Shown piece after piece: positions 1 to 50,441 of a stretch of 50,441 nt of DNA. The stretch is from Salinibacterium sp. Lineage in GTDB: Bacteria; Actinomycetota; Actinomycetes; Actinomycetales; Microbacteriaceae. How positions within the stretch are numbered: the stretch's first letter is position 1; the number at the start of each line of letters is the position of its first letter. The position numbers and the translations under genes are program-made. The DNA is taken from the NCBI GenBank assembly GCA_025351795.1, contig JANXVG010000076.1:1-50441 (forward strand), given 5' to 3'. The notes under the pieces are model-generated. The model was not told where the DNA came from, ran no database searches, and saw only the letters and a list, made by a program, of their open reading frames with translations.

Positions 1-839
1 TTCGGCGTGCGGCTCGATGTGTCCGAACGTCGCCGCCACCCGGGCTACCCACGGCTGGGGTCATTAGCAGCGTGCACATCCCGCCGACCCAGTCTGGGTT
101 CGCGGCGAGAGACGGCCAGCTCTACTTGCCTCCGGCGGCGCTGGTTGCGAATCCGCCAGCCCTTCCGTTCGTCATGATGATGATGGGCCAGCCGGGAGAT
201 CCGGATGCCGCACCGATCGCCCAGGTGCTCGATCAGTTCGCGGCATCCCACCACGGTCTCGCACCGATCGTGGTCGTTGCCGACCAGCTCGGCGACCCCG
301 ACATCGATTCGCTCTGTCTGGACACCACGGCGCACGGTAAGGTCGAAACCTATCTCCAGCAAGATGTAGTCGGCTGGGCCCGTGCGAAACTGCACATTCT
401 GAGTGATCGCGCGGCCTGGACGGTCGCCGGGTTCTCTAATGGCGGGGAGTGTGCGGTATCCCTCGCCTCGAAGTTCCCCGAGGTATGGGGCAATGTCGTT
501 AGCGCATCCGGTACCGCCTATGCGGGTGTGGAGACCGAATCGTCGGTGCTGATGGACGTCTTCGGCGGCAATCAGGACCTCTATGACGCGACCAAACCCG
601 AGACGGTGATGGCCGCCACGAGCTATCCGGACACCGTGGCGATCTTCACCGTGGGCGCGGACGATGCCTTCATCGGGCCCGGCATCAAGGGGCTGAGCGA
701 CAGCGCCAGCGCGGCCGGAATGCACACGAGTTTCTTCGAGATTCCCGGTCAGGGCCACACTCTCGAGGCGCTCATCGGAGGCCTGACGAAAGCCTTCGAG
801 CAGCTCGACGCGAGGCTCGGGCTCACAGGTCAGGGCTGA
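1..839 (+). CDS. Esterase-fold alpha/beta hydrolase, 5' end outside window
   Basis: The reading frame is open from base 3 to the stop at 837-839. It aligns residue for residue with the middle and end of the next protein (842-2149), so this is the 3' part of a longer gene rather than a gene starting at the GTG at 72. Homology is visible upstream of that GTG: a proline-rich linker precedes the shared SGF motif. The nucleophile sits in GFSNGG (serine codon near 435), the acid in the VGADD stretch and the histidine in GQGHT near the C-terminus. The fold is that of the esterase D / antigen 85-like family. By analogy with its neighbour the missing N-terminus probably carries membrane segments. The substrate is unknown. 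It is translationally linked to the next gene (2-base gap). Confidence 0.8.
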   Translation, partial: RRAARCVRTSPPPGLPTAGVISSVHIPPTQSGFAARDGQLYLPPAALVANPPALPFVMMMMGQPGDPDAAPIAQVLDQFAASHHGLAPIVVVADQLGDPDIDSLCLDTTAHGKVETYLQQDVVGWARAKLHILSDRAAWTVAGFSNGGECAVSLASKFPEVWGNVVSASGTAYAGVETESSVLMDVFGGNQDLYDATKPETVMAATSYPDTVAIFTVGADDAFIGPGIKGLSDSASAAGMHTSFFEIPGQGHTLEALIGGLTKAFEQLDARLGLTGQG

Positions 840-841
840 CC

Positions 842-2149
842 GTGCTCGATCGGCTTCTCAAACTCAACATCGTCGGTGGACCCCTCATCACGACCTTCTT
901 CGTCGTGTCTGCTGTCACGCTCTTCTACCTTCTCGCGCGGCCGCTAACCCGACGCTGGATAATCACGGTACTCAGCGCCACCGGCGTGGGAATGCTCGCG
1001 GCCGTCGTTATCTGGTTCTTCGTCGAAGTGGTGTTGAACCTGTTCGGTCGACCGCTCAGCCTCCACACCTGGCTATGGCTCGCCGCCGTCTGCGTGGGCG
1101 TGGGCGTGGCAGTGGTGAGCTTGTGGGCGTCGAATCGACGCCGCAAGGTGGTCGCCGTGGTATCCGTCGTGCTGTTTCTGGGTACGGGAACTCTCGGCAT
1201 CAATGCCGGATTCGGGCTGCACCGCACTCTTGGGTCGTTGCTCGGGATCACCACGGAGAAGCCAATCGCGCTTCCCCGGCTACCGTCCGCGCCCCGCAAT
1301 CCACCGTCTTCGATCCCGCTTTGGAAGTCGTGGATGCCACCGGCAACCCTGGCAACTGTAGGCAGGACCGGCACGCAAGTCATCCCCAACACGCTCTCCG
1401 GGTTCCGAGCCCGGCCCGCCGGAATCTATCTGCCGCCGGCGGCACTCGTACCCAATGCGCCGGCGCTCCCGCTCGTCATCATGCTGATGGGGCAGCCGGG
1501 GGCACCCGATCCGTCGTACATCGCGGCGACCCTCGATCGCGAAGCGGCCAAGAATAGCGGACTGGCCCCCATCGTGATCGTCGCTGACCAGTTGGGGGAT
1601 CCAACCGTCGATCCATTGTGCCTCGATTCCCCGAAATATGGGAATGCCGAGACCTACATCACGCGAGACGTCGTCAACTGGGCGCGAGCGAACCTCCGCA
1701 TCATTCAGAATGCCCGCTATTGGACGATCGCCGGTTACTCGAACGGCGGGTCGTGTGCGATCTCGCTCGGCGCGAAGTATCCGGACGTCTGGTCTAACGT
1801 CGTCGACATCTCGGGAGAGGAATACCCCGGCGCCGACCACGCGGCCGCGACCCTCAACGAGATCTTCGCGGGCAGTCTGCCTGCATACGAGGCACAGAAG
1901 CCGGTAAACCTGCTCGCGGCGCGTAGGTTTCCCGATGGCTTCGCGATCTTCACGGTCGGGTCGAACGACGCTGCTTACATTCCCGGCGTCAAGCGAGTCG
2001 CCGCAGCGGCCAAGGCCGCGGGGATGAACGTCACTTACTGGGAAACCCCGAACGGCGGCCATGTTATACCTGCGCTCACCGACGGACTCGACCGGGCGTT
2101 CGCGGTGCTCGAACCCCACCTCGGTCTGGCACCGCGCCCCTCACCCTGA
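842..2149 (+). CDS. Membrane-anchored esterase-family hydrolase
   Basis: This protein has 435 residues and a GTG start two bases after the preceding stop. About four hydrophobic segments occupy residues 14-125 (around 16-34, 40-66, 76-95 and 103-123). A proline-rich linker (140-180) then leads to an esterase D-like alpha/beta-hydrolase domain (190-430). The likely catalytic triad is Ser300 in GYSNGG, Asp376 in VGSND and His407 in GGH. The linker and charge pattern place the hydrolase domain outside the cell, where it could act on envelope lipids or acylated glycans, as mycolyltransferase-like relatives do; that role is inference. It is the paralogue of the upstream gene, so the pair looks like a tandem duplication. 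Confidence 0.8.
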   Translation: MLDRLLKLNIVGGPLITTFFVVSAVTLFYLLARPLTRRWIITVLSATGVGMLAAVVIWFFVEVVLNLFGRPLSLHTWLWLAAVCVGVGVAVVSLWASNRRRKVVAVVSVVLFLGTGTLGINAGFGLHRTLGSLLGITTEKPIALPRLPSAPRNPPSSIPLWKSWMPPATLATVGRTGTQVIPNTLSGFRARPAGIYLPPAALVPNAPALPLVIMLMGQPGAPDPSYIAATLDREAAKNSGLAPIVIVADQLGDPTVDPLCLDSPKYGNAETYITRDVVNWARANLRIIQNARYWTIAGYSNGGSCAISLGAKYPDVWSNVVDISGEEYPGADHAAATLNEIFAGSLPAYEAQKPVNLLAARRFPDGFAIFTVGSNDAAYIPGVKRVAAAAKAAGMNVTYWETPNGGHVIPALTDGLDRAFAVLEPHLGLAPRPSP

Positions 2150-2197
2150 GCTCTGAACGACCCGAGGCTCGGGCTCGAAGAGCAGCCGGACTGACCG

Positions 2198-3559
2198 CTA
2201 CGCGGCCGGCGGGGCCGGACGACGCGTGCGCGTGCGGCTGCGCTGCGAGCGCTCCGCCTTCGGGGCAGCGGAACCGTGAGCAGTTCGATCGCCCGAGCGT
2301 TGCCGACTACCGAGGTCACCACTGCGGCCTCCGCGGTCACCCGATGGTGCAGCCTCGTGCACGCGTGGTGGGCCGGCGGTCTTGAGTCGGCCTTTTGTTC
2401 CTTCGGGAATATCCAGATCGGAGTACAGGTGTGGTGAGGACGAGTAGGTCTCGACCGGCTCTGGCTGGCCCATGTCGAGGGCGCGATTGATGAGTGACCA
2501 CTTATGCATGTCATCCCAGTCCACGAAGGTGACGGCGATACCTGTCTTGCCGGCACGCCCGGTGCGGCCAGCGCGGTGCAGGTACGTGTCGTGGTCATCA
2601 GGGATCGTGTGGTTGATGACGTGAGTGACATCGTTGACGTCGATGCCTCTGGCTGCGACATCCGTCGCGATCAGGATGTCTTTCTTGCCCGCCTTGAATG
2701 CCGCCATAGCGCGCTCGCGCTGTTCCTGATTGAGGTCGCCATGTACGGCAGCCGCGTTGAAGCCACGATCGTTGAGTTCTTCGACGAGCTTGGCAGCTGC
2801 ACGTTTCGTGCGGGTAAAGACCACGGTCTTGCCTCGACCCTCAGCCTGCAGAATTCGTGCGATGACCTCATCTTTATCGAGCGAGTGTGCTCGGTAGACG
2901 ATGTGCTTGATGTTCGCCTGAGTGAGCCCTTCATCGGGATCCGTCGCACGAATGTGGATCGGACGGTTCATGAAGCGGCGAGCGAGAGCCACGATTGGGC
3001 CGGGCATCGTCGCCGAAAAGAGCATCGTGTGGCGTTCGGGGGGAGTTTGTGCGAACAGTTTCTCAATGTCGGCGAGAAAGCCGAGGTCGAGCATCTTGTC
3101 TGCCTCGTCGAGCACCATGACCTTGACATTCTTGAGCGAAAGAAGCCGCTGTGAGGCGAGGTCTAATAGGCGACCCGGTGTACCGACCACGACTTGGGCG
3201 CCCGCCTTGAGCTCCTCAACCTGGCCCTCATATGCCTTTCCGCCGTAGATCGCCGCAATCTTGGTGCGACGGTTGGATGCCGCGAGAACGAGGTCTTCTG
3301 CCACTTGCACGCAGAGTTCGCGGGTCGGAACTACCACAAGGGCCTGCACGCCGGGCTCAGGATCAGTGCCGAGCGACTGCAGCAGCGGAAGGCCGAAGCC
3401 GAGAGTCTTGCCGGTTCCGGTTTTGGCCTGGCCGATGATGTCTTGGCCTGAGAGTCCGAGCGGAATCGTTTGCGACTGGATGGGGAACGGCTCGATGATG
3501 CCCTTGGTGGCGAGTGCGTCAACCATGTCTTGGTCAACGTTAAGATCTGAAAAAGTCAC
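2198..3559 (-). CDS. rhlE: DEAD-box RNA helicase (RhlE-like)
   Basis: This ATP-dependent RNA helicase has 453 residues and a GTG start. Motifs in order are the Q motif (FPIQSQ, near 25-30), Walker A AKTGTGKT (45-52), PTREL (79-83), GTPGR (126-130), DEAD (151-154), SAT (182-184) and the ARGID and HRAGRTGR motifs (about 300-335). From about residue 400 the tail is disordered and rich in Arg, Gly and Ser, as in RNA-binding tails of this family. Its likely roles are in ribosome assembly and RNA turnover. An RhlE homologue occupies the equivalent place in the mycobacterial block (Rv3211). The 144-base gap to the next, divergent gene holds its promoter region; no clear operator was seen. Confidence 0.93.
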   Translation of the reverse strand: MTFSDLNVDQDMVDALATKGIIEPFPIQSQTIPLGLSGQDIIGQAKTGTGKTLGFGLPLLQSLGTDPEPGVQALVVVPTRELCVQVAEDLVLAASNRRTKIAAIYGGKAYEGQVEELKAGAQVVVGTPGRLLDLASQRLLSLKNVKVMVLDEADKMLDLGFLADIEKLFAQTPPERHTMLFSATMPGPIVALARRFMNRPIHIRATDPDEGLTQANIKHIVYRAHSLDKDEVIARILQAEGRGKTVVFTRTKRAAAKLVEELNDRGFNAAAVHGDLNQEQRERAMAAFKAGKKDILIATDVAARGIDVNDVTHVINHTIPDDHDTYLHRAGRTGRAGKTGIAVTFVDWDDMHKWSLINRALDMGQPEPVETYSSSPHLYSDLDIPEGTKGRLKTAGPPRVHEAAPSGDRGGRSGDLGSRQRSGDRTAHGSAAPKAERSQRSRTRTRRPAPPAA

Positions 3560-3691
3560 GTGTATGCGCCTGTCGGAATAAGGGATACGCCCGCTTTGTC
3601 CTAGGGCGCACGGTCCCCGCCAGAAATGGGGAACATAATGCTAGTTTACCGGGTCACCATGGCTCCACCCCGCCGTGGCCACCGCGAGCCG

Positions 3692-3697
3692 TAAGCT
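3692..3697 (+). promoter_or_regulatory. -10 hexamer, leaderless-type start
   Basis: TAAGCT lies six bases before the GTG at 3704, with no Shine-Dalgarno sequence between. The same geometry recurs before several genes here and suggests transcription starting at or next to the initiation codon. Confidence 0.45.
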
Positions 3698-3703
3698 GAG
3701 GGT

Positions 3704-4456
3704 GTGGTTTCCTGGTTCTCGCGCAAGCGCACTCACTCGAGCGCGCGAGTGCGCAACAGCCGCAATAGCACCGACGAGCCGCGCGTGCGCTCGCGCCGGA
3801 ATGAGCAGTTGGCACCCACCAAGGTTGACCTGCACGAGCTCACGCCAGACGTAATCGCCTTTCTCGGTCAGGCCGCATACGTACAGCTCACGATCTTCGA
3901 GAACCTGAGTCGAGCGGTGGCGACTGCGCCCACGACGGAAGCGAAGTCGCTGCTGAGCGTTGTTGCCGGCCGGGCCCTCGATAAGCACCACGGGCTGACC
4001 GCCGAAATCAGCAAGCGGGGTGAGATGCCGGGGCAGGTGATGGACCCGTTCACCGCACGCGTCGACGATTTCCAGAGGCACACGGGTGGGTCCGATTGGC
4101 TTGAACTGCTCGTCACGTGTTACGTGACCGCCGGATTCCTCGACGACTTCTTCGCCAAGCTCGCGGTGGGACTCCCTGCTGACATTGGCCCTCGCATGGC
4201 GAAGCTCATCGGTGGGCCGTCCGACGACGAGGTACTGACGCGGCAAATTCTGCAGGCCATCGACGCGAACCCGAGGCTCGCATCCCGGCTCGCGATGTGG
4301 GGCAGGCGTCTCGTCGGCGACACGATGCTCGTCGCTCGCGGCGCGCTCGCACTCTCACCCAACCATGACAATGACGAGGCCCGCATCGAGCCGGTCTTTA
4401 CCGAACTGATCGCCGCGCACACGCGGCGAATGGATGCCCTAGGTCTTACTGCCTGA
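3704..4456 (+). CDS. Ferritin-like-fold protein (MiaE_2-like)
   Basis: This is a soluble, mainly helical protein of 250 residues. The first 35 residues are basic and probably disordered. The rest resembles the ferritin-like-fold family of actinobacteria annotated as MiaE-like (PF13794). Its position beside the RhlE helicase matches the mycobacterial neighbourhood (Rv3210c). Helices with acidic and His residues (for example HELTPD and the KHHGLTAE segment) could bind a di-metal centre, but a full EX2H pair is not obvious, so enzymatic function is uncertain. The GTG start is fixed by a -10-like TAAGCT six bases upstream. The last 18 bases overlap the 3' end of the convergent small membrane gene. 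Confidence 0.7.
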   Translation: MVSWFSRKRTHSSARVRNSRNSTDEPRVRSRRNEQLAPTKVDLHELTPDVIAFLGQAAYVQLTIFENLSRAVATAPTTEAKSLLSVVAGRALDKHHGLTAEISKRGEMPGQVMDPFTARVDDFQRHTGGSDWLELLVTCYVTAGFLDDFFAKLAVGLPADIGPRMAKLIGGPSDDEVLTRQILQAIDANPRLASRLAMWGRRLVGDTMLVARGALALSPNHDNDEARIEPVFTELIAAHTRRMDALGLTA

Positions 4457-4735
4457 GAGCCGGGTGAGCAGCTGGGTATCCGCTTCGTGCCGCCGTCGGG
4501 GAACGAGCAATCCCACCGTGAGCGACGCCGCACTGGATAGCCCGAGGCTCGCTAACCAAATCCAGCCACCGTTGAACGTGAGACCAACCCAGACGAGCGC
4601 GACCCACACGATAGACGCCACTATTGCGCCGACTGCCGGAAGCAGGAATAGACCGTAGCTGTGACGCGCGGGCAAGGCGTACCGCATGATTGCAGCGATT
4701 CCAGCGCCCAGGATGGTGACGAACAAAAGCTCCAT
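4439..4735 (-). CDS. Small membrane protein, three predicted helices
   Basis: This 98-residue protein has hydrophobic segments at about 3-18, 29-52 and 58-76, followed by a basic cytoplasmic-looking tail. No known domain was recognised. The ATG lies two bases after the stop of the DUF3107 gene on the same strand, so the two are probably co-transcribed. Its stop region overlaps 18 bases of the convergent ferritin-like gene. Function unknown. Confidence 0.7.
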   Translation of the reverse strand: MELLFVTILGAGIAAIMRYALPARHSYGLFLLPAVGAIVASIVWVALVWVGLTFNGGWIWLASLGLSSAASLTVGLLVPRRRHEADTQLLTRLSGSKT

Positions 4736-4737
4736 GG

Positions 4738-4962
4738 CTAGTTCGCGAACCCGATGCGCCGATTGGTCTCAGAACCGATCTCGATGTACGCGAGCGACGC
4801 CGTCGGCACGATGTACACCTTGTTCTTGTCATCGGTTAGCCTCACGAAGGGGCTACCGGAGCTGAGCGCGTCACCGACAATCTTCTCCACCTCCGCGAGC
4901 GTCTGCGATGACTCGAGGTCGATTTCGCGGGGGCTGTGACTGATGCCGATTCGAATGTCCAC
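4738..4962 (-). CDS. DUF3107 family protein
   Basis: This 74-residue protein starts with MDIRIGISHSPRE, contains a VxLTDDKNKVYIVPTASLAYIEIG-like core and ends in a GF motif, as expected for the DUF3107 family (PF11305, the family of M. tuberculosis TB9.4 / Rv3208A). It is a short actinobacterial protein of unknown biochemical function. The GTG start is supported by TAATCT six bases upstream (4969-4974). It is divergent from adnA and probably co-transcribed with the downstream small membrane gene. Confidence 0.85.
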   Translation of the reverse strand: MDIRIGISHSPREIDLESSQTLAEVEKIVGDALSSGSPFVRLTDDKNKVYIVPTASLAYIEIGSETNRRIGFAN

Positions 4963-4968
4963 GTGCCC

Positions 4969-4974
4969 AGATTA
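4969..4974 (-). promoter_or_regulatory. -10 hexamer for the DUF3107 gene
   Basis: Read on the minus strand, TAATCT is followed by six bases and then the GTG at 4962. No ribosome-binding site fits between, so a leaderless transcript is likely. Confidence 0.5.
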
Positions 4975-5024
4975 CTGCTCTGCGAAACTCGCGATGTGCA
5001 CCGTTCACTGTCGGCGGAACGCAC

Positions 5025-5030
5025 TACCGT
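5025..5030 (+). promoter_or_regulatory. -10 hexamer for adnA
   Basis: TACCGT lies seven bases before the ATG at 5038, again without a Shine-Dalgarno sequence. It favours 5038 over the in-frame ATG at 4936, which would overlap the divergent DUF3107 gene. Confidence 0.4.
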
Positions 5031-5037
5031 TGTGGCG

Positions 5038-8000
5038 ATGAGCATCACCGGATTCGAACGGCCCGCACGAGCTGATTTCGTTGTTCCCACCCTGGATGCA
5101 TCGCAAGCGCGGGTCGTCGCACTCGCCGACGACGCGACCGCTGCCGTCATTGGCGCGCCGGGTACCGGAAAGACCACCGCACTCATCGAACTTCTCGCCG
5201 ATCGGGTGCTCGGCCGCGGGTGGGGCACCACCGAGGTGCTTGCCCTCACGACCAGCCGGGCATCCGCAACGCGTTTGCGTGACGCCGTCGCACTGCGTCT
5301 CGGGGTGCCGACGAGCGGCCCGATGGCACGCACGGTCAACTCGCTCGCGTTCGAGATCGTACGGGCGTCAGCGCGCGCGGCGGGTGCTCCCGTACCGCGC
5401 CTGGTGACCGGGGGGGAGCAGGACGCCGATATTGCAGCGCTCCTTGACGGCCACATTGAGGAGGGCGGCGGGCCGTCCTGGCCTGACCATCTGGGCGAAG
5501 ACGTGCGCAGGCTGAGAAGATTTCGCACCGAGCTACGCGAGCTCATGGCGCGCGCGACCGAGTACGACGTTTCCCCCGCCGAGCTTCGCGAGTGGGGAGT
5601 TTCCACGGGTCGCGCCGAGTGGGTGGCGGCCGCCGACTTCATCGATGAGTACCTCCAAGTTGCGGGGTTCACCCGCCAATCCCAACTCGACTCAGCCGAA
5701 CTGGCGCGTTTTGCTGTCGCTGCGATCGATTCAGATGACCCGGGGGAGCGTGTCTCCCGACTGCGGCTTGTGGCGGTTGACGACCTGCAGGAGGCAACCG
5801 AGTCGACGATTGCCCTCTTGCGTGCGCTCGCTGCGAGAGGCATTGTGATCGTCGCGTTCGGCGATCCGGATGTCGCGGCCAACGCATTCCGTGGCGGAGA
5901 GCCCGACGCCCTTGGCCGTCTCTCCACCGTGCTCGGTGTGCCAGCGCAGACGCTCATCCTCTCGACGTGCCACCGCCAGGGAGCCGAGTTGCGCAGCTTC
6001 ACCGCCGCGGTCACTGCACGCATCGGGGCGGCGGCGGCCGGAACCCAGCGCACGGCGGTGGCGGGTGGGGGTATGGCCACTGCGCCGCTGTCCACGGTTC
6101 CGCTGGCGACCATTCACGCCCCGAGTCCCGGCCGGGAGTGGGCGGCCGTTGCACGAGTGCTGCGCGAGCAGCATCTCGAGCGCTCCGTCGCCTGGAGCGA
6201 CATGGCCGTTGTTGTGCGTGGTGGCACGCAGCTGCAGGCGATCGCACGCACGCTCGCACTCGCTGAGGTGCCGACCCGCTTGGCAGTCGGTGGCACCGCC
6301 CTGCGCGATGACGGTGCGGCACGCGCCCTGCTCACTCTCGTCGATACCGGGATCGGTCGCACCGGACTCAGCCCGGCGATCGCGACCGAGCTATTGCTCG
6401 GACCGTTCGGCGGCCTCGATCGGCTCGCTCTGCGTCGACTGCGGCTCGCGCTGCGCGCCGAGGAAATCGCCGGTGGCGGCAGTCGGTCGGGTGATGAGTT
6501 GATTGTCGACGCGCTCAGCGGCAGCGGTCGTCTCGCGACGATTGACCACCGCGTCGGGCGTGCCGCTGGCAAGCTCGCAACGACTCTCGCGGTGCTGCGT
6601 GACAGCGAGGGATCGATTGAAGAACTACTCTGGGCGGCCTGGGACGGCAGCGGCCTCGCCACGAGTTGGTATGAGCAGGCCATCGGCGGTGGTATCACGG
6701 CGGCCGAAGCCAACCGCGATCTCGACGGGATCGTCGCGCTCTTCACCGCCGCGAAGCGCTACGTCGAGCGCAAACCGGGAGACGTACCGTCCGCTTTTCT
6801 CACGGCAGTGCTCGACGCCGAAGTGCCCGAAGATACGCTGTCGCCGCAAGCGTCCGATGACGCCGTGCTCGTCACGACACCCTCCGGCACGGTGGGTCTC
6901 GAGTTCGACACGGTCGTCATCGCCGGGCTACAGGACGGTGTCTGGCCGAACCTCCGCCTGCGCGGATCGCTCCTGGCGCCGCAGGAACTTGTGCGGGCGG
7001 TCACGGGCATTGACACGGCAAACATCGATGAACGCAAGAACGTGCTCGGCGACGAACTGCGGATGTTTGCGCTCGCGATCTCCCGGGCTCGCCGCCGCGT
7101 CGTGCTCGCCGCGGTCGCCAATGACGACGAGGCGCCCAGCGTGTTCTTCGGGCTCGTTCCGGGCGATGCCGTCACGCTCGACGCCTCGGCGACCGCGCCG
7201 TTGTCGCTGCGCGGAGTGACCGGCCGCCTGCGTCGGCAGCTCGTCGACTCGCGCACGCGACAAGACTGGAAAGATGCTGCAGCGTCATCACTGGCTGCGT
7301 TACGCGCCGAGGGCGTACCGGGCGCTGCTCCGCAGGATTGGCACGGACTCATCCCGATCTCGTCCACCGGGCCGCTCTACGACATCGCGAACGGCGAGAA
7401 GGTTCCCGTGTCGCCGTCTACCCTCGAGCGACTGTCTGAGTCTCCACTCGACTGGTTCCTTGAGATGATTGCGGGTGGTGAGTCTGGGGTACTCGCGAAC
7501 GTCGGCACGATACTGCACTGGGCGATGGAGACGACCAAGGATCCCACGGTTAACGCGCTGTGGCACTCCGTCGAGTCCCGCTGGAACGAGCTGGTTTTTG
7601 AGGCGCCGTGGCTGGCCGAACGCCAGAGGCGCATCGCGCTGGTGTTCACCACGGCGCTCGGCGAGTACCTCGCCGATTTTGCCGCAGACGACAAGACGCT
7701 CGTCGGGGCGGAGAGCCGATTCGTGCTCGAGGTAGATCACGCGGTCGTACGGGGATCGATTGATCGCGTCGAGCGCGCCGCCGATGGCTCGGTGATGATC
7801 GTTGACCTCAAAACCGGCACTCCGATCACCTCGCAACTGAAGATTGACGAGCACCCACAGCTTGCGGCGTACCAGCTTGCCTACGCCGAAGGGATTCTCG
7901 ACGACGTGCTCGGCGAGGTCGGAAACCATCGTGGGGGCGGAGCGAAACTGCTCTACGTGAAGCAGGGCCTCGGTAAGAAGCTCTACCGCGAGGGCGTTCA

Positions 8001-8169
8001 GGCGCCGCTCACCGCCGAGCAGCTTGAGGCGTTCCGTGAGCGGATCCGCGCCGCTGCCGCGATCATTGCCCGTGCCGAGTTCGAGGGTCGGGTCGAGCTC
8101 GGTACCTTTGGGCTTGGCGACATTCCACGGCTGCGCATCCATCGCGTGAAGGCGGTGTCAAGTGACTAG
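5038..8169 (+). CDS. adnA: AdnA: UvrD-like helicase-nuclease subunit
   Basis: This 1043-residue protein is an SF1 motor with a C-terminal RecB-type nuclease, the A subunit of the actinobacterial AdnAB machine that resects double-strand breaks. Walker A is GAPGTGKT at residues 39-46. Motif II reads VDD rather than the usual DE, and motif III (GDPDVAANAFRG) lacks the usual Gln. The motif VI region contains ISRARRRVV. The nuclease core has a GSIDRVER loop followed by VDLKTG (Asp about 923) and a QLAAYQ helix, giving the PD-(D/E)XK layout. There is no cysteine in the last 300 residues, so no AddB-type iron-sulfur cluster is expected. It overlaps adnB by 8 bases, which indicates coupled synthesis of the two subunits. 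Confidence 0.9.
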   Translation: MSITGFERPARADFVVPTLDASQARVVALADDATAAVIGAPGTGKTTALIELLADRVLGRGWGTTEVLALTTSRASATRLRDAVALRLGVPTSGPMARTVNSLAFEIVRASARAAGAPVPRLVTGGEQDADIAALLDGHIEEGGGPSWPDHLGEDVRRLRRFRTELRELMARATEYDVSPAELREWGVSTGRAEWVAAADFIDEYLQVAGFTRQSQLDSAELARFAVAAIDSDDPGERVSRLRLVAVDDLQEATESTIALLRALAARGIVIVAFGDPDVAANAFRGGEPDALGRLSTVLGVPAQTLILSTCHRQGAELRSFTAAVTARIGAAAAGTQRTAVAGGGMATAPLSTVPLATIHAPSPGREWAAVARVLREQHLERSVAWSDMAVVVRGGTQLQAIARTLALAEVPTRLAVGGTALRDDGAARALLTLVDTGIGRTGLSPAIATELLLGPFGGLDRLALRRLRLALRAEEIAGGGSRSGDELIVDALSGSGRLATIDHRVGRAAGKLATTLAVLRDSEGSIEELLWAAWDGSGLATSWYEQAIGGGITAAEANRDLDGIVALFTAAKRYVERKPGDVPSAFLTAVLDAEVPEDTLSPQASDDAVLVTTPSGTVGLEFDTVVIAGLQDGVWPNLRLRGSLLAPQELVRAVTGIDTANIDERKNVLGDELRMFALAISRARRRVVLAAVANDDEAPSVFFGLVPGDAVTLDASATAPLSLRGVTGRLRRQLVDSRTRQDWKDAAASSLAALRAEGVPGAAPQDWHGLIPISSTGPLYDIANGEKVPVSPSTLERLSESPLDWFLEMIAGGESGVLANVGTILHWAMETTKDPTVNALWHSVESRWNELVFEAPWLAERQRRIALVFTTALGEYLADFAADDKTLVGAESRFVLEVDHAVVRGSIDRVERAADGSVMIVDLKTGTPITSQLKIDEHPQLAAYQLAYAEGILDDVLGEVGNHRGGGAKLLYVKQGLGKKLYREGVQAPLTAEQLEAFRERIRAAAAIIARAEFEGRVELGTFGLGDIPRLRIHRVKAVSSD

Positions 8170-11100
8170 CGCGATCGAGATTGCCGATGCGCTCGGCAAG
8201 CCGCGGCCCACAGATCAGCAGCGCGCCGTGATCGAGTCCGCGCTCACCCCAACCCTCGTGGTCGCGGGAGCCGGCAGCGGCAAGACCGAGACGATGGCAA
8301 ATCGGGTGCTGTGGTTACTCGCCAACGATCTCGTGCGCCCGAGTGAGATCATGGGGCTGACCTTCACGCGCAAGGCAGCCGGCGAACTGGCGCTGCGCAT
8401 CCGAGAGCGGATCTCCGAGCTCGCCACGGTAGGCATGCTGGCGGCCGACTACGACCCGTTCGAAACTCCAACCGTCTCCACCTACAACGCCTATGCGAAC
8501 GCCTTGTACCGCGACAACGCGATCGTACTCGGACGCGAGGCCGACGGCGCGGTACTGGGTGACGCAGCCGCCTGGCAGCTCGCCAGAAATATCGTGACCG
8601 GCAGCCGAGATTCTCGACTGCCCGACCTCGAGAGAAACCTCGAACCACTCACGAGAGGAGTGTTGTCGATTGCTCGGGCGCTCGCCGAGAACGTGGCCGA
8701 CCCGGAGGCGGTGCGCGATTTCGCCACCCGATTCCGGGCGGTGGCCGACCTGCCAGCGGGCGGGCGGGGCGAGTATCCGAAGGTTGCCGAGTGGGCGAAG
8801 TCGGTCGGCGCGCTCGAGGTGCTCATCGATCTCGCTGGCGAGTTCGAGCGGGCCAAGCTCAAGCGCGGCCTCGTCGAGTATTCAGACCAGGTCGCTCTCG
8901 CGCTCGCGATTATCCGCGCACAGCCCACCGTGGCGCTCGCCGAACGGGAGCGATTTCGGGTCGTGCTCCTCGACGAATACCAAGACACCTCGGTCGTGCA
9001 GACCTGGTTGCTCGCAGAACTCTTCGCCGGGCATCCGGTCATGGCTGTAGGTGACCCGAATCAGTCGATCTACGGCTGGCGGGGTGCGAGCGCGTCCAAC
9101 CTCGATGACTTCGCGCGCTCGTTCGGGGCGGCGGATTCACGATTTGCGCTCTCGACGAGCTGGCGCAATGGGCACCGCATCCTCGCGGCCGCGAACACGA
9201 TCGTCGCTCCGTTCGTCGCAACGTCGAGAGTTCACGTTGACAAACTCGTCGCGGGCCCCTTCGCGAGTGACGTGCCGATTGGGCTCGCATTCGAGGAGAC
9301 CGTAGCCGATGAGGCTGAGGCAGCCGCGTTGTGGCTCAAGTCCCGGCTCGATGTGACGGGCACGCCGCCGTCGGCCGCGATGCTCTTTCGGGCGCGCAAG
9401 ACGCAAGCCTTCTTCCTTGAGGCGATGCGCAGGCACGAGATTCCGTTCCATGTACTCGGAATTAGCGGACTAATGGCCGAGCCCGAGATCGCCGACCTCG
9501 TGAGTGCACTCACGGTTGTCAACGACCCGAGCGGTGGGCTCGAACTCATCCGCCTGCTCGCTGGTAGCCGGTGGCGCATCGGCGTGCGTGACCTGCACGC
9601 GCTCAACCGGCTTGCGTCCTGGCTGCGCGACCGCGACTACTCTCAGCAGCCGCTCAGCGGCGATGTGAAGGCGAAATTGCGGATGTCGGTCGCCACCGGC
9701 GAGGGCGGGTCGATCGTCGACGCGCTCGACTTCATCGTCACCGCCCGCTCGGGGCACGGCATGCTCGCAGACTTCACCGACATCGGTCTCGAGCGATTGC
9801 GCAACGCTGGTCACACCTTCGCGACGTTGCGCTCGCGCACTGGTCTTGACCTCAGGGACTTCGTTGCCTTCGTCATTCAGGAACTCCAGCTCGACATCGA
9901 GGTTGCCGCGAATGAATTCCGGCCGCTCGGCACAGCCACGATTGATGCCTTCTTCGATGCGTTGACGGGGTACCTCGCTCTCGACGACGGCGCGAGCCTC
10001 GGCAGCTTCCTCGGTTGGCTGCGTGAGGCTGAGCAGCGCGAGGACCTGTCACCCCGCCCGGAAGACCCGGAGCCCGGCACGGTGCAGGTGCTCACCATTC
10101 ACGGCGCGAAAGGACTGGAGTGGGATCTCGTAGTGGTGCCGCGGCTCGTAGACGACGAACTGCCCGCGAAACCGCTGGAGGGTTTTTCTGGGTGGGTGGC
10201 CTTCGGCCAGTTGCCGTGGCCATTTCGCGGTGACGCCGACCAACTGCCCGTCTTCGAGTGGAAGTCAGCGACGACGCGCAAGGAGTTGGTTGACCAGATC
10301 GCAAACTTTTCGGAGGGCGTGCGAACACGCAGCCTGCACGAGGAGCGCCGATTAGCCTATGTCGCTGTCACCCGGGCGCGTCACTCTCTGCTGCTTTCGG
10401 GGTCGTTCTGGGCGACCCAGTCACAGCCGCGCAATCCGAGCGTGTTCCTGCGCGAACTCGCGGATGCCGGGGTCGTGCCGGGGCTGCCGCCGGCGACGAC
10501 GCTCACCGAGAATCCACTTGGCGACGAGTTCGAGACGCTCGTCTGGCCTCGAGATCCGCTCGGCGACCGCAGGCGAGCGGTCGAGCTGGCAGCAGCAGCA
10601 GTGGAGGCGGCCGAGCCAGCGATAGCCGGTCCATGGCAGGCGCAGCTCGAGTTGCTCATTGAGGAACGGCGAGCGCGACTCGAAGCGAGCGGGCGAGTGC
10701 CGCTACCGGCCAGGGTGTCGGCCAGCCGGTTCAAGGACTACGTGACCGAACCGGCATCCGTTGCGTCGTCACTGCGCAGACCCATGCCCGAGAAGCCGTA
10801 CCGGGCGACGCAACTCGGCACGCTCTTCCACTCGTGGGTTGAGAACCGTTACGGCATCGGCGGCGATTCCGACGTGCTCGACTCCGTCGAGACCGAGCTC
10901 GATAGCGACGACACGGTCGATCATTTCGCCCCCACTAGTGCAGAGCTCGACCGCCTCACGACGATCTTCGAGGCCAGCCCATGGGCAACCCGCAAGCCGG
11001 TGGATGTGGAGCGCGAGATTCACCTGCCCTTTGACGGGCAGGTGATCATCTGCAAGATCGATGCCGTCTACAGCCAAACGACCGACACCCAGCCCACCGA

Positions 11101-11383
11101 TGCCCAACCCGCCGATGCCCAGCCGACCGATGCCACGGTAGGCGGCGATCGCTTCGAGGTGGTCGACTGGAAGACCGGTAAGGCGCCTAAAAACGCGAAA
11201 GATCTCGAGGAGAAGCAACTACAGCTGGCTCTATACCGACTCGCCTACGCCCGCTGGAAGGGAATCGACCCCGACCGCGTCGATGCGGTGTTCTACTACG
11301 TGTCAGACGACTCGATTATTCGCCCGGAGCGTATCTACGACGAGGACGAGTTACTCGAGGTGTGGCGTGCGGCAGTGGGCTAG
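8162..11383 (+). CDS. adnB: AdnB: UvrD-like helicase-nuclease subunit
   Basis: This 1073-residue protein has a GTG start inside the end of adnA. It is an SF1A motor with intact motifs: AGAGSGKT (36-43), LLDEYQDTS (about 268-276), GDPNQSIYGWRG (about 297), LTIHGAKGLEWD (about 643) and VTRARHSLLLSG (about 735). The C-terminal nuclease has KIDAVY, then VVDWKTGK (about 998) and a QLQLALYRLAY helix. In mycobacteria AdnB is the lead motor, consistent with its complete motifs here and the altered ones in AdnA. Between the two nuclease acidic motifs lies a low-complexity insert made of pentapeptide repeats (see 11081-11134). The stop directly abuts the convergent LysR gene. Confidence 0.92.
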   Translation: MTSAIEIADALGKPRPTDQQRAVIESALTPTLVVAGAGSGKTETMANRVLWLLANDLVRPSEIMGLTFTRKAAGELALRIRERISELATVGMLAADYDPFETPTVSTYNAYANALYRDNAIVLGREADGAVLGDAAAWQLARNIVTGSRDSRLPDLERNLEPLTRGVLSIARALAENVADPEAVRDFATRFRAVADLPAGGRGEYPKVAEWAKSVGALEVLIDLAGEFERAKLKRGLVEYSDQVALALAIIRAQPTVALAERERFRVVLLDEYQDTSVVQTWLLAELFAGHPVMAVGDPNQSIYGWRGASASNLDDFARSFGAADSRFALSTSWRNGHRILAAANTIVAPFVATSRVHVDKLVAGPFASDVPIGLAFEETVADEAEAAALWLKSRLDVTGTPPSAAMLFRARKTQAFFLEAMRRHEIPFHVLGISGLMAEPEIADLVSALTVVNDPSGGLELIRLLAGSRWRIGVRDLHALNRLASWLRDRDYSQQPLSGDVKAKLRMSVATGEGGSIVDALDFIVTARSGHGMLADFTDIGLERLRNAGHTFATLRSRTGLDLRDFVAFVIQELQLDIEVAANEFRPLGTATIDAFFDALTGYLALDDGASLGSFLGWLREAEQREDLSPRPEDPEPGTVQVLTIHGAKGLEWDLVVVPRLVDDELPAKPLEGFSGWVAFGQLPWPFRGDADQLPVFEWKSATTRKELVDQIANFSEGVRTRSLHEERRLAYVAVTRARHSLLLSGSFWATQSQPRNPSVFLRELADAGVVPGLPPATTLTENPLGDEFETLVWPRDPLGDRRRAVELAAAAVEAAEPAIAGPWQAQLELLIEERRARLEASGRVPLPARVSASRFKDYVTEPASVASSLRRPMPEKPYRATQLGTLFHSWVENRYGIGGDSDVLDSVETELDSDDTVDHFAPTSAELDRLTTIFEASPWATRKPVDVEREIHLPFDGQVIICKIDAVYSQTTDTQPTDAQPADAQPTDATVGGDRFEVVDWKTGKAPKNAKDLEEKQLQLALYRLAYARWKGIDPDRVDAVFYYVSDDSIIRPERIYDEDELLEVWRAAVG
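11081..11134 (+). repeat. 15-bp in-frame tandem repeat inside adnB
   Basis: About 3.6 copies of a 15-base unit (ACCGATGCCCAGCCC and variants) encode TDTQP, TDAQP, ADAQP and TDA. They lie in the loop between the KIDAVY and DWKTG motifs of the AdnB nuclease. The in-frame unit length means copy-number change would not break the protein. Confidence 0.85.
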
Positions 11384-12235
11384 TCACTCCCGCCGCGACG
11401 GGGCTGCGAGGATCGCTTGCGAGAGTGCCTCGACGGGTTCGCGAGCGGATGCCGCGTTATCGAGCAAGGCGAAATCAATGTCGCCCAGCTCGGGCAGGTG
11501 GTAGCTGCCAGCCACCTGCACGAGGTCGGCAGGGATGAGCGATTGCGGAAAGACCGCAATTCCGATTCCCGCGCGCACGGCAGCGAGCACTCCGTTGACT
11601 TCGCGGGTGTTGCAGGTGATACGCCACGTGCGGCCACTCGCTTCGAGAGCGTCGATCGCGAGCGTGCGGGTGAGGCTCGGGGCCTGGTAGGCGATGAGGG
11701 GCACGGGTGCTTCCGTATCCAGCTGCGTGCTCTTGTGGCCCGCCCAGACCAAGCGGTCCCGCCGCACGAGCCGTCCGAGGGCATCGCTGGTCGCCTTCTT
11801 GATAAATACCAGATCGAGCTGGCCGGCCTGCAGCTTGCGCGTAAGCGCGCTGCTCTGACCAATCGTGAGCTCGAGGTTGATGTGCGGGTACAGCTGTCGA
11901 AAGTCGCGCAGAATGTGCGGCAGTTGGGTAAGTGCGAGGTCGTCTGCCGCGCCGAATCGTAGGCGGCCACGCATGGCCGAGCCGGTGAAGTAGCTCATGG
12001 CCTGGTCGTGTGCAGCGAGGATCGTGCGCGCGAAACCGAGCAGGGCATCCCCATTGTCGGTGAGGCGCACGTCTCTCGTGTCGCGAGAGACGAGGGTGCG
12101 GCTCGCGGCGATCTCGAGCTTGCGCACATGCTGGCTCACGGTCGGCTGGCTCAGCCCGAGCAACTCACCGGCTCGCGTGAAGTTGAGCGTTTCGGCCACG
12201 GTCACGAAAGTTCTGAGAAGTACGGGATCAAACAC
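11384..12235 (-). CDS. LysR-family transcriptional regulator
   Basis: This 283-residue protein has the N-terminal winged helix-turn-helix (residues 3-60, recognition region LGLSQPTVSQHVRKLE) and a type 2 periplasmic-binding-like effector domain (about 90-275, beginning GRLRFGAADDL). It is divergent from an MFS transporter. A perfect T-N11-A inverted repeat lies 15 bases upstream of its start, so it probably controls itself and the transporter in response to a small effector, which may be the transporter substrate. The effector is not deducible. Its stop abuts the adnB stop. Confidence 0.9.
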   Translation of the reverse strand: MFDPVLLRTFVTVAETLNFTRAGELLGLSQPTVSQHVRKLEIAASRTLVSRDTRDVRLTDNGDALLGFARTILAAHDQAMSYFTGSAMRGRLRFGAADDLALTQLPHILRDFRQLYPHINLELTIGQSSALTRKLQAGQLDLVFIKKATSDALGRLVRRDRLVWAGHKSTQLDTEAPVPLIAYQAPSLTRTLAIDALEASGRTWRITCNTREVNGVLAAVRAGIGIAVFPQSLIPADLVQVAGSYHLPELGDIDFALLDNAASAREPVEALSQAILAAPSRRE

Positions 12236-12249
12236 GACGACGACCTTTC

Positions 12250-12264
12250 ATTACGATATGTAAT
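12250..12264. promoter_or_regulatory. LysR-type operator (T-N11-A box)
   Basis: ATTAC-GATAT-GTAAT is a perfect 5-bp inverted repeat with the T-N11-A spacing typical of LysR-type regulators. It lies between the LysR gene and the MFS gene. It overlaps the in-frame ATG at 12263, which argues that MFS translation begins further downstream. Confidence 0.65.
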
Positions 12265-12313
12265 GCTATTTATAGGCTTGATTCGCGGAGTGAATGTAGT
12301 TCACGAGCGTACC

Positions 12314-13648
12314 GTGGCAGCAGTGACAACTACAGCTCCCATCCCTGTGCTCGGCGAACGCGTGCTCTGGCGCGACACGTTCATCGCCCTGAGAACGCGC
12401 AACTACCGGCTGTACGTGATCTCGCAGCTGGTGGCCAATACCGCGGCCTGGATGCATCGCATCGCTACCGACTGGCTCGTTCTTGAACTGACCGGCAACG
12501 TCGCGCTCGTCGGGCTCACCGTCGCCCTGCAGTTTGCCCCCGTGCTCGTTCTCGGTCCATTCGGGGGAGTGATCGCCGACCGTTACAACAAGCGCAGGCT
12601 GCTCATCGGCACCCAGGCAGCGTCGGGCGTGCTGTGTGCAACGCTCGCCACGCTCACCATCGCTGGCGTCATCCAGCTCTGGCAGGTGTACCTCCTTGTG
12701 CTCCTGCTCGGGCTTCTGGCGGTTATCGACAGCCCCACGCGGTCGAGCTTCGTTTCAGAGATGGTGGGCCAGCACCGCCTGCGCAATGCGATCAGCATCA
12801 ATGCGTCGATCTTTCACCTCGGTGGCCTGATCGGGCCTGCGATCAGCGGCATCCTGATCGTCGTGGTTGGTGCCGGTTGGTCGATTGCCGTGAATGCGGT
12901 CGCGGCGGCGATCGTCGTGGCAGCGCTCGTTGCCATGCGAGTGAGCGAGCTCATGCCGGCGCCTCGCGTCGAACACTCGAAGGGCCAGATTCGCGAGGCG
13001 CTGGCATACGCACGCAAGAAGCCCGCCATTTTCTGGACGCTCGTCACTCTGAGCTTCGTCTCCGTGTTCGGCATGTCGTTGCCCATCCTGTTGGCAGCGA
13101 TGGCACAGAACGTGTTTGAGTCAGGTTCAGCCGGGTACGGCGTCTACAACTCGATTGTCGCGATTGGCGCGCTGACCGGAGCGATTGCGTCGACCCGCCG
13201 CCGAACCCTTCGGTTGCGCGCGATCGTACTCGGGGCTGCCGCCTATGGAATTCTGCAGTTTATGGCCGGCTTCAGTCCGTGGTACGTCGCCTTTCTGCTC
13301 GCGCTGCCCGCCATCGGTTTTGCGCGACTGCTATTTGCGACCGCAGCCGAGTCGATGACCCAGTTATCATCGAACCTCGCGATCCGCGGCCGAGTCATGT
13401 CGCTGTACGGCATGGTGATGATCGGCGGCCAGGCGATCGGCGGCCCCATCATGGGCTGGTTCGCAGAGCACCTCGGAGCGCGTGAGGCGATGATGATCTC
13501 GGGCGCCGTTCCGGGTAGTGCGGCCGTAGTGATCGCGGTTCTGCTCGCCCGAAGCGGGCGACTTCGCATCAGGGTGAGCCTCAGCCGCCGGGACTCCTTC
13601 ATCGCGATCGTGTCGCGTCGGGTGGCTCCACGCGCGGCGGCCGGATAG
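12314..13648 (+). CDS. MFS transporter, EntS-like exporter family
   Basis: This protein of about 444 residues belongs to the 12-helix major facilitator superfamily. The MFS loop signature is visible as GGVIADRYNKRR between helices 2 and 3, and a second-half signature follows near MGWFAEHLGAREAM. The overall pattern (short N-terminus, LRTRNYRLYVISQ before helix 1) fits the MFS_3 group of drug, siderophore and small-molecule exporters. Possible starts are the ATG at 12263 and GTGs at 12290, 12314 and 12323. I prefer 12314 or 12323 because the LysR box covers 12250-12264. Expression is probably set by the divergent LysR protein. Confidence 0.85.
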   Translation: MAAVTTTAPIPVLGERVLWRDTFIALRTRNYRLYVISQLVANTAAWMHRIATDWLVLELTGNVALVGLTVALQFAPVLVLGPFGGVIADRYNKRRLLIGTQAASGVLCATLATLTIAGVIQLWQVYLLVLLLGLLAVIDSPTRSSFVSEMVGQHRLRNAISINASIFHLGGLIGPAISGILIVVVGAGWSIAVNAVAAAIVVAALVAMRVSELMPAPRVEHSKGQIREALAYARKKPAIFWTLVTLSFVSVFGMSLPILLAAMAQNVFESGSAGYGVYNSIVAIGALTGAIASTRRRTLRLRAIVLGAAAYGILQFMAGFSPWYVAFLLALPAIGFARLLFATAAESMTQLSSNLAIRGRVMSLYGMVMIGGQAIGGPIMGWFAEHLGAREAMMISGAVPGSAAVVIAVLLARSGRLRIRVSLSRRDSFIAIVSRRVAPRAAAG

Positions 13649-13761
13649 GTGTTCGCTGCTCCCCGTGTGGGCCGCGCCTCCTCTTCGGCGCGTGTCGTGT
13701 CGCAGCGCTGTCTCGCTGGCAGCACGGCCACCGAGAACTCCGTCCGGCGGGTCAACCCCGT

Positions 13762-13807
13762 GCAGACTCCCACTTATCAGGACGCGTCCTGATAACTGGG
13801 AGTCTGC
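13762..13807. repeat. 46-bp near-perfect palindrome between convergent genes
   Basis: Two 23-base arms meet with no spacer at the central ACGCGT, and 22 of 23 positions pair; the only mismatch is C13773 against C13796. It sits between the ends of the MFS gene and the convergent kinase-fold gene. There is no T-run on either side. It could fold in RNA as a bidirectional terminator, or it may be a copy of a dispersed extragenic palindrome. The remainder of the 13649-13876 gap shows nothing else recognisable. Confidence 0.85.
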
Positions 13808-13876
13808 GGATGCGGGACCCTCGGCGATGACCTGAGCACTGCTTCTTCGCTGGCGGCAGTTGGGTGGTGCGGCAGC

Positions 13877-14881
13877 TTAGATGGCGCGCTCGGCGCGGTC
13901 GAGGTAAGCCTCAACCTCGTCAACGGCCATGGTGGGCATGGTCTGCGTGCCGATCGGGTTCATGACGTCATTGCGCACGTTATCCACGAGGTTCGTGAGC
14001 ATCTCGACGGCATCATCCACGGTCTCGGTCGATCGGGTCTCTGTGCCGTGCAACAGCCACTTCGCGATCTCGAGTTCAGCGTAAAGGGTTGCGCGCTGGC
14101 GCACCTGCCGGTCGGTGTGCCCACCGCGCACAGCCGCGTACGCGTCGAACGCGCTGTCAGAGACCACATCGGCGCGCGCCCCCAGAAGCCACGCGAGGTC
14201 GCGGGCCGGGTCGCCGACACGCAACTCTTGCCAGCCGAGAACACCGGTCACCGCGCCATTGGCGCTGAGAAACGATTCCGCGCTCAGGTCGCCGTTGATC
14301 ACCGTTGGCTGAAATTGCCAGAGCTTTGACTCCTCGGTTGCACGTTCCCAGCGGCCGAGCAGTGCGGCGGGAACGAGTCCGGTTGCCGCGGCTCGGTCCA
14401 TGATGCTGAGGCTCGCGCGCAAGCACTCGACGGGGCTCAGATTGGGGAGCCCGGCATCCGCTACGAAGCTCGTCGGCAGGTTATGGATGGCCGCGATCGC
14501 CCGACCGACGGATGCCGCGAGCCCCTGTGCCCCCCCATCGAACGCCGCGAGGCCCACCTTCGACCCGTACACAAACTCGTAGACGACCGCGCGGGTGCCG
14601 TCGATGGGCGTCTGCCCGACGTGAGTGGACACCGCAAAAGGCAATCGTGTGCGCACGCCGGCGCTCAGGGCGCGTAACGCGACGAGGTCGGCGGATTGCT
14701 GCGCCTCCGCTTGCTCGGTGCATGGCACGCGGATGATCCAGTGGCGGCCATCGCGCCCCGTGATGATCGCCGAGTCAAAATCGCTCGCGCCTCCGCTGCC
14801 GAAGCTCGCCGCCGCTGCCACGTCGAGTTCGGCGACGGCCGAAGTAGCGAGCGCGGCTAGAGTGAGATGAGATCTGACCAT
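13877..14881 (-). CDS. Aminoglycoside-phosphotransferase-fold protein, probable pseudokinase
   Basis: This 334-residue protein has the APH / choline-kinase-like fold: an N-lobe to about residue 105, a hinge near VVYEFVYG and a catalytic-loop counterpart VINGDLSAES. The loop keeps the catalytic-base Asp (about 198) but has Asn instead of His before it and Ser (about 203) where the metal-binding Asn belongs. The second metal ligand, usually IDW, reads LGW (Gly about 216), and the N-lobe Lys position reads IIRVP. GDPARDLAWLL is retained. Loss of both metal ligands suggests it does not phosphorylate, so antibiotic resistance should not be assumed. The ATG at 14881 is supported by TACCCT six bases upstream; an in-frame GTG at 14926 is less likely. 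It is divergent from nudC. Confidence 0.75.
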   Translation of the reverse strand: MVRSHLTLAALATSAVAELDVAAAASFGSGGASDFDSAIITGRDGRHWIIRVPCTEQAEAQQSADLVALRALSAGVRTRLPFAVSTHVGQTPIDGTRAVVYEFVYGSKVGLAAFDGGAQGLAASVGRAIAAIHNLPTSFVADAGLPNLSPVECLRASLSIMDRAAATGLVPAALLGRWERATEESKLWQFQPTVINGDLSAESFLSANGAVTGVLGWQELRVGDPARDLAWLLGARADVVSDSAFDAYAAVRGGHTDRQVRQRATLYAELEIAKWLLHGTETRSTETVDDAVEMLTNLVDNVRNDVMNPIGTQTMPTMAVDEVEAYLDRAERAI

Positions 14882-14887
14882 ACCGAA

Positions 14888-14893
14888 AGGGTA
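14888..14893 (-). promoter_or_regulatory. -10 hexamer for the kinase-fold gene
   Basis: Read on the minus strand, TACCCT is followed by six bases and the ATG at 14881. This is the leaderless pattern seen elsewhere in the window and it helps choose the start. Confidence 0.4.
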
Positions 14894-14947
14894 GGTCGCC
14901 CTCGCCCCACAACTCTTGTTCGCCACGCACTTCTGATCGGTCGCTCA

Positions 14948-15877
14948 ATGTCTGAATCGTTCACATCGCGACTGCCGCTGTCGCGTTTCGAGATCGATCG
15001 CGACGACGTCGGCCGCGCCAGAGAGAACCTATTCGACGAACTGTGGGCGCACCCGGCCACCCGTGTGTTGCCGATCTTTGAGGGCAACGCACTGTTGTCG
15101 TCGCCCACCGCGCTCGCGCTCCTGCCTCCTGCCGCGCTCGAGCGGCCCGAGCTCTTGGTGTATCTCGGGAGGTCGACGTCTACGAGCGCGCCCGAGCCAG
15201 CTGGCACGCCGATCATCGCCGCCCAGCTCACCGATGCCGGCCACCTTGCCGAGTCAGACTGGGGCAATCTGCGTCGACTTGGCAGTGCGCTCAGCGATCG
15301 GGATGCCGGATTGCTCACCGAGGCGCTCGCCATTCTCAACTGGCACGCCAGCCATCAGTTCTCGCCGCGCACCGGGGCCCCCACGGTTGTTGAAAAGGGC
15401 GGCTGGGTGCGACGGGACCCGGTGTCAGGCACCGAGGTGTTTCCGCGCACTGACCCCGCGATCATTGTTGGAGTCACGGATGCTGACGACCGCATCCTGC
15501 TCGGCTCCAACGCGCTGTGGGAGAGCAACCGGTATTCCCTGCTCGCCGGTTTCGTCGAACCCGGGGAGTCGCTCGAGTCTGCTGTCGCGCGGGAAGTGTT
15601 CGAGGAGTCGGGCATTCGCGTGGTAGACCCGGTGTACCTCGGTAGCCAGCCGTGGCCGTTCCCCGCGTCGCTCATGCTCGGCTACACGGCGAGAGTCGAT
15701 CCCGAATTTGGTAATGCGACGACGCCAGATGGCACCGAGATTCTGGATCTACGCTGGTTCAGCCGTGACGAACTGAGCGACGCCCTCGGCGAGATTTTGT
15801 TGCCGGGAACCACGTCCATCGCCCGCGCGATCATCGAGGAGTGGTTCGGTGGCCCGATCGACGACGGCGCGCGGTGA
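14948..15877 (+). CDS. nudC: NudC-type NAD(+) diphosphatase lacking the zinc ribbon
   Basis: This 309-residue protein would hydrolyse NAD(H) to NMN(H) and AMP; family members also remove NAD caps from RNA. The Nudix box spans 201-223 and follows GX5EX7REUXEEXGU exactly (G201, E207, R215-E216, E219-E220, G222). The NudC signature SQPWPFP is at 233-239. The four cysteines that normally bind zinc (C-x2-C-x14-C-x2-C) map to S139, T142, D157 and S160, and the whole protein has no cysteine. The start MSESFTSRLP fits family N-termini better than an in-frame ATG at 14867. It overlaps uvrD2 by 4 bases (GTGA), and the nudC-uvrD2 pairing matches mycobacteria. Confidence 0.92.
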   Translation: MSESFTSRLPLSRFEIDRDDVGRARENLFDELWAHPATRVLPIFEGNALLSSPTALALLPPAALERPELLVYLGRSTSTSAPEPAGTPIIAAQLTDAGHLAESDWGNLRRLGSALSDRDAGLLTEALAILNWHASHQFSPRTGAPTVVEKGGWVRRDPVSGTEVFPRTDPAIIVGVTDADDRILLGSNALWESNRYSLLAGFVEPGESLESAVAREVFEESGIRVVDPVYLGSQPWPFPASLMLGYTARVDPEFGNATTPDGTEILDLRWFSRDELSDALGEILLPGTTSIARAIIEEWFGGPIDDGAR

Positions 15878-17589
15878 ACACGGCTAACGCCCTCCTCGCC
15901 GGTCTCGACGATCAGCAGCGGCTCGCCGCCGAGTCGCTTCTCGGGCCGGTGTGTCTTCTGGCCGGGGCGGGCACCGGCAAGACCCGGGCTATCACCCATC
16001 GCATTGCCTACGGGGTCGCGACGGGCGTGTATTCGCCCGGCAGGGTGATGGCGCTCACCTTCACCAACCGCGCGGCGGGGGAGTTGCGCGGCCGGCTGCG
16101 GGGTCTCGGGGTCTCGGGGGTTTCTGCGCGCACCTTTCATGCATCCGCGCTGTCTCAACTGAACTTCTTTTGGCCACAAGTGATCGGCGGCACGATGCCG
16201 CGGCTGTTGGACAGCAAGGCGCGGTTGCTTGCACACGCGGCAGACAGCGTGCGGCTCAAACTCGACACAGCAACCCTGCGCGACAGTGCCGCCGAGATCG
16301 AGTGGCGGAAGGTGTCGAGGTTGAGCATCGACCAGTATGCGACGGTCGCCGCATCGCGCGCCCTACCGCCGAGCCTCACCGTCGAGAAAGCGGTTGACTT
16401 GCAGCGCGCATACGAGACCGTCAAAGACGAGCGCAAACAGATCGACTTCGAAGACGTGCTACTTGCCACCGCCGGCATGATCGAGTCAGAGCCGCGTGTC
16501 GCCGATCACGTGCGCTCGCAGTACCGGTTCTTCGTGGTCGACGAATACCAGGATGTGTCGCCGCTGCAGCACGACCTGCTGCAACTCTGGCTCGGCGACC
16601 GCACCGACCTGTGCGTGGTAGGTGACGCGAGCCAGACCATCTACTCTTTCGCGGGGGCGACTCCCGACTACCTACTCGGCTTCGGCAGTCGATATCAGGA
16701 TGCAACGGTTATCCCGCTCGAACAGAACTACCGGTCGACCACCCAGATCGTCGACACCGCGAATCGGCTGATGCGCGGACGTCAGGGTGCACTCACGCTC
16801 GTCTCCGCCGCCGGCACGACCGGCCCCGTTCCGTCGGTTACGGCGTACTCGACGGACTCGTCCGAGGCGCGTGCGGTCGCGAACAGCATTGCCGATGAGA
16901 TCGCGGCAGGCACAAAGCCCGAGTCGATTGCCGTGCTCTATCGCATCAACGTGCAGGGTCAGGCCATCGAGACCGCCCTCGGCGATGCCGGGGTTACCTA
17001 CCAGTTACGTGGCGCTACACGCTTCTTCGAGTTGCGCGAAGTGAAAGAAGCGCTCATGCTCCTGAAGGGCGCTGCAGTGAACACGGCGATCGAGCCGCTG
17101 TTCAAGACGGTGAGCGACGTGTTGCGGTCGATCGGCTGGACACAGGATCCGCCGGAGACTCGCGGCGCGGTGCGCGACCGCTGGGAGTCGCTCAACGCGC
17201 TGATGGGAATCGCGGAGGAATCGGCACCTGCTACGACCCTGCGCGAGTTCGTCGGCGAACTGTTCGAACGCCAGGCCGGTCAGCATGAGCCGACCATGCC
17301 GGCGGTTACGCTCGCCACCCTGCACTCGGCGAAGGGCCTTGAGTGGGATTCGGTGCACATCGTCGGGCTCTCTGAAGGACTCGTTCCGATCAGTTATGCG
17401 AGAACGCTCGAGTCAGTCGACGAAGAACGGCGGCTGCTGTACGTAGGGGTCACGCGCGCGCGGCGAAAGCTCGCGTTGTCTTGGGCAGCCGAGGGATTGC
17501 AGTCGCGCGGGGCGAAACGGCAGCCGAGCCGTTTCCTCCAGGAACTGAGCACCCGCATTCCGGGTGCACCTGCCAGTACTGCCGACTGA
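15874..17589 (+). CDS. uvrD2: UvrD2-type SF1A DNA helicase, short form
   Basis: This 571-residue protein has a GTG start that overlaps the nudC stop. Motifs are AGAGTGKT (30-37), the TFTNRAAGE motif Ia region, VVDEYQDVS, GDASQTIYSFAG, QNYRSTTQIV, LHSAKGLEWDSV and VTRARRKLALSW. It unwinds DNA 3' to 5' by family analogy. In mycobacteria UvrD2 continues with a tetracysteine motif and an HRDC domain. Here the protein stops about 45 residues after motif VI and neither is present. The last 140 bases overlap the 3' end of the convergent ThiF-like gene. Confidence 0.9.
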   Translation: MNTANALLAGLDDQQRLAAESLLGPVCLLAGAGTGKTRAITHRIAYGVATGVYSPGRVMALTFTNRAAGELRGRLRGLGVSGVSARTFHASALSQLNFFWPQVIGGTMPRLLDSKARLLAHAADSVRLKLDTATLRDSAAEIEWRKVSRLSIDQYATVAASRALPPSLTVEKAVDLQRAYETVKDERKQIDFEDVLLATAGMIESEPRVADHVRSQYRFFVVDEYQDVSPLQHDLLQLWLGDRTDLCVVGDASQTIYSFAGATPDYLLGFGSRYQDATVIPLEQNYRSTTQIVDTANRLMRGRQGALTLVSAAGTTGPVPSVTAYSTDSSEARAVANSIADEIAAGTKPESIAVLYRINVQGQAIETALGDAGVTYQLRGATRFFELREVKEALMLLKGAAVNTAIEPLFKTVSDVLRSIGWTQDPPETRGAVRDRWESLNALMGIAEESAPATTLREFVGELFERQAGQHEPTMPAVTLATLHSAKGLEWDSVHIVGLSEGLVPISYARTLESVDEERRLLYVGVTRARRKLALSWAAEGLQSRGAKRQPSRFLQELSTRIPGAPASTAD

Positions 17590-18313
17590 CGTCTCCGGTT
17601 TGCGAGTCCAGTCGAACGGATGCCGCACTCGGCGTATGCCCACCCAGCCAGTCGAGCACGGCGCGGCACGCAATGGCGGCAGCCTCCCGAGACGCGAGCG
17701 AGGTTTCGGCCGAACTCCTTCTGCCCCAGAGTTGAGCGGCGATCGCTGGCCACGACACATCTGCATCTCGCCGGTACTGGTCGATGCAGTACAGGCACGC
17801 GGTGATGCCGGGAACCACGAGTGGCCCGACTACGGCAGCGGTGTCTGTGTAGACGACCGGGAGGTGAGGGGTGTCGCGGCGCAGCCACACGCCGCGCAGG
17901 TCTGGCGAGAGCACATAGTGGCCGACGGCCACGGCGATATCGCACCGCGCATTCTCGGCCGCTACGGCATCCGCGGCCGTGACCACCGGCACGCCGCACT
18001 CGGCGAGCGTTTCGGCAATCGCCTGCGCGGTGCGACCGGCTCCGACCACCAGTACGGTCGACTCGTGGTGGGGTGCGGGGCGACCGAGGGCGGGAGCGAG
18101 ACCGGCGAGAAGCGTTTCGAGGCCGGATGCCCCGGCACGACCCGCGATCATCTCGAGCCCAGACCTGCCCACCCCCGCTGCCAGCGCGGCCAGCACCCGT
18201 TCTTCGGCCGCGGTCACATCGTCGAGGCACACGAGTACCGGGTCGATGCCGATTTGCAGCGAAAACGGGTTACGCCAGACGAGCGGGAAGCGAGGGTCGA
18301 GGCGCAGGATCAT
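17450..18313 (-). CDS. ThiF/E1-like Rossmann protein with a four-Cys zinc site
   Basis: This 287-residue protein begins MILRLDPRFPLVWRNP. A Rossmann nucleotide-binding motif (VLVVGAGRTAQA, about 87-98) is followed by CLYC (C173, C176) and, near the end, ECGC (C253, C255), the layout of a structural zinc site in E1-like proteins. It resembles the ThiF-like proteins of actinobacteria that are often annotated as TOMM leader-peptide-binding or cyclodehydratase-related. No precursor peptide or azoline-forming gene lies nearby, so I infer no natural-product role. It occupies the place of an uncharacterised gene in the mycobacterial block. Its 3' end overlaps uvrD2 by 140 bases on the opposite strand. 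Confidence 0.72.
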   Translation of the reverse strand: MILRLDPRFPLVWRNPFSLQIGIDPVLVCLDDVTAAEERVLAALAAGVGRSGLEMIAGRAGASGLETLLAGLAPALGRPAPHHESTVLVVGAGRTAQAIAETLAECGVPVVTAADAVAAENARCDIAVAVGHYVLSPDLRGVWLRRDTPHLPVVYTDTAAVVGPLVVPGITACLYCIDQYRRDADVSWPAIAAQLWGRRSSAETSLASREAAAIACRAVLDWLGGHTPSAASVRLDSQTGDVSRQYWQVHPECGCSVPGGNGSAAVSPRATAIPRLPKTTRAFAARA

Positions 18314-18385
18314 GACCGACAGTGTGCGCCGTTGTGGAACCCTCAGCGGCAGACCGTCCACAGGCTGTGATGCTCGGGCGGCACC

Positions 18386-19735
18386 TCAGTCTTCGTGCGG
18401 CCGCTCGCTCGTGTCGTCGTTGAGCAGGTCTTCGATGGCTTGGTCGACGTCGTCGGGCTCTGCTGTCGTGTCGGTGATACGCGCAATGAGTGCCGCCGGA
18501 TCGTCGATGTCGTCGCCGGTGGGGATGAGGTCGGGGTGTGACCACAGGCCGTCGCGCTTTTCGGCGCCCACGGCATCCGTCACTTGTTGCCACATGTCAG
18601 CGGCCTCGCGCAACCGTCGCGGGCGCAGTTCCAGTCCGACGAGGGTCGCAAATGCAGACTCTGCTGGCCCACCAGAGGCTCGACGTCGGCGCACGGTCTC
18701 GGCGATCGCGCCGCTCGACGGAAGCCGCGACGTGGCGGCAGCCGTCACCACATCCACCCAGCCTTCGATGAGGGCGAGCGTGGTCTCGAGCCGGGCGAGG
18801 GCAGCGAGCTGGTCATCAGACTTGGGCGGAATGAGCGCACCGCTCGTCATGGCCTCGCGCAGCTCATCCGGGTTGTTGGGGTCAAAATCGGCGGCCAACG
18901 CTTCCAAGCGATCGGTATCGATACGGATGCCCTGCGCAAACTCGGTGATCGAGGTAAGCAGCTGCAGACGCAGCCATTTCGCATGCCGGAAGAGGCGCGC
19001 GTGCGCAAGTTCGCGCACGGCGAGGTAAAGCTGCACCTGGTCGATGGGAATGTCGAGTCCGGAACTGAATGCGACCACATTCTGCGGCAGCAGCACGGCC
19101 TGCTGGTCTGCGCCATCCGCAGACCCGAGTAGCGGAATCCCGATGTCGCCGCCCGAGACCGCCTCGGTCGAGAGTTGGCCGACGACTTGCCCGAGCTGCA
19201 TCGCGAACAGCGTTCCACCCACGTTGCGCATCAGCTGGCTCGCGTTGTCGATCATCTCGCCCAGGTCGTCTGGGGCGCTTTGCTGCAGCACTTCGGTCAG
19301 CGAGTTAGCGATCGAGGTTGCCACCGGCTCCGCGAGCTGGGTCCACAGTGGCATCGTGGCGATAACCCACTCCTGGCGGCTCATGAGCTTCGGTTCTGCG
19401 GTGAGTTCGGATACGAAGGTGACGTCATCCAGCCAGAGGGCGGCGACGTGGAAGGCTTGGTCGAGGGCCGAGCGCTCCGCTGGCAGCGATACGACAGACG
19501 ATCGTTCGGCAAGTCCCTTAGCCTGTTCGAGTGCCAGCCCCCAGTTGATACCGTCGCCGCTGTTCTGTAGCGCGCTCTGCAGCTGTTCGATGAGGTGCGC
19601 CACCATTTCGGGGTCGTTGGGCAGGCCGGCAGCCCCGGCGAGTTTTGCGGGGTCAATGTTGGTGTTCCCGGCGAGGAAATCACGCAACATGTCACGAAAC
19701 TCGTCGTTCTGCTCTTCCCGCGAATCTTCAGGCAT
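18386..19735 (-). CDS. Zincin_2-family protein (putative metallopeptidase fold)
   Basis: This 449-residue protein starts MPEDSREEQ. The start is supported by TAGCGT seven bases upstream (19743-19748). The N-terminal third is acidic and helical. The central part contains VRELAHARLFRHAKWLR, the position of the zinc motif in the Zincin_2 family (PF10103, the family of M. tuberculosis Rv3195). The first His of a canonical HExxH is Arg here, so peptidase activity is uncertain. No signal peptide is seen, so it is probably cytoplasmic. It is divergent from the PDZ protease gene. Confidence 0.75.
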   Translation of the reverse strand: MPEDSREEQNDEFRDMLRDFLAGNTNIDPAKLAGAAGLPNDPEMVAHLIEQLQSALQNSGDGINWGLALEQAKGLAERSSVVSLPAERSALDQAFHVAALWLDDVTFVSELTAEPKLMSRQEWVIATMPLWTQLAEPVATSIANSLTEVLQQSAPDDLGEMIDNASQLMRNVGGTLFAMQLGQVVGQLSTEAVSGGDIGIPLLGSADGADQQAVLLPQNVVAFSSGLDIPIDQVQLYLAVRELAHARLFRHAKWLRLQLLTSITEFAQGIRIDTDRLEALAADFDPNNPDELREAMTSGALIPPKSDDQLAALARLETTLALIEGWVDVVTAAATSRLPSSGAIAETVRRRRASGGPAESAFATLVGLELRPRRLREAADMWQQVTDAVGAEKRDGLWSHPDLIPTGDDIDDPAALIARITDTTAEPDDVDQAIEDLLNDDTSERPHED

Positions 19736-19742
19736 GCAAACT

Positions 19743-19748
19743 ACGCTA
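19743..19748 (-). promoter_or_regulatory. -10 hexamer for the Zincin_2 gene
   Basis: On the minus strand TAGCGT is followed by seven bases and the ATG at 19735, without a Shine-Dalgarno sequence. The same hexamer precedes the lipoprotein gene at 49656. Confidence 0.4.
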
Positions 19749-19848
19749 GCCGCTGCACCGCTGGCGCGGATGTGTTTTCGCCTAGGCTGAGTGCTGCGGC
19801 TGTGCGCCCGTGGCGAACATCCGCTTTTCACACGATCGAAGGACTCCG

Positions 19849-20958
19849 GTGGCCCTCTTCACCGACATCGAACCCGAACGGGATCGCCCCCATCTTGCCC
19901 GACGGATTGGTTGGCTGAGCCTCGCCGTTTCTCTCGTCGGGGTGACCGCGATCGCCCTGATGCCAGCACCGTTCGTGATCGAGGAGCCCGGCCCGATCTA
20001 CAACACGCTCGGCACGCAGCTTTCTGCCGGCACTGAGGTGCCACTGATTAGCATCCCGAGCCAGAAAACGTATGACACGGGCGGTTCGCTCGACATGCTG
20101 ACCGTGCGACTGTCTGGCAACCGCGAAAACCCACCGAGCTGGCTGGAAGTGGCTACCGCCTACTTCGACCCGAGCCGTGCCGTGCTGCCGATCGATGAAA
20201 TCTTTCCGCAGGGTGAAACGGTGCAGCAGTCCGATGAGCAGGGGCGAGTCGACATGCAGAACTCGCAGAAAGAGGCGGTCGCCGCCGCTCTCACGAGTTT
20301 GGGCTACACCTTCCCGAGCACGCTCAACGTGATCTCGAGCCAACCGGGCAGCCCAGCAGACGGCATACTTCTCGCGGGCGATATAATCACGAGCGTCGAC
20401 GGCCAGCCCTTCGCGGATGTCTCGGCCCTACGAGCAGGCATAGCTCAGAACGGCGTGACGCAGCCCGCAATAGTCGTGGTGCAACGGGCGGGTGTTGAAA
20501 AAGCGCTTACGATCACGCCGGTGCTCAGCGGTGGTGCGGAGCCAGTGCCGATCCTCGGAATCATCGTCGGCAGCGACTATCACTTTCCCTTCGACGTAAA
20601 AATTCAACTCGAGAACGTGGGCGGCCCGTCCGCTGGCATGATGTTCGCGCTGGGTATCATCGACAAGCTCACGCCGGGCAAGCTCAACGGCGGCGAGAAT
20701 GTCGCGGGCACCGGCACGATCACCGGCGCAGGCGATGTGGGACCGATCGGCGGCATCCGCCAAAAGCTCTTCGGTGCACGGGATGGCGGGGCGCGTTGGT
20801 TTCTCGCCCCCGCGTCGAACTGCAACGAGGTGACCGGGCACATCCCCTCCGGGCTCACCGTATTTTCTGTGAAGACCCTCGATGACGCGGTCACGGCGCT
20901 GAAGGCGGTCGCAGCGGGCGGCGACACGTCACAACTTCCCACCTGCCAAGCTTCCTGA
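19849..20958 (+). CDS. Membrane-anchored PDZ / Lon-type (S16) serine protease
   Basis: This 369-residue protein has a GTG start chosen because GAAGGA (19838-19843) lies five bases before it. One N-terminal transmembrane anchor (about residues 21-40) exports the rest. A PDZ domain follows (about 155-225), then a Lon-type proteolytic domain with the Ser-Lys dyad: Ser261 in GGPSAGMM and Lys306 in GIRQK. It belongs to the YlbL-like family, Rv3194c in mycobacteria, and probably processes or degrades exported proteins. It lies 68 bases upstream of the UPF0182 gene on the same strand, a pairing conserved in actinobacteria. Confidence 0.9.
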   Translation: MALFTDIEPERDRPHLARRIGWLSLAVSLVGVTAIALMPAPFVIEEPGPIYNTLGTQLSAGTEVPLISIPSQKTYDTGGSLDMLTVRLSGNRENPPSWLEVATAYFDPSRAVLPIDEIFPQGETVQQSDEQGRVDMQNSQKEAVAAALTSLGYTFPSTLNVISSQPGSPADGILLAGDIITSVDGQPFADVSALRAGIAQNGVTQPAIVVVQRAGVEKALTITPVLSGGAEPVPILGIIVGSDYHFPFDVKIQLENVGGPSAGMMFALGIIDKLTPGKLNGGENVAGTGTITGAGDVGPIGGIRQKLFGARDGGARWFLAPASNCNEVTGHIPSGLTVFSVKTLDDAVTALKAVAAGGDTSQLPTCQAS

Positions 20959-21026
20959 CACCGAGTGAGTTTGCCGATGCGTGCGCTTAAGATGGGCGTA
21001 ACCCCCGAGCAACCAGGAGCCGCGAA

Positions 21027-23891
21027 GTGACGTCAACGACCAGCCGTCCAGCACCAAGCAGAACACGAGTTACTCTCACGATTACCGCGATTGTGGTCGC
21101 CGTGATTGTGATTGCCTTCTTCGTGGCTTCTGGGCTGTACACCGACATTCTGTGGTTCGACCAACTCGGCTACCTGAATGTGCTCACGACGCAGTGGTTC
21201 GCCATGGCGATCATGTTCGTCATCGGGTTCGTGGCCATGGCTGTTCCGGTCTGGCTGAGCATCGAGGTTGCGTTTCACTGGCGCCCCGTTTATGCGAAGC
21301 TCAACTCGCAGCTCGACCGCTACCAGCAAGTCATCGAGCCGTTGCGCAGGCTTGCGATGTTCGGTGTTCCGATCGTGCTCGGTGTGTTTGCGGGTGTTTC
21401 GGCTGCTGGGCGCTGGCAGGCGGTTCTGCAGTGGCTCAACAAGACGTCATTCGGCGTGAAGGATCCGCAGTTCAATCTCGATATCTCGTTCTACTTCTAC
21501 GACCTGCCGTTCTGGCACGGCGTAGTGGGTTTTGCTTCTGCCGTGGTGATTCTGGCCGCCCTCGCAACGCTTGCGACCAGCTACCTCTATGGGGCAATCC
21601 GGTTCAGCGGTCGCGAGGTGCGCATTTCTCGCACCGCTCGCGTGCAACTGGCCATCACGCTTGCCGTGTTCTTCCTCCTGCAGGGAATCAGCATCTGGCT
21701 CGACCAGTATTCGACGGTCAACACTCAGGGGCTTGGCTTCCTGCAAACGGGCGCCGGCTACACCGAGGCCAATGCCACGATTCCTGGCCGCGCGATTCTC
21801 GCCGGCATTTCGGCACTCGTTGCAGTGCTCTTCATCGTCACGGCCATCATCGGTCGCTGGCGTCTGCCCGTGATCGGTACCGCGCTGCTCCTCGTGAGCG
21901 GGCTTCTGATCGGCTCGGTCTACCCGTGGATCGTGCAGCGGTTTCAGGTCGACCCGAGCGCGCGCACACTCGAAGCGTCGTACATTGACCGCAGCATTTC
22001 GGCAACGCGCGCTGCATTTGGAGTTTCCGATGTCAAGGAAACTCCGTATTCGGCGACCACCAGTGCCAAACCGGGCGCCTTGAAGAACGATGCTGAGACC
22101 ACCGCCAACATTCGCATTATCGACCCGGCGCTCGTGCCCAAAGCCTTTTCGCAGCTGCAGCAGTTCAAGCAGTACTATCAATTTCCCAATCATCTCGACG
22201 TCGACAGATACAAAATTGCCGGCAAGACGCAAGACACCGTGATTGCCGTACGCGAACTCAACCAAGCTGGCCTCGGTACCTCCCAAACCTGGTACAACAA
22301 CACCGTTGTCTACACCCACGGCTACGGCGTCGTCGCCGCCTATGGTAACCAGCGCGCGAGTGACGGTCAGCCGGTCTTCCTCGAGTCTGGTATTCCGAGT
22401 GTCGGTTCTCTCGGAACTTTTGAGCCTCGAGTGTACTTCGGTGAAAAGTCGCCCGCATACTCGATTGTCGGTGCCGCGACGGGAGCCAAGAAGATTGAGC
22501 TCGACTATCCGTCCGGGGGCGAAACGAGTAACCAAAACGCGACAACCACTTTCGACGGCAATGGCGGGCCGAAGCTCGACAACATCTTCAAGAAGCTCGT
22601 CTACGCGATCAAGTTCCAGTCCGAGCAGATTTTTCTCTCAAATGCGGTGACCGACCAGTCACAGATCATCTACGACCGCAGCCCCAAGGATCGCGTTCAG
22701 AAGGTCGCTCCATATCTCACACTCGACAGCGACTCATATCCGGCGATTGTGGATGGCAAAATCGTCTGGATCGTTGACGGTTACACGACAGGCTCCAATT
22801 ACCCGTACGCACACACCGAGCAGCTCAGCTCCACCATCGCAGACACCTATACGCCTGCCCCCACGTTCGCCACTGACAATGTGAACTACATCCGCAACTC
22901 GGTAAAAGCCACGGTCGACGCGTATGACGGAAGCGTCAAGCTCTACGCATGGGATGACAAGGACCCGATACTCAAGACGTGGCAGAAGATTTTTCCGGGA
23001 ACTGTGCTGCCGCAGAGCCGGATGAGTACCCAGTTGCTTGAGCACGTTCGCTACCCGTCTGACCTGTTCAAGGTGCAGCGCACCATTCTCGGTTCGTACC
23101 ACGTGACGGATGCCGGATCCTTCTATTCGAGCGACGACCAATGGGTAACACCGAATGATCCGGTGCCCACCGCCGGCACCGAGTCGCTGCAGCCGCCCTA
23201 CTACCTGTCGATGCAAGTGCCGGGCGCTACCGCCCCGTCGTTCACTCTGTATTCGACGTATATACCGAAGGGCAGCGTCGATTCGACGAGAAACGTGCTG
23301 ACCGGGTATCTCGCCGTCAACTCAGACAATGGCCCAGACTACGGCAAGCTCACCCTGCTGACTCTGCCCAAACAAGCCACCGTTCCTGGCCCAGGCCAGG
23401 TGCAAAATAATTTCAAGACCGACACGACGGTTGCGACCCAGCTGGCTCTGCTGCAACGTGGCGAAACCGAGGTAAAACTTGGCAACCTGCTGACCTTACC
23501 GGTGGGTGGAGGGCTGCTGTATGTGCAACCGGTCTACGTGCAGTCGACGAGTGGAACGATCTACCCACTGCTACGAAAGGTGCTCGTGGCCTTCGGTAAC
23601 CAGATCGCCTTCCAGGACACGCTCGACCAGGCGCTCACCTCGCTGTTCGGAGGCAATTCTGGCGCAGTAGCCGGTGATGGTGGTGTTTCGCCGACGACCC
23701 CCACGCCCACCAATTCCGCAACCCCGACGCCGCCGGGCACCAGTGCCGCGCTAACTCAGGCTCTGAGCGATGCGAAGCAGGCTCTCACCGACCGGGAGGC
23801 GGCGTACCGTTCCAACAATCTTGTCGCCGCAGCCGAGGCCGACGCCCGACTTCAGGATGCGATCACCCGCGCGATTGCTGCTGCCGGCTAA
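21027..23891 (+). CDS. UPF0182-family large membrane protein
   Basis: This 954-residue protein has a GTG start with AGGAG about seven bases upstream. About seven hydrophobic segments lie in the first 310 residues, followed by a large extracytoplasmic domain (about 320-860), a Pro/Thr linker (about 885-905) and a C-terminal coiled-coil helix. The layout and motifs such as FNLDISFYFYDLPFW are those of UPF0182 (Rv3193c in M. tuberculosis), whose function is not known. Pairing with the upstream PDZ protease suggests a shared envelope role; this is inference. Confidence 0.9.
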   Translation: MTSTTSRPAPSRTRVTLTITAIVVAVIVIAFFVASGLYTDILWFDQLGYLNVLTTQWFAMAIMFVIGFVAMAVPVWLSIEVAFHWRPVYAKLNSQLDRYQQVIEPLRRLAMFGVPIVLGVFAGVSAAGRWQAVLQWLNKTSFGVKDPQFNLDISFYFYDLPFWHGVVGFASAVVILAALATLATSYLYGAIRFSGREVRISRTARVQLAITLAVFFLLQGISIWLDQYSTVNTQGLGFLQTGAGYTEANATIPGRAILAGISALVAVLFIVTAIIGRWRLPVIGTALLLVSGLLIGSVYPWIVQRFQVDPSARTLEASYIDRSISATRAAFGVSDVKETPYSATTSAKPGALKNDAETTANIRIIDPALVPKAFSQLQQFKQYYQFPNHLDVDRYKIAGKTQDTVIAVRELNQAGLGTSQTWYNNTVVYTHGYGVVAAYGNQRASDGQPVFLESGIPSVGSLGTFEPRVYFGEKSPAYSIVGAATGAKKIELDYPSGGETSNQNATTTFDGNGGPKLDNIFKKLVYAIKFQSEQIFLSNAVTDQSQIIYDRSPKDRVQKVAPYLTLDSDSYPAIVDGKIVWIVDGYTTGSNYPYAHTEQLSSTIADTYTPAPTFATDNVNYIRNSVKATVDAYDGSVKLYAWDDKDPILKTWQKIFPGTVLPQSRMSTQLLEHVRYPSDLFKVQRTILGSYHVTDAGSFYSSDDQWVTPNDPVPTAGTESLQPPYYLSMQVPGATAPSFTLYSTYIPKGSVDSTRNVLTGYLAVNSDNGPDYGKLTLLTLPKQATVPGPGQVQNNFKTDTTVATQLALLQRGETEVKLGNLLTLPVGGGLLYVQPVYVQSTSGTIYPLLRKVLVAFGNQIAFQDTLDQALTSLFGGNSGAVAGDGGVSPTTPTPTNSATPTPPGTSAALTQALSDAKQALTDREAAYRSNNLVAAAEADARLQDAITRAIAAAG

Positions 23892-23934
23892 CAACTAGCT
23901 GCTCCATTTCGTTGTGGTAGTCTGACTATTACGC

Positions 23935-24008
23935 CGCGGGGTGGAGCAGTTCGGTAGCTCGCTGGGCTCATAACCCAGAGGTCGCAGGTTCAAATCCTGT
24001 CCCCGCAA
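23935..24008 (+). tRNA. Initiator tRNA-Met (CAT)
   Basis: This 74-base tRNA has a complete cloverleaf and no encoded CCA. The acceptor pairs GCGGGG with CCCCGC, while position 1 (C) faces A72 unpaired, the hallmark of the bacterial initiator. The anticodon arm is CTGGG-CTCATAA-CCCAG, whose three consecutive G:C pairs are the second initiator feature. The T-arm contains GGTTCAAATCC. It lies 43 bases after the UPF0182 stop and is followed by a strong terminator. Confidence 0.97.
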
Positions 24009-24028
24009 CGTTTTCTGAATAGTGTTCG

Positions 24029-24083
24029 TCCCGGTCTCGCTTAGCTGAGTGTTTTCACCCAGCGGCGAGGCCGGGATTTTTTT
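24029..24083 (+). terminator. Rho-independent terminator after tRNA-fMet
   Basis: Twelve-base arms 24029-24040 and 24065-24076 pair with one G:T. An inner GCTGAGTG/CACCCAGC stem extends the hairpin, and seven T residues follow at 24077-24083. It ends the tRNA transcript before the beta-helix gene. Confidence 0.92.
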
Positions 24084-24146
24084 GTGCCCGTGTGGTGTTC
24101 TAGAGAATGAGGTGTTGGCTAGATCGCCCACCCGTCGGAGAGAGCT

Positions 24147-24536
24147 ATGAACAGGGTATTTGAGGAAGTTGAAGACGAGAGCGGCGCCGTGGCCCGCTAC
24201 CGTCGCCACGACAACGGTCGAGGATTCGTTTCTGTGAAAGCAACCGCACACCCGAGTGCGTTCATCGACGCCACAGCGTATGTGGAGAATGGCGCGGAGA
24301 TCGGTGCAAACGCGTGGATCGGTACCGGCAGCTGGATCGACGTAGACGCGTTCGTGGGCGCTGGGGCATTTATCGGTAGCAACGTGCATGTGGGTGCGAA
24401 GGCTCAGATCGGCCGCTCGGCGCGCGTCGGCAGTCACTCGCGCATCGCGGCAGGAATGCGCGTGCCAGACGGCGCGCGGGTGGGTCGCGACACACGTGTC
24501 ACCTCGGGCAAACGGTCTGTGGCCAAGGCCGCCTAG
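24147..24536 (+). CDS. Small left-handed beta-helix (hexapeptide-repeat) protein
   Basis: This 129-residue protein has an ATG preceded by GGAGAG. From about residue 30 the sequence is a run of hexapeptide repeats (patterns such as AFIDAT, AYVENG, AEIGAN, AWIGTG), about fourteen turns' worth, which predicts a left-handed parallel beta-helix. There is no acyltransferase catalytic His loop and no substrate-binding domain. It is therefore probably a structural or gamma-carbonic-anhydrase-like fold without recognisable activity. The stop shares CTAG with the stop of the convergent transglycosylase gene (4-base overlap). Confidence 0.75.
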   Translation: MNRVFEEVEDESGAVARYRRHDNGRGFVSVKATAHPSAFIDATAYVENGAEIGANAWIGTGSWIDVDAFVGAGAFIGSNVHVGAKAQIGRSARVGSHSRIAAGMRVPDGARVGRDTRVTSGKRSVAKAA

Positions 24537-25666
24537 TACCAGTTGTACCCGATCTCGTGCGACCAAGCCCCACACGGCGAACCGTAGCGGTTGGCGATGT
24601 ACGCGAGCCCCCACTCAATCTGCGTCTGGTAGTTGGTACGCCAATCCCAGCCAGCGGTGGCCATTTTGCTGGCTGGCAGCGATTGCGGAATACCGTATGC
24701 CCCACTCGAATAGTTGTAGGCGTTGGTGCGCCATCCTGATTCCTGGTTCCACAACCGCAACAGGCAACTGTTCTGGTCACCGCCGAACCCCAGGTCGGCG
24801 AGTCGGCCGAATGCGTATGATTGCGCGCTCGCCGGATCGTTGACACCGCTGCCCGGCACGCTGAACCCGTCACCGCCCGAAGCGCCAGATGCTCCGAACT
24901 GGGCTTCGTATGCGGCTTCGGCTTCTTGGCCAGCGCGGTAGTTGGCCTCAACCTGAGCGGTGGAGTTTTTCAGCGCTGCCAACTGGGCATAGAGCTGTAC
25001 GACGTTGGCGCGCTGCTCGGCGACCGCTTTGTCTGCTGCGTCACTCGCGGATTTCGCGGCAACGGCCGCGGCATCGGCGGCCTTCGACAGGAGGTCGCGG
25101 GCGGTTCGGGCGACGGATGCCTGGTCGGCCAAGGCCGTCGACTGGTTTCTGTCAATCTTTGCTTGGGTCAGAATCACCCCAAGCTGTGCGCCGACCTTGT
25201 CGAGGGCGCCCAAGCCGTACAACAGGGTCGATTTTCCGAGCCCGCCGATCAGCGCCATCGATGACAGGTCGGTTCCGCCCGCACGATACATGGCGGCAAC
25301 GATCTGGCCCGCTCTCTGACGGGAATCCTGCGCGCGGCCTTGAGCGGCATCCGCTTGTGTCTGCAAGTTGGCGGCCGTGGTGCTGGCGCGAGCCAGAGTC
25401 ACCCGCGCTAGCGCGGCATCCGCTGCCACCTTCACCGCGAGATCGCCGAGCCGGTTGGCTTCGGCCTGCAACGAGCCGAGTAGCGAATTAATTTGGGCGA
25501 TCGTTGCCGAGGTCGCCGCCTCGTTGCCGCGCGCCGCCTCCACTTGGGCCCAACTCGGGTAGTCGGTGCCGTTGACGGTGTCTGCGGCGGCCCCACCGGG
25601 CGCGACACCGAGCATCGCCACGACGAGCGCGGTGATTTCCAGGGCGCGTGAAGCCCGCAACAGCAT
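24533..25666 (-). CDS. Secreted lytic transglycosylase with coiled-coil domain
   Basis: This 377-residue protein has an N-terminal signal sequence (about 1-29, ending near GGAAADT), a long Ala/Gln-rich coiled coil (about 40-250) like the regulatory region of CwlO/RipA-type cell-wall hydrolases, a Gly/Ser linker and a C-terminal transglycosylase-like domain. Glu309 in WNQESGW is the likely catalytic acid, followed by the conserved YGIPQSLPASKMA segment. It would cleave peptidoglycan glycan strands outside the cell. The frame stays open upstream, but the signal peptide at 25666 fixes the start. It is divergent from nadE. Confidence 0.87.
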   Translation of the reverse strand: MLLRASRALEITALVVAMLGVAPGGAAADTVNGTDYPSWAQVEAARGNEAATSATIAQINSLLGSLQAEANRLGDLAVKVAADAALARVTLARASTTAANLQTQADAAQGRAQDSRQRAGQIVAAMYRAGGTDLSSMALIGGLGKSTLLYGLGALDKVGAQLGVILTQAKIDRNQSTALADQASVARTARDLLSKAADAAAVAAKSASDAADKAVAEQRANVVQLYAQLAALKNSTAQVEANYRAGQEAEAAYEAQFGASGASGGDGFSVPGSGVNDPASAQSYAFGRLADLGFGGDQNSCLLRLWNQESGWRTNAYNYSSGAYGIPQSLPASKMATAGWDWRTNYQTQIEWGLAYIANRYGSPCGAWSHEIGYNWY

Positions 25667-25711
25667 GAGCCAAGGGTAAGCGTTGGGCCGAAAAAGTGCC
25701 GGCGCGACGGG

Positions 25712-25717
25712 TAGATT
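25712..25717 (+). promoter_or_regulatory. -10 hexamer for nadE
   Basis: TAGATT lies six bases before the nadE ATG at 25724 with no ribosome-binding site between, the leaderless arrangement. Confidence 0.5.
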
Positions 25718-25723
25718 CGATGC

Positions 25724-26560
25724 ATGCGTGTTCTTCAGGCCCAGATCATCTTCGACCTCGGAGTGGTTTCTACTATCGACCCAGCCGAGCAGGTGCGGCG
25801 CCGGGTCGACTTCCTCAAGGACTACGTGCGTGCGGCGTTCGCGCACGGTTTCGTTCTCGGGATCAGTGGTGGGCAAGATTCCTCGCTCGCCGGGCGCCTC
25901 TGCCAACTCGCTGTCGAAGAACTTCGGGCGAGCGGCATCCCGGCAGAATTTACCGCTGTTCGTCTGCCCTATTCGGTGCAGGCCGACGAAGACGACGCGC
26001 AACTCGCCCTCAGCTTCATCGCTGCCGACCACGAGGTCACCTTCAATATCAAGCGCGGCGTCGACGGATTCGAGGCAGAGTATGCACTCGCGAACAGCGC
26101 TGAGATGAGCGACTTCGACAAGGGCAATGTGAAAGCGAGAGCGCGCATGATCGCCCAGTACGCGATCGCCGGGCACGGTCAACTGCTGGTGGTCGGAACA
26201 GATCACGCGGCCGAGGCCGTGACCGGCTTCTTCACCAAGTTTGGCGACGGCGGCGCCGACATCCTTCCGCTCTCCGGTCTCACCAAGCGGCAGGGACGCG
26301 CGATTCTCGATCACTTGGGTGCGCCGGAACGGCTGTACCTGAAAGCGCCGACCGCTGATCTGCTCGACCACACTCCTGGCCAGACCGATGAAGCAAACCT
26401 TGGTCTGAGCTATGCGCAGATCGACGACTACCTTGAAGGCCAACACGTCGCCGACGACGTGGCCGAGGGCATCGAGGCAAGGTACCTCGCCACCCGTCAC
26501 AAGCGACACTCACCGGTGACCCCGTTCGATGGGTGGTGGCGGGCAGCATCCATGCCGTGA
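25724..26560 (+). CDS. nadE: NAD synthetase, ammonia-dependent type
   Basis: This 278-residue enzyme converts deamido-NAD, ATP and ammonia to NAD in the cytoplasm. The PP-loop SGGQDS lies at 48-53 within [12 protein letters not shown]. Also visible are the [14 protein letters not shown] region, the [12 protein letters not shown] helix, the [20 protein letters not shown] loop and the C-terminal KRHSPVTP. The length fits the single-domain form without a glutaminase domain. It is probably leaderless. It ends convergently with the permease gene. Confidence 0.95.
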
Positions 26561-26575
26561 GCGAACGGATGGCTG

Positions 26576-26610
26576 CTGGCCGCAGTGCCTGCGTCGACAC
26601 TGCCGCCCAG
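26576..26610. terminator. Hairpin between convergent nadE and permease genes
   Basis: GCAGTG (26582-26587) pairs with CACTGC (26598-26603) around a ten-base loop. An outer CTGG/CCAG stem is separated from it by a small internal loop. There is no T-run, so it is a weak candidate for a bidirectional terminator. Confidence 0.35.
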
Positions 26611-26619
26611 CGCGAACGG

Positions 26620-28110
26620 CTACGAGACGACGTCGCGCAACAGTTCTTCGTTCACCGTTCTCCGGGTTGCCGAGATGATGTAGCCCACGACGAGCACGAT
26701 GAACGGCACGAGCACGAGTATCCAGCCGATCGCGCTCATCGCCCACGGGGTGACCGTGGGGTCGACACCTTCTGCCGCTGTACCGGCGAGGATCCCGAAG
26801 CGCGAGATCAGCAGGTACTCGCCGAGTACTAAGCCGATCGTCGCGAGAACCGGTGCGACGACGATGACGAAGACGTTCTCGGTGCCCTTGTTCTTGGCGA
26901 AGTACACGATCACCGCGATGCAGACAAGCACCTCGATGAGCACGATCGCTACGACCGCGAGACCACTGAACCAGTTGAACAGGTTGAGCACCGGGTCGAG
27001 CTGGAATACCGCGAAGATCACGATGATCGCGCCACTGATGACCGAGGTCAGTACGGATGCCCGGCCGGGCGCGCCGCGCCGGTTGACGGTTCCGAGCGAC
27101 TTCGGTAGCACTCCACCGCGGCCCATGGCGAAGAAATATCGGCTTGCAGCGTTCTGGAAGGCGAGGAGTCCGGCGAACAGGCTTGACAGCACAAGGATCG
27201 ACATGACGGTGGCCATCCACGGCGCCACGTACTGGGCCGCAAGGGAGAACAGCACCGCAGCGGGGTTCGCGAGGTTGTTCGACAGCGACAGCGTTTTTTC
27301 CACCGCAGCTGAGGAACCCATGCCGGTCACCATTGCAAATGCCGTGACCGCAAATAGAACCGTGATCACGGCGACCGCGAGATAGGTAGCGCGGGGTACA
27401 GCTCGTTTCGGGTCTTTCGACTCCTCGCCATAGATCGCGGTTGCCTCGAAACCGATGAACGACGCAAACGCAAACGCAAACGCGATACCGGCCGAGCCAG
27501 CCAAGCCGCCGACGAGGATCTTGTCTGGCGAGAAGGATGCCGCGAAGTTGAGCCCTTCCGGTCCACCGTTGGCCAGGATGGCGATCGACGTGATCACGAG
27601 CGAGGTGAGTTCGAGAAGCATGAGCACGCCCAGCAGCTTGGCGCCCACATCCACGCTCAGCAGCGATAGCGCCGTGACGAGCAGCCAAGCGATCAGCGAC
27701 CATGCCCACCAGGGCATCACGCCGAGCTGCGCAGAGATCACGGCACCGAAGAACCCATAGATCGCGAGTTGAACGCCGACGTACGCAACGATGGAAACGA
27801 AGGCGGATGCGATGCCCGCGTGCCTGCCGAGCCCACGCCCGATGTATGCGAAGAATGCACCGGCATTGGTGACTCGCTGGCTCATGGCGGCATACCCGAC
27901 GCTGAACAGGAGGAGCGTGATTCCGACGGCGAGATAGGCACCGGGTGCCGCTGCGCCGTTACCGAGCACGATCGCGACGGGAACAGCCCCGGTCATCCCG
28001 ACGAGCGGAGCCGCTGCGGCCACCACGAAGAAGACAATTCCGATTACTCCAAGACGCCCCTTGTGCAGGGTGGTTACTGAAGATTCGGCGGGTTTGTGGG
28101 TAAGCGCCAT
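26620..28110 (-). CDS. APC-family amino acid / amine permease
   Basis: This 496-residue protein starts MALTHKPAES; the ATG has GAGG about eight bases upstream. About twelve hydrophobic helices lie between residues 20 and 480. The APC pattern is visible in GIVFFVVAAAAPLVGMTG (helix 1) and in the FASFIGFEATAIYGEESKDP segment, whose Gly-Phe-Glu motif is typical of amino-acid and polyamine carriers. It is divergent from the decarboxylase-fold gene, and the shared region holds one of the four 22-bp operator-like repeats. It probably imports the substrate of the catabolic island, plausibly an amino acid or amine. Confidence 0.88.
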   Translation of the reverse strand: MALTHKPAESSVTTLHKGRLGVIGIVFFVVAAAAPLVGMTGAVPVAIVLGNGAAAPGAYLAVGITLLLFSVGYAAMSQRVTNAGAFFAYIGRGLGRHAGIASAFVSIVAYVGVQLAIYGFFGAVISAQLGVMPWWAWSLIAWLLVTALSLLSVDVGAKLLGVLMLLELTSLVITSIAILANGGPEGLNFAASFSPDKILVGGLAGSAGIAFAFAFASFIGFEATAIYGEESKDPKRAVPRATYLAVAVITVLFAVTAFAMVTGMGSSAAVEKTLSLSNNLANPAAVLFSLAAQYVAPWMATVMSILVLSSLFAGLLAFQNAASRYFFAMGRGGVLPKSLGTVNRRGAPGRASVLTSVISGAIIVIFAVFQLDPVLNLFNWFSGLAVVAIVLIEVLVCIAVIVYFAKNKGTENVFVIVVAPVLATIGLVLGEYLLISRFGILAGTAAEGVDPTVTPWAMSAIGWILVLVPFIVLVVGYIISATRRTVNEELLRDVVS

Positions 28111-28142
28111 CTGATAGTCCTCATTGAGTTCTGGCCAGCACA

Positions 28143-28164
28143 GATCGTGTGTGTCCAAACGATT
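28143..28164. promoter_or_regulatory. Operator-like 22-bp inverted repeat, site 1
   Basis: GATCGTGT-N6-AAACGATT lies between the permease (start 28110) and the decarboxylase-fold gene (start 28255). ATCGT and ACGAT are spaced by ten bases, exactly as in site 2 (30452-30473). It matches the site 2 half-sites at 5 of 8 and 7 of 8 positions. Confidence 0.5.
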
Positions 28165-28240
28165 AGGTAAACAATGTCGAAGTAGTGCGCCACAGTCAAG
28201 TGCTTCGTGGTGATTCATTCGGGCACAAACCGTTCTGGGC

Positions 28241-28246
28241 TACACT
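28241..28246 (+). promoter_or_regulatory. -10 hexamer for the decarboxylase-fold gene
   Basis: TACACT lies eight bases before the ATG at 28255 with no Shine-Dalgarno sequence. It supports this start over an in-frame GTG at 28207. Confidence 0.45.
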
Positions 28247-28254
28247 CTCGCCCT

Positions 28255-29064
28255 ATGAGCCAACTCAATGGATTTTTACCGCCGCTGACACCGCGAGGGT
28301 CAAGCTCCCTCGTTCCGACGATGCCGTGGTACTACTCGGGAACCTTGCTCACGGTCGAATACCTCACCGACGAGGCGAATGTGCGGGCGATCCTTCCCCC
28401 AGATATCGACCTTGCCCCCGAGCAACCGGGAGCCGTCGCGATAATCTGGGCCGATTGGCAGTCCTGCAGCGACGGTGGCCTCGAGCTACTCGACCCGGTG
28501 CGCGCGCAGTATCTCGAGGCGTTCGTCGTGGTGCGGTGCTCTTATGCGGGCACGACCTACAGTCGATGCGTCGCGATCTGGGTGACGACGGACTTCGCCA
28601 TGGGGCGGGGTTGGTTTCAGGGCTACCCGAAGAAGCTCGGCTCCGTGCATGTGACACGACTCTTCGCCCACGGCAAAGCAACTCCACGGCTCGAGGCCGG
28701 TGCGCAGCTGGGTGCCTCGTTGTCTGCGTATGACCACCGGTTGGCTTCCGCTGTCGTCACCCTGCGCGAACCGAGTGAGAACAACGGTTTCGTCAACGGG
28801 CACCGGATGTTGCACAACCGCTTCATGCCGTCGATCAGCCAAGGCCAGGGTCTTTCGCTCGACCAACTCGTGTCGATGGGCGGTGTGGATGCCGACCTCG
28901 GTCAGCCGTGGCGAGGGGAAGCGGAGCTCACCCTCGCCGATTCACCGTGGGACGAACTGAGCTCGATTCTGCCCGTCGGGGAGATTCTCGCTGGCTACTA
29001 TCGCGAGCTCGGAGTGACATTCGCCGGCGGCGAACTCGTGGCCGACCGCAGTCGGGCTGCCTGA
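28255..29064 (+). CDS. Acetoacetate decarboxylase-family protein
   Basis: This 269-residue protein has the acetoacetate decarboxylase fold. The signature is GYPKKLG with adjacent Lys126 and Lys127, corresponding to the Schiff-base lysine and its partner in the Clostridium enzyme. VPTMPWYYSGTL near the N-terminus is the family's usual opening. Relatives of this fold also act as decarboxylase-like lyases on ring-cleavage products and other oxo acids. Given the neighbours, a step in processing an aromatic degradation intermediate is more likely than acetone formation; this is inference. It is divergent from the permease and convergent with the glutamine-synthetase-like gene (22-base gap). Confidence 0.82.
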   Translation: MSQLNGFLPPLTPRGSSSLVPTMPWYYSGTLLTVEYLTDEANVRAILPPDIDLAPEQPGAVAIIWADWQSCSDGGLELLDPVRAQYLEAFVVVRCSYAGTTYSRCVAIWVTTDFAMGRGWFQGYPKKLGSVHVTRLFAHGKATPRLEAGAQLGASLSAYDHRLASAVVTLREPSENNGFVNGHRMLHNRFMPSISQGQGLSLDQLVSMGGVDADLGQPWRGEAELTLADSPWDELSSILPVGEILAGYYRELGVTFAGGELVADRSRAA

Positions 29065-29086
29065 CGTATTCTGCTGACGTCGCTGA

Positions 29087-30436
29087 TCAGTAGTCTTCGA
29101 TGTACTCGTCGAGTTCCCAGCGACTGACCTCGCGCGCCGCCGGGTCATCGACCGCGGCTTCGTAGCGTTCGATCTCGTCGCGTTTGAGCATCGTGAACAC
29201 GTCGACGAAACGATTGCCGATGATGTCTCGCAGGCGCTGGTTGCCGGCGAGGGCGTCCAGTGCTTCCGTGAGCGACATCGGCAGCACTGCTGCCGCCTCG
29301 TTCTCGTACGCCCAGCCGGCGGCATCCGCAGGCGCGTCGAGTTGCCGGGCGATGCCGTCGAGGCCGGCCGCGAGGATTGCGGCGATCATCACGTACGGGT
29401 TCGCGGCACCGTCGCCGAGTCGCAACTCGAGGCGGGTACCCTCGCCACGCTCCGGTGGCACGCGCAGCATGGCGCTGCGATTGTCGTGACCCCAGTTGGC
29501 GCGGTAGGGCGCGAGAGTGTCAGGGCCGAGCCGCTTATAGGCGTTGACGGTGGGGTTGGTAAACGCGGCGAGAGCGTGCGCATTATCGAGGATGCCGGCG
29601 ATCAGTCGGTTGGCGGTCAGCGACAGTTCGCCACCGGCCGCGTGCATCAGGTTGTTGCCAGCGGCATCCACCACCGAGAAGTGCAGGTGGAATCCACTGC
29701 CGCCCTCATCGCTCCAGGGCTTTCCGAGGAAGGTTGCGAGTTTGCCTTCCCGCGCCACGATGTCTTTCACCGCGGTTTTGAAGATGAAGGTGCGGTCAGC
29801 TGCGCGCAATGCCTCGCCATGCCAGAGGTTGATCTCGTATTGGCTGGGGCTGAACTCATGGTTACCCGCGAAGACGCCAATGTCCATCTGGTCGAGCATC
29901 CGCAACAGGTGCAAGAAGGTGCCGTCTGGGTCGACCCACGCACCTGTCGTGTAGACGCGCCCGGTGCGGGTGATCGAACGTCGCCAGCCCTCTTCCGTGC
30001 GGTCGGCGATGTAAAACTCGAGCTCGGGGCCGACTACCGGCGCGAGTCCCAGCGCCTCATACTGCTCGATCACGTGGCGCAGAACCGAGCGCGGGGCGAT
30101 TTCGCTCGCCGACTGGTCGGGCTCGAAGGCATCGGCGACGACCATGGCCACCCCGGGCTCCCACGGCATCATCGTGAGTGAGTCGGGATCGATTCGGGTG
30201 ATCAGGTCGGGAAGCCCGTTCGACATGATGCCGTTGCCATCCAGGACGCCACCGCGGGTGGTGGTGACCCATACGCCTTGGCAGAAAGTGGTGCCGTTCT
30301 TCGTGATGCGCTCATACTGGCTTACGAGTAGGTCCTTCGACCGGGTAATGCCAAGAATATCGGCGTAGACGAGGCGAAGAACATCGATTCCCTTCGCTTC
30401 CAGTTGGGATCGAAGACCGGTCAGGTCGGTACTCAT
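29087..30436 (-). CDS. Glutamine-synthetase-like ligase (gamma-glutamyl amide synthetase type)
   Basis: This 449-residue protein starts MSTDLTGLRS; the ATG has GGAGGA about five bases upstream. It belongs to the glutamine synthetase superfamily: PELEFYIAD, the GFHLHFSVVDAAGNN segment (ATP and metal site), NAYKRL, APYRANWGHDNRSAMLRVP and the GTRLELRLGDGAANPY motif. It pairs divergently with a class-I amidotransferase, the arrangement known for gamma-glutamylanilide formation (AtdA1/AtdA2) and reminiscent of PuuA/PuuD. A role in gamma-glutamylating an amine is therefore more likely than housekeeping glutamine synthesis. The promoter region holds the best operator repeat, 15 bases upstream. Confidence 0.85.
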   Translation of the reverse strand: MSTDLTGLRSQLEAKGIDVLRLVYADILGITRSKDLLVSQYERITKNGTTFCQGVWVTTTRGGVLDGNGIMSNGLPDLITRIDPDSLTMMPWEPGVAMVVADAFEPDQSASEIAPRSVLRHVIEQYEALGLAPVVGPELEFYIADRTEEGWRRSITRTGRVYTTGAWVDPDGTFLHLLRMLDQMDIGVFAGNHEFSPSQYEINLWHGEALRAADRTFIFKTAVKDIVAREGKLATFLGKPWSDEGGSGFHLHFSVVDAAGNNLMHAAGGELSLTANRLIAGILDNAHALAAFTNPTVNAYKRLGPDTLAPYRANWGHDNRSAMLRVPPERGEGTRLELRLGDGAANPYVMIAAILAAGLDGIARQLDAPADAAGWAYENEAAAVLPMSLTEALDALAGNQRLRDIIGNRFVDVFTMLKRDEIERYEAAVDDPAAREVSRWELDEYIEDY

Positions 30437-30451
30437 ATGTCCTCCGCCATC

Positions 30452-30473
30452 AATCGTTCGGCCATGAACGATT
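30452..30473. promoter_or_regulatory. Operator-like 22-bp inverted repeat, site 2
   Basis: AATCGTTC-N6-GAACGATT has perfect 8-bp arms. It lies between the divergent ligase (start 30436) and amidotransferase (start 30491) genes, within 20 bases of each start, where a bound repressor would block both. Confidence 0.75.
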
Positions 30474-30490
30474 AGTGAGATACTAACCCG

Positions 30491-31195
30491 ATGAGAGCAT
30501 TGTTCGTGCAGCACGATCACATCAGCCCGACGGGGCCGGTGGCGGATCGACTGCGCCAGCGTGGCTTCGACGTCGACGAGATCACCGTTGTCGATGAAGC
30601 AAATTTCGCCTCGCCAAACGTGCAGTTTCAGTTTCCCCACCTCAATGACTACGACCTGATCGTTCCCATGGGGGCGCCGTGGGGTGCGTGGGATGACGCG
30701 TGCATCGGTAATTGGCTGCAGCCCGAGATCGCGTGGGTGCGCGATGCGATCGACCGCGACATCCCCGTCCTCGGCATTTGCTTCGGCGGGCAGCTCATGG
30801 CGCGCGCCCTCGGCGGAACCGTGAGCCGGGCGAGCAAGGCGGAGATCGGTTGGACGGCCATCCATAGCGACGACGCGTCGCTCGTGTCGCCGGGTCCGTG
30901 GTTCCAGTTCCACTACGACAAGTGGGTGGTGCCGGCTGGCGCGGTCGAGATCGCGCGAAATTCGGTGGCGTCGCAGGCGTTCACCTTCGGGCGTAGCCTG
31001 GCGGTTCAATTCCACCCTGAGCTCACCGCGCCCACTCTCGCCGGATGGCTGCGTGAAGGAGGCGCCGATGAGGTGATTGCCGACAATCAAGACCCGACAG
31101 CACTTCTGGCGCATACCGAAGCAGAGCAGGTCGCCGCGATCGGTCGTTCCAATGCTCTCGTCGACGCGTTTCTCAAGCGGATCGCGAAGCTCTAG
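30491..31195 (+). CDS. Class-I glutamine amidotransferase-like protein
   Basis: This 234-residue protein has the triad C97 (GICFGGQLMA), H175 and E177 (VQFHPEL). N-terminal residues 1-60 form the flavodoxin-like half, with IVPMGAPWGAWDD. It stands alone without a synthetase domain, as do PuuD and AtdA2. It probably hydrolyses a gamma-glutamyl amide or supplies ammonia to the divergent ligase. It shares the operator at 30452-30473 with the ligase and ends convergently with the decarboxylase gene. Confidence 0.88.
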   Translation: MRALFVQHDHISPTGPVADRLRQRGFDVDEITVVDEANFASPNVQFQFPHLNDYDLIVPMGAPWGAWDDACIGNWLQPEIAWVRDAIDRDIPVLGICFGGQLMARALGGTVSRASKAEIGWTAIHSDDASLVSPGPWFQFHYDKWVVPAGAVEIARNSVASQAFTFGRSLAVQFHPELTAPTLAGWLREGGADEVIADNQDPTALLAHTEAEQVAAIGRSNALVDAFLKRIAKL

Positions 31196-31208
31196 TCGCA
31201 CCGCGGGC

Positions 31209-32579
31209 TCAGCGAAGCGTGTCGAGGATCTCGATTACTCTCGCCGCATCGGTTGCCGGGTTCACGAACGCGAGCCGAAGAACTGTCTGGCCGTGCCACC
31301 AGGTCGGAACGCACAGGATCACGCCGTTGGCGGCCTGCTCCTTGGACCAGGCCTCGTACTGGCCGTCGCTCCAACCCGGGCGGTCAAACAGCACGATCGA
31401 GAGTTCCGGTTCGCACATGAGTCTGAGGTGACTGGAGTCGCGGATCGCGTCAGCAACGGTGCGGGCCGTAGCGAGCGACAACTCGACGGCACGGCGATAC
31501 TTGTCGGTGCCATGGGTAGCGAGGCTAAACCAGAATGGCAGCCCGCGAGCTCGTCGAGAGAGATGAATGGCCAATTCTGACGGGTTCCACGACTCGCGGT
31601 CGACGTGGTCCAGATAACTCGCGTGTTGGGCGTGAACCGCACGCGCGAGCTCGGGCTCTCGGTAGAGCAGCGCGCAGCAGTCGTACGGCGCGAACAGCCA
31701 CTTATGTGGGTCGACGATGAAGCTATCCGCGAGTTCGATCCCCGCGAACAATGAGCGAACGCTCGGTGCAGCCAAGCCTGCTCCACCGTACGCGCCATCC
31801 ACGTGCAACCACACTCCGAACTCGCGGCAGACGGATGCCACATCCGCGAGGTCATCGATGAGCCCTTCGTTAGTCGTGCCCGCTGAGGCAACCACTGCGA
31901 ACACGTCGGGGTGAGAGTGCAGCACTTCGCGCAGCGCCCTCCCGGTGAGATGTCCGCGCGCGTCGATCGGCACATCCACGATTTCTGCATCGAGCGCCTT
32001 GGCCGCCGAGTGAATCGACGAGTGCGCGTTCGAGGTGCAGGCCACCTGCCAGCCGCTAACGGGCCTCCCGCCACGCTGGCCTTTGGCCGTTTCTCTTGCC
32101 GTCATGAGAGCAGACAGATTGCCGCTCGTACCGCCGGACACAAAACATCCTCCAGCGGTCTCGGGCCAACCGAGTAGACCGACGATCCAGGCGAGCGCTT
32201 CGTTCTCGGCATAGATTGCTCCGGCCCCCGCTTCCCACATCCCCCCGAAGATGTTCGCCGCGCTCGTCACGAAGTCAAAGACCACTGCCGCACGAGTCGG
32301 CGCCGATGGAATGTATGCGAGGTTGTATGGGTCGTCCTGTGAGCGGGTCGCGGGCTCAAGTACCTCGTTGAAAACGCGCAGCGCGGCTTTACCCCCGATT
32401 CCCTCTGCTGTCACTGTGGCGCCGGCGGCTCGAGAAAGCTCGGCCGCTGAGCGAGCGGTAGACAGCGGATCAGTGTGACGCACCACGCGTTGCGCCGACC
32501 AGTCGACGGCGAGCTGCACGATCGCGGACTCGTCGCCCCAGATTGAGTGCGGCTCCGCCCCGCTGTCGTCGCTTGTCAT
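31209..32579 (-). CDS. PLP-dependent group II decarboxylase (aromatic-amino-acid type)
   Basis: This 456-residue protein has fold-type I PLP signatures: SGGTSGNLSAL (about 148-158), the NAHSS motif whose His186 stacks on the cofactor, HVDGAYGG with Asp261, and DPHKWLF with the Schiff-base Lys293. This pattern is shared with aromatic-L-amino-acid, tyrosine and glutamate decarboxylases; the DSFIVDPHKWLFAPYDC segment is closest to the aromatic group, though substrate cannot be read from sequence. Its ATG overlaps the P450 stop by 4 bases, so decarboxylase and P450 are made from one message. The product amine would suit the neighbouring gamma-glutamyl ligase. Confidence 0.88.
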   Translation of the reverse strand: MTSDDSGAEPHSIWGDESAIVQLAVDWSAQRVVRHTDPLSTARSAAELSRAAGATVTAEGIGGKAALRVFNEVLEPATRSQDDPYNLAYIPSAPTRAAVVFDFVTSAANIFGGMWEAGAGAIYAENEALAWIVGLLGWPETAGGCFVSGGTSGNLSALMTARETAKGQRGGRPVSGWQVACTSNAHSSIHSAAKALDAEIVDVPIDARGHLTGRALREVLHSHPDVFAVVASAGTTNEGLIDDLADVASVCREFGVWLHVDGAYGGAGLAAPSVRSLFAGIELADSFIVDPHKWLFAPYDCCALLYREPELARAVHAQHASYLDHVDRESWNPSELAIHLSRRARGLPFWFSLATHGTDKYRRAVELSLATARTVADAIRDSSHLRLMCEPELSIVLFDRPGWSDGQYEAWSKEQAANGVILCVPTWWHGQTVLRLAFVNPATDAARVIEILDTLR

Positions 32580-33826
32580 GCAAGCTCGACGCGCACTGGG
32601 AAGCGCTTGATCCCGTTGATGAAGTTGCTGCGCAGCCGGTCGAGTTCGCCCGTCTGGTGCATGCCCGTGATGCGCGGAAGAAGGTTCTCGAACATGATCC
32701 TGATCTCGAGTCGAGCGAGCGAGTTACCGAGACACATGTGGGGGCCGCCTCGACCAAACGCCATGTGCTCGTTAGGGCTCCGCGTCACATCCATCTGATA
32801 CGGCTTGGTGAAGATCTCTGGGTCGCGGTTACCGGATGCGAACCACGTGACGATCTTGTCGCCCTCGCGGATTGCCTGCCCATTGAGTTCTGTGTCCCGC
32901 GTTGCTGTGCGGCGGAAGTGGTACACCGGGCTCGCCAGCCGCAGAAACTCTTCGACCGCCCACGGGATGAGCTCGGGCTTTTCTTGCAGCAGGGCGAGCT
33001 GGTCGGGGTTCTGCATCAGGTAGTTCATCGAGTGGGTCATTGTATGGCGCGTCGTCTCGTTGCCAGCGACCACGAGCAGCAGGAAGTAGCTGTTGAAATC
33101 GCGCTCCGACAGCGGAATGTCATCCTCGGGCACTTGGTTGGTTAGCCGAGACACGAGGTCGGTTCGCTGCGTTCCTCGCCGCTCGTCAGCGAGTGCGCGG
33201 CCGTAGTCGAAAACCTCCTGCGCGGCCGGCGATCGGAACGGGAGGAGGCGATACTTCTCGCTCTCCGCGGAGTCGGCCAGTACATCTGCGTGTTCTGGGT
33301 CGGTGTTGCCGACCATGCGATTGCCCCAGTCGATCAGGCGATAGATGTCGGCATCCGGCACATCGAGCATTCGGGCGAGGACGCGAATGGGAAAGTCGGC
33401 AGCGATTTCGGCGACGAAGTCGAACTCGCGCTTCGCGAACGCCGCGTCGAGCGTCGTGGCGGTTAGCCCGCGCAGGAAGGTTTCGTAGCCGGCGATCGCG
33501 CGAGGGGTGAACTCGCCCTGCATGAGCCTGCGCAGCGAGCGATGACGCACGCCATCCGTTTCGAGCATCGACTTGCGCGCCTCGATCTGCTCGGCATCGA
33601 GCTCTTCCAGATTGACGGCGCCGCGCTCGCTCGAAAAGGTTTCGGTATCACGCAGCACCCCGACGACATCGTGGTACCTCGTGAGCGACCAGAAGCCGTG
33701 GTTGGGTGCTTCCTCGTCGTCCCAGTGCACGGGAGCTGACGTGCGTAGCGCGTCGAACGCAGTCCATGGGTCGCCGAACTCAAATAGATCGAGGTCGGCT
33801 AGAGCGACCTTCGTCGGTGTAGTCAC
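32576..33826 (-). CDS. Cytochrome P450
   Basis: This 416-residue soluble bacterial P450 has a GTG start at 33826, chosen because GGAGG lies about seven bases upstream. The I-helix motif is AGNETT (254-259), the K-helix ExxR is at 293-296, and the heme loop AFGRGGPHMCLG carries the ligand Cys365. Electrons probably come from the [3Fe-4S] ferredoxin and reductase encoded at 37878-39262. With the meta-cleavage operon nearby, ring hydroxylation or O-dealkylation of an aromatic compound is a reasonable role. It is the first gene of a two-gene transcript with the decarboxylase, and the 22-bp repeat at 33852-33873 lies 26 bases upstream. Confidence 0.93.
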   Translation of the reverse strand: MTTPTKVALADLDLFEFGDPWTAFDALRTSAPVHWDDEEAPNHGFWSLTRYHDVVGVLRDTETFSSERGAVNLEELDAEQIEARKSMLETDGVRHRSLRRLMQGEFTPRAIAGYETFLRGLTATTLDAAFAKREFDFVAEIAADFPIRVLARMLDVPDADIYRLIDWGNRMVGNTDPEHADVLADSAESEKYRLLPFRSPAAQEVFDYGRALADERRGTQRTDLVSRLTNQVPEDDIPLSERDFNSYFLLLVVAGNETTRHTMTHSMNYLMQNPDQLALLQEKPELIPWAVEEFLRLASPVYHFRRTATRDTELNGQAIREGDKIVTWFASGNRDPEIFTKPYQMDVTRSPNEHMAFGRGGPHMCLGNSLARLEIRIMFENLLPRITGMHQTGELDRLRSNFINGIKRFPVRVELA

Positions 33827-33851
33827 AGCAATCCTCCGTTGGGTTGCACGA

Positions 33852-33873
33852 AATTGTTCGGTAGCGAACAATT
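33852..33873. promoter_or_regulatory. Operator-like 22-bp inverted repeat, site 3
   Basis: AATTGTTCG-N4-CGAACAATT has perfect 9-bp arms and lies between the P450 (start 33826) and the divergent MarR gene (start 33976). It has the same length and core (GTTCGG, CGAAC) as site 2, so both are probably bound by the same protein. Confidence 0.75.
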
Positions 33874-33975
33874 GCTACTTCGACGATAAAGCATGGTTGA
33901 CGCGGGGGGAATGAGGAATCTCGCTCAGGCGCCGACAATTAGAGTGACTGCAGCGCATCCTTCTAAGGAGTTTTC

Positions 33976-34476
33976 ATGGCAGGGCCACACACTCTCGCCG
34001 AAACTGAGCGGCAGGTCGAGACGAAGCTCGATGGGCTCACCCTTGACTATTCGGCGATGGCGGTCACATCCAATCTCTTTCGTGCGGCCAACGCGGTGCG
34101 CAACCACTTCGAGCGCACGGTGCTTTCGCAGAATAACCTCTCGTGGACGGCCTTCGTCGTGCTCTGGGTGGTCTGGATCTGGGAGCCGATCGAGACTAGG
34201 CAGATCGCGCTCGAAGGCGGCTTCTCGAAGGCGACGCTCACCGGTGTGCTCTCGACCCTCGAAGGTCGCGGTTGGCTCGTGCGTGAGCGCAGCACAATGG
34301 ATGGTCGGCTCGTTGTGGTCACCCTGACCGACGCCGGGCGCACGCTGATGTCGACCTTGTTTCCGGCCTTTAATGTCCAGGAACAGCACATAGCGAGCCC
34401 GGTCGACCCGAAAAAGCGAGACGAGCTCGCCGAGATGTTGCTGCTCGTGACCTCGAACGTAGAGAAGTCGACCTAG
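33976..34476 (+). CDS. MarR-family transcriptional regulator
   Basis: This 166-residue protein has an ATG with AAGGAG about six bases upstream. A winged helix-turn-helix occupies about 55-125: IETRQIALEGGFSKATLTGVLSTLEGRGW is the HTH and recognition helix, and RSTMDGRLVVVTLTDAG is the wing. Flanking helices would form the dimer. It lies in the middle of the catabolic island, between the P450 transcript and the ring-cleavage operon. It is the best candidate for the protein that binds the four 22-bp repeats and responds to an aromatic ligand. Confidence 0.9.
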   Translation: MAGPHTLAETERQVETKLDGLTLDYSAMAVTSNLFRAANAVRNHFERTVLSQNNLSWTAFVVLWVVWIWEPIETRQIALEGGFSKATLTGVLSTLEGRGWLVRERSTMDGRLVVVTLTDAGRTLMSTLFPAFNVQEQHIASPVDPKKRDELAEMLLLVTSNVEKST

Positions 34477-34542
34477 CCCTCCGTGCGGCCGCAGGTACAT
34501 GCGTTGGCGCTGTTGTAACGCGCCCGTCAGATTGCTAGGGTA

Positions 34543-34564
34543 GGTCATTAGTATCCGAACGACT
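34543..34564. promoter_or_regulatory. Operator-like 22-bp repeat, site 4 (degenerate)
   Basis: GGTCATTA-N6-GAACGACT lies 31 bases upstream of the aldehyde dehydrogenase start. The right half matches site 2 at 7 of 8 positions and the left at 4 of 8. Support comes mainly from position and the strong half-site. Confidence 0.4.
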
Positions 34565-34595
34565 TAGCGACGAGTCGTCGAGACGGGACCGAGCC

Positions 34596-36086
34596 ATGAC
34601 GACGATCGAACTCGTGGGCGTGGCTGTTGACACTCGGCACTACATCGGCGGCGAACGGGTTGCCTCGGGGGAGACGTTCGCCAACACCTCCCCGATCGAC
34701 GGCACGTTCCTCGGCGACATCGCGCGTGGGGGAGCGGCGGAAATCGGTGCTGCCGTCTCCGCGGCACGCGCTGCATTTGCCGGATGGGCAGCCATGGGTC
34801 CGCAGGCGCGCGGAGCGATACTGCATCGCGTGGCTGACCTCGTCGAGCAGAACCTCGAGACGCTCGCCGCCATTGAGACGCTCGACAATGGTGCGCTCCT
34901 GCGTAGCCATCGACGCGGGGTCATGCCGCGGGTGGCGCACAACTTGCGGTTCTTCGCAGACTGGGCGATCAACGAACTCGGGCATCCCGATCTCGATACC
35001 CGTGGGCACACTAACCACGTGAGTTGGGATCCCTCTGGGGTGGCTGCTCTCATTACGCCGTGGAACGCCCCGCTCATGCTCGCTACCTGGAAGATCGGTC
35101 CGGCGCTCGCCGCCGGGGATACCGTGGTGCTCAAACCCGCCGAGTGGACTCCGCTCAGCGCATCGTTCTTCGCTGATCTCACCAAGCAGGCGGGAATGCC
35201 CGATGGCGTCTTCAACGTCGTGCAGGGCTATGGCGATGAAGCGGGTGCTGCACTCGTCGCGCACCCCGGCATCAGCCGCATCTCATTCACTGGTTCGGTG
35301 CCGACCGCGAAGACCATCGCCCGCGCAGCCGCCGAAAATCTCACGCCATGCAGTTTCGAGCTCGGTGGTAAGAGTCCGTGCATCGTGCTCGGCGACGCCG
35401 ATCTCGAGCTCGCGGCATCCCTCGCCGTCGAGCAATACGACAACGCGGGCCAGGTCTGCCTGTCTGGCACGCGAATTCTCGTGCACGAGAGCATCGCGAC
35501 CGAGTTTATGGAAGCCTTCACAGCTAAGGCTGCGGCGCTCACGCAAGGCGACCCGCGTGACCCCGAGACAGACATCGGCCCGCAGATTCACCAGACGCAC
35601 TTCGACCGGGTGAAGGGTTTCGTCGATAGGGCAAAGGCCGAGGGTGCCGATATCGTCTGGGGCGGCGAGCCGAACGGCGAACTCGGCGGGCTGTACTTTC
35701 GCCCAACGCTCATCGCCAACCCTGCGCCCGGCAGCGAAATCGTCACCGCTGAGGTCTTCGGCCCGGTGCTCACCATGCAGACTTTTACCACGGACGACGA
35801 CGTCGTCGCCCTCGCGAACGGCACGGATTTCGGGCTGGCCGCGATCGTCGTTTCGGGAGACCGTGATCACGCAGAGCTCGTGACCAGACAACTCGTGGCT
35901 GGCACGATCTGGGTTAACTGCTTCTTCGTGCGCGACCTACGCGCTCCGTTTGGCGGCTCAAAGAAATCGGGCGTCGGTCGCGAGGGCGGCACGTGGTCCT
36001 TCGACTTCTATGCAGACATCAAGAACACCGTTTTTGCACCAACCGGCTGGAAAACCGCAACTATCGAAGGAAGTACTCATGGGTGA
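34596..36086 (+). CDS. Aldehyde dehydrogenase (HpaE-like)
   Basis: This 496-residue protein is an NAD(P)-dependent aldehyde dehydrogenase with catalytic Cys288 in GQVCLSG, Glu255 in FELGGKSP, and the coenzyme region ITPWNAPLMLATWKIGPAL followed by VLKPAEWTPL. RGHTNHV and the TPWNAPLML stretch are typical of 5-carboxymethyl-2-hydroxymuconate semialdehyde dehydrogenase (HpaE). That fits the extradiol dioxygenase encoded next, whose ring-fission product would be the semialdehyde. It heads a five-gene operon and overlaps the dioxygenase gene by 8 bases. A role in oxidising a gamma-glutamyl aldehyde (PuuC-like) is the alternative. Confidence 0.88.
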   Translation: MTTIELVGVAVDTRHYIGGERVASGETFANTSPIDGTFLGDIARGGAAEIGAAVSAARAAFAGWAAMGPQARGAILHRVADLVEQNLETLAAIETLDNGALLRSHRRGVMPRVAHNLRFFADWAINELGHPDLDTRGHTNHVSWDPSGVAALITPWNAPLMLATWKIGPALAAGDTVVLKPAEWTPLSASFFADLTKQAGMPDGVFNVVQGYGDEAGAALVAHPGISRISFTGSVPTAKTIARAAAENLTPCSFELGGKSPCIVLGDADLELAASLAVEQYDNAGQVCLSGTRILVHESIATEFMEAFTAKAAALTQGDPRDPETDIGPQIHQTHFDRVKGFVDRAKAEGADIVWGGEPNGELGGLYFRPTLIANPAPGSEIVTAEVFGPVLTMQTFTTDDDVVALANGTDFGLAAIVVSGDRDHAELVTRQLVAGTIWVNCFFVRDLRAPFGGSKKSGVGREGGTWSFDFYADIKNTVFAPTGWKTATIEGSTHG

Positions 36087-36990
36087 AGTAGTTGGGGTGG
36101 GCCTGATCGCGCACGTTCCCACGATCATGCTGCCGAAAGAGACTCGTATGGAGCTCAACGAAGGCAAAGACTCGACACTCGTCGCGGGCCTCGAGAAGCT
36201 CCGCAAAGATGTCTTTGAGTCAGTCGACTATGACACCGTCGTCGTGTTCGACAGTCATTGGGCCACTACCGTCGAGTTCGTCGTGTCATCGCACGAGCGT
36301 CGTCACGGACTGTTCACCTCGGAGGAGCTTCCGCGCGGAATGCACGCCGTGCCATTCGACTATCGGGGCGACCCCGAGCTCGCCGAGCTCATGAGTGAAG
36401 CCGCCGAGAAGAATGGAACGTGGATCACCCCGATCGACGATCCGGATCTTCCGGTCATGTACGCGACCATCAACCTCTGGAAGTTCCTCGGTGAGGGGCT
36501 TCCCGACAAGAAGTGGGTAAGTGTCTCCCTCTGCCAGACGGCGACCGACGAAGACTTCCTGCGCGCCGGGCGAGCGATCGGGGAAGCTATCGCTCAGAGC
36601 GACCGCCGGGTGATCTTGTTGGCGTCTGGGGCTCTGTCGCACACTTTTCATAAGCTGCGCGAGTTGCGCAAGCACGAGATGGCCGACCCGAGCAACATCT
36701 TCTCCAAGGAGGCGCTCAACGCTGACTACGAACGCCTCGACTGGTTCGCGGGGGGTGACCACGCGCGGGTACTCGAGACAATGCCAGCCTTCCACCGAGT
36801 GCGCCCCGAGGCGATGTTCGGCCACTGGCTGCTTGCCATCGGAGCGATCGGTGAAGAGGCGTGCACCGCACCAGGAATCCAGTACAGCGACTACGAGAAC
36901 TCGATCGGTACCGGTCAGGTGCACGTCTGGTTTCCCCAGCCTGCCGGGGGCTTCCCTCGTGCGAAAGACCTCACCCTCAGCCGTGAGTGA
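36079..36990 (+). CDS. Class III extradiol ring-cleavage dioxygenase (LigB / HpaD-like)
   Basis: This 303-residue protein has an ATG with GAAGGAA about six bases upstream, inside the end of the dehydrogenase gene. It belongs to the LigB superfamily of Fe(II) dioxygenases. Likely metal or active-site His residues are in GLIAHVPTIM near the N-terminus, in FDSHWATT and in ALSHTFHKL. The C-terminal FGHWLLAIGAIGEE is characteristic. The nearest functional type is 3,4-dihydroxyphenylacetate 2,3-dioxygenase, supported by the HpaE- and HpaG-like neighbours. It would open a catechol ring next to the hydroxyls using molecular oxygen. Confidence 0.88.
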   Translation: MGEVVGVGLIAHVPTIMLPKETRMELNEGKDSTLVAGLEKLRKDVFESVDYDTVVVFDSHWATTVEFVVSSHERRHGLFTSEELPRGMHAVPFDYRGDPELAELMSEAAEKNGTWITPIDDPDLPVMYATINLWKFLGEGLPDKKWVSVSLCQTATDEDFLRAGRAIGEAIAQSDRRVILLASGALSHTFHKLRELRKHEMADPSNIFSKEALNADYERLDWFAGGDHARVLETMPAFHRVRPEAMFGHWLLAIGAIGEEACTAPGIQYSDYENSIGTGQVHVWFPQPAGGFPRAKDLTLSRE

Positions 36991-36999
36991 CGACCTTAC

Positions 37000-37881
37000 G
37001 TGACTGAGTTGCGGCGCATAGTGCTCGACGGGTATGCCACCCAGGTCGAGCGCCACGGCGACACCCTCGTGGCCCGAGATGGCAGGCAGTTGGGCATCGA
37101 GAACGCCGTGCATCTGCCGCCGAGCGAGCCGACCAAAATTGTTGCGGTTCACCTGAACTACGCGAGCCGTACCGACGAATTCATGACCAAACTCCCCGCT
37201 GCGCCCACGTACTTTCACAAGCCCATCTCGGCTCTGAACTCGCACCGTGGTGCCGTGGTACGACCGGTTGGCTGCCGATGGCTCAACTTTGAGGGCGAGA
37301 TCGTGATTGTGATCGGGCGCACCTGCCGCAATGTCTCCCCCGAAGAGGCAAGCGACTACATCGCGGGCTACACGATCGGCAACGACTTCGGTCTGCACGA
37401 CTTTCGCGACACGGATGCTGGCTCGATGCTGCGGGTAAAGGGCAGCGACACGCTGGCCCCGGTCGGCCCCGGTCTGGTCACCGATTGGGACTTTCGCGGT
37501 AAGCGCCTTCGTACCATCGTGAACGGCGAAGTGCGACAAGACGACACCACAGACAACATGCAGTGGGACATGAACTACCTCGTCGCAGACATCGCGCGAA
37601 CGATCACCCTCGTTCCGGGCGATCTGCTGTTTACCGGCACCCCCGCGTTCTCGCGCCCGGTGGAACCCGGTGACGTTGTGGAGGTCGAGGTGGAAGGACT
37701 CGGCACTCTCTCCAACACCATTGTCGAAGGCCCCGCGGGCATTCGTAGCGACGTCGGTGCTCAGCCGACGTCGAGCGAAGAAGTGGTTTCGACGGCGCTC
37801 GGCGGCGACTGGGAGTTTCGTGGCATCCGTACCCCCAGCAAGGACTTGTACCCTTCAACCGTGGAAGAAAACACCCGATGA
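37000..37881 (+). CDS. Fumarylacetoacetate hydrolase-family enzyme (HpaG-like)
   Basis: This 293-residue protein has a GTG start nine bases after the dioxygenase stop. The FAH fold shows LNFEGEIVIVIGR (metal-binding Glu pair), NDFGLHDFR, MLRVKGSDTLAPVGP and GDLLFTGTPAFSRPVEPGD. In homoprotocatechuate pathways this family supplies the isomerase/decarboxylase HpaG, acting after ring opening and semialdehyde oxidation. Its stop overlaps the ferredoxin ATG by 4 bases. The N-terminal 45 residues are longer than the minimal FAH fold and may be a small regulatory or dimer segment. Confidence 0.85.
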   Translation: MTELRRIVLDGYATQVERHGDTLVARDGRQLGIENAVHLPPSEPTKIVAVHLNYASRTDEFMTKLPAAPTYFHKPISALNSHRGAVVRPVGCRWLNFEGEIVIVIGRTCRNVSPEEASDYIAGYTIGNDFGLHDFRDTDAGSMLRVKGSDTLAPVGPGLVTDWDFRGKRLRTIVNGEVRQDDTTDNMQWDMNYLVADIARTITLVPGDLLFTGTPAFSRPVEPGDVVEVEVEGLGTLSNTIVEGPAGIRSDVGAQPTSSEEVVSTALGGDWEFRGIRTPSKDLYPSTVEENTR

Positions 37882-38069
37882 TCAAAATCCAGGTCGACAT
37901 GGATACCTGCCAGCATTACGGGCAGTGCGTGTTCGAGGCGCCGAAAATTTTCCACCTCAATGATGACGACAAGCTCGAGTACCTCGCAGAGGTCGATGAC
38001 GACGAACGCGGTAACGTCGAGGCGGCCGTCGATGTCTGCCCCATGCAGGCCATTCGCATCGTCGAATGA
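37878..38069 (+). CDS. [3Fe-4S] ferredoxin, P450 redox partner type
   Basis: This 63-residue protein has cysteines at 11, 17 and 54 (CP). The pattern C-x2-Y-x2-C has Tyr14 where a [4Fe-4S] ferredoxin would carry Cys, so a [3Fe-4S] cluster is expected. Ferredoxins of this kind deliver electrons to actinobacterial P450s. ATGA overlaps link it to the genes on both sides. The P450 it probably serves is on the divergent transcript at 32576-33826, in the same apparent regulon. Confidence 0.93.
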   Translation: MIKIQVDMDTCQHYGQCVFEAPKIFHLNDDDKLEYLAEVDDDERGNVEAAVDVCPMQAIRIVE

Positions 38070-39262
38070 CCACCGCGCCCGTCGTCATCGTCGGGGCGTC
38101 GATGGGTGGCCTGCGCACAGCAGAGGCACTGCGCCGCGCCGGCTATTCGGGGCCGATCACTATCATCGGCGATGAAGTTCATGCCCCGTACAATCGCCCG
38201 CCACTCTCCAAAGAGGTGCTGTCGACCGAGGTGACCCACGAGGCCGTAGCATTTCCGGCCAGGGCCGCCACAGCAGACGTCGAGTGGATGCTCGGCCGTC
38301 GAGTAGTTAGCGCAAATCTCGAGGCGCACACCGTTACGACCGCAGACGGTGCCGTCGTGCCCTATCGTGCGCTGGTTGTCGCCACCGGGCTGCGGCCCAG
38401 ACGCCTTCCCGTGCCACCGCTGGCCGGCCGCCACGCCGTGCGCACACTCGACGACGCCATGGCTCTGCGCACCGAGCTCATTCCGGGAGCACGAGTGGTT
38501 GTCGTCGGCTCCGGTTTCATCGGCTGCGAGGTCGCGGCTACCGCTATGAAACTCGGATGCGCGGTGACAATCGTTTCGCCGAGCGCCGAGCCGCTCATCC
38601 GCCCGCTCGGTCGAATGCTGGGAGCAGAACTGCGCAGGCGTCACGAGGCGAGCGGTATCGCGTTTCGCATGGGGCGCACTGTCGCGGCGCTCGAAGGGGG
38701 CAGCGTGCTCACCGGCGTCGTGCTCGACGACGGAACATCGCTTGACGCCGATGTTGTGATCGAGGCTCTTGGTTCAGAAGCGAACACGGAATGGCTCGAC
38801 GGAAGCGGTCTCGATGTCTCGGACGGCGTACTCGTCGATGACGCGATGCGCGCGATCGGTGCAGACAATACGGTTCGCGACGATGTCTTCGCGGTCGGTG
38901 ACGTTGCCCGTTTTCCCAATCGCATGTTCGATGCTGAGCCGAGACGAATCGAACATTGGAACATTCCAACCGACACGGGCAAACGGGCCGGCGCCGTTCT
39001 CGCGGCGCAGCTCGCGGGCACCGCAGACGAACCTGTTTCACAATCATTCACGCCGATGCCAGCGTTCTGGTCGATCCAACTCAACGTTGACCTACAGGCA
39101 TACGGACTTCCCGGGCTCGCCGACTCTGAGCGCGTGCTCGAGGGCGACCTGGCCGGCGACGTCATCATCGGCTACTACCGTCGCGAGACCCTCGTCGGGG
39201 TAGTTGGCCTCGGAATGAAGGCTGCTCTTGTGCCGTACCGCAGACAGATCGCCGGCGACTAG
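38066..39262 (+). CDS. FAD-dependent ferredoxin reductase
   Basis: This 398-residue protein has an N-terminal FAD-binding Rossmann motif (VVIVGASMGGLRTAEAL, about 6-22), the NRPPLSKE segment, the NAD(P)H-binding motif VVVVGSGFIGCEVA (about 147-160) and the second FAD motif DDVFAVGDVARFP (about 272-284). It would pass electrons from NAD(P)H to the adjacent [3Fe-4S] ferredoxin and on to the P450. It is the last gene of the ring-cleavage operon, and no hairpin terminator was seen after it. Confidence 0.92.
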   Translation: MTTAPVVIVGASMGGLRTAEALRRAGYSGPITIIGDEVHAPYNRPPLSKEVLSTEVTHEAVAFPARAATADVEWMLGRRVVSANLEAHTVTTADGAVVPYRALVVATGLRPRRLPVPPLAGRHAVRTLDDAMALRTELIPGARVVVVGSGFIGCEVAATAMKLGCAVTIVSPSAEPLIRPLGRMLGAELRRRHEASGIAFRMGRTVAALEGGSVLTGVVLDDGTSLDADVVIEALGSEANTEWLDGSGLDVSDGVLVDDAMRAIGADNTVRDDVFAVGDVARFPNRMFDAEPRRIEHWNIPTDTGKRAGAVLAAQLAGTADEPVSQSFTPMPAFWSIQLNVDLQAYGLPGLADSERVLEGDLAGDVIIGYYRRETLVGVVGLGMKAALVPYRRQIAGD

Positions 39263-39342
39263 CAGTGCCTCTCGTTCTCGCGCAGTGGGTTAAGCGCGCT
39301 CCAGCCCTCGCGGTCGTCTCCCAGCGGTCACACGGGCACCCG

Positions 39343-39348
39343 TAGGCT
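39343..39348 (+). promoter_or_regulatory. -10 hexamer for the nitrilase-family gene
   Basis: TAGGCT lies six bases before the ATG at 39355, leaderless geometry. Confidence 0.4.
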
Positions 39349-39354
39349 GTTCGC

Positions 39355-40158
39355 ATGACCGATGTCTTCGTTGCTGTTGCCCAGTTTGCCCCAGGGCAGG
39401 ATGCTGCAACGAACCTGCAGACGATCCGCGTGCTCGCGGCAACGGCGGTTGCCCGCGGCGCCGGGCTGGTGGTGTTTCCGGAGTATTCGTCGTGGTTCTC
39501 GGCCGAGCTGGGGCAAACATCCGTCGATGCCGCCCAGCCCCTTGATGGGCCGTTCGTGCGGGCGGTCGCCGCGCTGGCGAAAGAGCTGGGCATTCACATC
39601 GTCGCGGGGATGCTTGAGAAGACGAGTGACGCCCACCGCTTCTCGAACACCCTCGTCGCGATCGACGCGAGCGGCGACGTCGTTGCCACGTACCGCAAGC
39701 TGCATCTGTATGACGCGTTCGGGGCGCGCGAGTCCGACTGGGTGATACCAGGCGAGAGTGAACCGCCGGAGACCTTCGCATGGTGCGGCTTCACGGTGGG
39801 CATGCAGACCTGTTACGACATCCGCTTTCCTGAGGTCACCCGCCGTCTCGTAGATGTTGGAGTCGATCTGGTTGTCGTTCCTTCTGAGTGGGTGCGCGGC
39901 CCGCTCAAGGAGCACCACTGGCGCACTCTCGTGACGGCGCGCGCCCTCGAGAATGTGCTCTACATTGCAGCGGCCGACCACGCGCCGCCGGTTGGTGTTG
40001 GTAACAGCATGGTGGTCGACCCGATGGGTGTCGAACTCGCAACGATCGGCGATACGACGGATGTCGCCGTGGCTCACGTTTCTCTCGACCGGATCGCCGC
40101 CGTGCGTGACCTCAACCCTGCCCTCGCCGTGCGACGATTTGGGGTACACCCGTTGTAA
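39355..40158 (+). CDS. Carbon-nitrogen hydrolase (nitrilase superfamily)
   Basis: This 267-residue protein has the Glu43-Lys115-Cys153 triad in FPEYSS, YRKLHLYDAF and MQTCYDIRFPE. The layout is that of the amidase and omega-amidase branch acting on small amides rather than nitriles. It has its own likely leaderless promoter, and no 22-bp repeat precedes it, so membership of the neighbouring catabolic regulon is not shown. A role in releasing ammonia from an amide intermediate is possible. It stands alone between the ring-cleavage operon and the signalling operon. Confidence 0.88.
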   Translation: MTDVFVAVAQFAPGQDAATNLQTIRVLAATAVARGAGLVVFPEYSSWFSAELGQTSVDAAQPLDGPFVRAVAALAKELGIHIVAGMLEKTSDAHRFSNTLVAIDASGDVVATYRKLHLYDAFGARESDWVIPGESEPPETFAWCGFTVGMQTCYDIRFPEVTRRLVDVGVDLVVVPSEWVRGPLKEHHWRTLVTARALENVLYIAAADHAPPVGVGNSMVVDPMGVELATIGDTTDVAVAHVSLDRIAAVRDLNPALAVRRFGVHPL

Positions 40159-40241
40159 CGAGCTCGTGCCGTGACCACGGTTAGCGGCCGGCGCCCACGT
40201 ATGGGGGGTTCGAGAACTGCCCGATTCGGCAGGCTCACGCG

Positions 40242-40247
40242 TATCGT
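40242..40247 (+). promoter_or_regulatory. Candidate -10 for the first receiver-PIG-L gene
   Basis: TATCGT lies 28 bases before the ATG at 40276, leaving room for the GAGGGGA ribosome-binding site at 40265-40270. No good -35 element was found. Confidence 0.25.
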
Positions 40248-40275
40248 GGTCAGCATCGTCGCTGAGGGGAACCCG

Positions 40276-41283
40276 ATGGCCGAACCGTACCGAGTTATTG
40301 TCGTCGAAGACGATCCAGATGTCGCGCTGTATACCAAGCTGGTGCTCGAGAAGCATGAGCTATGCGTAGTAATGACCATCGCTGATCCCCGCGATGTGCT
40401 GTCAGCGGTGAGCGACTTCGACCCCGAGGTGGTTCTGACGGATGTCGAGTTGCCGGGAATGTCTGGGCTCGATCTGATCGCCCAGATTCGAGAGGTGCGC
40501 CCGGGTACTCCTGTCGTGGTGATGACCGCCCACGCCTCGCTCGATTATGCGGTAACGGCGTTGCGCAATCAGGCCGACGAGTTTCTCACCAAGCCGGTGC
40601 AGTCTGCGGATCTGGTCGCTCATGTCACGCGGTTGGCGGATGCGGCGCGTGACCGCGTGACCCATGCTCCACGACCGCAGGTGGTTCTTGCGATCGGGGC
40701 ACATCCCGACGATGTTGAAATCGGGGTCGGTGGTATCCTCGCCGCGCACGCCGCGGCGGGCGACTCGGTCACCATCCTCACGCTCTCCCATGGGCACCGC
40801 GAAGGCGGCGTGAAGACCGCGTGGAATGAGGGCTCGACCGCTGCGGCGTCGATCGGTGCGACGCTCATCTTGGAGGAAGGCGAAGGCTACCTCACCAATA
40901 TGCAGTCCATGATCGACCGGATCAGCCAAGTGGTCAGTGAGCTCGAGCCGACGATCGTGTACGTCCACAGCAAAAACGACCGGAATCAGGATCATCGCGC
41001 GGCGCACGGCGCGGCGCTTGCTGCTACCACTAGTGTGCGCATGATTGCCTGCTATCAGGGCACGGGAGCGACTGTCGACTTTCGGCCCAACCGATTCGTG
41101 TCAATCGATCGCTTCACGGATGCGAAGGTCGTCATGGTGGAATGTTTCGCCATGGGCGGCATTCGACCGAACTACATCAAGACTGATTTCGTGCTCGCGA
41201 CGGCACGAGCGTGGTCGAGATTTGGTGAGGGCGACTATTGCGAAGCGCTCGAGATCATTCGCGATTCTGCCCCGGTAATCTGA
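40276..41283 (+). CDS. Response-regulator receiver fused to PIG-L deacetylase, copy 1
   Basis: This 335-residue protein has an ATG with GAGGGGA five bases upstream. Residues 4-122 are a complete receiver: acidic pocket E11-D12-D13, phospho-acceptor Asp56 in VVLTD, Thr84 and Lys106. Residues 135-330 are a PIG-L / LmbE deacetylase: AHPDD (H143, D145, D146) and the distal NDRNQDHRAAH motif with H240 complete the zinc site seen in MshB and BshB relatives. No DNA-binding domain is present. Phosphorylation presumably gates de-N-acetylation of an aminosugar substrate. It is the tandem paralogue of the next gene, 108 bases downstream. Confidence 0.9.
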   Translation: MAEPYRVIVVEDDPDVALYTKLVLEKHELCVVMTIADPRDVLSAVSDFDPEVVLTDVELPGMSGLDLIAQIREVRPGTPVVVMTAHASLDYAVTALRNQADEFLTKPVQSADLVAHVTRLADAARDRVTHAPRPQVVLAIGAHPDDVEIGVGGILAAHAAAGDSVTILTLSHGHREGGVKTAWNEGSTAAASIGATLILEEGEGYLTNMQSMIDRISQVVSELEPTIVYVHSKNDRNQDHRAAHGAALAATTSVRMIACYQGTGATVDFRPNRFVSIDRFTDAKVVMVECFAMGGIRPNYIKTDFVLATARAWSRFGEGDYCEALEIIRDSAPVI

Positions 41284-41362
41284 CCGCGATGGTCACACCA
41301 GCCCCGCGCGTGACACGCGAAGACGGGGGTGGTGCGCCCTGTGCACCCGGTATTCAGACCCA

Positions 41363-41368
41363 TAGAAT
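41363..41368 (+). promoter_or_regulatory. Candidate -10 for the second receiver-PIG-L gene and operon
   Basis: TAGAAT lies 23 bases before the GTG at 41392, upstream of a G-rich ribosome-binding site. It would give the eight-gene unit its own transcript start. No matching -35 was recognised. Confidence 0.3.
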
Positions 41369-41391
41369 TGCTGCAGGGTAGGGGGGCTGCC

Positions 41392-42459
41392 GTGGAACAA
41401 AACGCATATCGGGTTCTGGTTGTCGATGACGACCCAGACGTCGCGCTCTACACGCGAACCATTTTGGAGCGTCGGGGCGGATGCTCGGTGCAGACCGTTT
41501 CCAGTCCGGCGTTGGCGCGCGTCGCCGTCCACGACTTCCGCCCTGACGTCGTGGTCACCGACATTGAGATGCCCGGTATGACTGGGCTGCAACTCCTCGC
41601 ACTCTTGCGCGCCGACCAGCCAGACCTCCCGGTGATTGTTATGACTGCCCACGTTTCTATCGAGTACGCGGTGAGTGCGCTGCGCAGCCAGGCCGACGAG
41701 TTTCTCACCAAACCGGTCGAGTCGGCCAATCTCATTGCGATCGTCGCGCGTCTCGCCGCGGAAGGTCGCAAGAAACGGGAGTCTGCCCGTCCGAGGGAAT
41801 ACGTTCTGGCAGTCGGAGCGCATCCCGATGACGTTGAGATCGGAGTTGGTGGAATACTCGCTGCACACCGTGCTGCGGGCGACCAAGTGGTCATTCTTAC
41901 GCTCTCACGCGGTGGCCAGGGCGGCGAAGCGGATGACCGCCAGCATGAGGCGCTGCGCTCGGCTGAGTTGCTCGGAGCCCGGCTGTTTCTCGAGGACCTC
42001 ATCGACACCGAGATCACGAACACCGGCCCAACGGTTGCCATAATTGAGCGAGTAGTGCGGCAGGTGAATCCCACAATTGTCTACACCCACTCGAGCCATG
42101 ATCGTCATCAAGACCACCGGGCAGTGCACGAAGCGGCGATCGTCGCTACGCGCGGCGTGGATACCGTCGCGTGCTTCCAGAGCCCATCGTCAACCGTCGA
42201 CTTCAGACCGACACGGTTTGTGAGCATTGACGGCTTCACCGACAAGAAACTTGAGCTACTGGCCTGTTTCAGTTCGCAGGCCGACATTCGCACCTATCTC
42301 GCGCCAGACTTTGTGCTGGCTACGGCCCGATATTGGTCGCGATACGGTGGTGGCGAGAGCGTCGAGCCTCTCGAGATCATTCGTGACATGGCGGATATGT
42401 CGATGTCATCACGTAAGCAGACGGTCGACCGAAACACAACGCCGGGGGAATCAGCGTGA
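41392..42459 (+). CDS. Response-regulator receiver fused to PIG-L deacetylase, copy 2
   Basis: This 355-residue protein has a GTG after a G-rich ribosome-binding site (AGGGGGG). The receiver (5-123) has Asp57 in VVVTD, Thr85 and Lys107. The PIG-L domain (137-330) has AHPDD (H144, D146, D147) and HDRHQDHRAVH. All catalytic and phospho-relay residues are present, as in copy 1, with which it shares nearly identical blocks such as QADEFLTKPV and AHPDDVEIGVGGILAAH. The C-terminal 25 residues are polar and unique. A GTGA overlap couples it to the ATP-grasp gene. Confidence 0.9.
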   Translation: MEQNAYRVLVVDDDPDVALYTRTILERRGGCSVQTVSSPALARVAVHDFRPDVVVTDIEMPGMTGLQLLALLRADQPDLPVIVMTAHVSIEYAVSALRSQADEFLTKPVESANLIAIVARLAAEGRKKRESARPREYVLAVGAHPDDVEIGVGGILAAHRAAGDQVVILTLSRGGQGGEADDRQHEALRSAELLGARLFLEDLIDTEITNTGPTVAIIERVVRQVNPTIVYTHSSHDRHQDHRAVHEAAIVATRGVDTVACFQSPSSTVDFRPTRFVSIDGFTDKKLELLACFSSQADIRTYLAPDFVLATARYWSRYGGGESVEPLEIIRDMADMSMSSRKQTVDRNTTPGESA

Positions 42460-43439
42460 CGCGCGTTCTCGTCACCGGGGCCGGGGGGCCGGCTGGCGTC
42501 GCGGTCATCCGCTCGCTACTGAAACGCGAGGATGTCGACGTCTATTGCGCAGACATGGATGGCTGGGCAAGCGGCCTCTACCTCGTTCCCGCGGGCCGGC
42601 GGCGCCTGGTGCCACCCGGCCTCGCTCTGGACTTCGTCGAGGCCGTCGCCGCGATGTGCCGGAAAGATTCCATCGATGTCGTGTTCTCGACCGTCGATGT
42701 CGAACTGTCGCCGCTCGCTCGGCGCCGAGCAGAACTCCCCGCAGTGCTCGCGGCCCCATCGATCGAAACCCTCGAGGTGACCCTCGACAAGTTCGCGCTC
42801 GCCGAACTCTGCGCATCACGGTTGCGGGTGCCGGTGACGCGTCTCGTGAACCCGGCCGGTTGCGCCGAAGACTGGGCCTTCCCGGTCATTGTCAAGCCAC
42901 GCCGCGGGGCGGGCTCCCGCGGGGTGCGCCTCGTGCCCGATCGAGCGGGCTTGCGCGTTCTCGGCACAGATCTCGACCTCATCATCCAGGAGTATCTTCC
43001 CGGCGCGGAGTACTCCGTTGACGTGATTGCCATAGCCGGCTCGGTTATTGCGGCCGTGCCCCGCACCCGCACTCGGGTGGACTCGGGCGTCTCGATCGCG
43101 GGGCGCACGGTGCACGACGATGCGCTCGAATCGACGGCTGCGGCCGTCGTGCGCGCTATCGCACTCACCGGTGTCGCCAACGTGCAGTTGCGGCTCGACA
43201 CGCAGGGCGTGCCAGCTTTGCTCGAAGTGAACCCGCGGTTTCCTGGTGCGATGCCGCTGACAATCGCTGCTGGCGTCGATATGCCATCACTCGCGCTTGA
43301 TCTTGCGCTCGGAATTGCGCTACCCGCTCACGTCGATTTTGTGGAAATTGCCAACGTGCGCTATCTGGAAGACATTTTTGTACCGCTCGACGAGCTACTC
43401 GATTCCGCGTTCGCCGCGCACGGCGAAAAATCAGAATGA
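42456..43439 (+). CDS. ATP-grasp carboxylate-amine ligase
   Basis: This 327-residue protein has an N-terminal Rossmann-like pre-ATP-grasp region (VLVTGAGGPAGVAV), then the ATP-grasp core: FPVIVKPRRGAGSRGV (P-loop-like lysine strand), IIQEYLPGAEYSVDV, and the metal-binding end LRLDTQGVPALLEVNPRFPG with Glu and Asn ligands. The overall pattern resembles the CarB-like family that joins a carboxylate to an amine through an acyl-phosphate. Following two deacetylases that can create a free amine, it may modify that amine. It overlaps both neighbours by 4 bases. Confidence 0.88.
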   Translation: MTRVLVTGAGGPAGVAVIRSLLKREDVDVYCADMDGWASGLYLVPAGRRRLVPPGLALDFVEAVAAMCRKDSIDVVFSTVDVELSPLARRRAELPAVLAAPSIETLEVTLDKFALAELCASRLRVPVTRLVNPAGCAEDWAFPVIVKPRRGAGSRGVRLVPDRAGLRVLGTDLDLIIQEYLPGAEYSVDVIAIAGSVIAAVPRTRTRVDSGVSIAGRTVHDDALESTAAAVVRAIALTGVANVQLRLDTQGVPALLEVNPRFPGAMPLTIAAGVDMPSLALDLALGIALPAHVDFVEIANVRYLEDIFVPLDELLDSAFAAHGEKSE

Positions 43440-44149
43440 ATCCCCACTCGGAGGTCGTCGGCGACTACCACGTGCACTCGACGTGGTCGGACGACGCGGT
43501 GAGTACGGTCGCTGAGAACATCGCGGCGGCATCCGCAGCTGGACTTTCGGTGATTCGCCTCATCGACCATGTGCGCGAGTCGACGACCTGGCTGCCGCAA
43601 TTTCTCGCCGAGGTTGCCGCCACGCCGGTTCCCGCCGGGCTCACCGTACTCACCGGCGTCGAGACGAAGCTCATGAACGCGCGTGGTGATCTCGACCTGC
43701 CGCGTGGCGTCGACGGTGTCAACGCGATCGTCATCGCCGACCACCAGTTTCCCGGAACTGACGGTCCATGGTCGCCCGAGGTCACTCGCCAGAACCTCGC
43801 AGCTGGGCTCGGAACAGCCGAGGCACTCGACCTCCTGGTGGGTGCACTTATTGCGGCAATGGCATCAGTGCCGTCGGCGCAACTCGCGCACTGCTTCTCG
43901 ATCCTGCCCAAGGTCGGCCTCAGCGAGGATGACCTGACTGATGAGCAGTTGCAGGCCTGGGCTGCCGCCGCAGCCGCGACGGGGACTCTCATCGAAGTCA
44001 ACGAGAAGTGGGGTTGCCCCGGACCGCGCGCCGTTCGCGCTGCCGCCAATGCACGCGCCCGACTGGTAGCCGCGACCGACAGCCACAGTGCGATGGACAT
44101 CGGGCGGTACGAGCGCGTGGTAGCAATTTTCGATGAGGCACGGTCATGA
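43436..44149 (+). CDS. PHP-domain metal-dependent hydrolase
   Basis: This 237-residue protein has the PHP signature: DYHVHSTWSDD (HxH), IDHVRES, LTGVETK, the IADHQFPG loop, LAHCF, EVNEKW and the final TDSHS. These are the residues that bind a tri- or dinuclear metal centre in histidinol-phosphate phosphatase-like enzymes. A phosphoesterase is likely; the substrate is unknown. The ATGA overlaps on both sides make it an integral operon member. Confidence 0.88.
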   Translation: MNPHSEVVGDYHVHSTWSDDAVSTVAENIAAASAAGLSVIRLIDHVRESTTWLPQFLAEVAATPVPAGLTVLTGVETKLMNARGDLDLPRGVDGVNAIVIADHQFPGTDGPWSPEVTRQNLAAGLGTAEALDLLVGALIAAMASVPSAQLAHCFSILPKVGLSEDDLTDEQLQAWAAAAAATGTLIEVNEKWGCPGPRAVRAAANARARLVAATDSHSAMDIGRYERVVAIFDEARS

Positions 44150-45657
44150 ATCTTGATTGGGCGGCCATCGATTGGGCGGGCATCGGCTACACGGCGCTCA
44201 CCGTCGTGCTCCTGGTCTTCGTTGCAACGGGGGCCGTGCCAATTCTCGCCACCGCGTATCAATTTCTTGCTATCCCGTTCCACTCGGTAGTCAATCATTA
44301 CAAGAAAGCGAAGCCGTATCTGCCTCGCGTTGCCGTGGTCGTTCCGGCGTGGAATGAGGGGGCGGTAATCGGCGCTTCCATCGAGCGTCTCATGGCGCTC
44401 GAGTATCCCCCCGAGAGCCTGCGCATTTATGTGGTTGACGATGCGAGCACAGACACGACTCCCGATGTGGTCACGGAGAAGGCGCTCATCTATCCCGGGT
44501 CGGTGTTTCACCTGCGGCGAGAGAAGGGTGGCGAGGGCAAGGCCCACACGCTCAATCACGGCATCCGTGTGGTGCTTGAAGACGACTGGATGCAGGCCCT
44601 ACTCATCATGGACGCCGACGTCATCTATCTGCCGGACTCTCTGCGCCGCATGACGCGTCACCTTGGAGATCCGGAGGTGGGCGCCGTCACCGCCTACATT
44701 CGCGAGGGCAGTGCCGACAAAAATTACCTCACTCGGTTCATCGGCATGGAATATGTGCTCGCGCAGGTGGCGGCTCGCCGCGCCCAGAACGTGCTTGGAG
44801 CTCTCGCCTGTCTTGCCGGAGGGGCCCAGCTGCACTCGCGCGAAAACCTTCTCGCGATCGGTGGACAAATCGACACGTCGAGCCTTGCCGAAGACACCAT
44901 CACGACTTTCTTGACTCAACTGGGCGGGCGCCGTGTGGTCTTCGAGCCCTTCGCGATTGTTCTCGCCGAAGAGCCGCAGCGCATTGGCGACCTGTGGAAG
45001 CAACGCCTGCGCTGGGCGCGGGGCAACGTTCAGGTCACCAACCGGTACAGGAAAATTTGGTTTCGCCGCTCACACGTGCACAAACTGGGCTCGATATCGT
45101 TTGGCGTCTTCTGGTTCAGCATCTTCCTGCTGCCCGTCGCGATGATCCTCTCCTCGCTCGGCCTGATCGGTCTGTTCATGCTGCACAGTGAACTCGCTGC
45201 GGTCGTGTTTCGGGCAATGTGGATCACTGCCGCCTGCACGTACGTCTATACGATCGCGCTCGCCGTACAACTTGATGTGCGCACCGGTCTGCGCAGTTGG
45301 CGGGAGGCCATTTTGTTTCCGGGAACCGTGTCAATTGTTGTGATGATTACCGCGTTCTTCCCCGGCCTGCTCGAGGTAAGAATTCCTGCACTGTTCGGAC
45401 TCCGACTCACCGAAACGGGCGCGACGAGCTGGGTTCTGTTCGTCTACTCCTGGATCTCCGTCTCAATGCTCGGAGCGTTGCTCGCCAAGGGTGTCGAGAA
45501 GACCGGGATCGGACGACTGCTCACGCCGCTTCTGGTCTACCTGGTCGGGTACGGTCCGCTGCTGTGTGCGGTCACCGTCGACTCATACATCAAAGAATTT
45601 CGCCACGCAGAAGCTGTCTGGGACAAGACAGAGAAGATTGGGAGGGTGCTCGGATGA
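44146..45657 (+). CDS. Processive family-2 glycosyltransferase, membrane polysaccharide synthase
   Basis: This 503-residue protein has an N-terminal transmembrane helix (about 14-45), a GT-A domain (about 60-290) and four to five C-terminal helices (about 312-480). Catalytic features are VVVPAWNEG, VVDDASTDTT, the DAD motif in LLIMDADVIY, the AED acidic site in SLAEDTIT, and QRLRW, the QxxRW motif of processive enzymes such as PgaC, NodC and hyaluronan synthase. It probably polymerises and exports a beta-linked aminosugar polymer. The nearby deacetylase domains fit a GlcNAc-type unit. Confidence 0.9.
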   Translation: MNLDWAAIDWAGIGYTALTVVLLVFVATGAVPILATAYQFLAIPFHSVVNHYKKAKPYLPRVAVVVPAWNEGAVIGASIERLMALEYPPESLRIYVVDDASTDTTPDVVTEKALIYPGSVFHLRREKGGEGKAHTLNHGIRVVLEDDWMQALLIMDADVIYLPDSLRRMTRHLGDPEVGAVTAYIREGSADKNYLTRFIGMEYVLAQVAARRAQNVLGALACLAGGAQLHSRENLLAIGGQIDTSSLAEDTITTFLTQLGGRRVVFEPFAIVLAEEPQRIGDLWKQRLRWARGNVQVTNRYRKIWFRRSHVHKLGSISFGVFWFSIFLLPVAMILSSLGLIGLFMLHSELAAVVFRAMWITAACTYVYTIALAVQLDVRTGLRSWREAILFPGTVSIVVMITAFFPGLLEVRIPALFGLRLTETGATSWVLFVYSWISVSMLGALLAKGVEKTGIGRLLTPLLVYLVGYGPLLCAVTVDSYIKEFRHAEAVWDKTEKIGRVLG

Positions 45658-45848
45658 CCACACCACTAGCGCGACATTCGATGCGAGCGCCGGTGATACC
45701 GAGTGACCGTCGAAATCCGGGCAGTGACTTCCTGCAGCAAGAACTGAGCAGTGACCGGCGCTCTGAGCGCGGGCTCATCGTGAAGGCGCTGCTCGCTCTC
45801 GCTCTGGTCGCCGTGCTTGTCTACGTGCGACAGGTGTTTTTTGTATGA
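45654..45848 (+). CDS. 64-residue single-pass membrane protein
   Basis: This short gene lies between the glycosyltransferase and the first receiver-only gene and overlaps each by 4 bases (ATGA at both ends). The first 40 residues are polar and charged (MTTPLARHSM, then DRRNPGSD). The C-terminal 22 residues form one hydrophobic helix ending QVFFV. No family was recognised. Size, position and topology suggest an accessory subunit of the synthase, comparable in layout only to PgaD/IcaD-type helpers. The perfect start/stop overlaps are the main support that it is real. Confidence 0.75.
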   Translation: MTTPLARHSMRAPVIPSDRRNPGSDFLQQELSSDRRSERGLIVKALLALALVAVLVYVRQVFFV

Positions 45849-46225
45849 CCGCCACAATGCCATCCGGGGCACGCGTCGACGTGCTCATTGTGGACGACAG
45901 CGATGACCAGCTCACACTGCTGCGCGAAAACTTCGAGCGGGCGGGATGCACGGTGACTGCCGTCGCGAATGCCGAGGCGGCAATGCAAGCTTGGGCCGCT
46001 TCCCAGCCCGACCTCGCGGTCATCGACCTCCTCCTGCCCGGCATGGATGGCTGGGCGCTTGCAACGAAATTGCACGCAGAGCTGCCGGATTGCGCCCTAG
46101 CTATCACCTCGGTGCTCGACATCGTCGACTTTCCCTTAGCGGATGCGATTCTTCCGAAGCCGTTCACCGGCGCGCAGGTGCGCCAATTGTTGGGGGACTG
46201 CGTGCCGAAATGGAGGGCGAGATGA
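45845..46225 (+). CDS. Stand-alone response-regulator receiver 1
   Basis: This 126-residue protein is a single receiver domain: VDDSDDQ acidic pocket, phospho-acceptor Asp in LAVIDLLLPGMDGW (about residue 61), Thr in AITSV and Lys in ILPKPF (about 106). The alpha4-beta5 part is shortened compared with receiver 2. There is no output domain, so it may act as a phosphate shuttle or sink, or by protein contact. It overlaps its neighbours by 4 bases on each side. Confidence 0.88.
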   Translation: MTATMPSGARVDVLIVDDSDDQLTLLRENFERAGCTVTAVANAEAAMQAWAASQPDLAVIDLLLPGMDGWALATKLHAELPDCALAITSVLDIVDFPLADAILPKPFTGAQVRQLLGDCVPKWRAR

Positions 46226-46596
46226 CACACACCGTTGTCGTCGCAGATGACGACGCTGATCTCCGCGCTCTCGTGCGGATCGCGGTCACGCGAGCCGGGC
46301 TCACTGTCGTCGCCGATGTTGAAGACGGCGCGGCGGCCCTCGCTGCGATCAGGGCTCATAACCCCGATCTCGCCATCCTCGATGTGTCGATGCCCGAGCT
46401 GAGCGGCATCGAGGTGTGCCGGGTGGTGCGAGACGACCCCAATGTGGCCGACGTGCGTATTCTGCTGCTCTCGGCATCCGTTGATGCGGCTGCCCAGCGT
46501 GAAGGGCTCGAAGCGGGGGCCGACTATTACCTGCCCAAACCGTTCAGTCCCCGCGACTTGGTCGCGTGGCTCGCCGTGGGAAAGGAAGCACGATGA
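46222..46596 (+). CDS. Stand-alone response-regulator receiver 2
   Basis: This 124-residue CheY-like receiver has ADDDAD, phospho-acceptor Asp in LAILDVSMPELSG (about residue 53), LLLSAS and Lys in YYLPKPFSP (about 103). It has no DNA-binding or enzymatic domain. It directly precedes the kinase gene with a 4-base overlap, so it is the most likely first phosphate acceptor. Together with receiver 1 and the two PIG-L fusions, four receivers share one kinase. Confidence 0.9.
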   Translation: MTHTVVVADDDADLRALVRIAVTRAGLTVVADVEDGAAALAAIRAHNPDLAILDVSMPELSGIEVCRVVRDDPNVADVRILLLSASVDAAAQREGLEAGADYYLPKPFSPRDLVAWLAVGKEAR

Positions 46597-48353
46597 AGGA
46601 GTTGTTCCGGCGGATCATGCGGCGCATCGCAGTGGACCACCCGTCGCCGCTCCGCAAGCAGTCTGCGACGGTTATCGCGCTGGCGGTTGCTGTGCTGATC
46701 GTGGTGCTGGTGCCCGGAATCGACTTTACGAACAAGCTCACGGCAACCGTGGGCATCGCTGTCGTTGCCATGGCGACTATTGTCGCTGCACTCGCTAACA
46801 AGGTGCCGCGCTTCTCTCGTTATGTGATGATGATCCCGGCGATGGACATCCTGGCGATTGGTGCGTTTAGGGACGGCACGGGCGGTACGGTCTCATTCTT
46901 CGGCTCACTAATTATTCTCCCCGTGGTGTGGCTCGCCGCTGCCGAAGGGCGCAGGCACATCGTGTATGCGGGTGTCGGTACGTCTGTCGCGCTCATGTTT
47001 CCGTACATTTTGTCGGTCACGATTCCGCAGACCCCTGCCGAATGGATGCGTGGAGTTTTCACCCCGCTCGTCTTCGGCACGGCCGCCGCAATCATCAATG
47101 AGCTGGCCAGACAGTCTCGTGCTCAAATGCGAGCACTCAAGCAGATGACCCACGACCAGGAGGCCATTCTCCAGCGCACTTTTGAGTACGCGGCAGACTT
47201 GCAGGAGAGCGAAGCCAAGTTTCGTGGGGCCGATCGTATGTTCCGCGGAGTATGGGCTGCAGTCACGGAGCAATCGGTGATCGGAACCGATGACACTGGC
47301 CTCATTGACGCCTGGAACCCTGGTGCGACCAAAATTCTTGGACCAACCGCGAGCGATGCCGAAGATAAGATGCACATCTTCGACTTTCACCTCGAAGAAG
47401 AACTCGACGCGCGTGCCAAGGAGCTCAACTACCCCCCGGGTGCCACCGTGCTCAACCCCGGTTTCTCTGCGTTGGTTGAGGCCGCGCGCCTCGGCGAAGC
47501 TGAGGTACGCGAGTGGTCGTACAGGCGCTCCGACGGTACAATTGTTCCGGTGCAACTTGCCGTGACTGCGCGTCGTGACGAGGAGGGTGCCATCTCTGGC
47601 TACCTTTTCGTCGCAACCGACGAAACGAAAAACCGCGAAGTGTCGAAGCTCAAAGACGAGTTCGTCGGACTCATTTCACATGAGTTGCGCACCCCGCTCA
47701 GCTCGATTCTGGGGTACCTCGAACTCATGCGCGACGACGATCAGAACCCGTTGTCTGCTGAACACCTGCAGTACCTCAAAGTCGCAGAGCGCAACGCCCA
47801 CCGGTTGCTGCGACTGGTGGGTGACCTGCTCTTTACCGCCCAGGTGGAGTCTGGCAAATTCCCGCTCGACGCGCGCGACGTAGACCTGGAGCGCATCGTG
47901 GCCGGGTCAGTGGAGTCGGCAGCGCCCGTAGCGTCTGCCGCCGGCATCATCTTGATGCATGAGCCCGTGGCCAACTCACCCGTTGTCTTCGGCGATCCCG
48001 TGCGACTCGGGCAGGCCGTCGATAATCTCATCTCCAACGCGATCAAGTTCACACCCAACGGAGGCACGGTGACGGTGGCGGTCAGTGCGACTGCAACCGT
48101 TGCGCTGATCACGGTGCGCGACACGGGAATTGGTATTGCGGCATCCGAACTCACCCAGCTCTTCGGCCGGTTCTTCCGAGCGACAACTGCTACCCGAAAT
48201 GCGGTACCCGGTGTGGGACTCGGTCTTACCATCACCAAGGCGATCGTGACAGCACATCACGGCGAAATGGACGTGGAGAGCGAAGAGGGCGTCGGCACTT
48301 GCTTCAGTGTGACGCTGCCGCTCGCGTTGGCGGGGGTAGTTGCGGTGGCGTAG
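46593..48353 (+). CDS. Membrane sensor histidine kinase with PAS domain
   Basis: This 586-residue protein has an ATG after GGAAAGGAAG. About six hydrophobic segments lie in residues 27-170 with only short loops, which suggests sensing within or at the membrane. A coiled linker (170-215) leads to a PAS domain (about 220-345), then HisKA with the phospho-acceptor His363 in SHELRTPLSS, and a HATPase domain (about 460-580) with DNLISNAIKF (N box), DTGIGI (G1) and GVGLGLTI (G2). It is the only kinase in the operon and the probable donor to its four receivers. Confidence 0.92.
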   Translation: MKELFRRIMRRIAVDHPSPLRKQSATVIALAVAVLIVVLVPGIDFTNKLTATVGIAVVAMATIVAALANKVPRFSRYVMMIPAMDILAIGAFRDGTGGTVSFFGSLIILPVVWLAAAEGRRHIVYAGVGTSVALMFPYILSVTIPQTPAEWMRGVFTPLVFGTAAAIINELARQSRAQMRALKQMTHDQEAILQRTFEYAADLQESEAKFRGADRMFRGVWAAVTEQSVIGTDDTGLIDAWNPGATKILGPTASDAEDKMHIFDFHLEEELDARAKELNYPPGATVLNPGFSALVEAARLGEAEVREWSYRRSDGTIVPVQLAVTARRDEEGAISGYLFVATDETKNREVSKLKDEFVGLISHELRTPLSSILGYLELMRDDDQNPLSAEHLQYLKVAERNAHRLLRLVGDLLFTAQVESGKFPLDARDVDLERIVAGSVESAAPVASAAGIILMHEPVANSPVVFGDPVRLGQAVDNLISNAIKFTPNGGTVTVAVSATATVALITVRDTGIGIAASELTQLFGRFFRATTATRNAVPGVGLGLTITKAIVTAHHGEMDVESEEGVGTCFSVTLPLALAGVVAVA

Positions 48354-48392
48354 AGCTCACTTTGCCTTGCCCGACACATATGGCCGCGAGCA

Positions 48393-49577
48393 TTAGACGG
48401 TGCCCAGCCGGGTTGCGGCCTCGGTGAGAATCTCGATGCGTTTGCAGAACGCGAAACGCACGAGGGTGGCGTATTCGGGTTGGCGATCCTGGTGCACGAA
48501 GGCCGTGACCGGCACCGCCACAACCCCGGCCCGGGCGGGGAGGGCACGGCAAAACGCGGCTGCGTCCGTGGCACCGAGAGGTGCGGCATCCGCTATCACG
48601 AAGTAGCCCGCGTGCGGGCGGAAGACGGTGAAGCCGGCTGCGCTGAGCCCGGTGGAGAGAATGTCGCGCTTCGCCCGCAGGGTTGCAGCAGCTGTCGCGA
48701 AGTACGAGTCGGGCAGGGCGAGTCCGACCGCGATCGCCGGCTGGAATGGGGATCCGTTCACGTAGGTGAGAAACTGCTTGACGGCGACGATTGCGTCGAT
48801 GAGCGCGGCCGGTGCGGTGATCCAGCCGATCTTCCAGCCAGTGGCGCTGAACGTCTTGCCGCCGCTTGATATCGAGATGGTGCGTTCGGCGGCGCCGGGC
48901 AGGCTGGCGATGGGCACGTGCGTTTCATCGAAGACGAGGTGTTCGTAGACCTCGTCGGTGACGATCAGTGCGTCATGCTCATGAGCGAGTTGCACGATCA
49001 GGGTGAGTGTGTCGCGCGCGAAGATAGCGCCGGTCGGGTTGTGCGGGTCGTTGATCACGATCAACCGGGTACGGTCGGTGATCGCCGCCCGCAGTTCGTC
49101 GTGGTCGGGTTGGAAGCCGGGTGCGCGCAGCGGAACGGTTACCTGGGTCGCTCGCGACATGCCAATCACTGCCGCGTACGCGTCGTAGAACGGCTCGAAA
49201 ATGACGACCTCGTCACTCTCGTCGGCGAGGGCGAGAAGGGTTGCAGCGATGGCTTCGGTGGCTCCGGCTGTCACGAGCACTTCGGTGTCTGGGTCAACCT
49301 GAATTCCGTAGAAGCGTGACTGGTGAGCGGCGATCGCGTCGCGCAGTACGGGCATGCCGCGACCGGGTGGGTACTGGTTGACGCCGTCACTGATCGCCTG
49401 CCGCGCGGCCTCGAGCACTTCAGCGGGACCATCCTCGTCAGGAAACCCTTGGCCAAGATTTATCGCGCCTGTTGCCACCGCGAGAGCAGACATTTCGGCG
49501 AAAATCGTGGGACGTGAACGACCTGACTCATCGAGCAGCATCGCCCCCCGTGCCGCACGCTGCCAAGGTCCCGACAT
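48393..49577 (-). CDS. PLP-dependent class I/II aminotransferase
   Basis: This protein of about 394 residues starts MSGPWQRAARG (another ATG lies two codons upstream at 49583). Signatures are INLGQGFPDEDGP, VNQYPPGRGMPVLR, TAGATEAIAATLLAL, INDPHNPTGAIF, VTDEVYEHLVFD and SSGGKTFSATGWKIGW, with the Schiff-base lysine at about 241 in SGGK. This layout is shared by N-succinyldiaminopimelate aminotransferase (DapC), kynurenine aminotransferase and related enzymes, and I cannot choose between them. It ends convergently with the kinase gene and is divergent from the lipoprotein gene. Confidence 0.87.
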   Translation of the reverse strand: MSGPWQRAARGAMLLDESGRSRPTIFAEMSALAVATGAINLGQGFPDEDGPAEVLEAARQAISDGVNQYPPGRGMPVLRDAIAAHQSRFYGIQVDPDTEVLVTAGATEAIAATLLALADESDEVVIFEPFYDAYAAVIGMSRATQVTVPLRAPGFQPDHDELRAAITDRTRLIVINDPHNPTGAIFARDTLTLIVQLAHEHDALIVTDEVYEHLVFDETHVPIASLPGAAERTISISSGGKTFSATGWKIGWITAPAALIDAIVAVKQFLTYVNGSPFQPAIAVGLALPDSYFATAAATLRAKRDILSTGLSAAGFTVFRPHAGYFVIADAAPLGATDAAAFCRALPARAGVVAVPVTAFVHQDRQPEYATLVRFAFCKRIEILTEAATRLGTV

Positions 49578-49643
49578 TCTCATGATGATTCCGAGCCTAC
49601 CGACAGGTGTGGAAACTTCCGACGCTGTGCTGCACGATTGGCC

Positions 49644-49649
49644 TAGCGT
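49644..49649 (+). promoter_or_regulatory. -10 hexamer for the lipoprotein gene
   Basis: TAGCGT lies six bases before the ATG at 49656, again leaderless geometry. Confidence 0.4.
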
Positions 49650-49655
49650 CGTTGT

Positions 49656-50219
49656 ATGCGCATTGCGACCGGAGCTGTCAGCACTACCATGACCCTCGCT
49701 GTGGCGATTCTGGTGAGCGGATGTGCGCCTAGCCAACCGGTCATCACGCCCGTTCCCGCGGCGAGCTCGACTCCCGTGTTCGCGTCAGACGACGATGCGC
49801 TCAAAGCCGCCGAGGTTGCCTATCGGGCCTACCTGGCGGCGTCGGATCTGGTAACGCAGTCAAGCGGCATCAATCCAGAACGAGTGCGATCGTTAGTAAC
49901 GGCCGCTCAGTATGATGTCGAACTGCAGGGTTTCGCGTATTTCAAATCGAATGGACTGAAAACCACCGGGAGCTCGAATTTTAGGATTCTCGCGCTGCAG
50001 CAATATCGTGATGATGGTCGCGGGTCTAGCGAAGTTGCATTATATGTATGCTCTGATTCGGCCCAAGTTCGAGTTGTCAACGCCGCGGGACTTGATGTAA
50101 CTCCGATCAGTAAGCCAGCCGAGCAGACGCTCGAAGTCGTCTTTATCAATTCCGCTTCCGGTAAGGCGAACCTCCTACTAGAAAGTACGGGGATATGGCC
50201 GTCCGCTCCCGAGTGCTGA
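49656..50219 (+). CDS. Putative lipoprotein of unknown function
   Basis: This 187-residue protein has a signal peptide ending in the lipobox LVSGC (Cys about residue 23), followed by a Pro/Ser-rich linker and a domain with no recognised family. The segment from about residue 45 onward is mixed alpha/beta and resembles small NTF2-like lipoproteins only in length. Base composition drops towards AT in the second half (about 49900-50170), unlike the rest of the window, and codons such as ATA, TTA and TAT appear. It overlaps the next gene by 25 bases. Confidence 0.75.
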   Translation: MRIATGAVSTTMTLAVAILVSGCAPSQPVITPVPAASSTPVFASDDDALKAAEVAYRAYLAASDLVTQSSGINPERVRSLVTAAQYDVELQGFAYFKSNGLKTTGSSNFRILALQQYRDDGRGSSEVALYVCSDSAQVRVVNAAGLDVTPISKPAEQTLEVVFINSASGKANLLLESTGIWPSAPEC

Positions 50220-50441
50220 CCACTCTGATTGCCGTCCTGGTGAGCTTAAGTGGTGTTGGGGTTAGCACTGCGGCGGCTGACGTCGCGACTTGTTCTCAAT
50301 CTCAGATATTGGCAGGGATATGTTCAGTGGGTGCAGGTATTGGTGATGGCCAGGTTGACATCGGAGGCGTGGTCACCACTCCCGGTTCCGATGGGGGCGG
50401 CGGATCGGGTGAAAGCATCACCAGCACCGGGGTAAGCGAGG
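50195..50441 (+). CDS. Secreted protein, 3' end outside window
   Basis: An ATG at 50195, inside the end of the lipoprotein gene, opens a frame with no stop before the window edge. The first 32 residues are a clear signal peptide (MAVRSR, then a hydrophobic core, then STAAA). The mature part begins ADVATCSQSQ and turns into a Gly/Ser/Thr-rich stretch with two cysteines. The product is exported; family unknown. The 25-base overlap suggests co-expression with the lipoprotein. Confidence 0.7.
   Translation, partial: MAVRSRVLTTLIAVLVSLSGVGVSTAAADVATCSQSQILAGICSVGAGIGDGQVDIGGVVTTPGSDGGGGSGESITSTGVSE

Follow-up and report, generated by a model that had tools for sequence, protein, structure and literature searches.

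Tandem Receiver–PIG-L Fusions in a Salinibacterium Operon: A Predicted Deacetylase and a Paralogue With a Changed Active Site

The Fusion Genes and Their Operon

The analysed window, a stretch of 50,441 nucleotides from Salinibacterium sp. (contig JANXVG010000076.1), contains two tandem genes that each encode for a receiver joined to a PIG-L domain, where an earlier note made from the sequence alone had placed them. The pair is followed by further genes on the same strand:

40276..41283, + strand, copy 1: receiver and PIG-L, 335 aa (Pfam, residue comparison)
41392..42459, + strand, copy 2: receiver and PIG-L, 355 aa, GTG start assumed (Pfam, residue comparison)
42456..43439, + strand, ATP-grasp ligase (ATPgrasp_Ter / PylC-like), sharing 4 bases with the end of copy 2 (conserved neighbour)
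43436..44149, + strand, PHP-domain phosphoesterase-like protein (conserved neighbour)
44146..45657, + strand, membrane GT2 glycosyltransferase (best NCBIfam match PgaC/IcaA, below the cut-off)
45654..45848, + strand, small membrane protein of 64 aa with a single hydrophobic stretch on visual inspection (without a Pfam match; position after GT2 or PHP conserved in pathway-bearing operons)
45845..46225, + strand, stand-alone receiver RECa
46210..46596, + strand, stand-alone receiver RECb, start assumed
46593..48353, + strand, PAS histidine kinase whose N-terminal part is hydrophobic (present in both operon types described below)

From copy 2 onward most genes of the operon overlap by 4 bases. 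Upstream, positions 34596–39262 of the window resemble an aromatic-ring cleavage cluster, in which the last gene is ferredoxin-reductase-like by Pfam and the others were read from the sequence. The same genome holds two further PIG-L genes (L001, L002), which may resemble the mycothiol enzymes MshB and Mca.

Domains, Active-Site Residues and Predicted Fold

Both Pfam domains scored above their curated cut-offs in each protein, with Response_reg at E 1.3e-27 and PIG-L at E 6.1e-18 in copy 1, and at E 4.3e-29 and E 1.5e-23 in copy 2. Each receiver has the Thr, the Lys and the phospho-Asp (Asp56 for copy 1 and Asp57 for copy 2) that the earlier note had read, and the acid pair as well. For the PIG-L half, the reference BC1534 (2ixd) was aligned to copy 2 and the residues were counted out by hand. 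H12, D14, D15, R53, R109, H110, D112 and H113 of BC1534 are identical in copy 2 (H12, D14 and D15 are H13, D15 and D16 in MshB numbers), and every PIG-L residue compared is intact there, including the metal triad, the general-base Asp and the substrate Arg and His. The predicted model of copy 2 has a pLDDT of 90.4, and its best Foldseek matches include BC1534, TT1542, BshB and diacetylchitobiose deacetylase.

Copy 1 also has the PIG-L match, a fold predicted with high confidence, the AHPDD motif, the metal ligands and the general-base Asp, but it fails at the conserved substrate and oxyanion residues. Ala182 (codon 40819–40821) replaces the conserved Arg (R53 of BC1534) and Asn237 (codon 40984–40986) replaces the conserved His (H110 of BC1534, H144 of MshB). 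The distal DH motif is found in both copies, as DRNQDH in copy 1 versus DRHQDH in copy 2. According to a review of these enzymes (PMC4101496), R53A abolished and H110A lowered the activity of BshB, and H144A, at the site of H110, left MshB with at most 1% of its activity. Because MshB and BshB need these two sites, the earlier note is wrong to credit copy 1 with every catalytic residue; of the two, copy 2 has the complete PIG-L site, and the AHPDD and DH motifs are common to both. Judged by its residues, copy 1 is a PIG-L/LmbE homologue that should not be classed as an active member, and it is probably no ordinary deacetylase. Copy 2 is likely an active deacetylase, predicted to be under the control of a kinase. 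Neither copy reaches the NCBIfam cut-off for BshB1 (182.5 bits; 86.5 bits for copy 2 and 66.2 bits for copy 1), and MshB was not among the 25 families listed of 95 and 101.

Distribution of the Fusion

The best 80 of the 551 relatives confirmed in a genome scan form a wider contig set. Among these 80 the fusion occurs in Actinomycetota, Pseudomonadota, Bacteroidota, Gemmatimonadota and others. Since the architecture recurs in several phyla, it cannot be put down to chance, and the search across genomes that the earlier note had suggested also recovered a conserved operon. Within the locus DNA of the same best 80 of 551, there is an ATP-grasp match in 66/80 cases, a PHP match in 55/80 and a GT2 match in 62/80. 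One locus, L039, carries both fusion and pathway genes, yet it is unclustered and missing from the residue alignment of this set.

Within the family, 67 of 398 genomes gave a match, two of them (G215, G283) over the receiver alone, in a search whose first look scored 5 candidates per genome. The phylum sample yielded 3/396 genomes, the window's own included, at a threshold of E 1e-50 that, combined with the same first look at 5 candidates per genome, misses distant members. The regions compared came from 72 sources, namely 11 from the genus, 60 from the rest of the family and the window. Outside the genus 64 family genomes had a match, of which 60 were included and G040, G132, G283 and G352 were left out.

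The key receiver residues are well kept. Five of them are intact in all 73 family rows, and the receiver key residues are intact in 69/80 rows of the wider set (best 80 of 551 relatives). Degenerate receivers in most genomes, which the earlier note had named as evidence against itself, are thus not what the sequences show. In L075–L077, L080–L082, L084 and L085 receiver residues are changed or missing and the seven PIG-L residues scored below are intact, the reverse of copy 1. A second, distant fusion-like gene lies near the operon in L030 (16297–17784) and has lost key residues of both receiver and PIG-L; L204 has a similar gene.

Operon Types and State of the Active Site

The family operons fall into two types. 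Type A consists of the fusion, ATP-grasp, PHP and GT2 genes (the last in 34/43 rows), followed by receivers and kinase. Type B consists of the fusion, receivers and kinase, without ATP-grasp, PHP and GT2. The active site was scored by seven core PIG-L residues that hold across phyla, and the degenerate second gene of L204 (L204_b) was excluded from the family two-by-two counts. In the 73 family rows, all 43 fusions that adjoin an ATP-grasp gene keep the seven residues, whereas 24 of the 30 without an adjoining ATP-grasp gene miss at least one and 6/30 are intact. The first copies of both tandems, that of the window and that of G017, are among the 24 decayed rows. The conserved Arg (R53 of BC1534) is lost in 23 of these 24, copy 1 among them. 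The six loci that keep an intact site despite a reduced operon are L164, L174, L176, L185, L186 and L187.

R109 was dropped as a diagnostic residue. It varies outside the family in operons with pathway genes, and the rows were therefore recounted on the seven others; with R109 scored, the family table had been 43 intact and 0 not intact beside ATP-grasp, and 1 against 29 otherwise. GT2 was likewise dropped as a criterion, being absent locally in 9/43 pathway rows. The small membrane protein between fusion and kinase was found in 41/43 pathway loci and 1/29 others (L211) after filtering; at L110 and L204 the filter missed it and the unfiltered list matched it.

Fisher's test gives p 5e-14 for the link between ATP-grasp gene and active site, a value that would be valid only were the rows independent. 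They are related, and five independent comparisons remain. On a quick kinase tree of 69 rows (3/72 sources yielded no kinase row that could be used), the type labels A and B change 7 times each, and supported branches force at least 5 and at least 4 changes. Five independent pairs lie on supported branches, of which 3–4 agree, 0 disagree and 1–2 show no difference (p 0.125–0.25). L211, which has no PIG-L to score and stands outside the 73 rows, was scored as lost in this test. As read from these sequences, related bacteria that lack the pathway genes tend to have a decayed enzyme half and an intact switch half.

The loci also represent stages of reduction. L164 has lost the pathway enzymes and keeps an intact site, and in L192 and L210 the sites are decayed. 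At L211:8795–9300 the receiver frame runs to AHPDDV and then departs from the family sequence, so that most of PIG-L is gone; this locus lost the three pathway enzymes and retains receivers, kinase and the small membrane protein.

Pathway Genes at Genome Level

A whole-genome search found no ATP-grasp match in any of the 22 reduced-operon genomes outside the genus, with 2/2 controls positive. In the genus, ATP-grasp occurs in 5/27 genomes, exactly those with a copy-2-type fusion, and in 0/7 reduced ones, so that the reduced-operon genomes overall gave a match in 0/29. The kinase was found in the same 12/27 genus genomes as the fusion. GT2 is present elsewhere in the genome in all nine pathway genomes that lack it in the operon and in 0/5 reduced (type B) genomes.

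In the wider set (best 80 of 551 relatives), the seven PIG-L residues are intact in 77/80 rows. The rows that are not intact are L034 and L042, which are family type B loci, and the second, degenerate gene in L030. Among loci with an ATP-grasp match 65/66 rows keep the seven residues. Fourteen rows of these best 80 have no ATP-grasp gene in reach, and 12 of them are intact; ten of these 12 genomes carry ATP-grasp elsewhere by whole-genome search, although in L055 and L058 that gene may come from another copy of the operon. Neither L029 and L059, with an intact site, nor the decayed L034 and L042 gave an ATP-grasp match in the whole genome. The link between ATP-grasp and an intact site holds at genome level, with exceptions.

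Origin of the Tandem and Nature of Copy 1

The earlier note saw long identical blocks in the two copies and took them for a duplication in which both remained enzymes. The blocks are there, with 55% identity across 329 residues, but the copies sit in separate clades, which argues against a recent doubling. In the fusion tree 21 rows form the supported clade to which copy 1 belongs, and not one of them adjoins ATP-grasp; the relatives of copy 1 are lone fusions in operons without pathway genes. Copy 2 belongs to another supported clade, whose 16 rows are all type A. In the genus the fusion is present in 12/27 genomes, and 2 of the 12 (the window's and G017) have the tandem of both classes; besides the window, 8 genomes have the copy-1 type (G017 also the copy-2 type) and 3 the copy-2 type alone. 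This pattern would follow if the ancestor had the tandem and one side was lost later, and transfer may be another source of it. From the tree, copy 1 appears to be an older paralogue and not the product of a recent doubling of one enzyme.

If copy 1 is not a usual deacetylase, the alternative with most in its favour is that it is still an enzyme, as are its relatives, but one that acts on a new substrate or by a new chemistry, with the metal site kept, the pocket rebuilt and [AV]WxEGS in place of the Arg-bearing stretch. The decayed family rows keep the metal triad in 22/24 cases and the general-base Asp in 20/24, so altered chemistry is possible. The motif is confined to the copy-1-type clade (13 of its 21 rows, 0/16 outgroup rows), and PIG-L dN/dS by a simple Nei–Gojobori count is low for the two closest decayed-site pairs (0.178 for L105/L106 and 0.105 for L154/L155). 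In the same clade, however, L161 lacks metal ligands and L158, L162 and L167 lack the general-base Asp, so that no one chemistry can be common to all its members, and the Arg and His missing in copy 1 are kept in 77/80 rows of the best 80 of 551. We consider new chemistry a rather doubtful explanation for copy 1.

It is less probable still that copy 1 tolerates its two substitutions and works as an active deacetylase in the same role as copy 2. Its AHPDD motif, the metal ligand of its DH motif and its confidently predicted fold would fit, but single changes at just those sites cripple MshB and BshB in the review cited above (PMC4101496), and copy-1-type genes are found in genomes without the pathway.

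That copy 1 is a functionless gene in decay is very improbable. In its favour, the active site is damaged, PIG-L of this kind diverges faster than the receiver away from ATP-grasp (mean pairwise identity 0.583 for PIG-L and 0.662 for the receiver, against 0.744 and 0.610 beside ATP-grasp) and wider pairs there reach a PIG-L dN/dS of 0.4–0.8, though they seem saturated, as do wide type A pairs, which makes dN/dS weak evidence. Against it, the frame is open, the receiver residues are intact in every such family row, in many genomes the gene leads an operon that also has receivers and kinase, and the closest pairs show low dN/dS. The genes with decayed sites are thus probably not dead.

Proposed Function of the Operon

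We propose, with a probability of about 0.6, that the locus is a two-component-controlled operon for an aminosugar product in which copy 2 is the active deacetylase and copy 1 is a phospho-controlled partner or adaptor and not a second enzyme of the same kind. The product would most likely be a surface glycan or glycolipid that contains an aminosugar. The PAS histidine kinase of the operon is the likely phospho-donor. It would phosphorylate the receiver of copy 2 at Asp57, and the phosphorylated receiver would alter the activity or the partner binding of the PIG-L half, which in turn would strip the acyl group off an N-acyl aminosugar. The ATP-grasp ligase could then use the freed amine, the GT2 enzyme would build or move the chain and the PHP protein may serve as a phosphoesterase. 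The sequences show the domains, the operon, the states of the residues and how these go with the pathway genes; phosphorylation and substrate we infer, and the order of steps is taken from the neighbouring genes. The direct wiring of two-component signaling to an amide deacetylase, put forward for both proteins in the earlier note, fits copy 2 with its complete site and a kinase in the operon; it does not extend to copy 1, where two active-site residues are gone.

Copy 1 has an apparently functional receiver and a PIG-L half without two residues for substrate binding and catalysis. It is probably a phospho-switch whose PIG-L half is non-catalytic or altered. As partner or adaptor it might pair with copy 2, which is a guess, or exchange phosphate with RECa, RECb and the kinase. 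More tentatively, response regulators with a deacetylase output might repeatedly turn into non-catalytic phospho-switches when the pathway is lost, and the kinase might here tune the active form through an inactive twin at its side. The natural series of full operon, tandem, reduced operon and receiver only would allow tests of how an enzyme is lost while its signal input is retained, and of the tuning of active enzymes by inactive twins.

Comparison With Known Systems

The earlier note knew of no characterised system of this kind, and no description of the receiver–PIG-L fusion or its operon was found among the open-licence papers listed. A paper on C. difficile pig-L describes a free-standing PIG-L protein beside a response-regulator gene and not a fusion (PMC12613277). 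No chain that joins receiver and PIG-L was among the structural matches listed (best 60 of 267; best 50 of 1774).

At four gammaproteobacterial loci a haem-NO-binding (HNOB) gene lies beside the fusion, which recalls H-NOX/histidine kinase nitric-oxide signaling. These genes are divergent to the fusion:

L061:9267–9812, − strand, HNOB gene (Pfam)
L063:1673–2224, − strand, HNOB gene (similarity)
L066:9218–9829, − strand, HNOB gene (similarity)
L070:9211–9759, − strand, HNOB gene (Pfam)

All four have TPR and low-molecular-weight phosphatase genes downstream. L070 also has a glucosamine-6-phosphate-synthase-like gene and, by Pfam, genes for a hybrid kinase and a LuxR-type regulator after HNOB. 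As indirect evidence, these genes would point to nitric oxide as an input at those loci and to a surface polysaccharide as the output. The window has no HNOB-like ORF and a PAS kinase instead, and no HNOB-like gene is present in the DNA compared at L057 (Lysobacterales) and L064 (Burkholderiales).

A second likeness is to poly-N-acetylglucosamine synthesis, where a GT2 enzyme of the PgaC/IcaA kind also goes together with a deacetylase. The GT2 protein of the window scores best against NCBIfam PgaC/IcaA, with 118.2 bits that do not reach the cut-off of 422.3. Unlike in the PgaC/IcaA system, the window's deacetylase is a PIG-L domain joined to a receiver. To our knowledge, ATP-grasp and PHP partners are no part of that system.

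With the LmbE/PIG-L deacetylases (BC1534, BshB, MshB, TT1542 and diacetylchitobiose deacetylase) the C-terminal half shares fold and active-site layout, and copy 2 keeps all residues compared. Both copies differ from these enzymes by the added N-terminal receiver, and copy 1 also by the absence of the Arg and His needed in BshB and MshB. An enzyme as the output of a response regulator is nothing new, as CheB shows. CheB (1a2o) and PleD, which appear among the Foldseek matches of copy 2 with low TM-scores, presumably via the receiver, combine a receiver with an enzyme domain as the fusions do. The output here is a PIG-L deacetylase, which would extend the range of response-regulator enzyme outputs by a deacetylase, within a conserved biosynthetic operon.
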